This document shows positions 1 to 64,000 of a stretch of DNA of 64,000 bases, in pieces. The notes under the pieces were generated by a model, which saw only the letters and a list, made by a program, of their open reading frames with translations, did no database searches and had not been told where the DNA came from. How positions within the stretch are numbered: position 1 is the stretch's first letter; the number at the start of each line of letters is the position of its first letter. The translations under genes were made by a program, and so were the position numbers. The stretch comes from Bacteroides uniformis (GTDB lineage Bacteria > Bacteroidota > Bacteroidia > Bacteroidales > Bacteroidaceae), in the NCBI RefSeq assembly GCF_025147485.1, contig NZ_CP102263.1, positions 1,687,501-1,751,500 of the forward strand. The letters are read 5' to 3'.

Positions 1-2
1 TT

Positions 3-137
3 TGGATTTGTAGAGGTGAAGTTTATGGTAAGAAGGAGTTGGCTCCGAACTTTACGCAAAGCAAGGAAAGTGGTCGTGGAAGCAATAGCGGAAACAATGG
101 CGGAAAGAACTTCAAAAGAAAGAAAAATAATCGCTAA
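3..137 (+). CDS. rpsC: 30S ribosomal protein S3, C-terminal fragment
   Basis: Only the last 44 codons are in the window; the gene starts upstream of base 1. The frame beginning at base 3 reads WICRGEVYGKK, the conserved C-terminal domain end of S3, followed by an Asn/Gly/Ser-rich and then Lys/Arg-rich tail typical of Bacteroides S3, and stops at TAA 135-137. S3 forms part of the mRNA entry channel of the 30S subunit. It is followed 21 bp later by rplP, the standard S10-operon order. Confidence 0.93.
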   Translation, partial: WICRGEVYGKKELAPNFTQSKESGRGSNSGNNGGKNFKRKKNNR

Positions 138-158
138 CGAATTTGATTTTTAGGAATT

Positions 159-593
159 ATGTTACAACCGAAAAAAACAAAATTCAGAAGACAACAAAAA
201 GGCCGTCAAAAGGGTAATGCCCAAAGAGGAAACCAGTTGGCTTTCGGATCTTTTGGTATTAAGGCCTTGGAAACGAAATGGATTACAGGCCGTCAGATTG
301 AAGCTGCGCGTATTGCAGTGACAAGATATATGCAACGTCAAGGACAGATTTGGATTCGTATTTTCCCCGACAAACCTATCACCAGAAAGCCTGCTGATGT
401 GCGTATGGGTAAGGGTAAGGGTGCGCCGGAAGGATTCGTAGCGCCTGTTACACCGGGTAGAATTATTATCGAAGCCGAAGGAGTATCTTATGAAATCGCT
501 AAAGAAGCTTTGCGCTTGGCTGCACAGAAGCTTCCTATCACAACTAAGTTTGTGGTTAGACGTGATTATGATATTCAAAATCAAAATGCGTAA
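159..593 (+). CDS. rplP: 50S ribosomal protein L16
   Basis: A 144-residue protein, usual length for bacterial L16. The N-terminus [15 protein letters not shown] and the RMGKGKG block around residues 87-93 are the two family signatures. L16 binds 23S rRNA near the peptidyl-transferase centre and the A-site tRNA elbow and is a late assembly protein. It lies between rpsC and rpmC as in almost all bacteria. A 140-residue reading frame on the opposite strand of this gene is a shadow. Confidence 0.97.
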
Positions 594-598
594 GAAGT

Positions 599-796
599 AT
601 GAAAACAGCAGAAATTAAAGAGATGCCTACCAGTGACTTGGTAGAAAGAGTTGAAGCAGAAGTAGCTAATTACAACCAAGTGATTTTAAATCATTCTATT
701 TCTCCTTTGGATAATCCTGCTCAGATCAAACAATTACGCAGGACTATTGCGCGTATGAAGACTGAATTACGCCAAAGAGAACTTAACAATAAATGA
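599..796 (+). CDS. rpmC: 50S ribosomal protein L29
   Basis: A 65-residue two-helix protein beginning MKTAEIKEM with the conserved [15 protein letters not shown] end of L29. L29 sits at the polypeptide exit tunnel next to L23, where SRP and trigger factor dock. Its TGA stop overlaps the first possible ATG of rpsQ by four bases (ATGA), which suggests translational coupling. Confidence 0.97.
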
Positions 797-1062
797 TGAG
801 CTTGATGGAAGCAAGAAATTTAAGAAAAGAAAGAACTGGGGTTGTGCTGAGCAACAAGATGGATAAGACCATTACAGTAGCAGCTAAGTTTAAGGAGAAA
901 CACCCCATATATGGTAAGTTCGTTAGCAAGACGAAGAAGTACCATGCTCATGATGAAAAGAATGAGTGCAATATCGGCGATACTGTACACATCATGGAAA
1001 CTCGTCCTTTGAGCAAGACTAAGAGATGGAGATTGGTAGAAATAATTGAAAGAGCTAAGTAA
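793..1062 (+). CDS. rpsQ: 30S ribosomal protein S17
   Basis: An 89-residue OB-fold protein with the conserved core [14 protein letters not shown] and the C-terminal [14 protein letters not shown] signature of S17. It is a primary 16S binder in the body of the 30S subunit. Three in-frame ATGs exist (793, 796, 805); the first overlaps the rpmC stop as ATGA, whereas MEARNLRK from 805 is where family similarity begins, so the true start could be 12 bases later. Confidence 0.96.
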
Positions 1063-1064
1063 TT

Positions 1065-1430
1065 ATGATACAAGTAGAATCCAGACTTACAGTATGTGAT
1101 AATAGTGGGGCAAAAGAGGCTCTCTGTATCCGCGTTTTGGGTGGTACAGGTCGTCGCTATGCTTCAGTAGGGGACGTGATTGTCGTTTCTGTTAAGAGCG
1201 TTATCCCTTCAAGTGATATTAAAAAAGGTGCAGTGTCTAAAGCTTTGATCGTACGTACTAAGAAAGAAATCCGTCGTGCTGATGGCTCTTACATACGTTT
1301 TGATGATAATGCTTGCGTGTTGTTGAACAATGCAGGTGAAATTAGAGGTAGTCGTATTTTCGGTCCGGTAGCTCGTGAACTTCGTGCTACTAACATGAAA
1401 GTTGTGTCACTCGCTCCTGAAGTACTTTAA
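1065..1430 (+). CDS. rplN: 50S ribosomal protein L14
   Basis: A 121-residue protein with the near-invariant L14 segment [17 protein letters not shown] at residues 11-27 and the C-terminal VARELR block. L14 binds 23S rRNA and contributes to the intersubunit bridge B8; it is also the docking site of the silencing factor RsfS. Spaced two bases after the rpsQ stop. Confidence 0.97.
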
Positions 1431-1450
1431 TATTGTAAAAGATTTGAGTA

Positions 1451-1771
1451 ATGAGTAAATTACATATTAAAAAAGGCGATACAGTTTATGTAAACTCCGG
1501 TGAAGACAAGGGTAAGACTGGTCGTGTATTGAAGGTTCTTGTTGATAAAAACCGCGCAATCGTTGAAGGTATCAACATGGTGTCTAAGAGCACAAAACCG
1601 AATGCTAAGAACCCGCAAGGTGGTATTGTGAAGCAAGAAGCTTCTATCCACTTGTCAAACTTGAACCCCGTTGATCCAAAGACTGGCAAAGCAACGCGTG
1701 TTGGTAGAAAAGTAAGTGCTGAAGGCACTTTAGTGCGTTATTCTAAAAAATCAGGAGAGGAGATTAAGTAA
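1451..1771 (+). CDS. rplX: 50S ribosomal protein L24
   Basis: A 106-residue protein with an N-terminal KOW motif ([19 protein letters not shown], about residues 8-26) and the following [12 protein letters not shown] strand. L24 initiates 50S assembly and lies at the tunnel exit. The last base of its TAA stop is the first base of the rplE ATG (TAATG). Confidence 0.97.
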
Positions 1772-2328
1772 TGAGTAATACTGCTAGCCTTAAGAAAGAA
1801 TATGCAGAGCGTATTGCGCCTGCATTGAAATCACAGTTCCAGTATTCTTCTTCTATGCAGATACCCGTACTTAAGAAGATTGTTATCAATCAGGGTCTGG
1901 GTATGGCTGTTGCCGACAAGAAGATTATTGAAGTGGCAATTAATGAAATGACTACTATCACTGGCCAGAAAGCCGTGGCAACCATTTCTCGTAAGGATAT
2001 TGCAAACTTTAAGTTGCGTAAGAAAATGCCGATTGGCGTTATGGTAACTCTGCGTCGTGAGAGAATGTACGAATTCCTTGAAAAGTTGGTTCGTGTAGCT
2101 CTGCCTCGTATCCGCGACTTCAAGGGTATTGAAAGTAAGTTCGATGGTAAGGGTAACTATACCCTTGGTATTCAGGAACAAATCATTTTCCCTGAAATTA
2201 ATATCGATAGTATTACTAGAATTCTCGGAATGAATATTACCTTTGTAACCTCTGCGCAAACAGATGAAGAAGGGTATGCCTTGTTGAAAGAATTCGGTTT
2301 ACCGTTTAAAAACGCTAAAAAAGATTGA
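1771..2328 (+). CDS. rplE: 50S ribosomal protein L5
   Basis: A 185-residue protein, normal for L5, with the [13 protein letters not shown] and RRERMYEFL...RIRDFKGI blocks. L5 binds 5S rRNA with L18 and L25 and contacts P-site tRNA. Translation probably re-initiates from the overlapping rplX stop. Confidence 0.97.
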
Positions 2329-2332
2329 TAAT

Positions 2333-2632
2333 ATGGCAAAGGAATCAATGAAAGCACGCGAAGTAAAGCGTGCTAAATTAGTAGCCAGATATGCCGAGAA
2401 AAGAGCTGCGTTGAAGCAAATCGTTAGAACCGGTGATCCTGCTGAAGCTTTTGAAGCTGCACAGAAATTGCAGGATTTGCCTAAAAATTCTAACCCGATT
2501 CGCATGCACAACCGTTGCAAGCTGACAGGTCGTCCCAAAGGATATATCCGTCAGTTTGGCATCTCCAGAATCCAGTTCCGTGAGATGGCTTCTAACGGTC
2601 TTATTCCCGGTGTAAAGAAAGCAAGCTGGTAA
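2333..2632 (+). CDS. rpsN: 30S ribosomal protein S14, zinc-free type
   Basis: A 99-residue S14 of the long C-minus class: the C-terminal region [15 protein letters not shown] keeps only one cysteine, so the zinc ribbon of the 61-residue class is absent. The SRIQFREMA motif is the family signature. It is needed for late 30S head assembly. Lies between rplE and rpsH as usual for the spc operon. Confidence 0.97.
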
Positions 2633-2687
2633 TTATTGTTTTTAAATATTGTCAGGGTAGGCCTGATTAATTTAATTTATTTTTTAT

Positions 2688-3083
2688 ATGACTGATCCAA
2701 TAGCAGATTATTTGACGAGGTTGCGGAACGCTATTCAAGCGAAGCACAGAGTTGTGGAAGTTCCGGCTTCTAATTTGAAAAAAGAAATCACTAAGATTCT
2801 TTTTGAAAAGGGCTACATTCTTAATTATAAGTTTGTAGAAGATGGTCCTCAAGGTACAATCAAAGTTGCCTTGAAGTATGATCCGGTAAACAAGGTTAAC
2901 GCAATCAAGAAGCTGGAGAGAATCTCTTCTCCGGGTTTGCGTCAATATACCGGTTATAAAGACATGCCGCGTGTTATTAATGGTTTGGGTATTGCTATAA
3001 TATCTACTTCCAAGGGTGTAATGACCAACAAAGAAGCCGCTGAACTGAAGATTGGTGGTGAAGTTTTGTGTTATGTATATTAA
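2688..3083 (+). CDS. rpsH: 30S ribosomal protein S8
   Basis: A 131-residue protein beginning MTDPIADYLTRLRNA and ending with the STSKGVMTNKEA and GGEVLCYVY blocks of S8. It binds helix 21 of 16S rRNA; in Escherichia coli it also represses its operon by binding mRNA, but I see no clear copy of that site here. It is separated from rpsN by 55 bp of AT-rich sequence. Confidence 0.97.
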   Translation: MTDPIADYLTRLRNAIQAKHRVVEVPASNLKKEITKILFEKGYILNYKFVEDGPQGTIKVALKYDPVNKVNAIKKLERISSPGLRQYTGYKDMPRVINGLGIAIISTSKGVMTNKEAAELKIGGEVLCYVY

Positions 3084-3084
3084 T

Positions 3085-3090
3085 AGGAGG
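3085..3090 (+). promoter_or_regulatory. Shine-Dalgarno sequence of rplF
   Basis: AGGAGG lies eight bases before the rplF ATG at 3099. Most genes in this window have no purine-rich site at this distance, which is normal for Bacteroidota, so a full-strength site is unusual. It also fixes the rplF start. Confidence 0.7.
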
Positions 3091-3098
3091 AATTAGCA

Positions 3099-3668
3099 AT
3101 GTCAAGAATAGGAAAATTACCCATTAGTATTCCCGCTGGAGTAACAGTTACTCTGAAAGATGACGTGGTTACCGTTAAGGGACCCAAAGGCGAAATGAGC
3201 CAATATGTAAATCCTGCTATCAATGTTACCATCGAAGACGGTCATGTTGTTTTGGCTGAGAATGAAAATGCAATGCTGGATAACCCCAAGCAAAAGCATG
3301 CATTCCATGGATTATACCGTTCATTGGTGCACAACATGGTTGTTGGTGTATCAGAAGGATATAAGAAAGAATTGGAACTTGTCGGTGTAGGTTACCGTGC
3401 CTCTAACCAGGGAAATATCATTGAACTGGCTTTAGGTTATACTCACAGTATCTTTATACAGTTGCCTCCTGAAGTTAAAGTTGAGACTAAGTCTGAAAGA
3501 AACAAGAATCCTTTGATTATATTGGAATCTTGCGACAAGCAGTTACTTGGTCAAGTTTGCTCTAAAATACGTTCTTTCCGTAAGCCTGAACCGTATAAGG
3601 GTAAGGGTATTAAGTTTGTTGGCGAAGAAATTCGTAGAAAGTCTGGTAAATCAGCTGGTGCTAAATAA
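3099..3668 (+). CDS. rplF: 50S ribosomal protein L6
   Basis: A 189-residue protein with the MSRIGKLPISIP start and the C-terminal PEPYKGKGI signature of L6. L6 consists of two similar RNA-binding domains near the GTPase-associated centre. The start is supported by an AGGAGG site eight bases upstream, one of very few clear Shine-Dalgarno sites in the cluster. Confidence 0.97.
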   Translation: MSRIGKLPISIPAGVTVTLKDDVVTVKGPKGEMSQYVNPAINVTIEDGHVVLAENENAMLDNPKQKHAFHGLYRSLVHNMVVGVSEGYKKELELVGVGYRASNQGNIIELALGYTHSIFIQLPPEVKVETKSERNKNPLIILESCDKQLLGQVCSKIRSFRKPEPYKGKGIKFVGEEIRRKSGKSAGAK

Positions 3669-3688
3669 TCATTTAAATTGATATTATT

Positions 3689-4033
3689 ATGACAACAAAA
3701 ATAGAAAGACGAATTAAGATCAAATATAGAGTACGCAACAAAATTTCAGGTACTACTGAATGCCCGCGTATGAGTGTATTTAGAAGTAACAAGCAAATCT
3801 ATGTTCAGATTATCGATGACTTGTCCGGTAAGACATTGGCTGCCGCTTCTTCGTTGGGTATGACTGAAAAAATGCCTAAGAAGGAACAAGCTGCTAAAGT
3901 AGGTGAACTGATTGCGAAAAAAGCTCAGGAAGCAGGTATTACTACTGTTGTTTTCGACCGTAATGGTTACTTGTATCATGGGAGAGTAAAAGAGGTGGCT
4001 GATGCTGCCCGTAACGGTGGACTTAAATTTTAA
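3689..4033 (+). CDS. rplR: 50S ribosomal protein L18
   Basis: A 114-residue protein with a basic N-terminus ([13 protein letters not shown]) and the conserved [12 protein letters not shown] block. L18 binds 5S rRNA and carries it into the central protuberance with L5. Five bases separate it from rpsE. Confidence 0.97.
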
Positions 4034-4038
4034 TCATT

Positions 4039-4557
4039 ATGGCAGGACTTAATAATAGAGTTAAGATTACAAACGATATAGAGCTGAAAGACAGATTGGT
4101 TGCTATTAATCGTGTAACCAAAGTAACCAAAGGTGGTAGAACTTTTAGTTTCTCTGCTATTGTGGTAGTAGGAAACGAAGAAGGCATCATCGGTTGGGGC
4201 CTTGGTAAAGCTGGTGAAGTAACCGCTGCTATTGCCAAAGGTGTTGAATCTGCAAAGAAAAACCTGACAAGAGTGCCTGTACTGAAAGGTACAGTTCCTC
4301 ACGAACAGTCTGCAAAGTTCGGTGGCGCTGAAGTATTTATTAAACCGGCTTCTCACGGTACTGGTGTTGTTGCTGGCGGTGCAATGCGTGCCGTATTGGA
4401 AAGTGTTGGTGTAACAGACGTTTTGGCTAAGTCAAAAGGTTCTTCCAACCCGCACAACTTGGTAAAGGCTACTATCTTGGCATTGAGTGAAATGCGCGAT
4501 GCTCGTATGGTTGCCCAGAACAGAGGAGTTAGTATGGAAAAAGTATTTAGAGGATAA
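4039..4557 (+). CDS. rpsE: 30S ribosomal protein S5
   Basis: A 172-residue protein with the double-stranded-RNA-binding N-terminal domain and the [17 protein letters not shown] signature near residues 54-70. S5 acts in decoding fidelity and mRNA unwinding at the entry channel. Normal length and position. Confidence 0.97.
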
Positions 4558-4562
4558 GGAGG
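4557..4562 (+). promoter_or_regulatory. Shine-Dalgarno sequence of rpmD
   Basis: AGGAGG spans the end of the rpsE stop codon and lies six bases before the rpmD ATG at 4569. It is the second clear canonical site in this ribosomal cluster. Confidence 0.7.
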
Positions 4563-4568
4563 AAGAAT

Positions 4569-4745
4569 ATGTCGACTATAAAGATTAAACAAGTTAAAAG
4601 TAGAATTGGTGCTCCTGCTGATCAGAAGAGAACTCTCGATGCACTGGGACTTCATAAGTTGAATCGTGTGGTTGAACACGAATGCACTCCTTCAATTCTT
4701 GGAATGGTGGATAAGGTTAAACACTTGGTTACCATTGTTAAGTAA
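4569..4745 (+). CDS. rpmD: 50S ribosomal protein L30
   Basis: A 58-residue reading frame beginning MSTIKIKQVKSRIG, with the LGLHKLNRVVEH motif typical of L30. It encodes a small peripheral 50S protein. The gene is supported by the AGGAGG site and by its invariant position between rpsE and rplO. Confidence 0.96.
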   Translation: MSTIKIKQVKSRIGAPADQKRTLDALGLHKLNRVVEHECTPSILGMVDKVKHLVTIVK

Positions 4746-4775
4746 TTATTTGTTGAATATAAAACGAATTACAAT

Positions 4776-5222
4776 ATGAACTTAAGTAATTTAAAACCTG
4801 CAGAGGGATCTACTAAAACAAGAAAGAGAATTGGACGTGGTCCGGGTTCTGGCTTGGGAGGTACTTCTACTAGAGGTCATAAAGGAGCTAAATCAAGATC
4901 TGGATACTCTAAGAAAATCGGTTTTGAAGGTGGTCAGATGCCTCTTCAACGTCGTGTACCTAAGTTTGGCTTTAAAAATATCAATCGTGTAGAGTATAAG
5001 GCTATCAACTTGGATACAATTCAGAAATTGGCTGAAGCAAAGAACTTGCAGACTGTAGGTATCAGTGACTTCATTGCTGCTGGTTTCATTTCTGCAAGCC
5101 AGTTGGTAAAAGTATTAGGTAACGGAACTTTGACTGCTAAGTTGGATGTACAAGCACATGCATTTTCTAAGACTGCTGTTGCTGCCATCGAAGCTGCTGG
5201 TGGACAAGTAGTAAAACTCTAA
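4776..5222 (+). CDS. rplO: 50S ribosomal protein L15
   Basis: A 148-residue protein with the Gly/Arg/Lys-rich N-terminal half (GRGPGSGLGGTSTRGHKG) and the FEGGQMPLQRRVPKFGF block of L15. It binds 23S rRNA during mid-stage 50S assembly. It ends four bases before secY, so the two are probably co-translated. Confidence 0.97.
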   Translation: MNLSNLKPAEGSTKTRKRIGRGPGSGLGGTSTRGHKGAKSRSGYSKKIGFEGGQMPLQRRVPKFGFKNINRVEYKAINLDTIQKLAEAKNLQTVGISDFIAAGFISASQLVKVLGNGTLTAKLDVQAHAFSKTAVAAIEAAGGQVVKL

Positions 5223-5226
5223 TTCA

Positions 5227-6570
5227 ATGAGAAAAGCTATTGAAACATTAAAGAATATATGGAAAATTGAGGATCTGAGACAACGGATCCTCATTACCAT
5301 ATTGTTTGTGGCAATCTACCGTTTTGGTTCGTATGTCGTTTTGCCGGGTATCAATCCGTCAATGCTGACACAATTGCATCAACAGACAAGCGAAGGTCTT
5401 TTAGCCTTGTTAAATATGTTTTCCGGAGGAGCATTTTCCAATGCCTCTATTTTTGCATTGGGTATCATGCCGTACATCTCTGCCTCCATTGTGATTCAGT
5501 TGCTGGGTATTGCGGTTCCGTATTTCCAGAAATTGCAGCGCGAAGGTGAGAGTGGTAGAAGAAAAATGAATCAATATACTCGTTATCTGACGATTCTTAT
5601 TCTTTTGGTTCAGGCTCCTTCTTATTTGCTCAATCTTAAGATGCAGGCTGGTCCTTCTTTAAATGCTTCATTAGATTGGACTCTGTTTATGTTTACTTCT
5701 ACCATTATTTTAGCGGCTGGAAGTATGTTTATTTTGTGGCTTGGTGAGAGAATTACGGATAAGGGTATCGGTAATGGTATTTCGCTGATTATCATGATTG
5801 GTATCATCGCCCGTCTGCCACAGTCCTTATTCCAGGAATTGATTTCCCGTATGACGGACAAGACTGGTGGTCTGGTAATGTTCTTGATTGAGCTTGTTGT
5901 TCTGCTGGTTGTTATTGCATTCGCTATTCTTTTGGTGCAGGGAACTAGAAAGATTCCTGTACAATATGCGAAGAAGATCGTGGGTAACAAGCAATATGGC
6001 GGTGCTAGACAGTATATTCCTTTGAAGGTGAATGCTGCTAACGTGATGCCTATCATTTTTGCTCAGGCTATCATGTTTATTCCTATCACTCTTGTTGGGT
6101 TCTCAAATGTAAATGATGCAAGTGGTTTCGTACGTGCATTGACTGATCATACAAGCTTTTGGTATAATTTGATTTTTGCAGTGTTGATTATATTGTTTAC
6201 GTATTTCTATACTGCAATTACTATTAACCCGACTCAGATGGCTGAAGATATGAAGAGAAACAATGGTTTTATTCCGGGTATCAAGCCAGGAAAGCAAACT
6301 GCTGAGTATATTGACGTGATTATGTCGCGTATTACTTTGCCTGGTTCTTTCTTCTTGGCCTTGGTTGCCATTATGCCTGCGTTTGCCGGTATATTCGGTG
6401 TGAAAGCTGAGTTTGCTCAATTCTTTGGCGGTACATCTTTGTTAATCCTTGTGGGTGTGGTGCTTGATACTCTCCAGCAGGTAGAAAGTCATTTGTTGAT
6501 GAGACACTATGACGGTTTGCTGAAATCCGGACGTATTAAAGGCCGCAGTGGTAATGTAGCTGCATATTAA
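5227..6570 (+). CDS. secY: Protein translocase subunit SecY
   Basis: A 447-residue polytopic membrane protein with ten predicted transmembrane segments. Hallmarks are GIMPYISASIVIQLL in the plug/TM2 region, GIGNGISLIIMIGI in TM4, and the C-terminal cytoplasmic GRSGNV segment after LLMRHYDG. SecY forms the channel of the SecYEG translocon for export and membrane insertion. It closes the spc ribosomal-protein block and is followed by map, as in other Bacteroidota. Confidence 0.97.
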   Translation: MRKAIETLKNIWKIEDLRQRILITILFVAIYRFGSYVVLPGINPSMLTQLHQQTSEGLLALLNMFSGGAFSNASIFALGIMPYISASIVIQLLGIAVPYFQKLQREGESGRRKMNQYTRYLTILILLVQAPSYLLNLKMQAGPSLNASLDWTLFMFTSTIILAAGSMFILWLGERITDKGIGNGISLIIMIGIIARLPQSLFQELISRMTDKTGGLVMFLIELVVLLVVIAFAILLVQGTRKIPVQYAKKIVGNKQYGGARQYIPLKVNAANVMPIIFAQAIMFIPITLVGFSNVNDASGFVRALTDHTSFWYNLIFAVLIILFTYFYTAITINPTQMAEDMKRNNGFIPGIKPGKQTAEYIDVIMSRITLPGSFFLALVAIMPAFAGIFGVKAEFAQFFGGTSLLILVGVVLDTLQQVESHLLMRHYDGLLKSGRIKGRSGNVAAY

Positions 6571-6583
6571 TCTTTTTTGAAGA

Positions 6584-7384
6584 ATGATATTTCTTAAAAC
6601 AGAAGATGAAATAGAGCTGCTCCGCAAGAGTAATTTGCTTGTTGGAAAGACGTTGGCTGAGATAGCTAAGGTTATAAAGCCCGGAGTGACAACAAAAGAG
6701 CTGGATAGGGTGGCGGAAGAGTTCATCAGAGACAATGGTGCTGTTCCAACCTTTAAAGGTTTTCCTAATCAATATGGCGATCCGTTTCCAGCTTCTATTT
6801 GCACATCTGTAAATGACCAGGTGGTACATGGTATTCCGGGAGATGATGTGGTACTGAAAGATGGTGATATCGTGTCTGTTGATTGTGGTACTTACATGAA
6901 TGGCTTTTGTGGCGACTCAGCCTATACGTTTTGTGTAGGTGAAGTTGACGAAGAAGTCCGCAAATTACTGAAGGTTACTAAAGAAGCATTGTACATAGGG
7001 ATACAGAATGCCGTTCACGGCAAGCGGTTGGGTGATATCGGTTATGCGATACAGCAGCACTGCGAATCTAATTCTTATGGTGTGGTGCGTGAGTTTGTGG
7101 GTCACGGAATAGGCAAGGAAATGCATGAAGATCCTCAGGTTCCCAATTACGGAAAGCGTGGTTATGGGACAATGCTGAAGAAAGGCTTGTGCATTGCCAT
7201 TGAACCGATGATAACTTTAGGTAACCGACAAATACTCATGGAGCGTGATGGCTGGACGGTGAGGACAAAAGACCGCAAGTGTGCAGCTCATTTTGAACAT
7301 ACGATAGCAGTCGGCACTGGTGAAGCTGATATATTGTCATCATTCGAGTTCATTGAAGAAGTATTAGGAGATAAAGCAATTTAA
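6584..7384 (+). CDS. map: Methionine aminopeptidase, type I
   Basis: A 266-residue metallopeptidase that removes the initiator methionine. The five metal ligands are all visible: Asp100, Asp111, His174, Glu207 and Glu238, in the contexts VDCGTY, GDSAYTF, GHGIGKEMHE, AIEPM and FEHTIAV. Length is normal for the bacterial single-domain type I enzyme. It sits 13 bases after secY and nine bases before infA. Confidence 0.97.
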   Translation: MIFLKTEDEIELLRKSNLLVGKTLAEIAKVIKPGVTTKELDRVAEEFIRDNGAVPTFKGFPNQYGDPFPASICTSVNDQVVHGIPGDDVVLKDGDIVSVDCGTYMNGFCGDSAYTFCVGEVDEEVRKLLKVTKEALYIGIQNAVHGKRLGDIGYAIQQHCESNSYGVVREFVGHGIGKEMHEDPQVPNYGKRGYGTMLKKGLCIAIEPMITLGNRQILMERDGWTVRTKDRKCAAHFEHTIAVGTGEADILSSFEFIEEVLGDKAI

Positions 7385-7393
7385 GAAATTAAT

Positions 7394-7612
7394 ATGGCAA
7401 AGCAATCTGCAATAGAACAAGATGGAGTTATAGTTGAAGCATTGTCTAATGCAATGTTTCGTGTTGAATTAGAAAACGGACATGAGATTACTGCACATAT
7501 TTCCGGTAAGATGCGGATGCATTACATCAAAATCCTGCCAGGGGATAAAGTAAGAGTCGAAATGTCTCCTTACGATTTATCGAAAGGAAGAATTGTATTT
7601 AGATATAAATAA
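7394..7612 (+). CDS. infA: Translation initiation factor IF-1
   Basis: A 72-residue OB-fold protein with the conserved [21 protein letters not shown] and [20 protein letters not shown] segments. IF-1 blocks the A site during initiation together with IF-2 and IF-3. The map-infA-rpmJ-rpsM order is standard. Confidence 0.97.
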
Positions 7613-7621
7613 AATTAAGAT

Positions 7622-7738
7622 ATGAAAGTAAGAGCATCCTTAAAGAAACGTACGCCAGAGTGTAAGATCGTTAGACGTAATGGCCGTTTGTATGTTATTA
7701 ACAAGAAAAATCCTAAGTATAAACAACGTCAAGGATAA
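7622..7738 (+). CDS. rpmJ: 50S ribosomal protein L36, zinc-free type
   Basis: A 38-codon gene: [19 protein letters not shown], ending PKYKQRQG. Only one cysteine remains and the histidine of the CCCH zinc site is replaced by tyrosine, so this is the C-minus form. It lies ten bases after infA and before rpsM. Confidence 0.95.
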
Positions 7739-7744
7739 TATTAT

Positions 7745-7752
7745 TATTTTTG
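7745..7752 (+). promoter_or_regulatory. Possible internal promoter -7 box before rpsM
   Basis: TATTTTTG matches the Bacteroidota TAnnTTTG -7 element and lies 20 bases before the rpsM start in an AT-rich gap. I do not see a TTTG element 19-21 bases upstream, so an internal start of the alpha operon is only a possibility. Confidence 0.3.
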
Positions 7753-7772
7753 CAAAAAAAATAATTTAGTAT

Positions 7773-8153
7773 ATGGCTATAAGAATAGTTGGTGTCGATT
7801 TGCCTCAAAACAAGAGAGGTGAAGTTGCGTTGACCTATGTATATGGTATAGGTCGTAGTAGTTCAGCAAAAATTTTGGATAAAGCAGGTGTTGACAGAGA
7901 CCTGAAAGTAAAAGACTGGACGGATGATCAGGCTGCCAAGATTCGTGAGATCATTGGTGCAGAGTATAAGGTTGAAGGTGATCTTCGTTCTGAAGTTCAA
8001 TTGAACATTAAGCGTTTAATGGATATCGGTTGCTATCGTGGTGTTCGTCATCGTATTGGTCTTCCAGTAAGAGGTCAGAGCACAAAGAACAATGCCCGTA
8101 CTCGTAAGGGTAGAAAGAAAACCGTTGCTAATAAGAAAAAAGCTACTAAATAA
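7773..8153 (+). CDS. rpsM: 30S ribosomal protein S13
   Basis: A 126-residue protein starting [15 protein letters not shown], with [11 protein letters not shown] and [11 protein letters not shown] blocks of S13 and a basic C-terminal tail that reaches the A and P sites. It contacts L5 at bridge B1b. First gene of the alpha part of the cluster. Confidence 0.97.
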
Positions 8154-8164
8154 TAATTGTTGAT

Positions 8165-8554
8165 ATGGCAAAAAAAACAGTTGCAGCAAAAAAGAGAAAT
8201 GTGAAGGTTGATGCTAATGGACAGTTGCATGTTCATTCATCTTTTAACAACATTATTGTTTCTCTGGCAAATAGCGAAGGTCAGATCATTTCTTGGTCTT
8301 CTGCCGGAAAGATGGGTTTTAGAGGTTCAAAGAAGAACACTCCCTACGCAGCACAGATGGCTGCTCAAGATTGTGCTAAGATAGCATACGATCTTGGCTT
8401 GAGAAAGGTAAAAGCATATGTGAAGGGCCCGGGTAACGGACGTGAGTCTGCTATTAGAACTATCCACGGTGCAGGTATCGAGGTTACTGAAATCATTGAC
8501 GTAACTCCGCTTCCGCACAACGGTTGTCGTCCTCCGAAAAGACGTAGAGTTTAA
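8165..8554 (+). CDS. rpsK: 30S ribosomal protein S11
   Basis: A 129-residue protein with [20 protein letters not shown] and the C-terminal [13 protein letters not shown] signature of S11. It shapes the platform around the mRNA exit channel. It is followed by an unusually long gap for this cluster (117 bases) before rpsD. Confidence 0.97.
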
Positions 8555-8671
8555 AATTTACCTTTAATAGAAGTGAGACTTGATTTTGTTATTGGATTGT
8601 AAACTTTCTCTCTGCAATCGCGGCTGCAACAAACCCAAGTTCATGAATAAACAATTAAATATTTAAAAGAA

Positions 8672-9277
8672 ATGGCTAGATATACTGGACCAAAATCAAG
8701 AATAGCCCGTAAATTCGGTGAAGGTATCTTTGGAGCAGATAAAGTATTGTCAAAGAAGAACTATCCTCCCGGACAGCACGGTAATTCCAGAAAGAGAAAG
8801 ACTTCTGAATACGGTGTTCAACTTCGTGAGAAACAGAAAGCCAAATATACTTATGGCGTTTTGGAAAAACAATTCCGCAACTTGTTTGAGAAGGCTGAGA
8901 CTGCTAAAGGTATTACTGGTGAAATCCTTCTCCAATTGTTGGAGGGTCGCCTTGACAATATCGTATTCCGTTTGGGTATTGCTCCTACTCGCGCAGCTGC
9001 TCGTCAGTTGGTGAGCCACAAGCACATTACTGTAGACGGTGAGGTTGTGAATATTCCTTCTTATGCAGTGAAACCGGGTCAGGTGATCGGTGTTCGTGAA
9101 AGATCCAAATCATTGGAAGTTATCGCTAATTCACTGGCTGGCTTTAACCATAGCAAATATCCTTGGTTGGAATGGGATGATAACTCTAAGGTAGGCAAAT
9201 TGCTGCATGTACCTGAAAGAGCAGACATTCCTGAAAACATTAAAGAGCATTTGATCGTAGAATTGTATTCTAAATAA
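8672..9277 (+). CDS. rpsD: 30S ribosomal protein S4
   Basis: A 201-residue protein starting [17 protein letters not shown], with the S4 RNA-binding domain ([30 protein letters not shown]) in the middle. It nucleates 30S assembly by binding the 5-prime domain of 16S rRNA. The 117-base gap upstream, with CTGCAAtcgcgGCTGCAAC, could form a small hairpin, but I recognise no known ribosomal leader in it. Confidence 0.97.
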
Positions 9278-9288
9278 TAATTAATTTC

Positions 9289-10281
9289 ATGGCGATATTA
9301 GCATTTCAAAAACCTGATAAAGTATTAATGTTGGAAGCGGACTCTAGATTCGGAAAATTCGAATTTCGTCCGTTGGAGCCCGGTTTCGGTATTACCGTGG
9401 GTAATGCACTGCGCCGCATCCTGCTTTCTTCATTGGAAGGTTTTGCTATCACTACTATCAAGATAGACGGTGTTGAGCATGAATTTTCCAGTGTTCCGGG
9501 GGCAAAAGAGGATGTTACTAACATTATCTTGAATCTGAAACAAGTGAGATTCAAGCAAGTAGTTGAAGAATTCGAGAGTGAGAAAGTAAGTATTACAGTC
9601 GAGAATTCAAGTGAATTTAAAGCAGGTGACATAGGTAAGTATTTGACTGGATTTGAAGTGTTAAATCCTGAATTAGTTATTTGTCATTTAGATTCAAAGT
9701 CGACTATGCAGATAGATATTACGATCAACAAAGGTCGTGGTTATGTTCCTGCTGACGAAAACCGCGAATATTGCACCGATGTGAACGTAATTCCTATCGA
9801 TTCTATTTATACTCCGATACGTAATGTGAAGTATCAGGTAGAGAACTTCCGTGTAGAGCAGAAGACCGACTACGAGAAACTGGTACTTGAGATTACTACC
9901 GACGGTTCCATTCATCCGAAAGAAGCCCTGAAAGAAGCTGCAAAGATTCTGATTTATCACTTCATGCTTTTCTCTGACGAGAAGATCACGCTGGAAACAA
10001 ATGATGTTGACGGCAATGAAGAGTTTGATGAAGAAGTATTGCACATGCGTCAGTTGCTGAAGACCAAGCTCGTTGATATGGATCTCTCTGTACGTGCCCT
10101 CAACTGTCTGAAGGCTGCAGATGTAGAGACTCTTGGTGACTTGGTACAATTCAACAAGACGGATTTGCTGAAATTCAGAAACTTCGGAAAGAAATCGCTT
10201 ACCGAGCTTGATGATTTGCTGGAAAGTCTGAATCTGTCGTTTGGAACTGATATTTCTAAATATAAATTAGATAAAGAATAA
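9289..10281 (+). CDS. rpoA: DNA-directed RNA polymerase subunit alpha
   Basis: A 330-residue alpha subunit. The N-terminal assembly domain has [19 protein letters not shown] near residues 29-47; a flexible linker is followed by the C-terminal domain ([16 protein letters not shown] and [13 protein letters not shown]) that contacts promoter DNA and activators. Standard length and position between rpsD and rplQ. Confidence 0.97.
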
Positions 10282-10284
10282 AAA

Positions 10285-10788
10285 ATGAGACATAATAAGA
10301 AATTCAACCATTTGGGTCGTACTGCCTCTCATAGAAACGCTATGTTGGCTAATATGGCGTGTTCTTTGATTAAGCACAAAAGAATCACTACGACCGTTGC
10401 AAAGGCTAAAGCTTTGAAGAAGTTTGTTGAGCCTTTGATTACAAAGGCTAAAGACGATACGACTAATTCCCGTCGTGTTGTATTTAGCAATTTGCAAGAC
10501 AAGTATGCTGTAACTGAATTGTTTAAAGAAATCTCTGTGAAGATTGCTGATCGTCCGGGTGGTTACACTCGTATTATCAAGACTGGTAACCGTTTGGGTG
10601 ACAATGCTGAAATGTGCTTCATTGAACTCGTTGACTACAACGAAAACATGGCTAAGGAAAAGGTTGCCAAGAAGGCTACTCGTACCCGCCGTTCAAAGAA
10701 AGCTGCTGCTACTGAAGCTACTCCTGCTGCAGAAACTGCTGCACCAGTTGCAGAAGCTCCTGCTGCTGAGGAAGCTAAAGCTGAATAA
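10285..10788 (+). CDS. rplQ: 50S ribosomal protein L17 with Ala-rich tail
   Basis: A 167-residue protein. Residues 1-120 are the normal L17 fold ([17 protein letters not shown] and [14 protein letters not shown]); the last 45 residues are a low-complexity Lys/Arg stretch followed by Ala/Glu/Pro repeats, an extension seen in Bacteroidota L17. L17 lies at the tunnel exit. It is the last gene of the cluster and is followed by an intrinsic terminator. Confidence 0.96.
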
Positions 10789-10813
10789 TTCAACTATTCT
10801 TTTTATATATAGA

Positions 10814-10845
10814 AGCCGTTCCAATTTGTTTGGAGCGGCTTTTTA
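10814..10845 (+). terminator. Intrinsic terminator of the ribosomal cluster
   Basis: AGCCGTTCCAA (10814-10824) pairs with TTGGAGCGGCT (10830-10840), 11 bp with one G-T pair and a five-base loop, followed by TTTTT. It ends 57 bases after the rplQ stop. Confidence 0.9.
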
Positions 10846-10912
10846 TTTCCTATAAATCATCCAAGAAACATTAAAAGATGTGTGCATTAAACAAATTCCT
10901 GAAAGAAACTGT

Positions 10913-10920
10913 TATATTTG
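10913..10920 (+). promoter_or_regulatory. Promoter -7 box of the short secreted protein gene
   Basis: TATATTTG matches TAnnTTTG and lies ten bases before the ATG at 10930. If used, the 5-prime leader is only a few bases. No clear TTTG -33 element is visible. It argues against the in-frame TTG at 10918 as start. Confidence 0.55.
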
Positions 10921-10929
10921 CACATAGAT

Positions 10930-11343
10930 ATGGCTAAATTCTTAAGATTCATAGGATTCATGGTGCTTGCATTGGCTTTATGGCAGACTGTAAGCGATAC
11001 ATTTGCCAATAAAGCGGCGAGTGGTGGGAATGTTGTGAGTGAGAATACTATTGCCGTACATGAGCAGACTGATGCCTATATTGCGATGCCTCAATTGCCT
11101 TATCTGCCGGATGCAGAGCTGGCGGGCATGGGTGGACAATTACATTCGCTGACGTACTCCCGTATACAGCGCATTTCTACCACGGAATATATATTTTCTT
11201 TAAAGGACTGGATTGACAAACTGGCCCAGCGAGCGGCTGTTTTGTCTCTGCATCGTGAGAAACTCTATGATGCCACTGCCTATTATCGTTGCCAGCCGGT
11301 GTGCGAATATTACATTTTCACACTAAGGCGTATTCTCATTTAG
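10930..11343 (+). CDS. Short secreted protein with C-terminal TLRRILI motif (copy A)
   Basis: A 137-residue protein of unknown function. The first 30 residues (MAKFLRFIGFMVLALALWQ...) look like a signal peptide or signal anchor. The middle is poorly conserved, and the protein ends EYYIFTLRRILI directly at the stop. The gene at 52019 encodes a protein of the same size, with a signal sequence and the ending DYYIYTLRRILI; KLY about 26 residues before the end is also shared. In the ten identical end residues, seven codons differ synonymously, which indicates selection on the peptide. No enzyme motif is visible. ATG 10930 is preferred over TTG 10918, which falls in the promoter box. Confidence 0.75.
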   Translation: MAKFLRFIGFMVLALALWQTVSDTFANKAASGGNVVSENTIAVHEQTDAYIAMPQLPYLPDAELAGMGGQLHSLTYSRIQRISTTEYIFSLKDWIDKLAQRAAVLSLHREKLYDATAYYRCQPVCEYYIFTLRRILI

Positions 11344-11452
11344 TGTTTTATTGAATCTTCCTTTTTCCCTTGTGTATGGTCAGACTATGTGTTTTTGCAG
11401 GGAAATACTGTATTTTCTATTTCTAATAAATTCATTAAAACATATTATAATT

Positions 11453-11992
11453 ATGGCAACTCAAACTATTGACGCAACTCTTTTTGCGTCTTCACATCCC
11501 GATATTGTAAAGCGTACCAGTGTTTCAGGACTTATCTTTTCAGTAGCTATGCTGCTGGTCGGTGTTTTTATTTTTGCATCCATTTTTGAGATGAGTGATA
11601 AATCTTCCACTCTCAGCATGGCTTTGATGGTGCTGGGTACGGCATTCGTCTTGCTTGGCGTGTTCCGTCTGTTTTGGAAATCGAAGGAAGTGGTCTATTT
11701 GCCGACGGGCAGTGTGACCAAGGAACGCAGTGTTTTCTTCGATTTGAAATATTTGGGCAAACTTACAGATATGATTGAGAATGAACAGCTGAATGGCGAG
11801 ACTGAAATAAAAAGTAGCGGCAGTGGAAATGTGCGCATGGATGTCATGATTTCGCAGGACAATAAATTTGCGGCTGTACAGTTGTATCAGTTTGTGCCTT
11901 ACACGTATACTCCGGTAACTTCCGTACGCTACTATACGGGTAGCGATGCGGTTGCAGTATCTACTTTCCTGGAGAAATGTAAAACAGCATAA
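11453..11992 (+). CDS. Two-TM membrane protein of unknown function
   Basis: A 179-residue protein starting MATQTIDATL. Two hydrophobic segments (about residues 23-45 and 53-75) form a hairpin in the inner membrane; the C-terminal 100 residues are soluble, mixed alpha/beta, and begin after WKSKEVVYLPTGS. The reading frame extends 34 codons further upstream, but that part is a cysteine- and Phe-rich run without coding character. I do not recognise the family. The gene is convergent with the MutS-like gene. Confidence 0.7.
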   Translation: MATQTIDATLFASSHPDIVKRTSVSGLIFSVAMLLVGVFIFASIFEMSDKSSTLSMALMVLGTAFVLLGVFRLFWKSKEVVYLPTGSVTKERSVFFDLKYLGKLTDMIENEQLNGETEIKSSGSGNVRMDVMISQDNKFAAVQLYQFVPYTYTPVTSVRYYTGSDAVAVSTFLEKCKTA

Positions 11993-12032
11993 TCAGTCAA
12001 AGAGTTAGACTTGACTTTAACTGTGGTGGGGA

Positions 12033-13931
12033 TTAGTCGGCAACGGCAATCCCCATTTTTTTCATCAGGAAGCAGGCGTTCATATTCTGGGCGATGCCTG
12101 GGCGCAAGCGGTAGGAGAAGGTCAGTTCATTGTCTGTAATGTCTGCTTCGAAGCGATAGTTGCGGATGTCATCGGGGAAGAGGTCGATGAGTGTTCCCAG
12201 CAGCAGGTCGTGGGTGGCAATGATGCCATTGGCCTGCAAAGTCATGAATTGCTTGATAAGGGAAAAGGAGCCTTTCTGCTTGTCCATGGAGTTGGTACCT
12301 TTCAGAATTTCGTCGAGGATGATGAAAAGCTCCTCACCAGCCTGCAGCTTGTCTATGATGAGTTTCAGACGTTTGAGTTCGGCAAAGAAGTAGGACTCGT
12401 TGTCGTTCAGTGAATCCGAGGTACGCAGGCTAGTGATGAGCCGGGCCGGGCATATTTCCATTTGGCGGGCACAGACGGGGGCGCCGATGCAGGCAAGGAG
12501 GTAATTGATGCCCACCGTACGCAGATAGGTGCTTTTCCCTGCCATGTTGGCGCCGGTGACGATGATGAAAAACGGTCGTTTCACCATGTCGATGTCATTG
12601 CGGACACAGCGGTCACGGTTCATCAGCGGATGGCCTAGGGCTTCGGCACGGAGACGGAAGGAGGAAGGGGCATTGATGGGTGCTTCCGTTTCAGAATTGC
12701 TTTCTTCTTCTTTATTTAGGTTTCCTTTTCCCTTTCTTTCCGCTTGAACTATCTTTGGGTAAATATAGTCCGGATGATTATAGGCAAATGTTGCCAGTGA
12801 GTTGAGCGCATCCATTTGTCCGATGGCATCGAGCCACCCGGGCAGTTCAGCGGCATATTGCTCTTTCCAGGCTTCAATGCGCATGATTTGACGCAGTTCC
12901 CAGAAGAAGAGGCCGTTCAGAATGACGTACATAAAGACATTGTTGCGTTGGTCGAGTTCATCCATGAGCTTGTTCAGCCTGCTGATGGAGTGGGAGGCTT
13001 TCCGTTTTTCTCCGCCAATCTGTTGTCTTATCTCTTTGAGCAGGGTGGCTTGTGCAGGCTGCTTTTCCATGAGGTGGAGCAGGGCGGCGTAGGTGGAGAG
13101 AATTTGCAGTTTTTTGCCATAGATGGCCTGCATCTTGGTGACTTTGCCAGTGAAGCCGAAGCCGGCGATGACGAAGCAGGTCCAGATGATGCCGTAGATA
13201 CTTGCGGACAGAATTCCTGCCATGACGAGTGCGAGGCAGATGAGGTTGGCTCCCGTCACCAGTACCGGCAGGAGGCGCAGTAATTTCTGGCTCCGGAAGA
13301 TGCTTGGACTTTCCGCCCATTGGCACAGTTCTGTTTCATCGGCGGCTTTTCCTTTGTACAGCAGGCCGAGGATACGGAAGCGCTGACGGAATTTCAGTTC
13401 CGGAGCCAGTTCACTGACGGCTTCTTGTCGGCGGATGATTTCTTCCTTTCTCTCGAGATGTTTCCCCAGCCAGTGGGCGAGGCGGTGTTTCCCGGGCTGT
13501 GTGCAGGTACGGTTGATGTACTGGAAAAGGGAATGCGGACCGAAAACATCCAAATCATAGGTGTAGAGATGGGTGGGGTCTATGTATGCTTCGCCGTCAT
13601 CGAAAGAAGACGTATCGTAATCCAGAGCGGCGAGTTCCTGCTCGTTGATTTCCATCTTCTTTTCCAGATAGTCCTTGCGATGGAACAGCCGGTTGTGGTA
13701 TTTCATTAAAAATAGGAACGGCAGTAGGGTGATGAGGGCAATGCAGGCCAGTATACCCCAGCTCTCGCTCCAGAAATAGATAATTCCTACTACTCCTGCC
13801 ACAAACAGCAGCAGGCGCAGGCTGCCGATGCGGTAAATCTTCTGTTGTACTTTATTCAGTTCTTGTCTTGCCTCTTCTGCCGTGTTGCGGTAGACGGCGC
13901 TGATTTTATCTATCGTATTTATTTGCTCCAT
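12033..13931 (-). CDS. Membrane-anchored MutS-family ATPase
   Basis: A 632-residue protein. The C-terminal third is a MutS-type ATPase: Walker A GANMAGKST near residue 460, Walker B LFIILDEI near 538, and the ATHD motif after it. The middle has MutS core/lever-like helices. The N-terminal mismatch-recognition and connector domains are missing; instead there are hydrophobic segments near residues 38-80 and 215-260 that look like membrane helices. This architecture occurs widely in Bacteroidota as a MutS-related protein distinct from MutS1 and MutS2; its role is not established. Start at 13931 chosen because a -7 box lies just upstream; a frame extension of 12 codons would cross it. Confidence 0.85.
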   Translation of the reverse strand: MEQINTIDKISAVYRNTAEEARQELNKVQQKIYRIGSLRLLLFVAGVVGIIYFWSESWGILACIALITLLPFLFLMKYHNRLFHRKDYLEKKMEINEQELAALDYDTSSFDDGEAYIDPTHLYTYDLDVFGPHSLFQYINRTCTQPGKHRLAHWLGKHLERKEEIIRRQEAVSELAPELKFRQRFRILGLLYKGKAADETELCQWAESPSIFRSQKLLRLLPVLVTGANLICLALVMAGILSASIYGIIWTCFVIAGFGFTGKVTKMQAIYGKKLQILSTYAALLHLMEKQPAQATLLKEIRQQIGGEKRKASHSISRLNKLMDELDQRNNVFMYVILNGLFFWELRQIMRIEAWKEQYAAELPGWLDAIGQMDALNSLATFAYNHPDYIYPKIVQAERKGKGNLNKEEESNSETEAPINAPSSFRLRAEALGHPLMNRDRCVRNDIDMVKRPFFIIVTGANMAGKSTYLRTVGINYLLACIGAPVCARQMEICPARLITSLRTSDSLNDNESYFFAELKRLKLIIDKLQAGEELFIILDEILKGTNSMDKQKGSFSLIKQFMTLQANGIIATHDLLLGTLIDLFPDDIRNYRFEADITDNELTFSYRLRPGIAQNMNACFLMKKMGIAVAD

Positions 13932-13948
13932 ACATGTTAAGTTTAAGG

Positions 13949-13956
13949 CAAAGATA
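13949..13956 (-). promoter_or_regulatory. Promoter -7 box of the MutS-like gene
   Basis: On the minus strand the sequence reads TATCTTTG (TAnnTTTG), 18 bases before the ATG at 13931. No matching -33 element at the expected distance. Confidence 0.5.
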
Positions 13957-13985
13957 TACATTTCCAATTGTTTTTTCCGCGATTT

Positions 13986-14017
13986 TTTGTCTACTTCCGA
14001 TAAAAAATGTACCTTTC
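13986..14017 (+). promoter_or_regulatory. Promoter of the 14058 gene
   Basis: TTTG (13986-13989), a 20-base spacer, then TACCTTTC (14010-14017), a one-base variant of TAnnTTTG. It lies 40 bases before ATG 14058 and supports that start over the in-frame ATG at 14007. Confidence 0.55.
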
Positions 14018-14057
14018 GCTCACTAAAACAAAGTTTCAGAAAAGAGGAGGTTGGGAT

Positions 14058-14702
14058 ATGAAGAAGAGTTGGTTGTCAGGCGTTCTGATGTTGCTGGCGG
14101 TTTTGCCGGCGGCGGCGCAACAGGTGATGTATTCCAATCTGAAAGAGTTGGTGGAGAACCGTGGCGATACGGTTACCACACTGAAGATTGAGAAGCGTAC
14201 AAAGAACCAGATTTACCTCATGGGCGGTGCCGATTATCGTATTACGGTAGACGACAATCCCGGTCTTTGCCGTTATTTGAAGTCCCGTTGTTATGCTGTA
14301 CGGGTAGATACCTCGCTTTATGTCAATTGCCGTAAGATGCGCTATAAGCGTTATCGCTTCGGGCAGTGGTATGCACCTGCCATGTGGCTCGGCGGCAAGG
14401 TTTACTTCTGTGCACAGCCTGTGGGACAAGCAGCCACCAGTACCATGACTCCCGATGATGCCACACGATTGGGCGGTGAAGTGGGAGACGCCATCAATGC
14501 TTCGGGACTGGTGCATGCCCGCGTCTATTACGAACTGAATCCCGAAACCGGAAAGTCCGAGTTCGTGGGGCGTGAGCGAATGATGCAACTGCTTGCCGGA
14601 TACCCGACACTGCACGCCGAATTCGAGAAAGAAACAAGCGAGTCGGCAGAGGTCATCGGCAAGTATCTGCGTGCACTCCGTCCATTAATCACTAACCATT
14701 AA
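14058..14702 (+). CDS. Secreted protein of unknown function
   Basis: A 214-residue protein with a signal peptide (MKKSWLSGVLMLLAVLPAAAQQ, cleavage expected near residue 18-20). The mature part is basic in the middle (CRKMRYKRYRF) and has no motif I can assign with certainty; it resembles a Bacteroidales-restricted family that I remember as DUF6563, unverified. Two short TTAATCATTAA-type repeats separate it from the next gene, with which it is probably co-transcribed. Confidence 0.6.
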   Translation: MKKSWLSGVLMLLAVLPAAAQQVMYSNLKELVENRGDTVTTLKIEKRTKNQIYLMGGADYRITVDDNPGLCRYLKSRCYAVRVDTSLYVNCRKMRYKRYRFGQWYAPAMWLGGKVYFCAQPVGQAATSTMTPDDATRLGGEVGDAINASGLVHARVYYELNPETGKSEFVGRERMMQLLAGYPTLHAEFEKETSESAEVIGKYLRALRPLITNH

Positions 14703-14713
14703 TCATTAATAAG

Positions 14714-15166
14714 ATGATATTATTGCAAGACGTGCCCGATGGGTACGAATACTGCTTTGCGGGTAACGGAAAGTGCCCCAAAGCCTCTTCCTGCCTGCGG
14801 GCGATAGCGGCACAACTGTTGTCCGAGAGTGAAGCCCCCCAGCCACAGTCCGTTCGTGCGGTGAATCCTTTTTATGTCAGCAGCTTGTCCGGGTCCTCCA
14901 CTTGTGCCCGTTACCGCTCCAGCGAGCAGCTGCACTATGCCCGCGGTATGACGCATCTTTTCGACGAAGTACCCACCAAGCTGCTTTTCACCGTGCGCCA
15001 TCGCGTGATGGGATGCTTCTCTTGCGAACGCTATTACTATCATTGCCGCAAGGGCGAGCGCCCTATCTCTCCCGAAGAACAGCAGCGGATAGCCCGGGTA
15101 TTCAAAGCGGTAGGCATAGGCACCAAGCCTAAGTTCGACCACTACGAGTATGCGGTAGCTTGGTGA
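14714..15166 (+). CDS. Cysteine-rich Bacteroidales protein (DUF6078-like)
   Basis: A 150-residue protein without signal sequence. Cysteines cluster as CFAGNGKCPKASSCLR near the N-terminus, STCARYR in the middle, and GCFSCERYYYHC around residue 100-115, so metal binding is possible. It recalls the DUF6078 family of Bacteroidales (from memory). The N-terminal MILLQDVPDGYEYC start is well placed after the upstream gene. A 22-bp-period repeat array begins five bases after the stop codon. Confidence 0.6.
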   Translation: MILLQDVPDGYEYCFAGNGKCPKASSCLRAIAAQLLSESEAPQPQSVRAVNPFYVSSLSGSSTCARYRSSEQLHYARGMTHLFDEVPTKLLFTVRHRVMGCFSCERYYYHCRKGERPISPEEQQRIARVFKAVGIGTKPKFDHYEYAVAW

Positions 15167-15170
15167 CCGG

Positions 15171-15325
15171 CTGCAAAGTCACTGCACACCTTTTGCAGCG
15201 TCACTGCAAACCCGTTGCAGTCGCGCTGCAAAGCAGTTGCAGTATCACTGCAAATAGGTATGCAGTGATGCTGCAAACGGTATGCAGTGGCACTGCAAAA
15301 TGCATGCACTCACTTTGCAGTGAGA
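15171..15325. repeat. Array of seven 22-bp units, each a short inverted repeat
   Basis: Seven units start at 15171, 15193, 15215, 15237, 15260, 15282 and 15304 (one unit is 23 bp). The consensus is WTGCAGTNNCRCTGCAAA followed by four variable bases; in each complete unit the TTGCAG and CTGCAA arms pair around a five-base loop. It lies between the stop of the cysteine-rich gene and the 3-prime end of the convergent lysO gene. An open frame through it is not convincing as a gene. Confidence 0.85.
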
Positions 15326-15395
15326 AGTCGCTGTTGTTCACGTTGTTACAGTATGAATACAATGAGGCCTTATCTCCCTCTTTTCGGCCTGCTGT

Positions 15396-16016
15396 TTACA
15401 GATTGCAGAAGAAGGATACGAATACCGGTACACTCATATCAATTAATATTCCGTGGAATATAGCGATAGGAATCACGTCCTTTCCGGAATATTGGGTGAT
15501 GGAGGGTAGAAGTACATCCATCGAATTGACCCCTGCCGCCGATATAGGTGCCAGTTTGCCGAAATATTTCCGGATGAGCGGTGCACCCAGCAAAGCCATC
15601 ATTTCACGGAAGATATTGGCAAGCAGGGCGATGGTGCCCAGCTCCGTGGCGAGTTGCAGGCCTATGGAAGGTTCCTTGAATTGCGTAATCAGAATGGAGG
15701 AAAGCGAATAATAAGCAAATCCGCTACCCACCGCCATGCAGTCGAACACACTCCATTGGCTCAACAGCAGACTGGCGAAGGCGGAGAACAACAGCGTTCC
15801 CACAATGGTGGCCATCGGCACCAAAAGCATTTTGGGCCGCAGGCTCTTGACCAGCTCCTTCAGTTTCTTGTTGCTCCCGATGCCGATGCCCACCTGGAAC
15901 ATCAATGCATAGAGCACATACATGGATAAGTCGTGCAGGTCGAACTGAAAATCATTGGCTACTCCCATCAGGCAGCCGGCACAGAAAAATGCAACAACCG
16001 TCAAACTTCCCTTCAT
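15396..16016 (-). CDS. lysO: Lysine exporter LysO, C-terminal half (split gene)
   Basis: A 206-residue polytopic membrane protein with about five to six transmembrane segments and the LysO/DUF340 hallmarks MFQVGIGIGSN, VGSGFAYYSLSSILI and ATELGTIALLANIFREM. In Escherichia coli LysO is one protein of about 300 residues; here residues 1-90 are encoded by the adjacent gene. Its ATG (16014-16016) overlaps the upstream TGA as ATGA, so the two halves are translationally coupled and probably assemble into one transporter. The frame extends further upstream inside the partner gene, but similarity begins at MKGSLTV. Confidence 0.85.
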   Translation of the reverse strand: MKGSLTVVAFFCAGCLMGVANDFQFDLHDLSMYVLYALMFQVGIGIGSNKKLKELVKSLRPKMLLVPMATIVGTLLFSAFASLLLSQWSVFDCMAVGSGFAYYSLSSILITQFKEPSIGLQLATELGTIALLANIFREMMALLGAPLIRKYFGKLAPISAAGVNSMDVLLPSITQYSGKDVIPIAIFHGILIDMSVPVFVSFFCNL

Positions 16017-16291
16017 CTCTTCTCTCCTTTCTTGAAAAATAGGTGAAACACCATCAGTGAGGCCAGCATGCTGCCTGTAATGCTCAGTGAGGCCAGTACG
16101 GCGGCCTGCCACCCGAATCTTCCCAGATTGTCAACAATCAGACGGTTGGAGCCGATGGATACACCGAGTACAAAGAGCAGCAGTAAGATGGTGAGCGAGG
16201 CGCTTTTCTCCACTTTTTGCAACATTTGTACGTTACGCATCAGGTATCCGATACCGATTCCTATAAACATGATAGATATAATTGTAAACAT
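16013..16291 (-). CDS. Lysine exporter LysO, N-terminal half (split gene)
   Basis: A 92-residue protein with three transmembrane helices, starting MFTIISIMFIGIGIGYLMRN and containing LFVLGVSIGSNRLIVDN, the N-terminal LysO domain. The VGIGIGSN of the partner and VLGVSIGSN here are the duplicated half-motifs of the family. Another in-frame ATG at 16321 would add ten basic residues (MYSPKRRRKL), less likely. Transcription probably starts about 260 bases upstream (promoter 16557-16588). Confidence 0.8.
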   Translation of the reverse strand: MFTIISIMFIGIGIGYLMRNVQMLQKVEKSASLTILLLLFVLGVSIGSNRLIVDNLGRFGWQAAVLASLSITGSMLASLMVFHLFFKKGEKR

Positions 16292-16556
16292 AAGTTTTCT
16301 TCTTCTTTTTGGTGAATACATAGGTTAGTCCGGTTTTTCCGAATGGAAACCCCATACACGGCATTTCTCCCTCCTTTTCTCGGTAAGGGAAGTGCAAAAT
16401 AGTAAAATGTAAATTGCAGGGTAGTTAAATGAATCCGCTGAACCAATGTACGTGCACTATGAAATGGCCGCATAAGGTCTTGTTGCCCCATGCAGCATTG
16501 CGCGTATTGTATGTTGTAGTTAAGGACTGGTTCATATCGTTTTTTGAATTTCGGCG
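16292..16556 (-). other. Long leader of the lysO operon
   Basis: About 260 bases lie between the likely start site and the first lysO codon. On the minus strand it contains GGTTTCC-attc-GGAAAAACC and CTTCCCTT...AAGGAGGGAG hairpins near the gene. I see no convincing lysine-riboswitch core, and no reading frame that looks real. Confidence 0.4.
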
Positions 16557-16588
16557 CAAAGGTAATGCTAGCTTGAATAATTTCCAAA
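16557..16588 (-). promoter_or_regulatory. Promoter of the lysO operon
   Basis: On the minus strand: TTTG (16588-16585), 20-base spacer, TACCTTTG (16564-16557). Both elements match the Bacteroidota consensus exactly. It points toward lysO with no other gene between. Confidence 0.75.
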
Positions 16589-16651
16589 TAAATATTCATA
16601 ATTTGTTTTGTGAAAAGACTCTTCAATATATGGAAGCTCCCGTAAAAACAT

Positions 16652-16659
16652 TATTTTTG
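16652..16659 (+). promoter_or_regulatory. Promoter -7 box of the lipocalin-like gene
   Basis: TATTTTTG matches TAnnTTTG, 65 bases upstream of ATG 16725. No clear -33 element. Confidence 0.5.
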
Positions 16660-16724
16660 CAGAAACATAGAGGAAATACAAGAGTTCCTTTGTTTAGAAA
16701 TATAGTTTTAAAAAGAAAAGAGAC

Positions 16725-17075
16725 ATGAAAAGATTGAGAGATTTAACTGCTGTTCTTGGCATGGTTGCTTTGACTGCTTGCAACAATGCCTCCATTGAAG
16801 GCTCTTGGGTGGAGCCGGTTCCGGGAATGTCCGGTATGCAACAAGGTTTCGTTCTTGATGGGGACGGAAGCGCCTCTTCCATTAACATGGCCACCTTGAA
16901 ATATGAGGCATGGAAAAAAGTAGGAAACCGGTTGTTACTTTCAGGTACCAGCATCGGCAATCACCAGAATATTTCTTTTACGGATACGCTGACAATAGAA
17001 AAACTGACGCAGGACAGTCTGACTCTTAAAAGAGGAGAGCTACTCTTGAGGTATGCCAAAACCAACGAAGACTGA
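16725..17075 (+). CDS. Lipocalin-like lipoprotein
   Basis: A 116-residue protein with a lipoprotein signal (MKRLRDLTAVLGMVALTAC, lipobox LTAC). The mature part (NNASIEGSWVEPVPG..., then GFVLDGDGSASSINMATLKYEAWKK) has the short beta-strand pattern and GSW start of the Bacteroides lipocalin-like family. Probably attached to the outer membrane; ligand unknown. Convergent with the NigD-like gene, with only 27 bases between the stops. Confidence 0.65.
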   Translation: MKRLRDLTAVLGMVALTACNNASIEGSWVEPVPGMSGMQQGFVLDGDGSASSINMATLKYEAWKKVGNRLLLSGTSIGNHQNISFTDTLTIEKLTQDSLTLKRGELLLRYAKTNED

Positions 17076-17102
17076 ATAAAGAAAAAAATGCTTTGATTTT
17101 GG

Positions 17103-17840
17103 TTATTTAGTCTCGGGGCTGGGTTTCAAGAAGTCGTTCCGGCTCATTCTTCTCAGATGCTTCTTTTTGCTTCCGTCATCAATGACGAGGGTCAGCGAAT
17201 CGCTCCATTGTTGGAGAGAAGATAGAGAAGAGATATCGCATGATACGGTACGGAAGTGATGGCTTGTTTTTGTCCATCCGTCGGGAATGCGCGGATTGTA
17301 GCAAAGTTGCAGTCTGAGCGTGTCCGGTTCCTGCTTGGTTGCGTCGTATACCAGATTCACTTCTCCGTTGTGGATTTCGCCGTTTATGTGGTTGAAGGTG
17401 GAGAATCCGGCCTGTAAATCCACATAGCCGTAAGAGGCATAATCTATAGACAATGATTGGGGAATAGTACAATTTTCATTGCCGGTGATGTGTCCGGCAT
17501 CCGCTTCCTCCTGGGTGAGGGGATGAACTGTTTCGTATGCCTCTATTGTATAGACCTGCGCATTGTCGATATATTTCATGCCATTGGTAGAGGTGGTCCA
17601 GTCGTCTTCTGTGTAATAAAAGTTGAAGTAACCCCGTTCCTTGCCGGCAAGTTCCTTGCTGTGCGAAACAACCAGACCGGCATAGTGTCTCTGGTAGCAG
17701 TAGAAACCGTTTTCTGCATCTCCCACGATGGTGGCCACGTTGGCAAATCCTCTGGAGCCGTCGTCCTTCATAAGGTCTGTGCAACTAGCACAGCTAAGCA
17801 TGCCGATTGTCAGGATGATACTTGATAGTAAGTTTTTCAT
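17103..17840 (-). CDS. NigD-like lipoprotein
   Basis: A 245-residue lipoprotein: signal MKNLLSSIILTIGMLSC, lipobox LSCASC. The mature domain starts GFANVATIVGD and continues as beta strands (NAQVYTIEAYETVHPL, YVDLQAGFSTFNHINGEIHNGEVNLVYD, DTLRLQLCYNPR), which is the general layout of NigD-like proteins. Function unknown; the family is named from a bacteriocin-linked gene but is mostly found without bacteriocin genes. No bacteriocin precursor is visible nearby. Confidence 0.6.
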   Translation of the reverse strand: MKNLLSSIILTIGMLSCASCTDLMKDDGSRGFANVATIVGDAENGFYCYQRHYAGLVVSHSKELAGKERGYFNFYYTEDDWTTSTNGMKYIDNAQVYTIEAYETVHPLTQEEADAGHITGNENCTIPQSLSIDYASYGYVDLQAGFSTFNHINGEIHNGEVNLVYDATKQEPDTLRLQLCYNPRIPDGWTKTSHHFRTVSCDISSLSSLQQWSDSLTLVIDDGSKKKHLRRMSRNDFLKPSPETK

Positions 17841-17897
17841 AGTTATATTCTTTTGGCTTTTAATGATTTTATCTCGTCTTTTTTTGGAAGAGTTTCA

Positions 17898-17905
17898 CAA
17901 ATATA
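17898..17905 (-). promoter_or_regulatory. Promoter -7 box of the NigD-like gene
   Basis: TATATTTG on the minus strand, 57 bases before the start codon. It matches TAnnTTTG; no clear -33 box. Confidence 0.5.
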
Positions 17906-18087
17906 GAGATTATTTTGATAAAATGTAGTGTGTGGAGGCAAAAACATCTGAAATGTTTGCAGGTTCTGGGATAATCTCTGATAAAAGCGTTGTAACAAAC
18001 AGCGGGGGGCGGGCGAAGTGTTTTGGTCGGTTTCTGACTAAAAGATAAATAATCCTGGCATTCCATTGCGAATATCGGGATTTATTT

Positions 18088-18107
18088 CTATATTGCGGCA
18101 AATATAG
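18088..18107. promoter_or_regulatory. Operator-like inverted repeat upstream of hutU
   Basis: CTATATT-N6-AATATAG, perfect seven-base arms, centred 54 bases before the hutU ATG. It overlaps TATATTGC, a weak match to a -7 element, so a bound regulator could block the start of the hut operon. No hut regulator gene lies next to it. Confidence 0.4.
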
Positions 18108-18151
18108 CCTTCGTGGGCTGACACTTTGTAAATCCTTAATCTTTATAGGAC

Positions 18152-20134
18152 ATGGAGATAACCTTAAGTAAAACACTGCCTTCCTATCCTTCCTTTGTCG
18201 AGGGCATCCGGCGGGCACCCGACCGTGGCTACACCCTTACCCCTGCGCAGACGGCTACGGCATTGAAGAACGCTTTGCGCTACATCCCCAAAGAGCTGCA
18301 CGAAACCCTCGCTCCGGAGTTCATGGAAGAACTGCGTACACGTGGACGTATCTATGGCTACCGCTACCGCCCGCAGGGCGACCTCAAAGCGAAACCCATC
18401 GACGAATACAAGGGGAACTGCATTGAAGGCAAGGCATTCCAGGTGATGATTGACAATAATCTTTGTTTCGACATCGCCCTTTATCCGTATGAATTAGTTA
18501 CCTATGGTGAGACGGGACAGGTCTGCCAGAACTGGATGCAATACCGGCTCATCAAGCAGTACCTCGAAGTGTTGACGCGCGAACAGACACTGGTCATCGA
18601 AAGCGGACATCCGTTGGGGCTTTTCAAGTCCAAGCCCGAGGCGCCCCGTGTCATCATTACCAATGCGCTGATGGTGGGGCTCTATGATAATCAGAAGGAC
18701 TGGCACACCGCTATGCAGATGGGCGTTGCCAACTACGGCCAGATGACTGCCGGCGGCTGGATGTACATCGGTCCGCAGGGCATCGTGCACGGCACGTTCA
18801 ACACGTTGCTGAATGCAGGCCGTCTGAAACTGGGCATTCCGCAGGACGGCGATTTACGCGGACGCTTGTTTGTTTCTTCCGGTCTGGGAGGCATGAGCGG
18901 TGCGCAGCCCAAAGCTGCCGAGATGGCAGGGGCGGCGGCAATCATTGCCGAGGTGGATGCTTCCCGCATCGAAACCCGCCATACCCAGGGCTGGGTGGGA
19001 CACGTTACGGATTCTCTGGAAGAAGCCTTCTCGCTGGCTCGACAAGCTATGGACGAGTGTCACCCGGTTTCTGTGGCCTATCACGGCAATGTCGTCGATT
19101 TGCTGGAATATGCGGTGCAGAAGCAGTTGTACATAGATTTACTTTCCGACCAGACTTCCTGCCATGCCACCTATGAGGGCGGTTACTGTCCCGCCGGACT
19201 GACGTTTGAGCAGCGTACCCATATGCTGCACGAGAATCCGTCGAAGTTCCGGTGTCTGGTGGATGCTTCCTTGGAGCGTCATTTCAAGGCTATAAAAAGG
19301 CTGGTGGAACACGGCACGTACTTCTTCGATTATGGGAACTCCTTCATGAAAGCCGTCTACGATGCCGGCGTGAGCGAAATTGCTCGGGACGGAGATGATA
19401 AGAACGGCTTCATCTTTCCCAGCTATGTGGAAGACATAATGGGACCGGAACTGTTTGATTATGGTTATGGTCCGTTCCGCTGGGTGTGCCTCAGTGGAAA
19501 ACATGAAGACTTGGTGAAGACCGACCGTGCGGCGATGGAATGTATCGACCCTACACGTCGCGGGCAAGATTTGGATAACTATAATTGGATTCGTGATGCG
19601 GAGAAAAACAACTTGGTGGTAGGCACGCAGGCTCGTATTCTTTATCAGGATGCCGTGGGACGTATGAATATAGCTTTGCGCTTCAATGAAATGGTGCGTA
19701 AGGGAGAGGTCGGCCCCATTATGTTGGGACGCGACCATCACGATGTCAGCGGTACAGACTCTCCATTCCGTGAAACATCCAATATCAAGGACGGCAGTAA
19801 TGTCATGGCAGATATGGCGGTGCAGTGTTTTGCTGGAAACTGTGCGCGTGGCATGAGCTTGGTGGCCTTGCACAATGGAGGTGGCGTAGGTGTCGGAAAA
19901 GCCATCAACGGCGGTTTCGGCATGGTGTGCGACGGCAGTGAGCGGGTAGACGAAATCCTGCGTTCCGCTATGTTGTGGGATGTGATGGGTGGTGTGGCCC
20001 GCCGTTCGTGGGCACGCAATCCGCATGCCATGGAGACGAGCGAGGAGTTTAACCGTACGCATGCAGACGGCTATTATATCACGATGCCGTATGTGGCTGA
20101 TGAGAAGTTGGTGCAGAAAGTGGTGAAGGAGTAA
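18152..20134 (+). CDS. hutU: Urocanate hydratase
   Basis: A 660-residue urocanase that converts urocanate to imidazolone propionate with NAD+ as an electrophilic cofactor. Family features are GGMSGAQPKAAEMAGA near residue 249, the QTSCHATYEGGYCPAG block near 333, and the C-terminal CFAGNCARGMSLVALHNGGG stretch. It is longer than the about 556-residue proteobacterial enzyme; Bacteroides forms are of this larger type. First gene of the hut operon; a palindromic intergenic repeat separates it from ftcD. Confidence 0.95.
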   Translation: MEITLSKTLPSYPSFVEGIRRAPDRGYTLTPAQTATALKNALRYIPKELHETLAPEFMEELRTRGRIYGYRYRPQGDLKAKPIDEYKGNCIEGKAFQVMIDNNLCFDIALYPYELVTYGETGQVCQNWMQYRLIKQYLEVLTREQTLVIESGHPLGLFKSKPEAPRVIITNALMVGLYDNQKDWHTAMQMGVANYGQMTAGGWMYIGPQGIVHGTFNTLLNAGRLKLGIPQDGDLRGRLFVSSGLGGMSGAQPKAAEMAGAAAIIAEVDASRIETRHTQGWVGHVTDSLEEAFSLARQAMDECHPVSVAYHGNVVDLLEYAVQKQLYIDLLSDQTSCHATYEGGYCPAGLTFEQRTHMLHENPSKFRCLVDASLERHFKAIKRLVEHGTYFFDYGNSFMKAVYDAGVSEIARDGDDKNGFIFPSYVEDIMGPELFDYGYGPFRWVCLSGKHEDLVKTDRAAMECIDPTRRGQDLDNYNWIRDAEKNNLVVGTQARILYQDAVGRMNIALRFNEMVRKGEVGPIMLGRDHHDVSGTDSPFRETSNIKDGSNVMADMAVQCFAGNCARGMSLVALHNGGGVGVGKAINGGFGMVCDGSERVDEILRSAMLWDVMGGVARRSWARNPHAMETSEEFNRTHADGYYITMPYVADEKLVQKVVKE

Positions 20135-20151
20135 GTAAAGTGATGATTTCA

Positions 20152-20249
20152 TTTTTTAGACGCGGATAACGCGGATTTTTTCTTTCAAAAGAATCCCGAC
20201 GTCTCTGTATTCCGATAAAAAGAATCCACGTCATCTGCGTCTGAAAAAT
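20152..20249. repeat. Large imperfect inverted repeat between hutU and ftcD
   Basis: The left arm (20152-20184) carries TTTTTTAGACGCGGATAACG and the right arm (20217-20249) carries its imperfect complement ending GCGTCTGAAAAAT. The GCGGATAACGCGGATT wording is a type of intergenic palindrome common in Bacteroides. It may form a stable mRNA hairpin inside the operon. Confidence 0.75.
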
Positions 20250-20280
20250 CAGAGTATATATATTTTTTTTAAAGAGCATT

Positions 20281-21171
20281 ATGAATAAGATTATGGAATG
20301 CGTCCCCAATTTCAGCGAAGGGCGCGATTTGCAGAAGATAGATAAGATAGTAGCTCCTTTTCGGGGCAAACAAGGTGTGAAACTGTTGGATTACAGTAAC
20401 GATGAAGACCACAACCGCCTTGTGGTGACCGTAGTGGGCGAGCCGGAACCGCTTCGTGATGCTGTGCTCGAAGCTATCGGCGTGGCGGTAGAGCTGATAG
20501 ACCTCAATCACCATCAGGGACAGCATCCTCGTATGGGTGCTGTAGATGTAGTACCTTTTATCCCCATCCGGAATGTGACGATGGAAGAAGCCGTTGCCCT
20601 CTCCAAAGAAGTGGGCAAGGAGGTTGCAAAACGTTACAGTCTTCCCGTCTTCTTATATGAAAAGTCTGCTTCTGCCCCTCATCGGGAGAATTTGGCTGCT
20701 GTCCGTAAAGGGGAGTTCGAAGGTATGGCCGAGAAGATAAAGCAACCGGAATGGCATCCCGACTTCGGACTGGCCGAACGTCATCCCACCGCAGGCACAG
20801 TGGCTATCGGTGCCCGCATGCCTTTGGTGGCTTATAACATCAACCTCAATACCCCCAGTCTGGAGATAGCCCATGACATCGCTAAGAAAATCCGTTTCAT
20901 CGGCGGAGGACTGCGTTATTGCAAGGCAATGGGAGTGGAGTTGAAGGACCGCGGCATCACGCAGGTATCCATCAACATGACGGACTATACCCGCACCGCC
21001 CTCTACCGTGCTTTCGAACTGGTGCGTGTGGAAGCCCGCCGCTACGGCGTCAGTATTGTGGGCAGTGAGATTATCGGTCTGGTGCCGATGGAGGCCTTGA
21101 TAGATACAGCGTCCTACTATCTGGGATTGGAGAACTTCTCCATGGAGCAAGTCTTAGAAGCACGAATGTAA
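20281..21171 (+). CDS. ftcD: Glutamate formimidoyltransferase
   Basis: A 296-residue protein that moves the formimino group of N-formimino-glutamate to tetrahydrofolate. Conserved blocks are MECVPNFSEGRD at the N-terminus, HPRMGAVDVVPF near residue 82 with the catalytic-region histidine, and VGARMPLVAYNINL-like sequence near 180. It has only the transferase part; the cyclodeaminase part fused in mammals is encoded two genes later by fchA. Confidence 0.94.
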   Translation: MNKIMECVPNFSEGRDLQKIDKIVAPFRGKQGVKLLDYSNDEDHNRLVVTVVGEPEPLRDAVLEAIGVAVELIDLNHHQGQHPRMGAVDVVPFIPIRNVTMEEAVALSKEVGKEVAKRYSLPVFLYEKSASAPHRENLAAVRKGEFEGMAEKIKQPEWHPDFGLAERHPTAGTVAIGARMPLVAYNINLNTPSLEIAHDIAKKIRFIGGGLRYCKAMGVELKDRGITQVSINMTDYTRTALYRAFELVRVEARRYGVSIVGSEIIGLVPMEALIDTASYYLGLENFSMEQVLEARM

Positions 21172-21197
21172 CCGAATTAAATAGTACTAACTTAATT

Positions 21198-21218
21198 CCC
21201 CTCCCTACGGGGGAGGGG
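21198..21218 (+). repeat. Intergenic C/G hairpin between ftcD and hutI
   Basis: CCCCTCCC (21198-21205) pairs perfectly with GGGAGGGG (21211-21218) around a five-base loop. Similar GGGGAGGGG hairpins are common between Bacteroides genes. It has no T-run, so it is not a typical terminator. Confidence 0.7.
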
Positions 21219-21234
21219 TTAGGAGAGAGGCTTT

Positions 21235-22488
21235 ATGACAGAAAACCTTATTATATTCAATACCCGTGTAGTGACCCCCCTCGGCTTTTCTGCCCGTTGC
21301 GGCAAGGAGATGGAGCAACTGAGCATCATCGACAATGCTACGGTGGAAGTGACCGACGGTGTCATCACCTACGTCGGTCCCAACCGTGGAGAGGAGCGTG
21401 ACGGCTATTATCAGCACTACTGGCATTACAATGCCCGCGGCAAGTGTCTGCTACCCGGCTTTGTGGACTCACACACACATTTTGTGTTTGGTGGCGAGCG
21501 TGCCGAGGAGTTCTCCTGGCGTTTGAAGGGAGAGAGTTACATGTCCATCATGGAACGTGGAGGAGGCATCGTGAGTACGGTGAAAGTTACCCGTGCATGT
21601 AATTTCATCCAGCTGCGCAGCAAGGCGGAGGGCTTTCTGAAGCAGATGAGTGCTATGGGAGTGACTACCGTAGAGGGAAAGAGCGGCTACGGTCTGGACA
21701 AGGAAACCGAGCTCCTGCAGCTTCGGGTGATGCGTAGCCTTAATAATGACGAGCACAAGCGTGTAGACGTTGTCTCCACTTTTCTCGGTGCACATGCTGT
21801 GCCTGCAGAATACAACGGACAGACGGACGAGTACGTGGACTACATTATCCGCGAAGTGATGCCCGTAGTGGTTCATAATAATTTGGCAGAGTTCTGCGAT
21901 GTCTTCTGTGAGCAGGGCGTTTTCTCCATCGAGCAGTCCCGTCGCCTTTTGCTGGCAGCCAAGGAAATGGGACTTGTCTTGAAACTCCATGCCGACGAGA
22001 TTGTACCATTAGGGGGTGCCGGACTGGCTGCTGAACTTTCTGCCGTCTCTGCCGACCATCTGCTGCATGCTTCGGATGCGGACATCCGCGCCATGGCCGA
22101 CAAGGGAGTTGTGGCGACCCTTCTTCCGCTGACAGCCTTTGCTTTGAAGGAACCCTATGCTCGTGGGCGCGAAATGATTGATGCTGGTTGTGCCGTGGCC
22201 CTTGCCACCGACCTCAATCCGGGCAGTTGTTTCTCCGGTTCCATCCCCCTGACATTTGCCTTGGCGTGCATTTATATGAAAATGAGTATTGAAGAGGCCA
22301 TCACTGCTCTGACCTTGAACGGTGCGGCCGCTCTGAACCGTGCGGACAGCATTGGTAGTATCGAGGTGGGCAAGAAAGGAGACTTCGTAGTGCTCAATAC
22401 GGATAATTATCACTTTTTACCTTATTATGTAGGTATGAATTGTGTCAATACCACCATAAAGGGGGGAGTGCTTTATCCTGTACTTTAA
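21235..22488 (+). CDS. hutI: Imidazolonepropionase
   Basis: A 417-residue amidohydrolase that opens imidazolone propionate to N-formimino-glutamate. The metal site is visible: DSHTHFVFGG (HxH) near residue 78, LHADE near 248, and ATDLNPGS near 322. Length is normal. It is followed 48 bases later by fchA. Confidence 0.95.
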   Translation: MTENLIIFNTRVVTPLGFSARCGKEMEQLSIIDNATVEVTDGVITYVGPNRGEERDGYYQHYWHYNARGKCLLPGFVDSHTHFVFGGERAEEFSWRLKGESYMSIMERGGGIVSTVKVTRACNFIQLRSKAEGFLKQMSAMGVTTVEGKSGYGLDKETELLQLRVMRSLNNDEHKRVDVVSTFLGAHAVPAEYNGQTDEYVDYIIREVMPVVVHNNLAEFCDVFCEQGVFSIEQSRRLLLAAKEMGLVLKLHADEIVPLGGAGLAAELSAVSADHLLHASDADIRAMADKGVVATLLPLTAFALKEPYARGREMIDAGCAVALATDLNPGSCFSGSIPLTFALACIYMKMSIEEAITALTLNGAAALNRADSIGSIEVGKKGDFVVLNTDNYHFLPYYVGMNCVNTTIKGGVLYPVL

Positions 22489-22536
22489 GAAGTGCTGATA
22501 TCCCCTCTTAATCCTTAATCTTTAATATTTAATATC

Positions 22537-23166
22537 ATGTTAGTTGATTTGACAGTAAAGGAATTTTTGAATAAAGTGGCGGGTAGCGATCCCGTCCCCG
22601 GTGGCGGTAGTATTGCCGCTTTGAACGGTGCTATTGCTTCTGCTCTTGCCGCTATGGTTGCTAACCTCACCATCGGTAAGAAAGGTTATGAACTTCACGA
22701 AGAGCTGATGCGCCATATCTCCGGAGTTGCCTTGCAGCAAAAGGGGGCTTTTGTAGAAGATATAGACCGCGACTCTGAAGCCTACGACAAGGTGTTTGCC
22801 TGCTTCAAGATGCCGAAAGCTACGGATGAGGAAAAGGCGGCGCGCAGTACTGCCATCCAGGCGGCTACCAAGTTTGCCGCCCTTGTTCCCATGCAGGTGG
22901 CACGCAATGCGTATGAGCTGATGACGGTTATCATGGATGTAGCTCGCCTGGGCAACCGCAATGCCGTTACGGATGCTTGTGTGGCCATGATGTCTGCCCG
23001 TTCGGCTGTGCTGGGCGCACTGATGAATGTACGCATCAACCTGGGTTCGCTGAAGGACAAGGAGTTTGTGTCCAAGCTCCAAAGTGAAGCCGACGAATTG
23101 GAACACTTGGCTTGTGCGAAAGAAAAGGAATTGTTGGACGAAATCAATCAAGAGCTGAAAGTATGA
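22537..23166 (+). CDS. fchA: Formimidoyltetrahydrofolate cyclodeaminase
   Basis: A 209-residue all-helical protein of the cyclodeaminase/cyclohydrolase family, with SDPVPGGGSIAALNGAIASALAAMV at the N-terminus. It releases ammonia from 5-formimino-tetrahydrofolate to give 5,10-methenyl-tetrahydrofolate. Its TGA stop overlaps the hutH ATG as ATGA. Confidence 0.9.
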   Translation: MLVDLTVKEFLNKVAGSDPVPGGGSIAALNGAIASALAAMVANLTIGKKGYELHEELMRHISGVALQQKGAFVEDIDRDSEAYDKVFACFKMPKATDEEKAARSTAIQAATKFAALVPMQVARNAYELMTVIMDVARLGNRNAVTDACVAMMSARSAVLGALMNVRINLGSLKDKEFVSKLQSEADELEHLACAKEKELLDEINQELKV

Positions 23167-24659
23167 ACAATGTCTATTATGTAGGTTCCGGTGAGTTGAC
23201 CTTCGACCTCATCGAACGTATCATCAATGAAAATCTGAAACTGGAGCTGGCTCCGGAAGCCAAGCTGCGGATACAGAAGTGCCGCGATTATCTGGACAAG
23301 AAGATTGCGGAGTCGGAAGAACCCTTGTATGGCATTACCACCGGTTTCGGCTCGTTGTGCAGTAAGAGCATTTCGTCGGACGAGCTGGGCACCTTGCAGG
23401 AAAATCTCATCAAGAGCCATGCTTGCAGTGTGGGCGAGGAGATACGCCCGGTCATCATCAAACTGATGATGTTGCTCAAGGCGCATGCTCTCTCTTTGGG
23501 GCATAGCGGTGTGCAGGTCATCACCGTGCAGCGCATCCTCGATTTCTTCAATAACGACGTGATGCCTATCGTTTATGACCGTGGCTCACTGGGCGCCTCC
23601 GGCGACCTGGCTCCTCTGGCCAACCTCTTCCTGCCGCTTATCGGTGTGGGCGATGTCTATTATAAAGGAAAGAAGCGCGAGGCTATCAGTGTGCTCGACG
23701 AGTTCGGTTGGGAACCGGTGAAGCTGATGAGTAAAGAGGGATTGGCATTACTCAACGGCACCCAGTTTATGAGTGCCAACGGTGTCTTTGCTCTTCTCAA
23801 AGCCTTCCGTCTCTCCAAGAAAGCCGACTTGATTGCCGCCCTCTCCCTGGAAGCTTTCGACGGGCGTATAGATCCGTTTATGGACTGTATCCAGCAGATT
23901 CGTCCACACAAGGGCCAGATAGAAACGGGTGCCAACTTCCGCAAACTATTGGAAGGCAGCGAGCTGATAGCCCGTCCCAAGCAGCATGTACAAGACCCTT
24001 ATTCGTTCCGTTGCATCCCTCAGGTGCATGGGGCCACGAAAGACGCCATCCGTTACGTGGCTTCCGTCCTGCTGACGGAAATCAATTCTGTGACGGACAA
24101 TCCCACCATCTTCCCCGATGAGGACCGTATCATCTCGGGCGGTAACTTCCACGGCCAGCCGCTTGCCATTTCCTACGACTTTCTCGGCATTGCCCTGGCA
24201 GAGCTGGGCAATATATCCGAGCGGCGCATCGCCCAGCTTATCATGGGGCTGCGTGGACTTCCGGAATTCCTTGTGGCCAATCCCGGTCTGAACTCCGGTT
24301 TCATGATTCCGCAATATGCTGCCGCGTCTATGGTAAGCCAGAATAAGATGTACTGCTATGCCGCCAGCAGCGACTCCATCGTTTCCTCCAACGGGCAGGA
24401 AGACCATGTCAGCATGGGTGCCAATGCAGCTACTAAGCTTTATCGCATTATGGACAATCTGGAGCATATCCTTGCCATCGAACTGATGAATGCCGCTCAA
24501 GGCATCGACTTCCGCCGTCCGGCAAAGACTTCTCCCGTTCTGGAGCGTTTCCTGCACGAATATCGCAAGGAAGTCCCTTTTGTGAAGGAAGACATCGTGA
24601 TGTATAAGGAAATCCATAAGACAGTCGCTTTCCTCAACCGGACAAAGTTTGATTATTAG
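23163..24659 (+). CDS. hutH: Histidine ammonia-lyase
   Basis: A 498-residue lyase that removes ammonia from histidine to give urocanate. The MIO prosthetic group forms from Ala145-Ser146-Gly147 in GSLGASGDLAPL; GLALLNGTQ and the PQ-VHGATKDA-type blocks follow. The start at 23163 overlaps the fchA stop by four bases. The open frame extends 17 codons further inside fchA but without similarity. It is the last gene of the operon although it catalyses the first step. Confidence 0.96.
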   Translation: MNNVYYVGSGELTFDLIERIINENLKLELAPEAKLRIQKCRDYLDKKIAESEEPLYGITTGFGSLCSKSISSDELGTLQENLIKSHACSVGEEIRPVIIKLMMLLKAHALSLGHSGVQVITVQRILDFFNNDVMPIVYDRGSLGASGDLAPLANLFLPLIGVGDVYYKGKKREAISVLDEFGWEPVKLMSKEGLALLNGTQFMSANGVFALLKAFRLSKKADLIAALSLEAFDGRIDPFMDCIQQIRPHKGQIETGANFRKLLEGSELIARPKQHVQDPYSFRCIPQVHGATKDAIRYVASVLLTEINSVTDNPTIFPDEDRIISGGNFHGQPLAISYDFLGIALAELGNISERRIAQLIMGLRGLPEFLVANPGLNSGFMIPQYAAASMVSQNKMYCYAASSDSIVSSNGQEDHVSMGANAATKLYRIMDNLEHILAIELMNAAQGIDFRRPAKTSPVLERFLHEYRKEVPFVKEDIVMYKEIHKTVAFLNRTKFDY

Positions 24660-24727
24660 GAACTTCCCAATAAATCTGCCAGAAACATAATAATTATTAA
24701 TCTGTTAACAATAAGAAAGGAAACTTA

Positions 24728-24758
24728 ATTGGCGAATTGAGTTTTCTTTCTATATTTG
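24728..24758 (+). promoter_or_regulatory. Promoter of the TetR-RND operon
   Basis: ATTG (24728-24731, variant of TTTG), a 19-base spacer and TATATTTG (24751-24758), 56 bases before the TetR start. Confidence 0.55.
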
Positions 24759-24814
24759 TCCCGTTTTATTCCGATAATGAATAAAAATAGTTTTAGTTTA
24801 GAAAGGGAAGAAAA

Positions 24815-25477
24815 ATGGGCGAACACACGAAGCATTCAACATCACGGGTGGAACTGAGGGAACGTATCATTCTGGCCGCCGTAGAATTATTTACAACAAA
24901 TGGAATAAAAAGTATCACGATGGATGAGATTGCCGCATCTTTGGGTATCTCTAAGCGCACTCTCTACGAAGTTTTTCCGGACAAGGAAACCTTGTTGGAA
25001 GAATGTATCCTGAAGTCCCAGAAGGATGGTGATATTTTTGTGAAAGGAGTAATAGAGACTTCCAGTAACGTATTGGAAGTTTTGTTGAGATGTTATCAGT
25101 GGAGCATAGAGCGTTTTCATGCCACGAACAAGAAGTTTTTTGAGGATATCAAGAAATATCCCAAGGCTTATCAGCTGATGAAGAACAATCGGAACCGGAG
25201 CTCGGAAGATACAGTGAACTTCTTCAAAGAGGGCGTGAAGCAAGGCATTTTTCGTGATGATGTGAATTTCGCCATTATCAATCTGCTCGTGCGCGACCAG
25301 CTCGATTTGCTGATGAATTCGGACATCTGCAATGAGTATTCTTTCCTTGAAGTGTACGAATCTATCATGTTCACTTTCTTGCGCGGTATCTCTACGGAGA
25401 AGGGTGCCCGTGTCCTGGAGGACTTTATCTGCGAATATCGCAAGAATCAGGTAAAGCCGGATGAAACGAAGGAGTAG
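24815..25477 (+). CDS. TetR/AcrR-family transcriptional regulator
   Basis: A 220-residue regulator. The N-terminal DNA-binding domain reads ILAAVELFTTNGIKSITMDEIAASLGISKRTLYEVFPDKE (residues 20-58, written here only as landmarks IAASLGISKRTLY). The C-terminal ligand domain is helical and divergent. It is the first gene of the operon with the RND pump and is therefore a likely autoregulated repressor of it; the effector is unknown. Confidence 0.9.
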   Translation: MGEHTKHSTSRVELRERIILAAVELFTTNGIKSITMDEIAASLGISKRTLYEVFPDKETLLEECILKSQKDGDIFVKGVIETSSNVLEVLLRCYQWSIERFHATNKKFFEDIKKYPKAYQLMKNNRNRSSEDTVNFFKEGVKQGIFRDDVNFAIINLLVRDQLDLLMNSDICNEYSFLEVYESIMFTFLRGISTEKGARVLEDFICEYRKNQVKPDETKE

Positions 25478-25504
25478 TTTTAATAAATAATCTATTTTTG
25501 ATTT

Positions 25505-26863
25505 ATGAAGATGCAGAGATTTTGGGTAGGAAGAGCACTACTGTTGGCAGTTGCTGTGCTGTATGCCGGCGGCTATGTGCGCGCACAAGAGGCAAAGGAT
25601 ACCCTGACCCTGACCCTTGACCGTGCCTTGGAGATTGCTTTAAGCGACAATCCTACCATAAAGGTGGCGGAGGAAGAAATTGCTTTGAAGAAAGTGACTC
25701 ACAAGGAGACCTGGCAGAACTTGCTTCCGCAGGCAAGCATTGACGGTACGTGGAATCATACCATCAGTGCGGCACAGATGAATCTTGGCGGACAGTCGTT
25801 CAAGATGGGTATGGACAATTCGAATACGGTAAGCGGGGTGCTGAATATCAGTTTGCCCATATTCGCCCCTAGCGTATATAAGGCCATGTCGATGACGAAG
25901 ACAGACATTGAACTGGCTGTGGAAAAGTCACGGGCTTCTAAGCTGGACTTGGTGAACCAGGTAACTAAGGGTTACTATCAGCTGATGCTGACGCAAGACT
26001 CCTACGATGTGTTGCAGAAGAGCTATAAGCTGGCGGAAGACAACTACAACATTGTCAATGCCAAGTATCAGCAGGGTGCCGTCAGTGAGTTCGATAAAAT
26101 CAGTGCCGAGGTGCAGATGCGCAGCATTAAGCCGAATGTGATTTCGGCGGGTAATGCCGTGACGTTGTCCAAGTTGCAGTTGAAGGTACTGATGGGGGTA
26201 ACGGCCGATGTGGATATAGAGATTGCCGACAATCTCGGCAACTATGAGACGGAGCTGTTTGCCAATGAACTGAATCAGCCCGCTGCCAATCTGAACAATA
26301 ATACGACGATGAAGCAGTTGGACTTGAACCGGAAGATGCTCAATCAGAACATCAAGTCACTCCGTGCCAACTTCATGCCTACTTTGGGTATGAACTATTC
26401 TTACCAGTACCAGTCACTCTACAACGAGGATTGGAACATCCTCGATTATAATTGGAGCGGAAGTTCCGCACTGATGTTTACGCTGAGTATTCCTTTGTAT
26501 AAGGCAAGCAATTTCACCAAGCTCAAGTCCAACCGTATTCAGATACGTCAGTTGGAGCAGAACCGTCTGGACACAGAGCGAAAGCTGAACATGCAGATTA
26601 CCAGCTACCAGAACAACATGGCTGCCAGTTCCGAGCAGGTTGTCAGCAACCGCGAGAATGTGATGCAGGCACAGAAAGCTGTGCAGATTGCCGGTAAACG
26701 CTATGAGGTAGGCAAAGGTACGGTGTTGGAACTGAACACATCACAAGTGCAGCTTACGGAGGCTGAACTGACTTACAATCAGTCCATCTATGATTATCTG
26801 GTAGCGAAGGCTGACCTTGACCAAGTGCTGGGAAAGGATTATATTGCAGAGAACGAAGAATGA
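25505..26863 (+). CDS. TolC-family outer-membrane efflux protein
   Basis: A 452-residue protein with signal peptide (MKMQRFWVGRALLLAVAVLY...AQ) and two repeated helical OEP domains rich in Asn and Gln, beginning DTLTLTLDRALEIALSDNP. It forms the outer-membrane channel of the tripartite efflux system encoded with the next two genes. No lipobox, unlike the protein at 42597. Confidence 0.92.
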   Translation: MKMQRFWVGRALLLAVAVLYAGGYVRAQEAKDTLTLTLDRALEIALSDNPTIKVAEEEIALKKVTHKETWQNLLPQASIDGTWNHTISAAQMNLGGQSFKMGMDNSNTVSGVLNISLPIFAPSVYKAMSMTKTDIELAVEKSRASKLDLVNQVTKGYYQLMLTQDSYDVLQKSYKLAEDNYNIVNAKYQQGAVSEFDKISAEVQMRSIKPNVISAGNAVTLSKLQLKVLMGVTADVDIEIADNLGNYETELFANELNQPAANLNNNTTMKQLDLNRKMLNQNIKSLRANFMPTLGMNYSYQYQSLYNEDWNILDYNWSGSSALMFTLSIPLYKASNFTKLKSNRIQIRQLEQNRLDTERKLNMQITSYQNNMAASSEQVVSNRENVMQAQKAVQIAGKRYEVGKGTVLELNTSQVQLTEAELTYNQSIYDYLVAKADLDQVLGKDYIAENEE

Positions 26864-26900
26864 AGAACTAAGAATGAAGAATAGAAATAAGAACAACGAT

Positions 26901-27917
26901 ATGAAAAAAGGTTTTCAATGGATGGCCCTGCTGGTTGTTGCCATGTTGGGGGCATGTAGCGGAGGTAGTGATAAAGCTGCTGCTGAGAAGGTGGACGAGA
27001 AGCCGAGGGTGAAACTGGCCGAGGTGTCGTCCCGTCCCGTGGAACAGATTCAGGAATACACCGCTACGGTGGAAGCCGAAGTAAAAAACAATATTGCTCC
27101 CTCTTCTCCGGTGCGTATAGACCGCATCTTTGTGGAGGTGGGCGACCGCGTGTCGAAAGGCCAGAAGCTGGTCAGCATGGATGCTGCCAATCTGAAGCAG
27201 ATAAAATATCAGTTGGACAACCAGCAGATAGAGTTCAAGCGTATTGACGAGTTGTATAAGGTAGGCGGTGCCTCCAAGTCGGAGTGGGATACCGCCAAGA
27301 TGAATCTCGACATCCGTGAGACTTCCTATAAGAATCTCTTGGAGAACACCTCGTTGCTCAGTCCCATTAACGGGGTGGTGACGGCACGCAATTACGATAA
27401 CGGAGATATGTATAGCGGTGGAGAACCGGTACTGGTAGTGGAGCAAATCACTCCGGTAAAACTATACATCAACGTATCCGAAGGCTACTTTACCAAAGTG
27501 AAGAAGGGCGCTCCCGTATCCGTGAAAGTAGATGTCTATGGTGACGAGGAGTTCGAAGGCAAAATCAGCCTTGTTTATCCTACCATCGACCCGGCTACCC
27601 GTACTTTCCCGGTAGAGATACAGCTTGTCAACCGTGATCAGCGCGTACGTCCGGGAATGTTTGCCCGCGCCACGCTGAACTTCGGAACACAGGACCACGT
27701 GGTTGTTCCCGACCTGGCCATTGTGAAGCGTGCCGGTTCAGGCGACCGCTATGTCTATGTCTACAAGGACGGCAAGGTGTCTTATAATAAGGTAGAGCTT
27801 GGCCGTCGTATGGATACGGAGTATGAGTTGATTTCCGGTGTAGACAATAACTCTCAAGTTGTTATTGCTGGGCAGTCTAAATTAGCCGATGGTGTGGAAG
27901 TCGAGGTAGAAAAATAA
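26901..27917 (+). CDS. RND efflux periplasmic adaptor (lipoprotein)
   Basis: A 338-residue membrane-fusion protein with lipoprotein signal ending LGACSGG. It shows the split biotinyl-lipoyl half-motifs (IDRIFVEVGDRVSKGQKLV and LLSPINGVVTARNYDNGDMY), an alpha-hairpin between them, and a C-terminal membrane-proximal domain. The start at 26901 is chosen because the lipobox signal begins there; the frame runs back into the TolC gene. Confidence 0.92.
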   Translation: MKKGFQWMALLVVAMLGACSGGSDKAAAEKVDEKPRVKLAEVSSRPVEQIQEYTATVEAEVKNNIAPSSPVRIDRIFVEVGDRVSKGQKLVSMDAANLKQIKYQLDNQQIEFKRIDELYKVGGASKSEWDTAKMNLDIRETSYKNLLENTSLLSPINGVVTARNYDNGDMYSGGEPVLVVEQITPVKLYINVSEGYFTKVKKGAPVSVKVDVYGDEEFEGKISLVYPTIDPATRTFPVEIQLVNRDQRVRPGMFARATLNFGTQDHVVVPDLAIVKRAGSGDRYVYVYKDGKVSYNKVELGRRMDTEYELISGVDNNSQVVIAGQSKLADGVEVEVEK

Positions 27918-28012
27918 TATGGTAATGTGGTAATGTGATAATATGCTAATGTGCCGATGTAGCTACATTGCGCAGCCAATTAGCATATTAGCACATTGGC
28001 AAATTAAAGAAT
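27918..28012. repeat. Inverted repeat of TAATGTG/CACATTA units
   Basis: The left part reads GGTAATGTGGTAATGTGATA and continues; the right part carries TTAGCATATTAGCACATTGG, its approximate complement. Such TAATGTGCTAATGTG palindromes are a frequent Bacteroides intergenic element. Here it lies between adaptor and pump genes within an operon. Confidence 0.75.
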
Positions 28013-28019
28013 TAATCTT

Positions 28020-31000
28020 ATGAGTTTATACGAAGGAGCGGTTAAGAAACCGATTATGACCTCGCTCTGCTTCCTGGCAGTGGCTATATTTGGTCTGTTC
28101 TCTCTGTCGAAATTGCCGGTAGACCTTTATCCGGACATCGAGACCAACACCATTATGGTGATGACGACCTATCAGGGTGCCAGTGCCTCGGACATCGAGA
28201 ATAACGTGACCCGTCCGTTGGAAAACGTGCTGAATTCGGTCAGCAACTTGAAGCATATCACTTCCCGTTCGTCGGAGAATATTTCCGTGATTACGCTGGA
28301 GTTTGAGTATGGATATGACATAGACGTGCTGACGAACGACGTGCGTGATAAACTGGACATGGTGAGCTCCATGCTGCCCGATGAGGTCGAAACTCCCATC
28401 ATCTTCAAGTTCAGTACGGACATGATTCCTATCCTGCTGCTCTCCGTGCAGGCAGAGGAGAGCCAGCCGGCTCTTTACAAAATATTGGATGACAACGTGG
28501 CGAATCCCTTGGCGCGTGTGCCCGGTGTGGGTACGGTGTCCATTTCGGGTGCCCCCAAGCGTGAGGTCAATGTATATTGCGACCCCAATAAACTGGATGC
28601 CTACAACCTTTCTGTAGAAACTATCAGCTCTATTATCAGTGCCGAAAACCGGAATACGCCGGGCGGTACGTTCGATGTGGGTAGCAATACCTATTCGCTG
28701 CGTGTGGAAGGTGAGTTCAAGGATCCCAAAGAGATGGAGAACATCGTGGTAGGTACGCACAACGGTGCTTCCGTCTATCTGCGCGATGTGGCAAAAGTTG
28801 TGGACTCTGTGGAGGAACGTGCACAGAAGACGTATAGCAACGGTGTGCAGGGCGCTATGATTGTGGTGCAGAAACAATCGGGTGCCAATTCTGTAGCCAT
28901 TTCGCAGAAGGTAATTGATATGTTGCCACAGTTGCAGAAGTCACTGCCGAGCGATGTGAAGCTGGGGATCATTGTCAATACTTCCGATAACATCTTGAAT
29001 ACGATAGACAGCTTGGAGGAAACCATTATGTACGCTATGCTGTTCGTTATCTTGGTGGTGTTCGTTTTTTTGGGGCGTTGGCGTGCCACGGTCATCATCT
29101 GTATCACCATACCGATGTCACTGGTTGCCTCGTTCATCTATCTGGGTATCATCGACGGCGGTTCACTGAATATCATCTCGCTCTCTTGTCTCTCTATTGC
29201 TATTGGTAACGTGGTGGACGACGCCATTGTGGTACTCGAGAATGTAACGACCCATATTGAACGGGGTTCCGAACCGAAGCAGGCAGCGATACATGCCACG
29301 AACGAGGTGGCCATCTCCGTAATTGCATCTACGCTGACTATGATTGCGGTATTCTTCCCATTGACGATGGTAAGTGGTATGTCCGGTGTGTTATTCCGTC
29401 AGTTGGGATGGATGATGTGTGTGATTATGACGGTTTCCACAGTTTCAGCCTTGTCATTCACCCCGATGATGTGTGCGCAGCTTCTGCGTTTGCAGAAAAA
29501 GCAGAGTAAGATGTTCCTTACGCTCTATACGCCGATTCAGCGTGCGCTGGACGGTCTTGACGTGTGGTATCAGAACCGGTTGAACTGGGCTGTGCGCCAT
29601 CGTCTGACGGTTATGGCAGGCTGTGCCGCATTCTTTGTGGCAAGTCTGTTCTGTGCCAAGTACATCGGTACCGAGTTCTTCCCGGCAGCAGACAATAGCC
29701 GCATCGGTATCAACCTTCAGTTGCCCATCGGGGCCCGTGTGGAGCGTGCGGAAGCATTGGCTTCGGAACTGACAAACAAGTGGATGACGCGCTACGGAGA
29801 TATGATGAAAGTTTGCAACTACACTGTGGGGCAGGCGGACTCTGACAATACGTTTGCTTCCATGCAGGACAACGGTAGTCATATCATTAGTTTCAATATC
29901 AGTCTGGTGAGTCCGGGAGACCGTGACGTGACACTGGAAACCGTTTGCGACGAAATGCGTGAGGACTTGAAGGGGTATCCCGAATTGGACAAGGCGCAGG
30001 TTATTCTGGGCGGTAGCACAGGCGGCATGAGCGCCCAGGCAAGTGCCGACTTTGAGGTTTATGGTTACGACTTCACCGCTACGGACAAAGTGTCAGCCGA
30101 ACTGAAAGAGAAATTGTTGCAGGTGAAAGGTGTGAGTGAAGTGAACATCAGCCGTCAGGATTATCAGCCCGAATATCAGGTGGACTTTGACCGTGAGAAG
30201 CTGGCATTGCATGGCTTGAATCTTTCTACTGCCTCCAACTATCTGCGTAATCGTGTAAATGGTGCTTTGGCATCTTATTATCGCGAAGATGGTGACGAGT
30301 ACGACATCCGTGTGCGTTACGCTCCCGAATTCCGTACAAAGATTGAAGATTTGGAGAACATCCTTATTTATACGCCTTCCGGTGAGGGTATCCGCGTGAA
30401 AGACCTCGGCAAAGTAGTCGAGCGTTCTGCTCCTCCTACTATCGAACGTAAAGACCGTGAGCGTATTGTTACTGTATCTGCGGTTATTTCGGGAGCACCT
30501 TTGGGCGATGTGGTGGCCGATGGTAATGCTATAATTGATAAGATGGACCTACCAAGTGGTGTTTCTATCCAGATTTCGGGTTCGTATGAGGACCAACAGG
30601 ATTCATTCTCCGACTTGGGAACGCTGGCTGTATTGATTGTTATTCTCGTATTCATTGTGATGGCAGCTCAGTTTGAGTCTTTGAGTTATCCGTTCATCAT
30701 CATGTTTTCCATTCCATTTGCATTCAGCGGTGTGTTGATGGCATTATTCTTTACGGGAACCAATTTGAATGTGATGTCGCTTTTGGGTGGAATCATGTTG
30801 ATTGGTATTGTGGTGAAGAACGGTATCGTACTCATAGACTACATCACGCTTTGCCGCGAACGTGGTCAAGCGGTGCTTCACTCTGTAGTCACGGCAGGCC
30901 GCAGCCGTTTGCGTCCGGTATTAATGACTACACTGACCACTATCCTCGGTATGGTGCCGATGGCTGTAGGGCAGGGTGAAGGTGCCGAGATGTGGCGTCC

Positions 31001-31190
31001 GTTGGGTGTTGCCGTAATTGGCGGTCTGACGGTATCTACCATTCTGACATTGATTCTTGTCCCCGTACTCTATTGCTCGTTTGCAGGTGTTGGTATCCGC
31101 CGCACGCGTAAGAAGATTAAGAAAGACCGTGAGCTGAATGATTATTACCAGTTGCATAAGGAGAAGATGACGAAACCACGTAAACAATGA
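28020..31190 (+). CDS. RND efflux transporter (inner membrane)
   Basis: A 1056-residue proton-driven pump with 12 transmembrane segments and two large periplasmic loops. GNVVDDAIVVLENV gives the two aspartates of TM4 in the proton relay, KNGIVLIDY the lysine of TM10, and the N-terminal PVDLYPDIETNTIMVMT the usual porter-domain entry. It works with the adaptor and TolC-type genes upstream. Substrate not predictable. Confidence 0.95.
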   Translation: MSLYEGAVKKPIMTSLCFLAVAIFGLFSLSKLPVDLYPDIETNTIMVMTTYQGASASDIENNVTRPLENVLNSVSNLKHITSRSSENISVITLEFEYGYDIDVLTNDVRDKLDMVSSMLPDEVETPIIFKFSTDMIPILLLSVQAEESQPALYKILDDNVANPLARVPGVGTVSISGAPKREVNVYCDPNKLDAYNLSVETISSIISAENRNTPGGTFDVGSNTYSLRVEGEFKDPKEMENIVVGTHNGASVYLRDVAKVVDSVEERAQKTYSNGVQGAMIVVQKQSGANSVAISQKVIDMLPQLQKSLPSDVKLGIIVNTSDNILNTIDSLEETIMYAMLFVILVVFVFLGRWRATVIICITIPMSLVASFIYLGIIDGGSLNIISLSCLSIAIGNVVDDAIVVLENVTTHIERGSEPKQAAIHATNEVAISVIASTLTMIAVFFPLTMVSGMSGVLFRQLGWMMCVIMTVSTVSALSFTPMMCAQLLRLQKKQSKMFLTLYTPIQRALDGLDVWYQNRLNWAVRHRLTVMAGCAAFFVASLFCAKYIGTEFFPAADNSRIGINLQLPIGARVERAEALASELTNKWMTRYGDMMKVCNYTVGQADSDNTFASMQDNGSHIISFNISLVSPGDRDVTLETVCDEMREDLKGYPELDKAQVILGGSTGGMSAQASADFEVYGYDFTATDKVSAELKEKLLQVKGVSEVNISRQDYQPEYQVDFDREKLALHGLNLSTASNYLRNRVNGALASYYREDGDEYDIRVRYAPEFRTKIEDLENILIYTPSGEGIRVKDLGKVVERSAPPTIERKDRERIVTVSAVISGAPLGDVVADGNAIIDKMDLPSGVSIQISGSYEDQQDSFSDLGTLAVLIVILVFIVMAAQFESLSYPFIIMFSIPFAFSGVLMALFFTGTNLNVMSLLGGIMLIGIVVKNGIVLIDYITLCRERGQAVLHSVVTAGRSRLRPVLMTTLTTILGMVPMAVGQGEGAEMWRPLGVAVIGGLTVSTILTLILVPVLYCSFAGVGIRRTRKKIKKDRELNDYYQLHKEKMTKPRKQ

Positions 31191-31241
31191 TTAATCATTA
31201 TCCGTTAATCATTAAACATTAATCACTAAACATTATATAGC
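31191..31241 (+). repeat. Short TTAATCATTAA-type repeats
   Basis: Four tandem imperfect copies of a (T)TAATCATTAA word fill the gap between pump and accessory gene. The same word occurs at 14690-14712 and 22508-22536. Such runs are typical of Bacteroides intergenic DNA. Confidence 0.6.
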
Positions 31242-31535
31242 GTGAAATCAGTATTTATAACATTCGACCAAGCGTTCTTTGAACGTATCATGGCATTGCT
31301 TGACCGCCACAACTGCCGCGGCTTCAGCTATTGGCAGCAAGTACAGGGGCGTGGCAGTAAGACGGGGGAACCGCACTATGGCAGCCATGCCTGGCCCAGT
31401 ATGTGTTCCGCCATCATCACTATCATAGATGAGGCTAAGGTGGCTCCGTTGCTCGAAGCGCTCCACCGGATGGACAAGGAGACCGAGCAACTCGGACTCC
31501 GTGCTTTTGTTTGGAATATCGAACAGACCATTTAA
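31242..31535 (+). CDS. PG0541-type transporter-associated protein
   Basis: A 97-residue PII-like small protein (MKSVFITFDQAFFERIMALL, with GHAWPSM-like GSHAWPSMCSAII in the middle). The family is found almost only next to RND transporters in Bacteroidales and is thought to be accessory. The start is GTG; no ATG lies in range. Probably the last gene of the TetR-RND operon. Confidence 0.85.
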   Translation: MKSVFITFDQAFFERIMALLDRHNCRGFSYWQQVQGRGSKTGEPHYGSHAWPSMCSAIITIIDEAKVAPLLEALHRMDKETEQLGLRAFVWNIEQTI

Positions 31536-31636
31536 TCGGGTCTGCTCTGTCTATAACCGTTATCCCTGGAGAAAAAATCTTGTTTCTTTGGGGATAATTC
31601 TTTTTTGTCCGGAGAGATTTTTTCAACCTATATCTA

Positions 31637-31644
31637 TATCTTTG
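31637..31644 (+). promoter_or_regulatory. Promoter -7 box of the SGNH/MBOAT operon
   Basis: TATCTTTG matches TAnnTTTG and lies 14 bases before ATG 31659. It argues against the upstream in-frame ATG at 31605. Confidence 0.55.
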
Positions 31645-31658
31645 CGGCCACATTAGGT

Positions 31659-33038
31659 ATGGAAAAGAATTCATTGAAATATACGGGTCTGTTGGCGTTT
31701 ATCGTATGGGGTGCATTGTTGCTGATGCATCTGTTGCCAAGTATTACGATGGGTGGCCGTGTGCTGAGGCGTGTGGATATCTTGGGGGACGTGCGTCGTC
31801 CTTCCAAGCCGGTGAGTGAGCCGGACAGCCTGCTGCCTCCGCCCCCGAAGGTGAAGCCCGCCTTTGTGGACACCTGCCGTGCGGGCATGACGTGCATTGA
31901 AGATTACAGCGATTCTACCATGCGTGGCATGACGCGGTTCTATCAGGCGCTCGACGAGCTTGCCAAAGCACCCCGTCCGGTTCGTATCGCCTACTTCGGC
32001 GACTCCTTTATCGAAGCGGATATTCTGACGGCTGATTTACGCGAGATGCTTCAGCAGAAATATGGCGGTTGCGGAGTAGGTTTTGTCACCATTACGTCCA
32101 TGACCAGTGGCTTCCGTCCTACAGTGCGTCATTCCTTCAGCGGATGGCAGAGTCATTCTGTCATGGACTCCGTGTTCTTTGACCGTAGCAAGCTGGGAGT
32201 CTCCGGACATTACTTTATTCCGAATACCGGTGCTTATGTGGAACTGCGGGGGCAGAAGAACTATGCCTCCCGTCTGGATACTTGCCAGCGTGCCAGTATT
32301 TTTTTCTATAACCGTGGCACAACCACCCTTTCTGTCCGCGTCAATCGTGGCGAAGCAACTACCGAGACTTTTGAGCCGATTGATGATTTGCAGGAGATGA
32401 CGGTAGAGGGAAATATCGGTTCTGTCCGTTGGACGGTGGAAAGTGCGGACTCCACCTTGTTTTATGGCCTTGCCATGGACGGTACTTCCGGCATTGTGCT
32501 GGATAACTTCTCACTGCGTGGCAGCTCCGGCCTTTCCCTCCGCTCTGTTCCCGTGTGGATGATGCGTGAGTTCAATGAACAGCGTCCTTACGATTTGATA
32601 ATCCTGCAGTACGGACTGAATGTGGCTACAGAGCGCGGACGGAATTACGACAAGTACATTGCCGGCATGCAGACAACGGTGCAGCATCTCAAGGAGGCCT
32701 TTCCGCAAGCAGCCATCCTCATAGTCAGCGTGGGCGATAGGGACTATAAGACCGAAGAAGGGGAGCTGCGTACCATGCCTGGCATCAAGAATCTGGTTCG
32801 TTATCAACAGAATTTGGCGGCGGATGAGGCTGTCGCTTTCTGGAACATGTTCGAGGCTATGGGTGGGGAAGGCAGTATGGCAGACATGGTGCATGCCAAG
32901 CCGTCATTGGCCAATTATGATTATACGCACATCAACTTCCGTGGTGGAAAGCATCTTGCGGGATTACTTTATGAGTCTTTGATTTATGGCAAGGAACAGT
33001 ATGACAGAAGGAGGGCCTACTATGAAGAGGAGCCATAA
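31659..33038 (+). CDS. SGNH-hydrolase-like protein, envelope acetylation type
   Basis: A 460-residue protein with an N-terminal signal anchor (about residues 8-26) and a C-terminal SGNH-like domain: block I IAYFGDSFIEAD near residue 111, block III ILQYGLN near 313, and YDYTHINFRGG near 425 with the late histidine. The middle has a beta-sandwich-like insert. The gene is the first of three in a compact operon with a second SGNH protein and an MBOAT acyltransferase, so a role in transferring acetyl groups to an extracytoplasmic glycan is likely. Confidence 0.8.
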   Translation: MEKNSLKYTGLLAFIVWGALLLMHLLPSITMGGRVLRRVDILGDVRRPSKPVSEPDSLLPPPPKVKPAFVDTCRAGMTCIEDYSDSTMRGMTRFYQALDELAKAPRPVRIAYFGDSFIEADILTADLREMLQQKYGGCGVGFVTITSMTSGFRPTVRHSFSGWQSHSVMDSVFFDRSKLGVSGHYFIPNTGAYVELRGQKNYASRLDTCQRASIFFYNRGTTTLSVRVNRGEATTETFEPIDDLQEMTVEGNIGSVRWTVESADSTLFYGLAMDGTSGIVLDNFSLRGSSGLSLRSVPVWMMREFNEQRPYDLIILQYGLNVATERGRNYDKYIAGMQTTVQHLKEAFPQAAILIVSVGDRDYKTEEGELRTMPGIKNLVRYQQNLAADEAVAFWNMFEAMGGEGSMADMVHAKPSLANYDYTHINFRGGKHLAGLLYESLIYGKEQYDRRRAYYEEEP

Positions 33039-33957
33039 GGAGGATTCACGATTGTACGATTTACGATGTACGATTTGCTGCGCGGTGCTGGTGCTGATTG
33101 CGGCGATACGGCCGCTCCATGCACAGGACATACTGCCAGGCAGCCTTTCGTGTCATGCCAGTGGAGCGGATTGTGATACTCTCTGCCTCTATTCCCAACG
33201 TACGGATACGGTGTCTGTCCCTTTGATAACTTTTCCCGCCGCATTCCGGCAAATGAAGGAGAATGTACTTACCGACAGTCTGGGTATTCTTAATCCTTTC
33301 TGGGAGAAGTTGCGTCTGTCTCGGCTGGGCGCTTCCGCTGATACGCTTCGCATCGTACATGTGGGCGACAGCCATATACGCGGCCATATCTTCCCCCGTA
33401 CCATCGGTGCGTTGATGCAGGACACTTTCGGGGCAGTCTCTTATACCGATGTAGGTATCAACGGTGCATTTTGTACTACTTTCACCCGTCCGGACCGTAT
33501 TGCTGATATTGCGGCTCTGCATCCCGACCTGCTTATTCTTTCCTTCGGGACGAACGAAAGCCATAACCGCCGTTACAATACAATGCTGCACTATCGCCAG
33601 ATGGACGACCTTGTACGCATGCTTCGCGAGAAACTGCCGAATGTACCGATGTTGATGACCACTCCTCCGGGCTCTTACGAGAGTTTCCGGCAGCGTCGCC
33701 GTCGTCGGACCTATAAGATTAATCCGCGTACTGCCGTTGCCGTGCAGACCATCCGCCGCTATGCCGATGAAAACGGATTGGCGGTATGGGACATGTACGA
33801 AATACTTGGCGGTACCCACCGTGCCTGCCTCAACTGGCAGGAAGCCGGATTGATGCGTCCGGACCATGTACACTATTTGCCGGACGGTTACCGCCTGCAA
33901 GGCGAGCTGTTCTACCAGGCCTTGTTAAAAGCTTATAACGATTATGTGGAATATTGA
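33022..33957 (+). CDS. SGNH/GDSL hydrolase-like protein
   Basis: A 311-residue secreted protein (hydrophobic start CCAVLVLIAAIRPLHAQ). Block I is IVHVGDSHIRGH near residue 110, block III LILSFGTNESH near 172, and the catalytic Asp-His pair lies in PDHVHYLPDGY near 287. It overlaps the previous gene by 17 bases when ATG 33022 is used; ATG 33001 is an alternative. Its end overlaps the MBOAT gene. Probably acts on the same glycan as its neighbours. Confidence 0.8.
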   Translation: MKRSHKEDSRLYDLRCTICCAVLVLIAAIRPLHAQDILPGSLSCHASGADCDTLCLYSQRTDTVSVPLITFPAAFRQMKENVLTDSLGILNPFWEKLRLSRLGASADTLRIVHVGDSHIRGHIFPRTIGALMQDTFGAVSYTDVGINGAFCTTFTRPDRIADIAALHPDLLILSFGTNESHNRRYNTMLHYRQMDDLVRMLREKLPNVPMLMTTPPGSYESFRQRRRRRTYKINPRTAVAVQTIRRYADENGLAVWDMYEILGGTHRACLNWQEAGLMRPDHVHYLPDGYRLQGELFYQALLKAYNDYVEY

Positions 33958-35452
33958 CGAATTTTTATCCGGATTGAATATAGACTTGGACCGTTTGCGC
34001 GATGTCTTCACTTATGACCCGCAAGCCCCGATGATATTCAGCAGTGGTATTTTCCTCTGGCTGTTTGTCGCTTTTATATTGGTTTATCTGTTGTTGCAAC
34101 GCCGGACGACGGCGCGTTTGCTGTTTGTCACCTTGTTTTCCTATTACTTCTATTATAAAAGTAGTGGCACTTATTTCTTCCTGCTTGGACTGGTGACGGT
34201 CTGTGACTTTTTCATTGCACGCTTGATGGCACGCGAGGCTATTCCCTGGCTACGTAAGGCATGGGTTGTGTTGAGTCTGTTCATCAATTTGGGATTGTTG
34301 TGTTACTTCAAGTACACCAATTTTCTGGGCGAAACTTTTGCCTCGCTGACGGGAGGCACGTTCACGACAATGGATATTTTCCTTCCGGTGGGCATCTCTT
34401 TTTTCACTTTTCAGTCGTTGAGCTATACGATAGATGTGTACCGTCGCCAGATAACGCCTCTGACCAGTTTGTTGGATTATGCTTTTTATGTTTCTTTCTT
34501 TCCCCAGTTGGTGGCGGGTCCTATTGTACGTGCCCGTGATTTCATTCCGCAAATCCGCCGCCCGCTGTTTGTCTCCAATGAGATGTTCGGACGTGGAATC
34601 TTCCTCATCGTGAGTGGGCTCTTCAAGAAAGCGGTTATATCGGACTATATCAGCGTTAACTTTGTAGAGCGTATTTTTGATAATCCTACTCTTTATTCGG
34701 GGGTGGAGAATCTGATAGGTGTTTATGGCTATGCCTTGCAGATTTATTGCGACTTCTCCGGTTACAGTGATATGGCTATCGGCATTGCCTTGTTGCTGGG
34801 CTTCCATTTCAATATCAATTTCGATTCCCCTTATAAGTCCGCTTCCATTACGGAATTTTGGAGGCGGTGGCATATTTCGCTTTCCAGCTGGTTGCGCGAT
34901 TACCTTTATATTTCTTTGGGAGGCAACCGGAAGGGGAAAATCCGCCAATATGCCAATCTCATCATTACCATGTTCCTGGGCGGCTTGTGGCATGGCGCTT
35001 CGTGGAATTTTGTACTTTGGGGAATGATGCATGGCGTTGCGCTTGCAGCCCATAAGTTCTGGATGACGCTTACCGGGCGTAAGAAGGGGACGGAGAGCCA
35101 TGGCATCCACCGCTTCTTCGGAGTGCTTGTCACTTTCCATTTTGTTTGTTTCTGCTGGATATTCTTCCGTAATGCGGAGTTCTCCACATCAATGGATATG
35201 CTGAAGCAGATATTCACTACTTTCCGTCCGCAACTCTTCCCGCAGCTGGTAGAGGGTTATTGGGAAGTGTTTGCACTGATGGCATTGGGCTATCTGCTGC
35301 ATTTTGTGCCCGACAGTTGGGAACGTGCTTGCACAAAAACAGTAATCCGCCTCCCCTTGTTGGGAAAGGCGGTACTGATGCTTGCTGTAATCTATCTGGT
35401 CATTCAGATGAAAAGTTCGGAGATACAGCCGTTTATCTATTTCCAGTTCTGA
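33944..35452 (+). CDS. MBOAT-family O-acyltransferase
   Basis: A 502-residue polytopic protein of the AlgI/DltB type. It shows FSYYFYYKS, GISFFTFQSLSYTIDVYRR, PQLVAGPIVRA, the FWRRWHISLSSWLRDYLYI block, and the conserved active-site histidine in GGLWHGASWNFVLWG near residue 349. MBOAT proteins pass acyl groups from a cytoplasmic donor across the membrane. Its TGA is followed directly by the stop codon of the convergent GH20 gene. Confidence 0.93.
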   Translation: MWNIDEFLSGLNIDLDRLRDVFTYDPQAPMIFSSGIFLWLFVAFILVYLLLQRRTTARLLFVTLFSYYFYYKSSGTYFFLLGLVTVCDFFIARLMAREAIPWLRKAWVVLSLFINLGLLCYFKYTNFLGETFASLTGGTFTTMDIFLPVGISFFTFQSLSYTIDVYRRQITPLTSLLDYAFYVSFFPQLVAGPIVRARDFIPQIRRPLFVSNEMFGRGIFLIVSGLFKKAVISDYISVNFVERIFDNPTLYSGVENLIGVYGYALQIYCDFSGYSDMAIGIALLLGFHFNINFDSPYKSASITEFWRRWHISLSSWLRDYLYISLGGNRKGKIRQYANLIITMFLGGLWHGASWNFVLWGMMHGVALAAHKFWMTLTGRKKGTESHGIHRFFGVLVTFHFVCFCWIFFRNAEFSTSMDMLKQIFTTFRPQLFPQLVEGYWEVFALMALGYLLHFVPDSWERACTKTVIRLPLLGKAVLMLAVIYLVIQMKSSEIQPFIYFQF

Positions 35453-37120
35453 TTACTTCTTCTCGGTCGCTGTGGAGTCTGCCTGCTGTCGGAAGGGTTC
35501 CCGGTAGTTGAGCCCGTCTCTCCGGTAGAGGCCGATGAGTCCGGCCAGTCGGGTAGTGAAGTTTGTATAATCTTTCTTTTCCAGTTGTGTCCATTGTACT
35601 TCGGCAAGGGCGGCCATACGGGGGAGAACCATATACTCTACCTGTTCGCTGGTCGGGATGTATTCTGTCCAAAGGTTGGCTTGTGTGCCGAGTATGTGCT
35701 TGGCTTGTTCTTCGGTCAGTGAGGCGGTAGGATTCAGACTGTATACTTTCTCCAATGGGACAAAGCCTCCGATGGCAAATGGTTCGTGCCGGGTATCCTC
35801 ACTTTGGTAATAATCAAAGTAGCAATAGTCATTGGGTGTCATTATCACGTCGTGTCCCAGTTGGGCCGCCTTGATTCCTCCTGCCGAGCCACGCCATGAC
35901 ATAACAGTTGCGTTGGGGGCGACGTCGCCTTCCAGAATCTCATCCCAGCCGATAATCTGGCGTCCTTTACTATTGAGGAGCTTTTCGATACGTGTCATAC
36001 AATAGCTCTGCAGACGGTCTTCGGCAGTATGGTTCTTGTCGGCTTTCAATTTTTCGGTTCTGATACGTGCCTGGCATTTGGGACACTTTTCCCAACGGGT
36101 GCGGGGAGCTTCGTCACCGCCGATGTGGATGTATTTGGAAGGGAATATGTCAATGATTTCGGCCATGACATCTTCGAGGAACTGCATGGACTTTTCGTTG
36201 CCGATGCACAGCACATCTTCGAATACGCCCCAACGTGGGCACACTTCATACGGTCCACCGGTACATCCCATTTCGGGATAGGCGGCCAGTGCGGCAAGCA
36301 TGTGTCCGGGCAGGTCTACTTCGGGGATGACCGTGATATAGCGCTCCCCGGCATATTTTACGATTTCTTTGGCTTGCTCCTGCGTATAGAAACCGCCATA
36401 CCGGGTGTTGTCATACTCTTCGGTGTTCCGGCCGATAACGGTACGGTCGCGCCAGGCGCCAATTTCCGTCAGCTTGGGATACTTCTTTATTTCTATTCTC
36501 CAGCCTTGGTCTTCGGTGAGGTGCCAGTGGAAGGTATTCATATTGTGAAGTGCCAGCAAGTCTATGTATTTTTTTACGAACTCAATGGGAAAGAAGTGGC
36601 GGCCCACATCGAGGTGCATGCCCCGGTAGCTGAAGCGGGGTTCATCCTGGATGCTGCCGGCAGGCAATAGGATAGAGGTGGCTTTGGTTTCGGCGGGGAT
36701 TGATTTACGCAGGGTTTGTATACCGTAGAACACCCCGTTCTCGGTCTGTCCGTTTAGGGTCACCCGGTCGGCTTTGACGGTCAGCACATAGCCTTCCCGG
36801 TTGCTGATGGCCGGATCCAGTCCCAATGTGATGGCGCCTTTGGGCGCTTCGCTCCCCGGGGCAAGGGCTTCTGTCTGGAGGGTGTGGCCGGTGGACTGGC
36901 TGATGTATTCGGCCAAAAACTCGGCATTGCGTTTCAAAAGTTCATTGTGTTCGGGGTAGGCGATGATGGTACCGTCATTCAGGTTGAAGGGGGATTCCTG
37001 ACTCAAGGCAACCTCCTGGGGCAGGGGAATGACTTGATAGTTGGCTGTTGTTTCTACTCCGCATGAAGAGCAGGCCAGGATGAGAGTGCCTGCAAGGAGC
37101 ATGTGTGTAAGTTTTCTCAT
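35453..37120 (-). CDS. GH20 beta-N-acetylhexosaminidase lipoprotein
   Basis: A 555-residue lipoprotein (signal LLAGTLILACSSC). Residues about 25-150 form the GH20b support domain and the rest the TIM barrel. The catalytic Asp-Glu pair is in HIGGDEAP near residue 336; MHLDVGRHFFP and NTFHWHLTEDQGWR are substrate-side motifs. It removes terminal GlcNAc or GalNAc from host or bacterial glycans at the cell surface. Its last codon touches the last codon of the MBOAT gene. Confidence 0.95.
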   Translation of the reverse strand: MRKLTHMLLAGTLILACSSCGVETTANYQVIPLPQEVALSQESPFNLNDGTIIAYPEHNELLKRNAEFLAEYISQSTGHTLQTEALAPGSEAPKGAITLGLDPAISNREGYVLTVKADRVTLNGQTENGVFYGIQTLRKSIPAETKATSILLPAGSIQDEPRFSYRGMHLDVGRHFFPIEFVKKYIDLLALHNMNTFHWHLTEDQGWRIEIKKYPKLTEIGAWRDRTVIGRNTEEYDNTRYGGFYTQEQAKEIVKYAGERYITVIPEVDLPGHMLAALAAYPEMGCTGGPYEVCPRWGVFEDVLCIGNEKSMQFLEDVMAEIIDIFPSKYIHIGGDEAPRTRWEKCPKCQARIRTEKLKADKNHTAEDRLQSYCMTRIEKLLNSKGRQIIGWDEILEGDVAPNATVMSWRGSAGGIKAAQLGHDVIMTPNDYCYFDYYQSEDTRHEPFAIGGFVPLEKVYSLNPTASLTEEQAKHILGTQANLWTEYIPTSEQVEYMVLPRMAALAEVQWTQLEKKDYTNFTTRLAGLIGLYRRDGLNYREPFRQQADSTATEKK

Positions 37121-37149
37121 GGTATTGAACTGATTAAATTAGTGTCTGA

Positions 37150-37157
37150 CAAATATA
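37150..37157 (-). promoter_or_regulatory. Promoter -7 box of the GH20 gene
   Basis: TATATTTG on the minus strand, 30 bases before the start codon. No -33 box at the expected place. Confidence 0.5.
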
Positions 37158-37210
37158 CTAAAAAAATACTAAAGAGGCAGAGGAGAAGGGGATAAATGCA
37201 TGCTCATACC

Positions 37211-38047
37211 TCAGTTCTTCTTTGCTCTGTACTCCTTGGGTGACATTCCCGTGTGTTTCTTGAAATATCGTCCGAAGAAAGACTGGTCGGGAAAACGATA
37301 TTTGTCGGCAATCTCTTTCAGTGACATGCCGGTGGATTGCAGTGCCATTTTCAGTTCCAATATCAGGTTTTCGTCAATGATTTCTTTGGCAGAATTTTCC
37401 GCCACTTGTTTGGTGATGGCAGATAGGTAGCGGGTCGAAATGCAGAGTTGGTCAGCATAAAAAACGACATCCCGCTGGGTAGCACAGTACGTATGTACCA
37501 GATTTATAAACTTTTTGAACAATTCTTCTTTCCGGTTACTGCCATTGATTTGCTCTTCCGTAAAGTAACGTTGAACCTTGTCGTAGGTGTCGAGAAAGAA
37601 AATTTGCAGCAGGTTTTGTGCAATGGCTTCGCGATACAGATTTTCAGAATCGCGGTAGATGGCATTGCTTGCCGTGATGAGTCCTGTGATAGCACGAACC
37701 GGTTCGTCTTCGGTATGCGTATAGCATGCATTCTCCTTTATAAAATGTATGAAGGGCGGCTCTAAACGGAAGCATGCCGTCTTGAACATTGTCTCGGAAT
37801 AGGCAAAGAAGTCCACCAGGAAATCTTTACTCGCACTTGTCAGTGAAATAATGGAACTTGGAAGCAGCGTAATGTGCGTATTGGGTACAATATGATATTT
37901 TCTTAAATCTATTGTGATATTTGCTTCTCCACGGGTGCAGAACATCAGTGCTCCATTGTTCATTTTCAGAAGACGTTCCCGGAAGAATTCCAGCTTGTCT
38001 GTTCCGGCTCTGAACGTTTCTTGTTTGGTAGTCAGTAATGGGTTCAT
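37211..38047 (-). CDS. AraC-family transcriptional regulator
   Basis: A 278-residue regulator with a cupin-like N-terminal domain and two helix-turn-helix motifs at the C-terminus (VVFYADQLCISTRYLSAITK and SLKEIADKYRFPDQSFFGRYFKK, about residues 195-262). It is divergent from the second RND system and is its likely regulator. Stop codon TAA at 37211-37213; about 90 bases separate it from the GH20 gene. Confidence 0.92.
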   Translation of the reverse strand: MNPLLTTKQETFRAGTDKLEFFRERLLKMNNGALMFCTRGEANITIDLRKYHIVPNTHITLLPSSIISLTSASKDFLVDFFAYSETMFKTACFRLEPPFIHFIKENACYTHTEDEPVRAITGLITASNAIYRDSENLYREAIAQNLLQIFFLDTYDKVQRYFTEEQINGSNRKEELFKKFINLVHTYCATQRDVVFYADQLCISTRYLSAITKQVAENSAKEIIDENLILELKMALQSTGMSLKEIADKYRFPDQSFFGRYFKKHTGMSPKEYRAKKN

Positions 38048-38075
38048 ATGTTAGATTGCTTATGATTTGCGGTTA

Positions 38076-38106
38076 CAAAGGTACGAGTTCTTTTTGGATT
38101 GTTAAA
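38076..38106 (-). promoter_or_regulatory. Promoter of the AraC gene
   Basis: Minus strand: TTTA (38106-38103), 19-base spacer, TACCTTTG (38083-38076), 28 bases before the start codon. Confidence 0.6.
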
Positions 38107-38171
38107 TGGCATGTTCCGAAAATGAACAGTCGTGTACCTTCAATGAAACAAATGGTTGTTCAAAAACGGCA

Positions 38172-38179
38172 TACCTTTG
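38172..38179 (+). promoter_or_regulatory. Promoter -7 box of the second RND operon
   Basis: TACCTTTG on the plus strand, 59 bases before ATG 38238. No good -33 element, which fits a promoter needing an activator such as the divergent AraC protein. Confidence 0.5.
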
Positions 38180-38237
38180 CTGCCGGCTTAAAAAATGAAA
38201 GAGAAAGCCGACGTATTATTTTTTTAAGATAAAAAGT

Positions 38238-39353
38238 ATGATAACAAAAAAGAGTATGATGAAACAGATGATGACCGTCATCTGTAGTGCAACACTGGCA
38301 GCCTGCGGCAGCGCGCCTGTCGTGCAACCCCAGTCGGAATATCAGGTGATGACTATTTCGACTACCGACAAAGAACTGCAGACAATTTATTCCGCAGCCA
38401 TCCGCGGACGGCAGGACATTGACATCTATCCGCAGGTGTCCGGTACACTCACCAAACTTTGTGTGGAGGAAGGACAGACCGTGCGTCGGGGGCAAGTCTT
38501 GTTTATTATCGACCAGGTGCCCTATCTGGCAGCCTTGCGCACAGCAGAAGCCAATGTGGAAGCTGCCCGTGCCGGCGTGGCCACTTCGCAACTGACATAT
38601 GACAGCAAGAAGGAGCTTTATGCCCAGAAGGTGATTTCCGAGTTTGACTTAAAGACTTCCTACAACAGCCTGCTGACAGCGAAAGCCCAGTTGGCCCAAG
38701 CCGAGGCGCAGCAGGTGAATGCCGCCAATAACCTCTCTTATACAGAAGTGAAGAGTCCGGCAGATGGAATGGTAGGTACGCTCCCTTATAGGGTGGGGAC
38801 GTTGGTCAGCGCCAGTTTGCCCAAACCACTGACGACCGTATCCGATAATTCTAATATGTATGTCTATTTCTCCATGACAGAGAATCAGTTGCTTGACCTC
38901 ACCCGCCGCTACGGCTCCAAGGATAAGGCGCTGGCAGAGATGGACTCTATCGAATTACAGCTCAATGACCGTTCTGTCTATCCGCAAGAAGGTAAGATAG
39001 AAACTATCAGTGGTGTAATTGATACCTCTACGGGTACAGTCAGTCTGCGTGCCGTGTTCCCCAATAAAGAGGGATTGCTGACCAGTGGCGGTTCGGGCAA
39101 CGTCATCATCCCGGTACGGAAAGAGAACTGCATCGTTGTTCCCCAGAGTGCCACTTACGAAGTACAGGACAAGGTCTATGTATATAAGGTAGTTGACGGC
39201 AAGGCGCAATCAGTTCCCGTGCAAGTGACCCGTGTGAATGGAGGTCAGGAATATATCGTAGAGAGTGGCTTGAAAGTGGGGGACACAATTGTGGCCGAAG
39301 GCGTGGGTTTGCTGCGTGAAGGTACCTCCGTCCAACCCAAAACGAATGAATGA
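38238..39353 (+). CDS. RND efflux periplasmic adaptor (lipoprotein)
   Basis: A 371-residue membrane-fusion protein. The lipobox is in TLAACGSAP near residue 22; lipoyl half-motifs are DIYPQVSGTLTKLCVEEGQTV and YTEVKSPADGMVGTLPYRVG. Start uncertain among three close ATGs (38238, 38256, 38259). First gene of the second complete tripartite pump. Confidence 0.93.
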   Translation: MITKKSMMKQMMTVICSATLAACGSAPVVQPQSEYQVMTISTTDKELQTIYSAAIRGRQDIDIYPQVSGTLTKLCVEEGQTVRRGQVLFIIDQVPYLAALRTAEANVEAARAGVATSQLTYDSKKELYAQKVISEFDLKTSYNSLLTAKAQLAQAEAQQVNAANNLSYTEVKSPADGMVGTLPYRVGTLVSASLPKPLTTVSDNSNMYVYFSMTENQLLDLTRRYGSKDKALAEMDSIELQLNDRSVYPQEGKIETISGVIDTSTGTVSLRAVFPNKEGLLTSGGSGNVIIPVRKENCIVVPQSATYEVQDKVYVYKVVDGKAQSVPVQVTRVNGGQEYIVESGLKVGDTIVAEGVGLLREGTSVQPKTNE

Positions 39354-39373
39354 TAATTTTTAACCGATAGAAT

Positions 39374-42300
39374 ATGAACCTCAGAACTTTTATAGAACGC
39401 CCCGTTTTTTCGGCAGTCATCTCCATTACGATTGTCATTCTGGGCATCATCGGATTGTTCACCTTGCCCGTTGAGCAATATCCCGACATTGCGCCGCCCA
39501 CCATCATGGTGAGCACCACTTACTATGGTGCCAGTGCGGAAACCCTTCAGAAAAGTGTTATCGCTCCGTTGGAAGAGGCCATCAACGGTGTGGAGGACAT
39601 GACTTACATGACTTCTACCGCCAGCAATGCAGGGTCGGTTTCCATTACTGTTTACTTCAAGCAGGGTACAGACCCGGACATGGCGGCGGTCAATGTGCAG
39701 AACCGTGTGTCCAAAGCTACGGGGCAGCTTCCTGCCGAAGTAACCCAGGTGGGTGTCACCACCAGCAAGCGGCAGACCAGTATCTTACAGATGTTCTCTT
39801 TATATAGCCCTGATGACAGCTATGACGAGAACTTTCTTGCCAACTATATCAGTATCAACCTGAAGCCGCAGATTCTCCGTATCTCCGGTGTGGGCGATAT
39901 GATGATTATGGGTGGTGACTACAGCATGCGTATCTGGATGAAACCGGATGTCATGGCGCAGTACAAGCTGATACCTTCGGATGTGACGGCTGTGCTGGCA
40001 GAGCAGAATATCGAATCGGCCACCGGGTCGTTTGGTGAGAACTCGGATGAGACGTATCAATATACCATGAAATATACGGGACGCCTCATTACTCCTGAGG
40101 AGTTCGGCGACATCGTCATCCGTTCTACCGAAGACGGCGAGGTGCTGAAACTGAAGGACATCGCCGATATAGAGCTGGGTAAGGACAGTTATGCCTACAA
40201 AGGTACCATGGATGGACATCCCGGTATCTCCTGCATGGTGTTCCAGACCGCGGGCTCCAATGCCACGGAAGTGAACCGGCAGATTGACCGGCTCCTTGAA
40301 GAAGCACGCAAGGACTTGCCGAAAGGCGTGGAGCTTACCCAGATGATGTCCAGCAACGATTTCCTCTTCGCCTCTATCCACGAAGTGGTGAAAACGCTGA
40401 TTGAGGCTATTATCCTGGTTATCCTGGTGGTTTATGTCTTTTTGCAAGACATCCGCTCTACGCTGATTCCGCTGGTAGGTATCGTTGTTTCACTGATTGG
40501 TACGTTTGCTTTCATGTCCGTTGCCGGATTCAGTATCAACCTGATTACGCTGTTTGCGCTGGTATTGGTGATTGGTACGGTGGTGGATGACGCCATTGTC
40601 GTGGTGGAGGCGGTGCAGGCACGGTTTGATGTGGGCTATAAGTCCTCCTATATGGCAAGTATCGATGCGATGAAGGGCATCAGCAACGCGGTTATCACTT
40701 CTTCACTGGTGTTTATGGCGGTGTTTATTCCGGTATCGTTCATGGGAGGGACTTCCGGTACGTTCTATACCCAGTTTGGGTTGACGATGGCGGTGGCCGT
40801 TGGTATTTCGGCGATTAATGCGTTGACACTCAGTCCCGCACTTTGTGCCTTGCTGCTGAAGCCTTATATCAATGAGGACGGAACGGAGAAGAATAATTTT
40901 GCTTCGCGCTTCCGCAAGGCATTCAACACGGCTTTCGAGGCGGTGGTCGAGAAGTATAAGAAGATAGTGTTGCTGTTCATCAAGCGCCGCTGGCTGGGAT
41001 GGTCGTTGCTGGCACTTTCGGTGGTGCTGCTGGTATTCCTGATGAATACCACCAAGACCGGACTGGTGCCCGACGAGGACCAAGGAACGTTGTTTGTCAA
41101 CGTTAGCACCGCTCCGGGTAGCTCGCTCAAGACGACAAATGACATTATAGACCGCGTGGAGAAGCGTCTGGAAGACCTTCCTCAGAAATTGCACTTGCAG
41201 AAAGTTGCCGGTTATGGTCTGCTGTCCGGGCAGGGAAATTCTTTCGGTATGATTATCGTGAAGCTGAAACCTTGGGACGAGCGTACGGCAAAGGAAGACC
41301 AGGTGCAGGCAGTCGTCAACCAGATATACGCTCGCACGGCGGATATTAAGGATGCTACAGTCTTTGCCATTGCTCCGGGTATGATTCCGGGCTATGGTAT
41401 GGGTAATGCGCTGGACTTGAATGTGCAGGACAAGCAGGGAGGGGATATGAACACCTTCTTCCAGACCACCCAGCAGTATCTGGCGGCACTGAACCAGCGT
41501 CCGGAAATTTCGATGGCATACTCCACGTTCGATGTACGCTATCCGCAGTGGACCGTCGAGGTGGATGCTTCCAAGTGCAAACGTGCCGGGATTACTCCCG
41601 ACCAGGTGTTGTCCACACTGTCGGGCTATTATGGCGGGCAATATGTCTCCAACTTCAACCGTTTCTCCAAAGTTTACAAGGTAATGATTCAGGCCGACCC
41701 GAAGTTCCGTTTGGATGAGGCTTCACTGAACAATGCCTTTGTGCGCATGTCCAACGGTGAGATGGCTCCGTTGAGCCAGTTCGTTACGCTGACCCGTTCC
41801 TACGGTGCCGAGTCCTTGAGCCGCTTCAACATGTTCAACTCCATTGCCGTGAATGCCATGCCTGCTGAGGGATACAGTACCGGTGACGCCATCCGTGCCG
41901 TACAAGAAACGGCGGAGATAGCCTTGCCGAAGGGATATGGCTATGACTTTGGTGGCATCACCCGCGAGGAAAGCCAGCAGAGTGGTACTACAGTCATCAT
42001 CTTCGGTATCTGTATCTTGATGATTTACTTGATTCTGAGTGCGCTTTACGAGAGCTTTCTGATTCCGTTTGCCGTTATCCTGGCCGTTCCTGCGGGCCTG
42101 ATGGGGTCGTTCCTTTTTGCCAGGATAGCCGGGTTGGAGAATAATATCTATTTGCAGACGGGACTTATCATGCTGATAGGTCTGTTGGCAAAGACTGCTA
42201 TTCTGTTGACGGAGTATGCCGCCGAGCGCCGTAAAGCGGGAATGGGGCTGATTGCTTCTGCCGTCAGTGCGGCAAAGGCGCGTTTCCGTCCCATCCTGAT

Positions 42301-42565
42301 GACGGTACTGACGATGATTTTCGGCCTTTTCCCCTTGGTGGTTGCCACGGGTGTCGGAGCCAACGGTAACCGTTCATTGGGTACGGGTGTTGTCGGTGGT
42401 ATGTTCATCGGCACATTGGCGCTGCTGTTCATTGTTCCTGTCTTGTTCATCAGTTTCCAGTGGTTGCAGGAGCGGCTTCGTCCTGCCCAATCCGTCCCGA
42501 CGAGCGACTGGCAGATTGAGGAAGAGATGAAAGTAAGCCGGAAGGAGATAGAAGAATCACATTAG
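39374..42565 (+). CDS. RND efflux transporter, HAE1 type
   Basis: A 1063-residue pump starting MNLRTFIERPVFSAVISI. GTVVDDAIVVVEAV carries the TM4 aspartate pair and LAKTAILLTEYA the TM10 lysine; FMGGTSGTFYTQFGLTMAVAV is the typical TM6 region. Closest in style to AcrB/MexB-type hydrophobic-amphiphilic exporters; the substrate cannot be read from sequence. Confidence 0.95.
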   Translation: MNLRTFIERPVFSAVISITIVILGIIGLFTLPVEQYPDIAPPTIMVSTTYYGASAETLQKSVIAPLEEAINGVEDMTYMTSTASNAGSVSITVYFKQGTDPDMAAVNVQNRVSKATGQLPAEVTQVGVTTSKRQTSILQMFSLYSPDDSYDENFLANYISINLKPQILRISGVGDMMIMGGDYSMRIWMKPDVMAQYKLIPSDVTAVLAEQNIESATGSFGENSDETYQYTMKYTGRLITPEEFGDIVIRSTEDGEVLKLKDIADIELGKDSYAYKGTMDGHPGISCMVFQTAGSNATEVNRQIDRLLEEARKDLPKGVELTQMMSSNDFLFASIHEVVKTLIEAIILVILVVYVFLQDIRSTLIPLVGIVVSLIGTFAFMSVAGFSINLITLFALVLVIGTVVDDAIVVVEAVQARFDVGYKSSYMASIDAMKGISNAVITSSLVFMAVFIPVSFMGGTSGTFYTQFGLTMAVAVGISAINALTLSPALCALLLKPYINEDGTEKNNFASRFRKAFNTAFEAVVEKYKKIVLLFIKRRWLGWSLLALSVVLLVFLMNTTKTGLVPDEDQGTLFVNVSTAPGSSLKTTNDIIDRVEKRLEDLPQKLHLQKVAGYGLLSGQGNSFGMIIVKLKPWDERTAKEDQVQAVVNQIYARTADIKDATVFAIAPGMIPGYGMGNALDLNVQDKQGGDMNTFFQTTQQYLAALNQRPEISMAYSTFDVRYPQWTVEVDASKCKRAGITPDQVLSTLSGYYGGQYVSNFNRFSKVYKVMIQADPKFRLDEASLNNAFVRMSNGEMAPLSQFVTLTRSYGAESLSRFNMFNSIAVNAMPAEGYSTGDAIRAVQETAEIALPKGYGYDFGGITREESQQSGTTVIIFGICILMIYLILSALYESFLIPFAVILAVPAGLMGSFLFARIAGLENNIYLQTGLIMLIGLLAKTAILLTEYAAERRKAGMGLIASAVSAAKARFRPILMTVLTMIFGLFPLVVATGVGANGNRSLGTGVVGGMFIGTLALLFIVPVLFISFQWLQERLRPAQSVPTSDWQIEEEMKVSRKEIEESH

Positions 42566-42596
42566 TACATTATCGCGTAACTAACATAAAAAAATA

Positions 42597-43997
42597 ATGA
42601 AGAAACAATTCATATTATTAGCTGTCGTCGGCTTGGTACTGACCAGTTGCGGCATCTATACCAAATACCAGCGCCCGGAGGACATCACGACCGATGGACT
42701 TTATGGACACGATTTGGATGGGCAAAGTCTGGATAGCCTGAGTCTGTTTGTGGCATCAGACACTGCCTCCATCGCTTCCCTTTCCTGGCGCGAGCTTTTT
42801 ACGGACCCGCAATTACAGTCGCTCATCGAGCAAGCCTTGCAAGGCAACACCGACCTGCTTTCCGCCCGGCAACGTATCAAGGAGGCGGAAGCCACGCTGA
42901 TGTCGGCCAAACTTTCGTACCTGCCTTCGTTTATGCTCACTCCGCAGGGTGGCGTCAGCAGTTTCGACAATTCCAAAGGCTCGTGGACCTATTCCGGCAT
43001 TGCCTCGGCAAGTTGGGAAGTCGATATTTTTGGTAAGTTGACCAATGCCAAACGCCGTTCCAAAGCGCTCTACCTTCAAAGCTTGGAGTACGAACAAGCC
43101 GTCAGCACTTCGCTGATAGCTAATGTGGCCAATCTGTACTACACCTTGCTGATGCTCGACGAGCAATACCGCATTTCCGAAGAAACAGCCGCCAGTTGGC
43201 GCGAAAGTGTACGCACCATGCGAGCCATGATGGCTGCAGGCATGACGAACGAGGCGAGTGTCTCGCAATCCGAAGCCAACTGTCGTCAGGTGGAAGCTTC
43301 GCTGCTCGACCTCCGGCAGCAGGTAAAGGAAGTGGAGAACAGTCTCTCCATTCTGTTGGACGATGTTCCGGGCACCATTGAGCGTGGCCGGTTGGCGGGG
43401 CAGGAGTTCCCGCAGGAACTTGCGGTGGGCGTACCTCTGCAACTGCTTTCCCGCCGTCCCGATGTGAAAAGTGCCGAACTCTCGCTGGCATCCGCTTTCT
43501 ACAGCACCAATGCCGCCCGTTCTGCTTTCTACCCCTCCATCACCTTGAGCGGTACAGCTGGCTGGACCAACTCGGCAGGAAGCATGATTGTCAATCCAGG
43601 AAAACTACTCTTCTCCGCCATCGGCTCGCTGACACAACCCTTGTTCAACAAAGGGCTGAACGTGGCACAGCTCAAGATAGCCAAAGCACAGCAGGAAGAA
43701 GCCAGGCTCGCTTTTCAGCAAGCTTTGCTCAATGCCGGTAGCGAAGTGAACAATGCTCTGACCCAAGTGCAGGTAGCCCGTGGAAAGACGGAGCTCCGCG
43801 CAAGGCAGATAACTTCACTGGAAACTACCGTCCGCAGCACCCGGTTACTGATGCAACACGGCACTTCCACCTATTTGGAAGTGCTCACTGCCCAGCAGGG
43901 GCTACTCTCTGCCCAACTGACACAGGTAGCCGACCGCTTTGATGAAATACAAGGTATCATCAACCTCTATCAAGCCCTTGGTGGAGGGCGGGAGTAA
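42597..43997 (+). CDS. Efflux outer-membrane factor (OMF) lipoprotein
   Basis: A 466-residue outer-membrane channel of the NodT/OprM type, with lipobox LTSCG near residue 18 and the two OEP repeats (SWRELFTDPQLQSLIEQAL and VGVPLQLLSRRPDVKSAEL). It completes the AraC-controlled pump and is followed by a long hairpin. Confidence 0.94.
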   Translation: MKKQFILLAVVGLVLTSCGIYTKYQRPEDITTDGLYGHDLDGQSLDSLSLFVASDTASIASLSWRELFTDPQLQSLIEQALQGNTDLLSARQRIKEAEATLMSAKLSYLPSFMLTPQGGVSSFDNSKGSWTYSGIASASWEVDIFGKLTNAKRRSKALYLQSLEYEQAVSTSLIANVANLYYTLLMLDEQYRISEETAASWRESVRTMRAMMAAGMTNEASVSQSEANCRQVEASLLDLRQQVKEVENSLSILLDDVPGTIERGRLAGQEFPQELAVGVPLQLLSRRPDVKSAELSLASAFYSTNAARSAFYPSITLSGTAGWTNSAGSMIVNPGKLLFSAIGSLTQPLFNKGLNVAQLKIAKAQQEEARLAFQQALLNAGSEVNNALTQVQVARGKTELRARQITSLETTVRSTRLLMQHGTSTYLEVLTAQQGLLSAQLTQVADRFDEIQGIINLYQALGGGRE

Positions 43998-44026
43998 AAT
44001 ATACTCTTTCTCATCTTCATTCTCTC

Positions 44027-44085
44027 GCCCCTCTATCAATCCGGCATTTCCTTTTTTTGTGGGAATCCGATGGTAGAGGGGCTTT
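44027..44085 (+). terminator. Long hairpin after the second RND operon
   Basis: GCCCCTCTA (44027-44035) pairs with TAGAGGGGC (44074-44082); a smaller inner stem can form around the T-run. The right arm is followed by TTTC only, so termination strength is uncertain. Confidence 0.55.
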
Positions 44086-44147
44086 CATATAAGCGGGCTA
44101 TGGCAAAAAAACTACGGTTTCTTGCCGTCAAACCGGGACAAACTTTA

Positions 44148-44155
44148 TAACTTTG
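44148..44155 (+). promoter_or_regulatory. Promoter -7 box of the SGNH hydrolase gene
   Basis: TAACTTTG, 29 bases before ATG 44184. A CTTG lies 23 bases upstream, slightly too far for a standard -33 element. Confidence 0.5.
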
Positions 44156-44183
44156 CGGCATACGACATAAAAATCTATCTATT

Positions 44184-44903
44184 ATGAACTGCAAATCCTT
44201 GTTTTTTCTGGTTGTTTTTTCCCTGACCCTTATATCAGGGGTGTTTGCTCAAAAGAAAGTTTCTATTCTTGGCGATTCCTATTCCACTTTTTACGGTCAT
44301 GTCTCTCCTGCCGCCAATCTCTGCTGGTATGGAGTTCCCGGCGAAAAGAAAGAGAATGATGTGACAAAGGTGGAGGAAACCTGGTGGTACCGTTTCATCC
44401 ATGAGCACGGCTTTCAGTTGGAACGCAACAATTCCTATTCCGGCTCCACCGTCTGTCATACCGGTTACGAGAAAGCCGATTACTCCGACCGTTCTTTTAT
44501 CACCCGTATTCACAACCTCGGCACCCCCGACATAATCCTTGTTTTTGGCGGTACCAATGACAGTTGGGCAGGTGCTCCCATTGGCGCATACCAATATGAT
44601 GGCTGGACGAAAGCCGATTTGTATAGCTTCCGTCCTGCCTTTTGCTATCTGCTTGCATCTCTCAAGCAGCTCTATCCTGCGGCCAGGATTTATAATATTA
44701 CCAATTCAGAATTATCCGAAGAGGTAACTGATTCCATGGATGAAATTTGCCGGCACTATGGCATCGAGAATATTCGTTTGCACGACATTGATAAACAATG
44801 GGGGCATCCTTCTGTGCAAGGAATGCAGAGTATCGATGCTCAGGTTTGGGAGTCTGTCTCCCCGATATTGGAGGCTTCTGTTTCTTTGCCTGCCAAGAAC
44901 TAA
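44184..44903 (+). CDS. Secreted SGNH/GDSL hydrolase
   Basis: A 239-residue protein with signal peptide (MNCKSLFFLVVFSLTLISGVFA). Block I is VSILGDSYSTFYGH near residue 26 (GDS serine), the block III is LVFGGTNDSWAG near 116 (GTND), and the late H lies in DKQWGHPSVQGM near 213. Esterase or deacetylase activity is likely; substrate unknown. Monocistronic; a perfect 66-bp palindrome starts 45 bases after the stop. Confidence 0.85.
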   Translation: MNCKSLFFLVVFSLTLISGVFAQKKVSILGDSYSTFYGHVSPAANLCWYGVPGEKKENDVTKVEETWWYRFIHEHGFQLERNNSYSGSTVCHTGYEKADYSDRSFITRIHNLGTPDIILVFGGTNDSWAGAPIGAYQYDGWTKADLYSFRPAFCYLLASLKQLYPAARIYNITNSELSEEVTDSMDEICRHYGIENIRLHDIDKQWGHPSVQGMQSIDAQVWESVSPILEASVSLPAKN

Positions 44904-44947
44904 GGACAGACTCATTGGGAGTTATCCTTTTCTATCCTAAATGCTAA

Positions 44948-45013
44948 TCTTTCCACTGCCGTATTCTTTTCTTTCCACAGCTGTGGAAAGAAAAGAATAC
45001 GGCAGTGGAAAGA
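44948..45013. repeat. 66-bp perfect palindrome
   Basis: The left arm (44948-44980) and the right arm (44981-45013) are exact reverse complements with no spacer; the centre is CACAGCTGTG. A cruciform in DNA or a 33-bp hairpin in RNA is possible. It lies between the SGNH gene and the promoter of the HU-like gene. No T-run follows. Confidence 0.95.
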
Positions 45014-45023
45014 AAGTAAAATC

Positions 45024-45054
45024 CTTGTGGCAAGAAAAATAATTAGTACCTTTA
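45024..45054 (+). promoter_or_regulatory. Promoter of the HU-like gene
   Basis: CTTG (45024-45027), 19-base spacer, TACCTTTA (45047-45054), each one base from consensus. It starts 11 bases after the palindrome, with a leader of about 90 bases before ATG 45148. Confidence 0.55.
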
Positions 45055-45147
45055 CTGCCAGCTTCTGCCGATTTCGAGAACATTTCTTCCCCAAGTTTGC
45101 TGCAAGTTTCCCTCAATTCTCTATAAACCATTAATTTAAATTATTTT

Positions 45148-45756
45148 ATGAGTGCTTATTATGACCTTTATGAAACGCCCGTCCCCGAAGGCGAGGAACC
45201 GAAGTCGCTGCATGCCCGTGTCTGTTCCAAGGGAACCATTTCTGGTAAAGAGTTTATGGAACGGGTTTTTCGTGAAGAACATATGCCCCACGCCATGGTT
45301 GTGGGTATTGTGCAAGCCATCACCACTACGCTTGGAGACTGGCTGGCAAAGGGCTATACGGTGGAGATAGAGGGACTTGGCTTCTTCAGCACCACGCTGA
45401 AGTGTACCCATCCGGTGATGAATAAGAAAGAAGTACGTGCGGAGTCGGTCAAGATGTCCACGGTGAAATTCCGTCCCGGCATCGAATTCAAACGTTATGT
45501 GGCAGGTAAGATGGAGTTGGAACGTGCGGATAAACGCTTTTTCCCGGATAAACCGAAAGCAATGGGCGACATGGTTGCCCGTGAAAAAAGCATGATGGAC
45601 TTTCTGGAGGCTAATGTCTGTATTACTCGTGCAGAATATTCCCGCCTTGTCCATGTCACCGCCCGCCGGGCTTCGAGGGATTTGCAGACATTTATCGATT
45701 CCGGCGTGATTCGCAAGCGTGGTGCCGGCCGTTCTGTGGTCTATGTCAAGGGGTGA
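45148..45756 (+). CDS. HU-like DNA-binding protein with winged-helix tail
   Basis: A 202-residue protein. Residues 1-130 resemble the HU-related family of Bacteroidales (VEIEGLGFFSTTLK is the HU beta-arm entry; KFRPGIEFKRYV follows). Residues 145-202 look like a winged helix: ITRAEYSRLVHVTARRASRDLQ then FIDSGVIRKRG-GRSVVYV. The tail suggests sequence-specific binding in addition to bending. It lies next to a perfect palindrome and just upstream of an rRNA operon; whether it controls either is inference. Confidence 0.8.
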   Translation: MSAYYDLYETPVPEGEEPKSLHARVCSKGTISGKEFMERVFREEHMPHAMVVGIVQAITTTLGDWLAKGYTVEIEGLGFFSTTLKCTHPVMNKKEVRAESVKMSTVKFRPGIEFKRYVAGKMELERADKRFFPDKPKAMGDMVAREKSMMDFLEANVCITRAEYSRLVHVTARRASRDLQTFIDSGVIRKRGAGRSVVYVKG

Positions 45757-45771
45757 ACTTAGTATATTCCG

Positions 45772-45792
45772 ATGCGCGCGCGTATATATATA
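45772..45792. repeat. Alternating purine-pyrimidine tract
   Basis: Twenty-one bases alternate purine and pyrimidine: a (GC)n block followed directly by a (TA)n block. Such DNA can adopt Z-form or melt under negative supercoiling. It lies 15 bases after the HU-like stop codon. Confidence 0.8.
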
Positions 45793-45910
45793 ATGTGTCC
45801 CCTTCCTTCCTGCCTTTCTTTCCCTTTAAAAAACATGCTTTAAAACATATCTATCAATCAGCTAGTTATGAAAAAGTTCACGTAAACCCTCAAAAAAAGC
45901 TTGTATATAT

Positions 45911-45941
45911 TTTGCAGATGTCCGTAAAAGCCCTACTTTTG
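45911..45941 (+). promoter_or_regulatory. rRNA promoter P1
   Basis: TTTG (45911-45914), 19-base spacer, TACTTTTG (45934-45941). Both elements are exact consensus. Downstream GCATCCGCTTTC is shared with P2 and P3. Confidence 0.8.
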
Positions 45942-46088
45942 CATCCGCTTTCGGGAACGAAGGCGGCGATGTTTTGACATTCTGACAGTAAAACGGAGCG
46001 GTAAGCTTCCATTTTTCTCTTCTTTGCCATAGGTTTCTTTCGGAACTTCGGCCTTGGAAAAGAAAAATGAAAAAAAACTTCCGAAACA

Positions 46089-46121
46089 TTTGGAAGTTAT
46101 GCTTTAAAGTCCTTACCTTTG
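46089..46121 (+). promoter_or_regulatory. rRNA promoter P2
   Basis: TTTG (46089-46092), 21-base spacer, TACCTTTG (46114-46121), preceded by an A-tract (46069-46077). It lies in a repeat unit nearly identical to that of P3. Confidence 0.85.
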
Positions 46122-46275
46122 CACCCGCTTTTGAAAACGAAAGCAGCGCGAGTTGACATTCTTTTTAAAGAAACGGTGCCTGGTCCTTCTTCCTTTTTCT
46201 TTTTGCCTCCCTTTCGACAAGAGAGACGACGAGGAAAGAGAAAAAAAGAAAAAATGAAAAAAACTTCCGAAAATA

Positions 46276-46308
46276 TTTGGAAGATATGCTTTAAAGTTCT
46301 TACCTTTG
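46276..46308 (+). promoter_or_regulatory. rRNA promoter P3
   Basis: TTTG (46276-46279), 21-base spacer, TACCTTTG (46301-46308), with an A-rich upstream stretch. It is closest to the 16S gene, giving a leader of about 260 bases. Confidence 0.85.
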
Positions 46309-46347
46309 CATCCGCTTTCTGAAAAGAACAGCAATCGTGAAACAAGC

Positions 46348-46360
46348 GATCTTTGAACAG
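46348..46360 (+). promoter_or_regulatory. boxA-like antitermination element before 16S
   Basis: GATCTTTGAACAG in the leader resembles boxA, and a similar GTTCTTTGACATG occurs before the 23S gene. Such elements recruit the Nus factors in rRNA operons of other bacteria. Confidence 0.5.
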
Positions 46361-46577
46361 ATTTACATAAACAATACAAGTAGTACAAGAGCAGGTGCTT
46401 CGCAAATTAATAATTGGAAACTAATGATTAAGGCGCGTCGTACCTGGGTAAAACAAAAGAACCGTCAATACTTATTTTATATAGATAGGTAAAGATAGAC
46501 TTTTTGAATTCGAGCGTCCTGAACAGATAATTAAGCTGTCGCACTTTAATTTTTAATATGCGCAGTCAAGATACTTT

Positions 46578-48105
<1,528 letters not shown>

Positions 48106-48240
48106 CTGGAGTGACGTCTCGACTCGATCGTTGGTTCTTGAAGTTATGCTTCCATAAGAACCTCTTGTACTGCGCGTACTTGTTTATTAAAATATACGAG
48201 AAAAGTAGAAGCCGAGCCGTAAGGCGAGGGTTTGACTGAC

Positions 48241-48314
48241 AGTCCTATAGCTCAGTTGGTTAGAGCGCTACACTGATAATGTAGAGGTCGGCAGTTCAAC
48301 TCTGCCTGGGACTA
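48241..48314 (+). tRNA. tRNA-Ile (GAT)
   Basis: A 74-base cloverleaf: acceptor AGTCCTA pairs with TGGGACT (one G-T), anticodon GAT at 48275-48277, T-loop TTCAACT, discriminator A. The 3-prime CCA is not encoded. It lies in the 16S-23S spacer. Confidence 0.95.
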
Positions 48315-48321
48315 CTTCAAA

Positions 48322-48395
48322 GTTGAAAACTGAAAATTGAGAAATGAAAATCGGGAACTCTCCGGATTTTCCACTTTCCACTTTCCGTTTTCCAC
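48322..48395. repeat. Inverted repeat in the spacer between the two tRNAs
   Basis: The left arm 48322-48353 (GTTGAAAACTGAAAATTGAG...) and the right arm 48364-48395 (...CCACTTTCCGTTTTCCAC) are imperfect complements of 32 bases around a ten-base loop. GAAAATTGA-type repeats are common in Bacteroides spacers. The hairpin could guide separation of the two tRNAs. Confidence 0.75.
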
Positions 48396-48404
48396 TTATA
48401 AGAA

Positions 48405-48478
48405 GGGGGATTAGCTCAGCTGGCTAGAGCACCTGCTTTGCACGCAGGGGGTCAACGGTTCGAATCCGTTATTCTCCA
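48405..48478 (+). tRNA. tRNA-Ala (TGC)
   Basis: A 74-base cloverleaf: acceptor GGGGGAT pairs with ATTCTCC with two G-T pairs, anticodon TGC at 48439-48441, T-arm GGTTCGAATCC, discriminator A. CCA is not encoded. Confidence 0.95.
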
Positions 48479-48513
48479 CTCCGTTTTGATTATTGTTTTA
48501 TAATTGAAACACC

Positions 48514-48526
48514 GTTCTTTGACATG
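48514..48526 (+). promoter_or_regulatory. boxA-like element before 23S
   Basis: GTTCTTTGACATG in the spacer between tRNA-Ala and 23S, similar to the leader element at 46348. Confidence 0.45.
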
Positions 48527-48591
48527 ATGTGACCAAAAAAAAGTAAAGTTAAAAGCTGAAAGTATATATCGACCATACGTGATCGGTAAGA

Positions 48592-51468
<2,877 letters not shown>

Positions 51469-51544
51469 GCCTTCCGTGTATGGAGGTATATACGTTCAGC
51501 AATGTATGGACACTTTACTTTTTTCTCATCATGTCTGCCTTATT

Positions 51545-51653
<109 letters not shown>

Positions 51654-51661
51654 TTCAGAAG

Positions 51662-51699
51662 AAGCCTCCGTGTCTGATAAGGATACGGAGGCTTTGTTC
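51662..51699 (+). terminator. Intrinsic terminator of the rRNA operon
   Basis: AAGCCTCCGTGTC (51662-51674) pairs with GATACGGAGGCTT (51682-51694) with one G-T pair, 13 bp, followed by TTTG and T-rich sequence. It begins about ten bases after 5S. Confidence 0.88.
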
Positions 51700-52018
51700 G
51701 TTTTATATACCTCTCCTCTAACATTCCGTTTCTACCGCTAATCACTATACCTTATTATATATAATTATTCATCATATATTCATCAGATTAATTCCCGAAT
51801 TAAGGTGCTAAATGAATGATTAAAAACTTTTAAATCAGTATTTTATATCCTATTTCCACTTTCGTATTTCATATATTCTTCGTACCTTTACAGTGTATTA
51901 AAAGGTATAGTAAATCCTTTAATCAGTGAACAATTTAATCTTTTTACAAAAGAAAGTAACATAGCTGTAAAACAAATAAGAGAGACATCTGTTATTTATT
52001 GTAGAATCATTAGACGAC
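51700..52018 (+). other. Intergenic region before the second secreted-protein gene
   Basis: About 319 AT-rich bases. Apart from the weak promoter at 51860-51890 I see no gene, repeat or structured RNA. A reading frame on the minus strand across its end (51919-52251) is a shadow. Confidence 0.5.
51860..51890 (+). promoter_or_regulatory. Weak promoter of the 52019 gene
   Basis: TTTC (51860-51863), 19-base spacer, TACCTTTA (51883-51890), each one base from consensus. The leader would be about 120 bases. Confidence 0.45.
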
Positions 52019-52465
52019 ATGAAAACAACTGTAAAGACATTCTGGATATGCATGCTACTGATGTTGACTTGCAGCATTAGCGGTAAAGCCATTGACCTGG
52101 TGCAGGTGGATGACAGAATGGCCGGAACTGCTGAAGTTTCCGCTTCTTTATCTTCATGTTCTTCTACTTCCGACAATAGTATTGACAAGAAGAATTCATT
52201 GTTCACGAATACCAAGTTCGCATGGACTACGGATGTCGAACTGGGAAACAAACCGGTTTCCGAAACTTACTCTTCTCATCAACAGCGTTTGCGCAGGGTG
52301 ATTGAAGACAATCTTTTCCTCAGAAACATTCTTTTGATGTTATCCAACCACGAGAATCTACTCGTGCAAGGCCGCTCTAAATTATACTACTCAGATAAAG
52401 ACCCGTACTATGCATTGACGGGCAGTGATTACTATATTTATACGCTTCGGCGGATTTTGATTTAG
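52019..52465 (+). CDS. Short secreted protein with C-terminal TLRRILI motif (copy B)
   Basis: A 148-residue protein of unknown function with a signal peptide (MKTTVKTFWICMLLMLTCSISGKA). The mature part is Ser/Thr/Asn-rich, then has a helix-like stretch (RLRRVIEDNLFLRNILLML), and the protein ends DYYIYTLRRILI. This ending and size match the gene at 10930; the rest has diverged, so they are distant paralogs. It stands alone after the rRNA operon, with about 200 bases before the exbB gene. No catalytic motif is visible. Confidence 0.75.
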   Translation: MKTTVKTFWICMLLMLTCSISGKAIDLVQVDDRMAGTAEVSASLSSCSSTSDNSIDKKNSLFTNTKFAWTTDVELGNKPVSETYSSHQQRLRRVIEDNLFLRNILLMLSNHENLLVQGRSKLYYSDKDPYYALTGSDYYIYTLRRILI

Positions 52466-52664
52466 CCAACTTTTCTTCTTATTGATTTCCCCCTTTTTCT
52501 CCTTATTGTCTTGAAGAGACTGAAGGCAGGTGACCTTTAGTGTACATATATGTTAGTTAAGGTTGCAAGGATGATTACGCCCTGTCGGTTCGTAAGCGGG
52601 AAGTCGTATCCCTATGCTTTATTTTCAAAACTCTATTTAAATACCAACAATTAAACTTTTCATC

Positions 52665-53477
52665 ATGGAAACTACTCAAAAAAAAGCAGCCTCTTTTAAA
52701 GGCATCAGATCCGCCGGTTGGGTAATCGTAATCTGTTTTATCATCGCCGTGCTTATTTTTCACTTTGTGTTGGGAAATCCCTCCAACTTTATGAACAACG
52801 ACCCGAACAACCATCCGTTGCCGGGTAACTTCCTCGGTACCATCTATAAAGGTGGATTCATTGTTCCTGTAATTCAAACGCTTTTGCTGACTGTCATCGC
52901 ACTGAGTATTGAACGTTATATTGCCATTGGCGCTGCCTTTGGTAAGGGGTCATTGGTGAAATTCGTAGCTAACATCAAAGCAGCCTTGGCTGAAGGTGAT
53001 ATGAAGAAGGCACAACAAATCTGCGATTCACAACGTGGTTCTGTAGCCAATGTGGTAAATGCCACTTTGAAGAAGTATGCCGAGATGGAGAATGACACAG
53101 AGCTGTCCAAAGACCAGAAACTGCTTGCCATCCAGAAGGAATTGGAAGAAGCCACTGCGCTGGAACTGCCGATGATGGAGCAGAATCTTCCTATTATTGG
53201 TACCATCACGACTTTAGGTACATTGATGGGATTGCTCGGTACAGTTATCGGTATGATCCGTTCATTTGCCGCCCTTGCAGCCGGAGGTTCAGCCGACTCC
53301 ATGGCTCTGTCGCAAGGTATTTCTGAGGCTTTGATTAATACTGCCTTCGGTATCTTGACCGGTGCATTGGCCGTTATCTCCTACAACTATTATACAAACA
53401 AGATTGACAAGTTGACTTACAGCCTCGATGAGGTTGGTTTCTCCATCGTGCAGACTTTTGCAGCTACCCATAAATAG
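52665..53477 (+). CDS. exbB: MotA/TolQ/ExbB proton channel protein
   Basis: A 270-residue inner-membrane protein. Transmembrane segments lie near residues 18-38, 62-85 (FIVPVIQTLLLTVIALSIERY), about 170-200 (PIIGTITTLGTLMGLLGTVIGM) and 220-245. The GTxxGLLGTVIGM stretch is the family signature. With the two ExbD proteins and TonB that follow, it converts the proton gradient into outer-membrane transport energy. Confidence 0.92.
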   Translation: METTQKKAASFKGIRSAGWVIVICFIIAVLIFHFVLGNPSNFMNNDPNNHPLPGNFLGTIYKGGFIVPVIQTLLLTVIALSIERYIAIGAAFGKGSLVKFVANIKAALAEGDMKKAQQICDSQRGSVANVVNATLKKYAEMENDTELSKDQKLLAIQKELEEATALELPMMEQNLPIIGTITTLGTLMGLLGTVIGMIRSFAALAAGGSADSMALSQGISEALINTAFGILTGALAVISYNYYTNKIDKLTYSLDEVGFSIVQTFAATHK

Positions 53478-53570
53478 TTGACTGCTGATAGTTGGAGCTG
53501 CGCTGTGACGTAGGCTTCTATTATCTATTCAACGAATGAATTCTCAATTTTAATTTTCAATGAAACGATT

Positions 53571-54176
53571 ATGGGCAGAGCGAAAATAAAAAAGAAAAGT
53601 ACGTTCATCGATATGACGGCGATGAGTGACGTAACTGTACTGCTGCTGACCTTCTTCATGCTGACTTCTACGTTCGTGAAGAAAGAGCCGGTACAAGTAA
53701 CGACTCCCGCCTCTGTATCCGAGATTAAGATTCCGGAGACAAATGTACTCCAGATATTGGTCGATCCGAGCGGAAAAGTATTTATGAGTCTGGACAAGCA
53801 GTCCGACTTGCGCGAAGTGCTGGAAGCTATGGGGCAGGAGTATGGAGTGACTTTCACTCCGGAGGAAACTAAAAAATTCATGCTGGCGTCTACCTTTGGT
53901 GTGCCGATGAAGAGTATGAAGAAATACCTCGACTTGCCGCAAGACCAGCAAGATGCTGTATTGAAGAATGAGGGGATACCGACAGACAGTATTGACAATC
54001 AGTTCAAGGCCTGGGTACGCAACGCCCGTGCAGTGAACAGTGATTTGCGCATTGCCATCAAGGCAGATGCCAATACTCCTTATTCCGTAATAAAAAATGT
54101 GATGAACTCACTTCAGGACCTCAGAGAGAACCGGTACAACCTGATTACTTCTCTGAAGACCACAAGTGAAGAGTGA
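53571..54176 (+). CDS. exbD: ExbD/TolR-family biopolymer transport protein (first)
   Basis: A 201-residue protein with one TM near residues 17-37; the proton-binding Asp lies in MTAMSDVTVLLLTFFML. The periplasmic domain is longer than in Escherichia coli ExbD (141). It is the first of two tandem ExbD genes; they are only distantly similar. Confidence 0.9.
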   Translation: MGRAKIKKKSTFIDMTAMSDVTVLLLTFFMLTSTFVKKEPVQVTTPASVSEIKIPETNVLQILVDPSGKVFMSLDKQSDLREVLEAMGQEYGVTFTPEETKKFMLASTFGVPMKSMKKYLDLPQDQQDAVLKNEGIPTDSIDNQFKAWVRNARAVNSDLRIAIKADANTPYSVIKNVMNSLQDLRENRYNLITSLKTTSEE

Positions 54177-54215
54177 CAAGCTACGAGTTACAAGTAGAAC
54201 AAGAAAGGAAACATT

Positions 54216-54866
54216 ATGGCTGAAATACAAGAAAGCGGCAACAAGAAAGGTGGAAAAAGCAAGCAGAAGAAAATGACTGTCAGGGTGGACTTTACACCTA
54301 TGGTGGACATGAACATGTTGCTGATTACCTTCTTTATGCTTTGTACCTCACTGAGCAAACCTCAGACCATGGAGATAAGCATGCCGAGCAATGACAAGAC
54401 CATCACCGAGGAGCAGCAGACCAAAGTCAAGGCTTCCCAAGCCATCACGCTGTTGCTGGGGGATGACAACAAGTTGTATTATTACGAAGGGGAACCTAAC
54501 TACAAGGACTATACTTCACTGAAGGAAACTACCTATCAGGCGGATGGTCTGCGGGCAATGCTTCTGCAACGTAATAGAGTTGCTGTGAACGAGGTGAACA
54601 GACTGAAGCAGCAGAAACTGGATCTTAAGATATCAGAGGATGACTACCGGAAACAGCTTTCCGAGATAAAAAGCGGAAAGGATACGCCGACAGTCATCAT
54701 CAAGGCTACCGATAAGTCTTCGTACAAGAATCTGATTGATGCTCTCGATGAAATGCAGATATGTAATATAGGTAAGTATGTGATAACGGATATTGCCGAA
54801 GCCGACGAGTTCTTGATGAAGAACTACGAAAGCAAGGGCGAATTGTCCCAGAACATTGCTGAATGA
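54216..54866 (+). CDS. ExbD/TolR-family biopolymer transport protein (second)
   Basis: A 216-residue protein with a basic N-terminus (KKGGKSKQKK), one TM near residues 28-47, and the conserved aspartate in VDFTPMVDMNMLLITFFML. A long periplasmic part ends DALDEMQICNIGKYVITDI. Probably pairs with the first ExbD in a heteromeric complex with ExbB. Confidence 0.9.
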   Translation: MAEIQESGNKKGGKSKQKKMTVRVDFTPMVDMNMLLITFFMLCTSLSKPQTMEISMPSNDKTITEEQQTKVKASQAITLLLGDDNKLYYYEGEPNYKDYTSLKETTYQADGLRAMLLQRNRVAVNEVNRLKQQKLDLKISEDDYRKQLSEIKSGKDTPTVIIKATDKSSYKNLIDALDEMQICNIGKYVITDIAEADEFLMKNYESKGELSQNIAE

Positions 54867-54894
54867 TGTGTAACACCCAAAGAAAGGAAAGAAT

Positions 54895-55710
54895 ATGGCT
54901 AAAGTAGATTTAAGCTCCCAAGCATGGTGTGACCTCGTGTTCAGTGGTAAGAACAAAGCATATGGAGCCTATAAGATGCGTGAGACCTCTCCCAGACGGC
55001 ACAACATTGCCGTGATACTGGTAATTGTAATTGCATTGATAGGTTTCAGTATCCCTACGCTGATAAAGATGGCTACCCCCAAACAGAAAGAGGTGATGAC
55101 CGAAGTGACTACCCTTTCGCAGCTGGAAGAACCGGAAGTGAAGCAGGAAGAGATGAAGCGGATAGAGCCCGTGGCCCCACCGCCGCCTGCATTGAAAAGC
55201 TCCATTAAGTTTACCGCTCCCGTCATCAAAAAGGATGAGGAAGTGAGGGACGAGGATGAAATAAAAAGCCAGACAGAACTGACGGAAACGAAAGTTGCCA
55301 TCTCCATTGCCGACGTGAAAGGTAATGACGAGGAACACGGCAAGGACATCGCCGACTTGAAACAAGTGGTGACGCAGGCCGAACCGGAACCTGAAAAGGT
55401 TTTCGATATGGTAGAGCAGATGCCCCAGTTCCCCGGTGGTCAGGCCGAGATGATGCAGTTCATCAGCAAGAATATGAAGTATCCGACCATTGCCCAGGAA
55501 AACGGTACGCAAGGGCGTGTAACCTGCCAGTTTGTGGTAGGTGCCGACGGCAAGGTGCGTGATGTGAAAGTGCTGAGAGGTGTAGACCCCTATCTGGATA
55601 AAGAAGCTGTCCGTGTGATTATGTCCATGCCCAAATGGATTCCCGGCAAGCAGAATGGTAAGGCCGTATCGGTGAAATATACGATACCGGTGATGTTTAG
55701 ATTACAATAA
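54895..55710 (+). CDS. tonB: Energy transducer TonB
   Basis: A 271-residue protein. One TM near residues 35-55, a Pro/Glu/Lys-rich linker (EPVAPPPPALK), and a C-terminal TonB domain (residues about 185-271: MKYPTIAQENGTQGRV, VSVKYTIPVMFRL). It spans the periplasm and opens TonB-dependent receptors such as SusC-type porins. Ends 11 bases before the PstS-like gene. Confidence 0.93.
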   Translation: MAKVDLSSQAWCDLVFSGKNKAYGAYKMRETSPRRHNIAVILVIVIALIGFSIPTLIKMATPKQKEVMTEVTTLSQLEEPEVKQEEMKRIEPVAPPPPALKSSIKFTAPVIKKDEEVRDEDEIKSQTELTETKVAISIADVKGNDEEHGKDIADLKQVVTQAEPEPEKVFDMVEQMPQFPGGQAEMMQFISKNMKYPTIAQENGTQGRVTCQFVVGADGKVRDVKVLRGVDPYLDKEAVRVIMSMPKWIPGKQNGKAVSVKYTIPVMFRLQ

Positions 55711-55721
55711 GTGTGTGTGTT

Positions 55722-56672
55722 ATGAAAACGGTGAAACAACTTCAGCTTTCAGGCTTGCTGGTGCTGCTGACTCTGCTGTCTGCCTGCCAAAGCAAGCCCA
55801 AGGACGGACAAACGGATACGTATACCTCCGGTGTGATTGCAATTGCTGCGGACGAAAGTTTCCAGCCTATTGTGCAGGAAGAAATTGACGTGTTCGAAGG
55901 ACTGTTCCCCTTGGCAGGAATTGTGCCCCGTTATGTGACGGAAGTCGATGCCGTCAACCTCTTGCTCAAGGACAGTCTGCGGTTGGCAATAACCAGTCGC
56001 AGACTGACTCCCGAAGAGATGAATTCCTTCAATAGCCGGAAGTTTTTTCCGCAGGAGATAAAGATTGCTACGGACGGGCTGGCATTGATAACCCATCTTG
56101 GCAATCCGGATTCATTGATTAGTGTGAAGGACATCCGCCGCATCCTGACGGGTGATGCGAAGCAGTGGAAAGATATCTATCCGGCTTCCCGTCTGGGGGA
56201 TATCAGTCTTGTGTTTGACAACAAGAACTCCAGTACCGTACGTTTTGCTGTCGATTCCATCTGTAAGGGTGTACCGCTTTCCAGTCAGTTGAAAGCGTTG
56301 AAAACCAATAGGGAGGTGATTGACTACGTGGCCCGCACGCCTGATGCCATCGGTATTATCGGCGTGAACTGGCTGAGCGACCGGAATGACAGTACGGGGC
56401 TCTCTTTCAGTAAAGAGGTGCGGCTGATGTCCGTCAGTGCTGCTGACAAGGCCATGCCGGACAACAGTTACAAACCCTATCAGGCGTATTTGTATTACGG
56501 TGATTATCCGTTGGCACGCAGCATCTATGCCTTGTTGAATGATCCGCGGAGCGCACTTCCGTGGGGATTTGCCTCTTTCCTCGCTTCCGACCGGGGACAG
56601 CGGATTATATTGAAGTCGGGATTGGTCCCCGCCACCCAACCGGTGCGCGTGGTGAACGTCAAGGATGAATAA
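55722..56672 (+). CDS. PstS-like substrate-binding lipoprotein
   Basis: A 316-residue lipoprotein (signal ending LLSACQSK). The domain resembles PstS: VIAIAADESFQPIVQEEID at the start, SRRLTPEE where PstS has the anion-binding serine region, and a GIIGVNWLSDR-like block. No pst permease or ATPase genes lie nearby; instead it is linked to exbBD-tonB and a TPR gene, so phosphate transport is not certain. A GTG nine bases upstream is less likely as start. Confidence 0.75.
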   Translation: MKTVKQLQLSGLLVLLTLLSACQSKPKDGQTDTYTSGVIAIAADESFQPIVQEEIDVFEGLFPLAGIVPRYVTEVDAVNLLLKDSLRLAITSRRLTPEEMNSFNSRKFFPQEIKIATDGLALITHLGNPDSLISVKDIRRILTGDAKQWKDIYPASRLGDISLVFDNKNSSTVRFAVDSICKGVPLSSQLKALKTNREVIDYVARTPDAIGIIGVNWLSDRNDSTGLSFSKEVRLMSVSAADKAMPDNSYKPYQAYLYYGDYPLARSIYALLNDPRSALPWGFASFLASDRGQRIILKSGLVPATQPVRVVNVKDE

Positions 56673-56677
56673 CTAAA

Positions 56678-58123
56678 ATGAATGCTAACATGAAACGTAG
56701 ATTTGTATTTTGTTTGGGAGCGATGCTGTTTGCAGGTACGCTCGCCGCACAAACGCCGGTGCCCGAATGGCAGGCGGGGGTGGATAAAGTAAAAAGTCTG
56801 ATAAAGACGAATCCGGAGCAGGCTTCCGACGCAGCCGGAGAACTGCTGAAGGGCAAGAACAAGAAAAATGTGGAGCTTGTGACTTCCGTGGCCCGTGCCT
56901 ATCTGGATGCAGGACAGCTGAAAGAGGCGGAAACCTATCTGGAGATGGCAAGAAAGGCCGACAACAAGGCTCCGGCAGTTTCTGTACTCGAGGGTGACAT
57001 CGCTTTTGCCCGGAAAGATATCGGAAAGGCATGCCAGCTTTATGAGCAAGCCATCTATTTTGATTCGAATTATAAGGATGCGTATCTGAAATATGCGCAG
57101 GCATACAAGTCTGCCAGTCCTTCGCAGGCCATAGAGAAGCTGAACCAGCTGAAGGCCATAGCTCCGGATTGCCTGGAAGCAGACAAGGAGCTGGCGGAAG
57201 TGTATTACGCCACCAACCGTTTTGGCAAGGCTGCCGACACCTATGCCAAGTTCATCGATACTCCCGTGGCTACGGAAGATGACATCCTGAAATATGCTTT
57301 TGCACTATTCCTGAACCACGACTTCGAGAAATCCTTGGCGGTGGCGCAGAAAGGTTTGCAGAAGAATGCCCGCCATGCCGCATTCAACCGGCTTGTGATG
57401 TACAACAATGTCGACCTCAAGCGTTATGACGAGGCAGAGAAGGCTGCCGATGCTTTCTTCAATGCTTCGGATAATGCCGATTATTCATGCTTGGATTACC
57501 GCTATCACGGTGCTCTGTTGAGTGCTCTGAAGAAATATGACCAGGCCATTGAGGAATATGGTAAGGCATTGGAGAAGGATGAGAGTCAGGTGGATTTGTG
57601 GCGTGAGATTGCCGATGCTTATGAATTGAAAAACGACTATACCCAAGCCATTGCTGCTTATAAAAAGTACTATGACTCGCTGGCACAAGGTAAAAAGACG
57701 TCCGAAAACTTATTCCAGTTAGGGCGTCTGTACTACGGAGAGGGTACGTCCTCGGACACTCTCTCCGTTCAGTCTGCCGACCGCATGGCGGCATTGCAGG
57801 CTGCCGACTCTGTGTTCGCACTTGTTGCCGAACAAGCTCCCGACAGTTATTTGGGAGATATGTGGCGCGCCCGCACACACTCTGCCATGGACCCCGAAAC
57901 TACAGAGGGATTGGCGAAACCTTATTACGAGAAGGTGGTGGACGTACTGCTTGCCAAAAACGAACCGAGGTACAACTCTGCATTGATAGAGTGTTACAGT
58001 TATCTGGGCTACTACTATCTGTTGAAGAGTGACTATGCTACTTCGAAAGAGTACTGGAATAAAATTCTGGCTATCGACCCCACCAATGCCACAGCAAACA
58101 AGGCATTGGACGGCATCAAATAG
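56678..58123 (+). CDS. Tetratricopeptide-repeat protein, periplasmic
   Basis: A 481-residue secreted protein (signal MKRRFVFCLGAMLFAGTLAAQ from the second Met, 56690). About ten TPR-like repeats are visible, e.g. AYLDAGQLKEAETYLEMARK and KYDQAIEEYGKALEKDES. TPRs mediate protein contacts; its position after TonB and the PstS-like gene suggests a scaffold for this Ton system. It is the last gene before a terminator. Confidence 0.85.
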   Translation: MNANMKRRFVFCLGAMLFAGTLAAQTPVPEWQAGVDKVKSLIKTNPEQASDAAGELLKGKNKKNVELVTSVARAYLDAGQLKEAETYLEMARKADNKAPAVSVLEGDIAFARKDIGKACQLYEQAIYFDSNYKDAYLKYAQAYKSASPSQAIEKLNQLKAIAPDCLEADKELAEVYYATNRFGKAADTYAKFIDTPVATEDDILKYAFALFLNHDFEKSLAVAQKGLQKNARHAAFNRLVMYNNVDLKRYDEAEKAADAFFNASDNADYSCLDYRYHGALLSALKKYDQAIEEYGKALEKDESQVDLWREIADAYELKNDYTQAIAAYKKYYDSLAQGKKTSENLFQLGRLYYGEGTSSDTLSVQSADRMAALQAADSVFALVAEQAPDSYLGDMWRARTHSAMDPETTEGLAKPYYEKVVDVLLAKNEPRYNSALIECYSYLGYYYLLKSDYATSKEYWNKILAIDPTNATANKALDGIK

Positions 58124-58150
58124 CAATAATTTTAGTTGTTTGTCGTGTCG

Positions 58151-58187
58151 GGAGGAGTGGAGAGTGATTCTTAGCTCCTCCTTTTTT
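58151..58187 (+). terminator. Intrinsic terminator after the TPR gene
   Basis: GGAGGAG (58151-58157) pairs with CTCCTCC (58175-58181), followed by TTTTTT. The right arm overlaps the last codons of the convergent AraC gene. Confidence 0.6.
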
Positions 58188-59100
58188 GTTGCAGGGTCCC
58201 CCTTGGAGGCAGTGATTGCTTGCGGTAGTCCGTGGGTGAAGTGCCTAAGTGTGTCTTCACATACTTCCCGAAAAAGGAGATGTTGGGGAAATCCTGATGC
58301 TCGGAAATCTCCTTGATAGACTTATTGGAATACTTCAGAAAATATTTGATGTCTTCGACCACATAATCGTTTATCCACTCGAAGGCTGTCTTTCCGCTGA
58401 CCTTTTTGCAGACGGTGGAAAGATATTTGGGAGTAACACACAGCTTACCCGCATAATAGGAAATAGAACGTTTTTTCACCTCGGTGCAGGCCAGCAGGTC
58501 GAGGAATCTCTTGAATAGAATGTTGCTCCGCTTCACCATTTGGCTTTCGGGAGGGGTGCTCAACTGGTTTAAATCTGCCAGCAGCTCATACAGCATGGTG
58601 CGTATCAGCGACCTGATGACTTCTTTGTAGTAGGGCTGCTCCGCTTGTTTCATTCGGGCACGTATCACCTTATAGTATAAATCGAACAGTTGCACTCTGT
58701 CCTTGTCAATGCGTACTACCGGATTCTGGCTGATATAGAAAGCCTTGTTCCATATGTCACTACTTTTATGAAGGTACTTCTGTGTAATCTGGGTCGACAG
58801 ACAGAACATGGCGCCCTTGAAGTCGGAACTGGTTGTGCAATTGCTCAGAATCATATTGGGCATACAAATCAGCATCTCACCGGGGTAGATAGCATATTTT
58901 TGGGTATTGATGTTTATCTGCAGTCTTCCTTTTACACAGACCACATAGATGTTTGCATTCAACTTGAAATACTTGTTGAAAAGCAAGTTCTTGAAATCTC
59001 CAAGTATAGCAATATCGTTGTCGGTATAGTCCGTACTTGTATATTCTGCTATATTGTATGTGTTAAGTTGGTAAATCTTTTCTTCGTTTTTCATATTCAT
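58171..59100 (-). CDS. AraC-family transcriptional regulator
   Basis: A 309-residue regulator. The N-terminal 180 residues form a cupin-like sensor (VCVKGRLQININTQKYAIYPGEMLIC); the C-terminal domain has two helix-turn-helix motifs (YYAGKLCVTPKYLSTVCKK and SIKEISEHQDFPNISFFGKYVK). Start at 59100 is chosen because a -7 box lies just upstream. Divergent from the ABC transporter operon, which it may or may not control. Confidence 0.9.
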   Translation of the reverse strand: MNMKNEEKIYQLNTYNIAEYTSTDYTDNDIAILGDFKNLLFNKYFKLNANIYVVCVKGRLQININTQKYAIYPGEMLICMPNMILSNCTTSSDFKGAMFCLSTQITQKYLHKSSDIWNKAFYISQNPVVRIDKDRVQLFDLYYKVIRARMKQAEQPYYKEVIRSLIRTMLYELLADLNQLSTPPESQMVKRSNILFKRFLDLLACTEVKKRSISYYAGKLCVTPKYLSTVCKKVSGKTAFEWINDYVVEDIKYFLKYSNKSIKEISEHQDFPNISFFGKYVKTHLGTSPTDYRKQSLPPRGTLQQKRRS

Positions 59101-59116
59101 GTCTTTAGCTCCTTTG

Positions 59117-59124
59117 CAAATGTA
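59117..59124 (-). promoter_or_regulatory. Promoter -7 box of the AraC gene
   Basis: TACATTTG on the minus strand, 17 bases before the ATG at 59100; matches TAnnTTTG. Confidence 0.5.
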
Positions 59125-59252
59125 AAGCAAGTGGCAGGAAATATAGAGTCCTAAATGGATACAGAAGTGTCCTAATCTTCTTGCGTGTGAGGCTAATTTC
59201 GAACCAAAGAATAGAATTGTTCCTTTTTCTGAGCATTTTTTTTCTTGAAACG

Positions 59253-59283
59253 CTTGTCGTATTGAAAAGAATGTCTACTTTTG
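59253..59283 (+). promoter_or_regulatory. Promoter of the ABC transporter operon
   Basis: CTTG (59253-59256), 19-base spacer, TACTTTTG (59276-59283), 58 bases before ATG 59341. Confidence 0.6.
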
Positions 59284-59340
59284 CGGTGTACTATTATACT
59301 AATACACATAAACAATAAGATATTTAATTCATCCAAGCGT

Positions 59341-60192
59341 ATGTTACAAGTAGAAAACATTTCATTTAGTTATCGCAAGGGGCGGAAAGAAGTCCTGAGC
59401 GATTTTTCACTTTCGCTGGAAGCCGGCCGGGTTTACGGTCTGTTGGGTAAGAACGGAGCCGGCAAGTCTACGTTGCTCTATCTGATGAGCGGTTTGTTGG
59501 CTCCCAAACGTGGGAGAGTGATGTATCATGATACCGACATGCGCCGCCGGTTGCCCGTCACGTTGCAGGACATGTTTCTGGTACCCGAGGAGTTCGAGCT
59601 GCCTCCTATTTCCTTGGTCAGCTATATTGAACTGAACAGTAAGTTCTATCCCCGTTTCAGCAAGGAAGACATGGTGAAGTACCTACATTTCTTCGAGATG
59701 GATATGGATGCTGATTTGGGAGCCTTGTCCATGGGGCAGAAAAAGAAAATCTTCATGAGTTTTGCGCTGGCCACCAATACTTCCCTGCTGCTGATGGATG
59801 AGCCTACCAATGGACTGGATATTCCGGGAAAGAGCCAGTTCCGCAAATTTCTGGCTTCGGGTATGTCGGACGACAAGACGATTGTCATTTCCACCCATCA
59901 GGTGCGTGACATTGACAAAGTACTGGACCATGTGCTGATTATGGACAACAGCCGCGTATTGCTGGACGAATCCACTGCCAGCATTTGCAGTAAGCTGTTC
60001 TTCTTGGAGAGTGACGACCGGGAGTTGGCTGCGACTGCCTTGTACACGCTTCCCTCCGTACAAGGCAATTTCTTGATGCTGCCCAATACGGAAGGTGAGG
60101 AATCGGAGATTAATCTTGAACTGCTGTTTGGCGCCGTACTTGCAGAGCCTGGGAAGATAGCGGAAATGTTTCACACTAAAACAAATGAATAA
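59341..60192 (+). CDS. ABC transporter ATP-binding protein
   Basis: A 283-residue ATPase with Walker A GKNGAGKST at residues 36-44, signature LSMGQ near 137, Walker B LLLMDEPTNGLD near 154, and the H-loop STHQ near 187. ATG 59341 is preferred to an upstream in-frame TTG that lies in the promoter box. Its TAA overlaps the permease ATG by one base. Confidence 0.93.
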   Translation: MLQVENISFSYRKGRKEVLSDFSLSLEAGRVYGLLGKNGAGKSTLLYLMSGLLAPKRGRVMYHDTDMRRRLPVTLQDMFLVPEEFELPPISLVSYIELNSKFYPRFSKEDMVKYLHFFEMDMDADLGALSMGQKKKIFMSFALATNTSLLLMDEPTNGLDIPGKSQFRKFLASGMSDDKTIVISTHQVRDIDKVLDHVLIMDNSRVLLDESTASICSKLFFLESDDRELAATALYTLPSVQGNFLMLPNTEGEESEINLELLFGAVLAEPGKIAEMFHTKTNE

Positions 60193-61022
60193 TGATACGC
60201 GATACCTTTTTTAGTTTGCATCGCTTTGTGAACGTATGCCGCAAAGAGATGGTGGAGAATTGGAAGACCTATATACTCCGCTCGGTGATGGTCTACGGAA
60301 TGTTGGCCATAGTCTTTGTCTGGAATGGATACTATCAGTATCACAATCTGGAAGCGGGAGCTGTGGGCATGGACCCTATCTGGGAGTTTGAGTCCAGATT
60401 CTTTCTTTGGGGACTTGTCATTTGGGGATGCATTAGCGCCTCGTTTACCATGGAAAGGATGAAAAGCAAGACGAGTCGTACCGTTGTGCTCATGACACCT
60501 GCCACCATGTTCGAGAAATTCTTTGCCCGCTGGCTGGTGGCTACCTGCGGCTTTATCTTGGTCTTTCTGATAGCTTTCAAGCTGGCGGACTTGACAAGAG
60601 TCGTCTTCTATCTTCTGGCCTACCCGGAGCTGCATGTCGTTCACTCCTTTCCGTTGTGGGAATTCTGCTGTAACACGAACCGTTTCTATGAGACGATAGG
60701 AAGCGGACCGGCTGTGGTGGGTATATTCCTGAGCTGCTACTTTTTTCTACAGTCTTTCTTCCTGCTGGGCAGTACGGTCTGGCCCAAAAATGCACTTATC
60801 AAGACTTTTGCGGCCGGTGTCTGCATCTTCGTTTCATATATCCTGATAGCTGTATTGTGTCTGGAAACCATTCTACCCAATAATTTTTTTATGACCGAGC
60901 CTTATATCAACAGGGAAGCATCGAGTGACTGGCTGATTTTTATAACTTCGTTTTTCGCCCTTTTCAACTGGGTGCTTGCCTATTTCCGTTTCAAGGAGTC
61001 CGAAATCATTAATCGCTGGTAA
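60192..61022 (+). CDS. ABC transporter permease-like membrane protein
   Basis: A 276-residue protein with about six transmembrane segments (e.g. YILRSVMVYGMLAIVFVWNG and WLVATCGFILVFLIAFKLADL). It has no recognised conserved permease motif but overlaps the ATPase by one base (TAATG) and lies before a GntR gene, so it is its membrane partner. Substrate unknown. Confidence 0.8.
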   Translation: MIRDTFFSLHRFVNVCRKEMVENWKTYILRSVMVYGMLAIVFVWNGYYQYHNLEAGAVGMDPIWEFESRFFLWGLVIWGCISASFTMERMKSKTSRTVVLMTPATMFEKFFARWLVATCGFILVFLIAFKLADLTRVVFYLLAYPELHVVHSFPLWEFCCNTNRFYETIGSGPAVVGIFLSCYFFLQSFFLLGSTVWPKNALIKTFAAGVCIFVSYILIAVLCLETILPNNFFMTEPYINREASSDWLIFITSFFALFNWVLAYFRFKESEIINRW

Positions 61023-61024
61023 CT

Positions 61025-61393
61025 ATGAACTTTAAGGAAAGCAAAGCCATCTACCTGCAAATAGCAGACCGCATTTGCGACGAGGTACTTCTCGGGCAAT
61101 ATCAGGAGGAAGAACGTATTCCTTCGGTACGGGAATATGCGGCTGTGGTAGAGGTCAACGCCAATACGGTGATGCGTTCGTACGACTACTTGCAGACGCA
61201 AGGAGTGATTTACAACAAGCGGGGTATCGGCTATTTTGTGTCGGTAGGTGCACGTAAGCTGATTCTTTCGTTGAGGAAAGAGTATTTTCTGAAGGAGGAA
61301 GTGGATTATTTCTTCAAGCAGATTTTCACGCTGGGCATCTCTGCCGAGGAGTTGTCCGGGATGTATCAGGAGTTTATCAAGAAACAAAAATAA
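61025..61393 (+). CDS. GntR-family regulator, YtrA type
   Basis: A 122-residue protein with only the winged-helix domain and a short helical tail. Residues 5-70 read IYLQIADRICDEVLLGQYQE, then EERIPSVREYAAVVEVNANTVMR. YtrA-type regulators lack a ligand domain and usually repress the ABC operon they lie in. Confidence 0.9.
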   Translation: MNFKESKAIYLQIADRICDEVLLGQYQEEERIPSVREYAAVVEVNANTVMRSYDYLQTQGVIYNKRGIGYFVSVGARKLILSLRKEYFLKEEVDYFFKQIFTLGISAEELSGMYQEFIKKQK

Positions 61394-61405
61394 AAGAAGA
61401 CAGTT

Positions 61406-62239
61406 ATGAAACGAACGACTTATATAATGATAGGAATGCTGGTTACCGGTGTGGCAATGGTATGCGGACTCATGTTCTATGTGGTGGACCGCAATGTCAC
61501 TCAGAAAGATAATTTTATGGAAATCGGCGGAGAACGGAAAACGGTGCAGCTGCCCTCGTGCAGGGTGTTGAAGCTGACACAGCCTCCGGTGGTGTGGAAA
61601 CAGAAAAAAGAAGGTATTGTGGAGGCAGAGCGTATGTTCTCGTTCGGGGAAGTGCCGTTGGAGGTAACTGCCGGAGACTCTTTGCAGCAGGGCAGTTTCT
61701 CCTATGCAGGGGATATGGAGGCTTTTATGTCGATGACTTCCGTTGGCGATACCCTGCTCGTCACCTTTGACTTTCCGGAGGATAAGCTGGAACAGCATCT
61801 TCAGAATGACATTTGGATAAGGGTTCGTTCAGAAGGGATGGAATTGCGGTTGCCTGCGGAGGTACAAGCGGTTGTGGTAGATGTGGAAGATATGGAAGCC
61901 AATTTCTACGGACTCCGTTGCGATACGCTCTCTTTCCGCACGCGATACCTTGCCCGGCTGGAAGATTGCCATGTCACTGCGCTTGCGGCGCAGGCGCAGA
62001 GCTTGCATTTCAACAGCGGCACAGTGCGCAACCTTTATCTGAATCTGGACGAGATAGCCGACTGGGATGTCAATACCGGTTCCTTCCATATCGATACGGA
62101 GCATCTGTCCGGCAGTCGCTATCATCGTTGTCTTTTGCAGAAGAATGAATGCCGCCGGGTGTTCTGGACACCGTTAAAGGATGATGCCTCTTTGAGTGTG
62201 GAGTTAAAACAAGCAGTTAAAATAGAAGTAGGTGAGTAG
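61406..62239 (+). CDS. Membrane-anchored protein of unknown function
   Basis: A 277-residue protein. An N-terminal anchor (TYIMIGMLVTGVAMVCGLMFYVV, residues 5-27) is followed by an extracytoplasmic part rich in short beta strands (VQAVVVDVEDMEANFYGL, TLSFRTRYLARLEDC, AQSLHFNSGTVRNLYLN), which resembles the repeated beta structure of DUF2807/DUF4097-like domains, not verified. Last gene of the ABC-GntR operon, 12 bases after the regulator. Confidence 0.6.
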   Translation: MKRTTYIMIGMLVTGVAMVCGLMFYVVDRNVTQKDNFMEIGGERKTVQLPSCRVLKLTQPPVVWKQKKEGIVEAERMFSFGEVPLEVTAGDSLQQGSFSYAGDMEAFMSMTSVGDTLLVTFDFPEDKLEQHLQNDIWIRVRSEGMELRLPAEVQAVVVDVEDMEANFYGLRCDTLSFRTRYLARLEDCHVTALAAQAQSLHFNSGTVRNLYLNLDEIADWDVNTGSFHIDTEHLSGSRYHRCLLQKNECRRVFWTPLKDDASLSVELKQAVKIEVGE

Positions 62240-62257
62240 CCATAATACGAAATGACT

Positions 62258-62265
62258 TATCTTTG
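62258..62265 (+). promoter_or_regulatory. Promoter -7 box of the dicarboxylate transporter
   Basis: TATCTTTG, 26 bases before ATG 62292; matches TAnnTTTG. No clear -33 box. Confidence 0.5.
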
Positions 62266-62291
62266 CACATGAATCAAAAAGTGTAGAGTAT

Positions 62292-63602
62292 ATGGCCTTG
62301 CAATTGGCATTCGTATTGGTAGCTATCATTATAGGCGCCCGCTTGGGCGGCATTGGACTAGGTGTAATGGGAGGGATAGGTCTGGCAATTCTGACGTTTG
62401 GTTTCGGATTGCAGCCTACATCACCTCCCATTGACGTTATGTTGATGATAGCCGCCGTCATTTCTGCCGCATCCTGCATGCAGGCGGCTGGCGGACTGGA
62501 TTATATGGTAAAGCTGGCAGAACGGTTGTTGCGGAAGAATCCTTCGCAGGTCACCATCTTGAGCCCTATTGTGACCTATTTGTTTACTTTTGTTGCCGGT
62601 ACGGGACATGTGGCATATTCGGTGCTTCCCGTGATTGCCGAGGTTGCCACGGAGACCAAGATTCGTCCCGAGAGGCCACTGGGCATTGCGGTGATTGCTT
62701 CGCAGCAGGCTATTACGGCAAGTCCCATTTCGGCTGCCACCGTCGCATTGCTTGGGTTGCTGGCGGGATTTGATGTCACCTTGTTTGATATTCTGAAAAT
62801 AACGATTCCTGCTACCATTATCGGGGTACTTGTGGGCGCCTTGTTCTCCATGAAGGTGGGCAAGGAGTTGGCAGACGACCCGGAGTACAGAAAGAGGTTG
62901 ACCGAAGGCTATCTTGATGTCAAGAAGGTGGAGATAAAGGATATACACAATAAACGGCATGCCGTCTTGTCTGTGCTTATCTTTATCCTTGCCACTGTTT
63001 TTATCGTGTTCTTTGGTTCGTTCGACAGTTTGCGTCCTGCCTTCGTGATAGACGGCGAGACGGTGAGACTCGGCATGTCCGCCATTATCGAAATCGTGAT
63101 GCTCTCTGCCGCCGCCCTCATCTTGCTGCTGACTCGCACCGACGGCATGAAGGCAACGCAAGGCTCCGTCTTCCCGGCAGGCATGCAGGCGGTGATTGCC
63201 ATATTCGGCATTGCCTGGATGGGAGATACTTTTCTTCAGGGAAACATGCTTCAGTTGACCCAGTCCGTCGAGGGAGTGGTGAGGCAAATGCCGTGGCTGT
63301 TCGGGATAGCCTTGTTTGCCATGTCGATTCTGCTTTATAGCCAGGCCGCCACTGTGCGCGCACTGATGCCTTTGGGCATCGCTTTGGGCATTTCGCCTAT
63401 GATACTGGTTGCTCTGTTCCCGGCCGTAAACGGTTACTTCTTTATTCCCAACTATCCCACCGTAGTAGCAGCCATTAATTTCGACCGTACCGGAACTACC
63501 CGTATCGGCAAGTATGTGCTGAACCACTCGTTCATGCTTCCCGGACTTGTTTCGACTGGCGTTGCCATCGGGCTGGGGTTGCTTTTCATCAGGATATTCT
63601 AA
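62292..63602 (+). CDS. Anaerobic C4-dicarboxylate transporter (DcuA/DcuB family)
   Basis: A 436-residue inner-membrane carrier with 10-12 transmembrane segments. Family features are IIIGARLGGIGLGVMGGIGL at the N-terminus, SPIVTYLFTFVAGTGHVAYSVLPVIAEVA near residue 100, SQQAITASPISAATVALLGLL near 138, and NFDRTGTTRIGKYVLNHSFMLPG near the end. It exchanges fumarate, aspartate or malate for succinate during fumarate respiration. Its natural partner (asparaginase or aspartate-ammonia lyase) is not in the window. Confidence 0.94.
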   Translation: MALQLAFVLVAIIIGARLGGIGLGVMGGIGLAILTFGFGLQPTSPPIDVMLMIAAVISAASCMQAAGGLDYMVKLAERLLRKNPSQVTILSPIVTYLFTFVAGTGHVAYSVLPVIAEVATETKIRPERPLGIAVIASQQAITASPISAATVALLGLLAGFDVTLFDILKITIPATIIGVLVGALFSMKVGKELADDPEYRKRLTEGYLDVKKVEIKDIHNKRHAVLSVLIFILATVFIVFFGSFDSLRPAFVIDGETVRLGMSAIIEIVMLSAAALILLLTRTDGMKATQGSVFPAGMQAVIAIFGIAWMGDTFLQGNMLQLTQSVEGVVRQMPWLFGIALFAMSILLYSQAATVRALMPLGIALGISPMILVALFPAVNGYFFIPNYPTVVAAINFDRTGTTRIGKYVLNHSFMLPGLVSTGVAIGLGLLFIRIF

Positions 63603-64000
63603 GGGAAACCGCTGCTTTTAATCCGTTGTATATAGGGCTTTGTTTACTTGTGTATAGGGAGTGTTCCCTTTTACTCATTGCCTTATCAGCGCCTAATGGT
63701 CGTGCGGTGATCTGCTGACGGCTGTTAAGCGGGTTGTTGATGGCCGTTAGGCGATTGCATCATGGCCGTTGCATACTGTTGATTCCTTATGTCCGACGTA
63801 ATAAATACCTTCATTCTCTGAATAAAGCACAGAGGAAAACAGTATTGAGGTCTTGGCTTTGTGTGGCTGTACGCATTTGTTCTGATTGCATTTGAAGGGG
63901 GAGGAGATGGAATTAATACCGTGTTTGCAGGATATTGATTTCGTCAGGTACGATATAAATAAGATGTGATGCAAGAAATTAATAACTTGTGTTACTCCAT
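63603..64000. other. Terminal intergenic region
   Basis: About 400 bases after the transporter. It holds a weak 22-bp-period array (63695-63782) and otherwise no supported gene. A 75-codon minus-strand frame (63747-63974) has no coding character. Confidence 0.5.
63695..63782. repeat. Weak array with exact 22-bp period
   Basis: Units begin at 63695, 63717, 63739 and 63761, exactly 22 bases apart. Each starts with a (G/A/C)A(T/C)GG(T/C)CGTT-like word; the second has GCT-gtta-AGC and the third GCC-gtta-GGC, so the small stem is kept by paired changes. It is degenerate compared with the array at 15171. Confidence 0.45.

Follow-up and report, generated by a model that had tools for sequence, protein, structure and literature searches.

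TnaC is the familiar case of a nascent chain that stalls at a stop codon and thereby governs the genes downstream; its leader is short and cytoplasmic, senses tryptophan and acts in a Rho-dependent manner. Two arrest leaders of Bacteroidota, uDF_NAP-stop and uA_NSP-stop, were shown to stall while the A site holds the stop codon (Fujiwara et al. 2024, PMC10987492); both end in proline and precede secA or secDF. In that survey the arrest-peptide monitors guard Sec or YidC genes, and the median signal-to-stop distances listed are 131.5 for the long form of SecM and 133 for VemP. In uDF_RQH_Enterobacterales, from the same paper, a leader stall disrupts a stem masking the next start, the RGPP motif lies within the frame and the target is secDF2. 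Outside the Sec machinery, PMC9426467 describes the CruR/DUF2946 uORF, which uses a CXXC motif and Rho, and PMC12992588 describes RAPP/RGPP uORFs before TonB-related genes.

We analyzed a 64,000-nucleotide stretch of Bacteroides uniformis DNA (contig NZ_CP102263.1, positions 1,687,501 to 1,751,500; hereafter the window). It contains two genes that we read, with a probability of about 0.75, as regulatory leaders of the translation-arrest kind, in which a stall at the stop codon would control the next gene:

10930..11343, forward strand: leader 1, 137 residues from ATG, hydrophobic N-terminus, ending in CQPVCEYYIFTLRRILI-TAG
11290..11343, forward strand: last 17 codons and stop of leader 1, predicted arrest motif (last codon ATT, stop TAG)
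52019..52465, forward strand: leader 2, 148 residues, ending in SDYYIYTLRRILI-TAG
52412..52465, forward strand: last 17 codons and stop of leader 2, predicted arrest motif

The ATG was taken as the start of leader 1, whose frame opens at an earlier TTG in the list of open reading frames. A sequence-only reading had pointed out both frames, which exist at the lengths and positions it gave, and their shared ending (YYIFTLRRILI in leader 1, YYIYTLRRILI in leader 2). Seven of the ten identical end residues use different synonymous codons and the three matching codons are all ATT (Ile), so that the peptide, and not the DNA, is conserved, as that reading held. Its claim of little similarity outside the tail stood less well: the tail match is real, but BLASTP aligns 99 columns of the two proteins with 31 identities (E 6e-7, the value for this pair), and by this alignment they are distant, diverged paralogues rather than proteins with just a common tail. 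Neither leader matches a Pfam family up to E 10, the DUF2946 (CruR) profile included; in NCBIfam, leader 2 has no match and leader 1 has two weak matches below cut-off. In the open-licence literature, searched by title and abstract, we found no paper describing such a leader family.

The likeness to TnaC would lie in a nascent-chain stall at the stop codon, whereas TnaC, being short and cytoplasmic, differs from the leaders seen here, which carry an export signal. With uDF_NAP-stop and uA_NSP-stop (PMC10987492) our leaders share the phylum and the build, with a signal for export at the N-terminus, then a spacer, and a C-terminus conserved right at the stop, but they end mostly in Ile and stand before a gene for a 179-residue protein, exbB or other genes. 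Of the traits by which that survey recognizes Sec/YidC monitors, we find a signal or transmembrane segment, a conserved C-terminus and a spacer longer than 30 residues, but not a uORF position before secA, secDF or yidC. The predicted stall disrupting a start-masking stem recalls uDF_RQH_Enterobacterales, except that the motif here is at the stop. CruR (PMC9426467) and the RAPP/RGPP uORFs (PMC12992588) are similar in that leaders with arrest motifs serve outside the Sec machinery, TonB-related genes included; the RAPP/RGPP motifs of these uORFs occur in 0/96 of our leaders. SecM-secA and VemP-secDF2 (PMC11470409 and PMC10987492) likewise pair a secreted leader with a stall that permits downstream expression, at a similar signal-to-stop distance. 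Our leaders have a different motif, a stall predicted at the stop codon and targets not recognized as Sec machinery, and arrest itself is a prediction here.

Close relatives of the leader were located by a genome-contig scan in B. rodentium, B. fluxus, B. clarus, B. muris, a Bacteroides MAG and B. propionicigenes. Searches of 201 family genomes returned 20 and 17 genomes with matches up to E 0.1, many of them non-members; the recognized members have the same kind of tail, ending at the stop. A profile search reached other families of the order (14/393 genomes at E 0.01, some false), and a broader profile matched 35/295 order genomes at E 0.01, again some false, with five sites in the window's own genome. 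A genus sample gave a match in 36/80 genomes, with up to four matches each, two of those in G848 being possibly one split gene. Judged by these matches, both window genes belong to a Bacteroidales leader family with members across several families of the order. Our leader counts omit L209 (a 281-residue protein), L130 (contig end) and L009 (in-frame stop), together with search matches that have no motif-like tail or lie within longer genes; L129, with its neighbor on the other strand, and L162, with no start assigned, are within the sets of 84 and 96 leaders and outside that of 82. About eleven (L068, L069, L071, L076, L078, L079 and L081-L085) are counted mainly by position, length and signal, and the counts contain relatives and are not independent events.

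The family is built of an N-terminal hydrophobic signal, a weakly constrained spacer and, placed right at the stop, an end approximating YY[VI][FY]xLR[RHK]I[IL]I. All 45 measured leaders have a hydrophobic stretch near the N-terminus (best 14 residues with a mean KD of at least 1.9; signal peptides are judged from hydrophobicity only), and in all 45 the spacer from the end of this stretch to the stop is 99-128 residues long. L127 has a 361-codon leader frame with a canonical C-terminus and an N-terminal profile match ∼0.5 kb farther upstream in the same frame, possibly through a spacer insertion. In L009, from a MAG, both the leader and the 179-residue frame at the expected place carry an in-frame stop, through an error in the assembly, decay of the two genes together or the choice of a wrong frame.

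A Cys pair lies within the last 22 residues, just before the ending, in 21/96 leaders. Such a pair would suit an arrest leader whose nascent chain senses a small molecule, a metal or the redox state instead of export, and CruR offers a precedent, its CXXC uORF sensing copper and heading a TonB-transporter operon (PMC9426467). This explanation, which overlaps ours on arrest itself, is possible but doubtful: Cys is not general (position -13 is C in 35/84 and S in 24/84 leaders) and leader 2 has no pair.

Conservation in the leaders is concentrated at the stop. In an alignment of six Bacteroides orthologues, pN/pS starts at 0.43 over the signal, reaches 0.65 over columns 29-60, drops to 0.37 and 0.19 beyond them, and is 0.019 across the final 17 codons. 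The most constrained positions in 84 leaders are Y-10 (69), L-6 (71), R-5 (71), I-3 (70) and I-1 (73). As the sequence-only reading had proposed, the ending sits exactly at the stop, in both window leaders and in recognized relatives, and most homologues retain it: 63/96 leaders have the strict motif and the other 33 are variants, most of them recognizable and some far off. The last residue is Ile in 84/96 leaders and Pro in 0/96. Among 12,306 distinct ORF ends a loose motif has 29 matches, namely 28 collected leaders and L009, which speaks against chance. That reading had named an occurrence inside longer proteins as evidence against it; a stricter motif, scanned over 271,423 residues of open frames of at least 100 residues (overlapping loci counted repeatedly), occurs at the frame end of 53 distinct sequences and internally in none. 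Known arrest motifs (RAPP/RGPP/RAGP/RAPG-like, NSP/NAP-stop, DGMK-stop, LPPP and KYxIW) were each found in 0/96 leaders within the last 160 residues.

Since the last codon is NNT in 92/96 leaders and the stop is TAG in 66/96 (background, 17/113 stops after open frames of at least 250 codons), the constraint on the leader end acts on nucleotides as well as on residues. Ile is encoded by ATT in 71/73 cases at position -1 compared with 41/70 at position -3 (84 leaders; Fisher 5.5e-9, from related and not independent sequences). The NNT bias persists in leaders whose last codon is not part of the RNA arm described below (38/40) and in those with variant ends (32/33).

Downstream of leader 1, the RNA around the stop could pair with that in front of the next start:

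11342..11357, forward strand: 5' arm AGUGUUUUAUUGAAUC of a predicted anti-initiation stem, overlapping the leader 1 stop
11429..11444, forward strand: 3' arm AAUUCAUUAAAACAUA of the predicted stem, just upstream of the next start codon
11453..11992, forward strand: 179-residue protein, presumed target of leader 1, modeled with two long hydrophobic helices and an alpha/beta domain

Minimum-free-energy folds of the gaps suggest pairing between RNA from the leader stop onward and the stretch immediately preceding the next start. We compared duplexes between stop -9..+27 and start -45..+9 (windows picked after viewing folds of the first 45 loci) with those of partners shuffled between loci. The mean over 45 loci is -12.64 kcal/mol compared with -7.81 (SD 0.36) kcal/mol for shuffled partners (0/20,000 permutations), and -12.89 compared with -7.82 (0/20,000) with seven near-duplicates removed. 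Sliding either window abolishes the complementarity (z is -12.5 at the stop and -2.1 to 0.7 at other positions). The 179-residue class alone (n = 55) averages -12.3 against -7.7 (0/20,000), with 46/55 loci at -9 or below, and 18 later-fetched loci of this class, congeners of part of the first set and thus only partly independent, give -11.19 against -8.00 (z -5.3, 0/20,000); z is -5.1 for all 37 new loci pooled. Leader 2 has the features of a leader, and the RNA stem route to exbB is not seen there (duplex -4.3, rank 0.89); exbB leaders of the genus Bacteroides show no complementarity (z 0.3 for 12 later loci, z 0.1 for 15 Bacteroides-type loci). The value for all 19 exbB loci (z -2.9, 34/10,000) is driven by L016, L030 and L031; taken singly, L204 fits the stem and L087 does not. 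Outside both main classes the duplexes are strong for L198 (nuoA-like, -13.1), L197 (DedA-like, -14.0) and L051 (-13.8), moderate for L138 (-11.3) and L199 (-10.6), and unremarkable for L201 and L207 (nuoA-like), L128, L132, L133 and L139 (DedA-like) and L135 and L136 (Hdr-like). In the host genome, the paired ranks in a pool of 82 are 0.00/0.02 (L197), 0.02/0.06 (L198), 0.05/0.06 (L199), 0.13/0.06 (leader 1) and 0.90/0.84 (leader 2); elsewhere L204 and L206 are extreme (0.00/0.00) and L205 ranks 0.12/0.02.

When pairs under the footprint of a stalled ribosome were barred, the mean openness of the start region rose from 0.43 to 0.60 and increased in 40/45 loci (leader 1, 0.42 to 0.59; leader 2, 0.67 to 0.67). 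A control block placed elsewhere left the mean unchanged (up in 20/40), and an earlier accessibility run, in which the leader part was longer and the start window narrower, gave a change from 0.46 to 0.50 only. The gaps fold more stably than shuffled sequence (mean z -2.9; 27/45 below -2, by an approximate shuffle). A start-masking stem that a ribosome at the leader stop could open is predicted in the 179-residue class only.

Such a stem would by itself suffice for coupling without arrest, in which ordinary termination briefly melts the stem and the conserved tail has another role; transient stem opening by an arrest-defective leader is assumed in PMC10987492. We regard this as unlikely: it leaves the conserved C-terminus at the stop, the NNT and TAG preferences and the export signal unexplained.

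Three other RNA arrangements were tried and set aside. Pairing between the start region and leader codons ahead of the stop is weak (p 0.0065 with near-relatives included; p 0.027 for window e-63..e-27), an alignment fold pairing leader codons with the next start is not general, and for a general intrinsic terminator in the gap 11/45 gaps have no candidate hairpin and T-run. In 9/45 gaps a terminator-like candidate hairpin exceeds -9 kcal/mol in strength (a count with no control), and attenuation could operate in those nine. Rfam returned no match at gathering score in 10700-11600 or 51700-52800, the best being L10_leader at the rplQ end (34.9 compared with 44 bits). The gap between leader 2 and exbB (52466-52664) has a ∼100-nt block in common with its close relatives L140, L145, L146 and L164, which is absent in L151; as a structured element it was rejected, with a weak consensus fold and no Rfam match. 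In another Bacteroides group (L144 and L147-L150), the exbB gaps have in common a block near GUGUNUCUAAUC as well as hairpins ahead of exbB, a candidate for a separate regulatory element.

A same-strand gene starts 58-252 nt after the leader stop in 82/84 leaders. Targets of the first 45 leaders were picked by rule as same-strand ORFs of at least 120 codons after the stop, to which we then assigned start codons. The 82 loci comprise the 179-residue protein (55), exbB (19), DedA-like (4), Hdr-like (2), nuoA-like (1) and CitMHS (1) targets; we take DedA, nuoA, Hdr (Fe-S) and, for CitMHS, NhaD to be the appropriate names. Pfam was run on the exbB operon of the window and on L051, L133, L135, L138, L197, L198, L199 and L203, the other class members being assigned by likeness, and no secA, secDF or yidC neighbor was recognized beside the leaders by these means. 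Among later-added loci, L197 is DedA-like, L198, L201 and L207 are nuoA-like, and L199 precedes a 145-residue protein with no Pfam match followed by OAD_beta, the beta subunit of a Na+-transporting decarboxylase. L200 has no ORF of at least 45 residues starting within 470 nt. In L129 the next listed gene is on the opposite strand, and the leader may be an orphan or its target missed. Behind L202, L203 and L208, which come from one family and end in R-K-[IL]-I-I, lie small hydrophobic ORFs that may form another target class. The five host copies are on contig G000:C1 at 1698430 (leader 1, 179-residue protein), 1739519 (leader 2, exbB), 2971904 (DedA-like), 2050313 on the minus strand (nuoA-like) and 1065476 (145-residue protein, then OAD_beta).

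At E 0.001 the 179-residue protein of the window has a match in neither Pfam nor NCBIfam, and three distant members of its family have matches below Pfam cut-offs only. An AlphaFold model from six sequences (pLDDT 70, pTM 0.50) shows a pair of long helices at the N-terminus together with an alpha/beta domain, with no fold match by Foldseek against the PDB (best E 0.14). We found the protein in 26/247 genomes of the order sample (E 1e-6) and, in a phylum-wide sample of 247 genomes, in its own genome and in one other as a partial match (E 6e-6). A leader-like ORF lies directly upstream of the gene at 24/26 loci (the window, L057 and 22/24 further loci, about eleven of these 22 with strongly divergent ends); the two loci lacking one are L077 and L080, and the ORF in L077 begins like the L205 leader and stops earlier. 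This family of Bacteroidales membrane proteins diverges fast. Leader 2 precedes exbB, whose probable operon comprises:

52665..53477, forward strand: exbB (MotA/TolQ/ExbB), presumed target of leader 2, PF01618 E 2.1e-28
53571..54176, forward strand: exbD, PF02472, probably same operon
54216..54866, forward strand: second exbD, PF02472, probably same operon
54895..55710, forward strand: tonB, PF03544 E 2.4e-21, probably same operon
55722..56672, forward strand: PBP-superfamily binding protein, PF12849, probably same operon
56678..58123, forward strand: TPR protein, several TPR families, probably same operon

An exbB orthologue occurs in 49 family genomes, and of the 41 examined six have a leader (the window, L016, L030, L031, L040 and L087); among the 35 leaderless loci, L093, L098, L101 and L103 were compared over less than 600 nt upstream, too short to exclude a leader. 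The occurrence of leaders before exbB is patchy.

The hydrophobic N-terminus of all measured leaders, the hydrophobic-basic ending and the Cys pair before it would also fit a secreted or membrane protein in its own right, its tail serving as a sorting signal, a processed peptide or a binding tail for neighboring membrane proteins. The sequence-only reading had raised ideas of this kind (processed peptide, sorting signal or membrane-insertion tail), which fail to explain the NNT last codon and leave unexplained the TAG preference, the synteny with the downstream gene and, in the 179-residue class, the stop/start RNA complementarity. Weakly constrained spacers (pN/pS up to 0.65) and downstream genes of differing families also speak against a secreted protein, which we hold to be improbable. 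Chance or common DNA ancestry of the two tails has nothing but the common tail in its favor and can be dismissed, with seven of ten codons differing and the ending recurring across the order.

In the arrest reading, the ribosome would make a nascent chain composed of export signal, spacer and C-terminal motif. With the motif in the exit tunnel and a stop codon, preferably UAG after NNU, in the A site, termination would slow and the ribosome park. A motif acting in the tunnel fits because conservation is confined to the last ∼17 codons, and an effect of P and A site at termination fits because the NNU-UAG bias persists with the last codon outside the stem. The parked ribosome would cover the 5' arm of the stem, and the start of the next gene, otherwise masked by the 3' arm, would open. 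Sec export would then pull the nascent chain, ending the pause and closing the downstream gene; release by export fits because the leaders carry a signal sequence. The recognized targets are largely ion- or proton-linked membrane machines, the Fe-S Hdr-like proteins being the exception, and this suggests that membrane energization may be sensed. More tentatively, the leaders could form a regulon of export-coupled, stop-stalling chains that gauge membrane energization: less motive force would mean less Sec export, leaders would stay parked with no protein regulator involved, and at low proton or sodium motive force the targets would switch on together. These would be complex I, the Na+-pumping decarboxylase, ExbBD-TonB, the DedA protein, ion transporters and the uncharacterized membrane protein.

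If true, control by nascent chains would reach, through this leader family, into the membrane bioenergetics of major gut bacteria. New here are the predicted stop-codon arrest motif with its codon-level signature, NNU-UAG, and the targets; the architecture itself is known. Glycan uptake in Bacteroides depends on the TonB energizer, to which such a leader would give a regulatory logic. For the 179-residue membrane protein, with no family or fold match, the link to a leader would point to its role, and the five copies in the host genome would make a testable multi-operon circuit.

The sequence-only reading had further linked both leaders to growth-rate loci. This does not generalize and looks incidental: upstream ORFs at other leader loci differ (their products not identified by search), and the DNA upstream of L006 and L008 is unlike the rplQ end. 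In G135 exbB lies behind an rRNA operon, yet no leader was found. An rRNA operon (LSU and 5S) precedes the exbB operon in 4/4 Bacteroides genomes checked (L165, L166, L167 and L168), of which L166 is leaderless. Upstream of leader 1 we note two elements:

10813..10844, forward strand: terminator-like hairpin and T-run after rplQ, read from sequence
10913..10920, forward strand: promoter box TATATTTG, 9 nt before the leader 1 ATG, by alignment, fitting TAnnTTTG, which we take to be the Bacteroides -7 box consensus

The hairpin, which has counterparts in several, but not all, relatives, would part leader 1 from the ribosomal operon. The 5' UTR of leader 1 is likely very short or absent because the promoter box ends 9 nt before the ATG. 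Leader 2 is one of those with no TAnnTTTG box within 45 nt. Over the collection, the box is found at most 45 nt before the chosen leader ATG in 59/90 leaders, compared with 1/82 downstream-gene starts, and in 50/84 leaders when any candidate ATG is counted.
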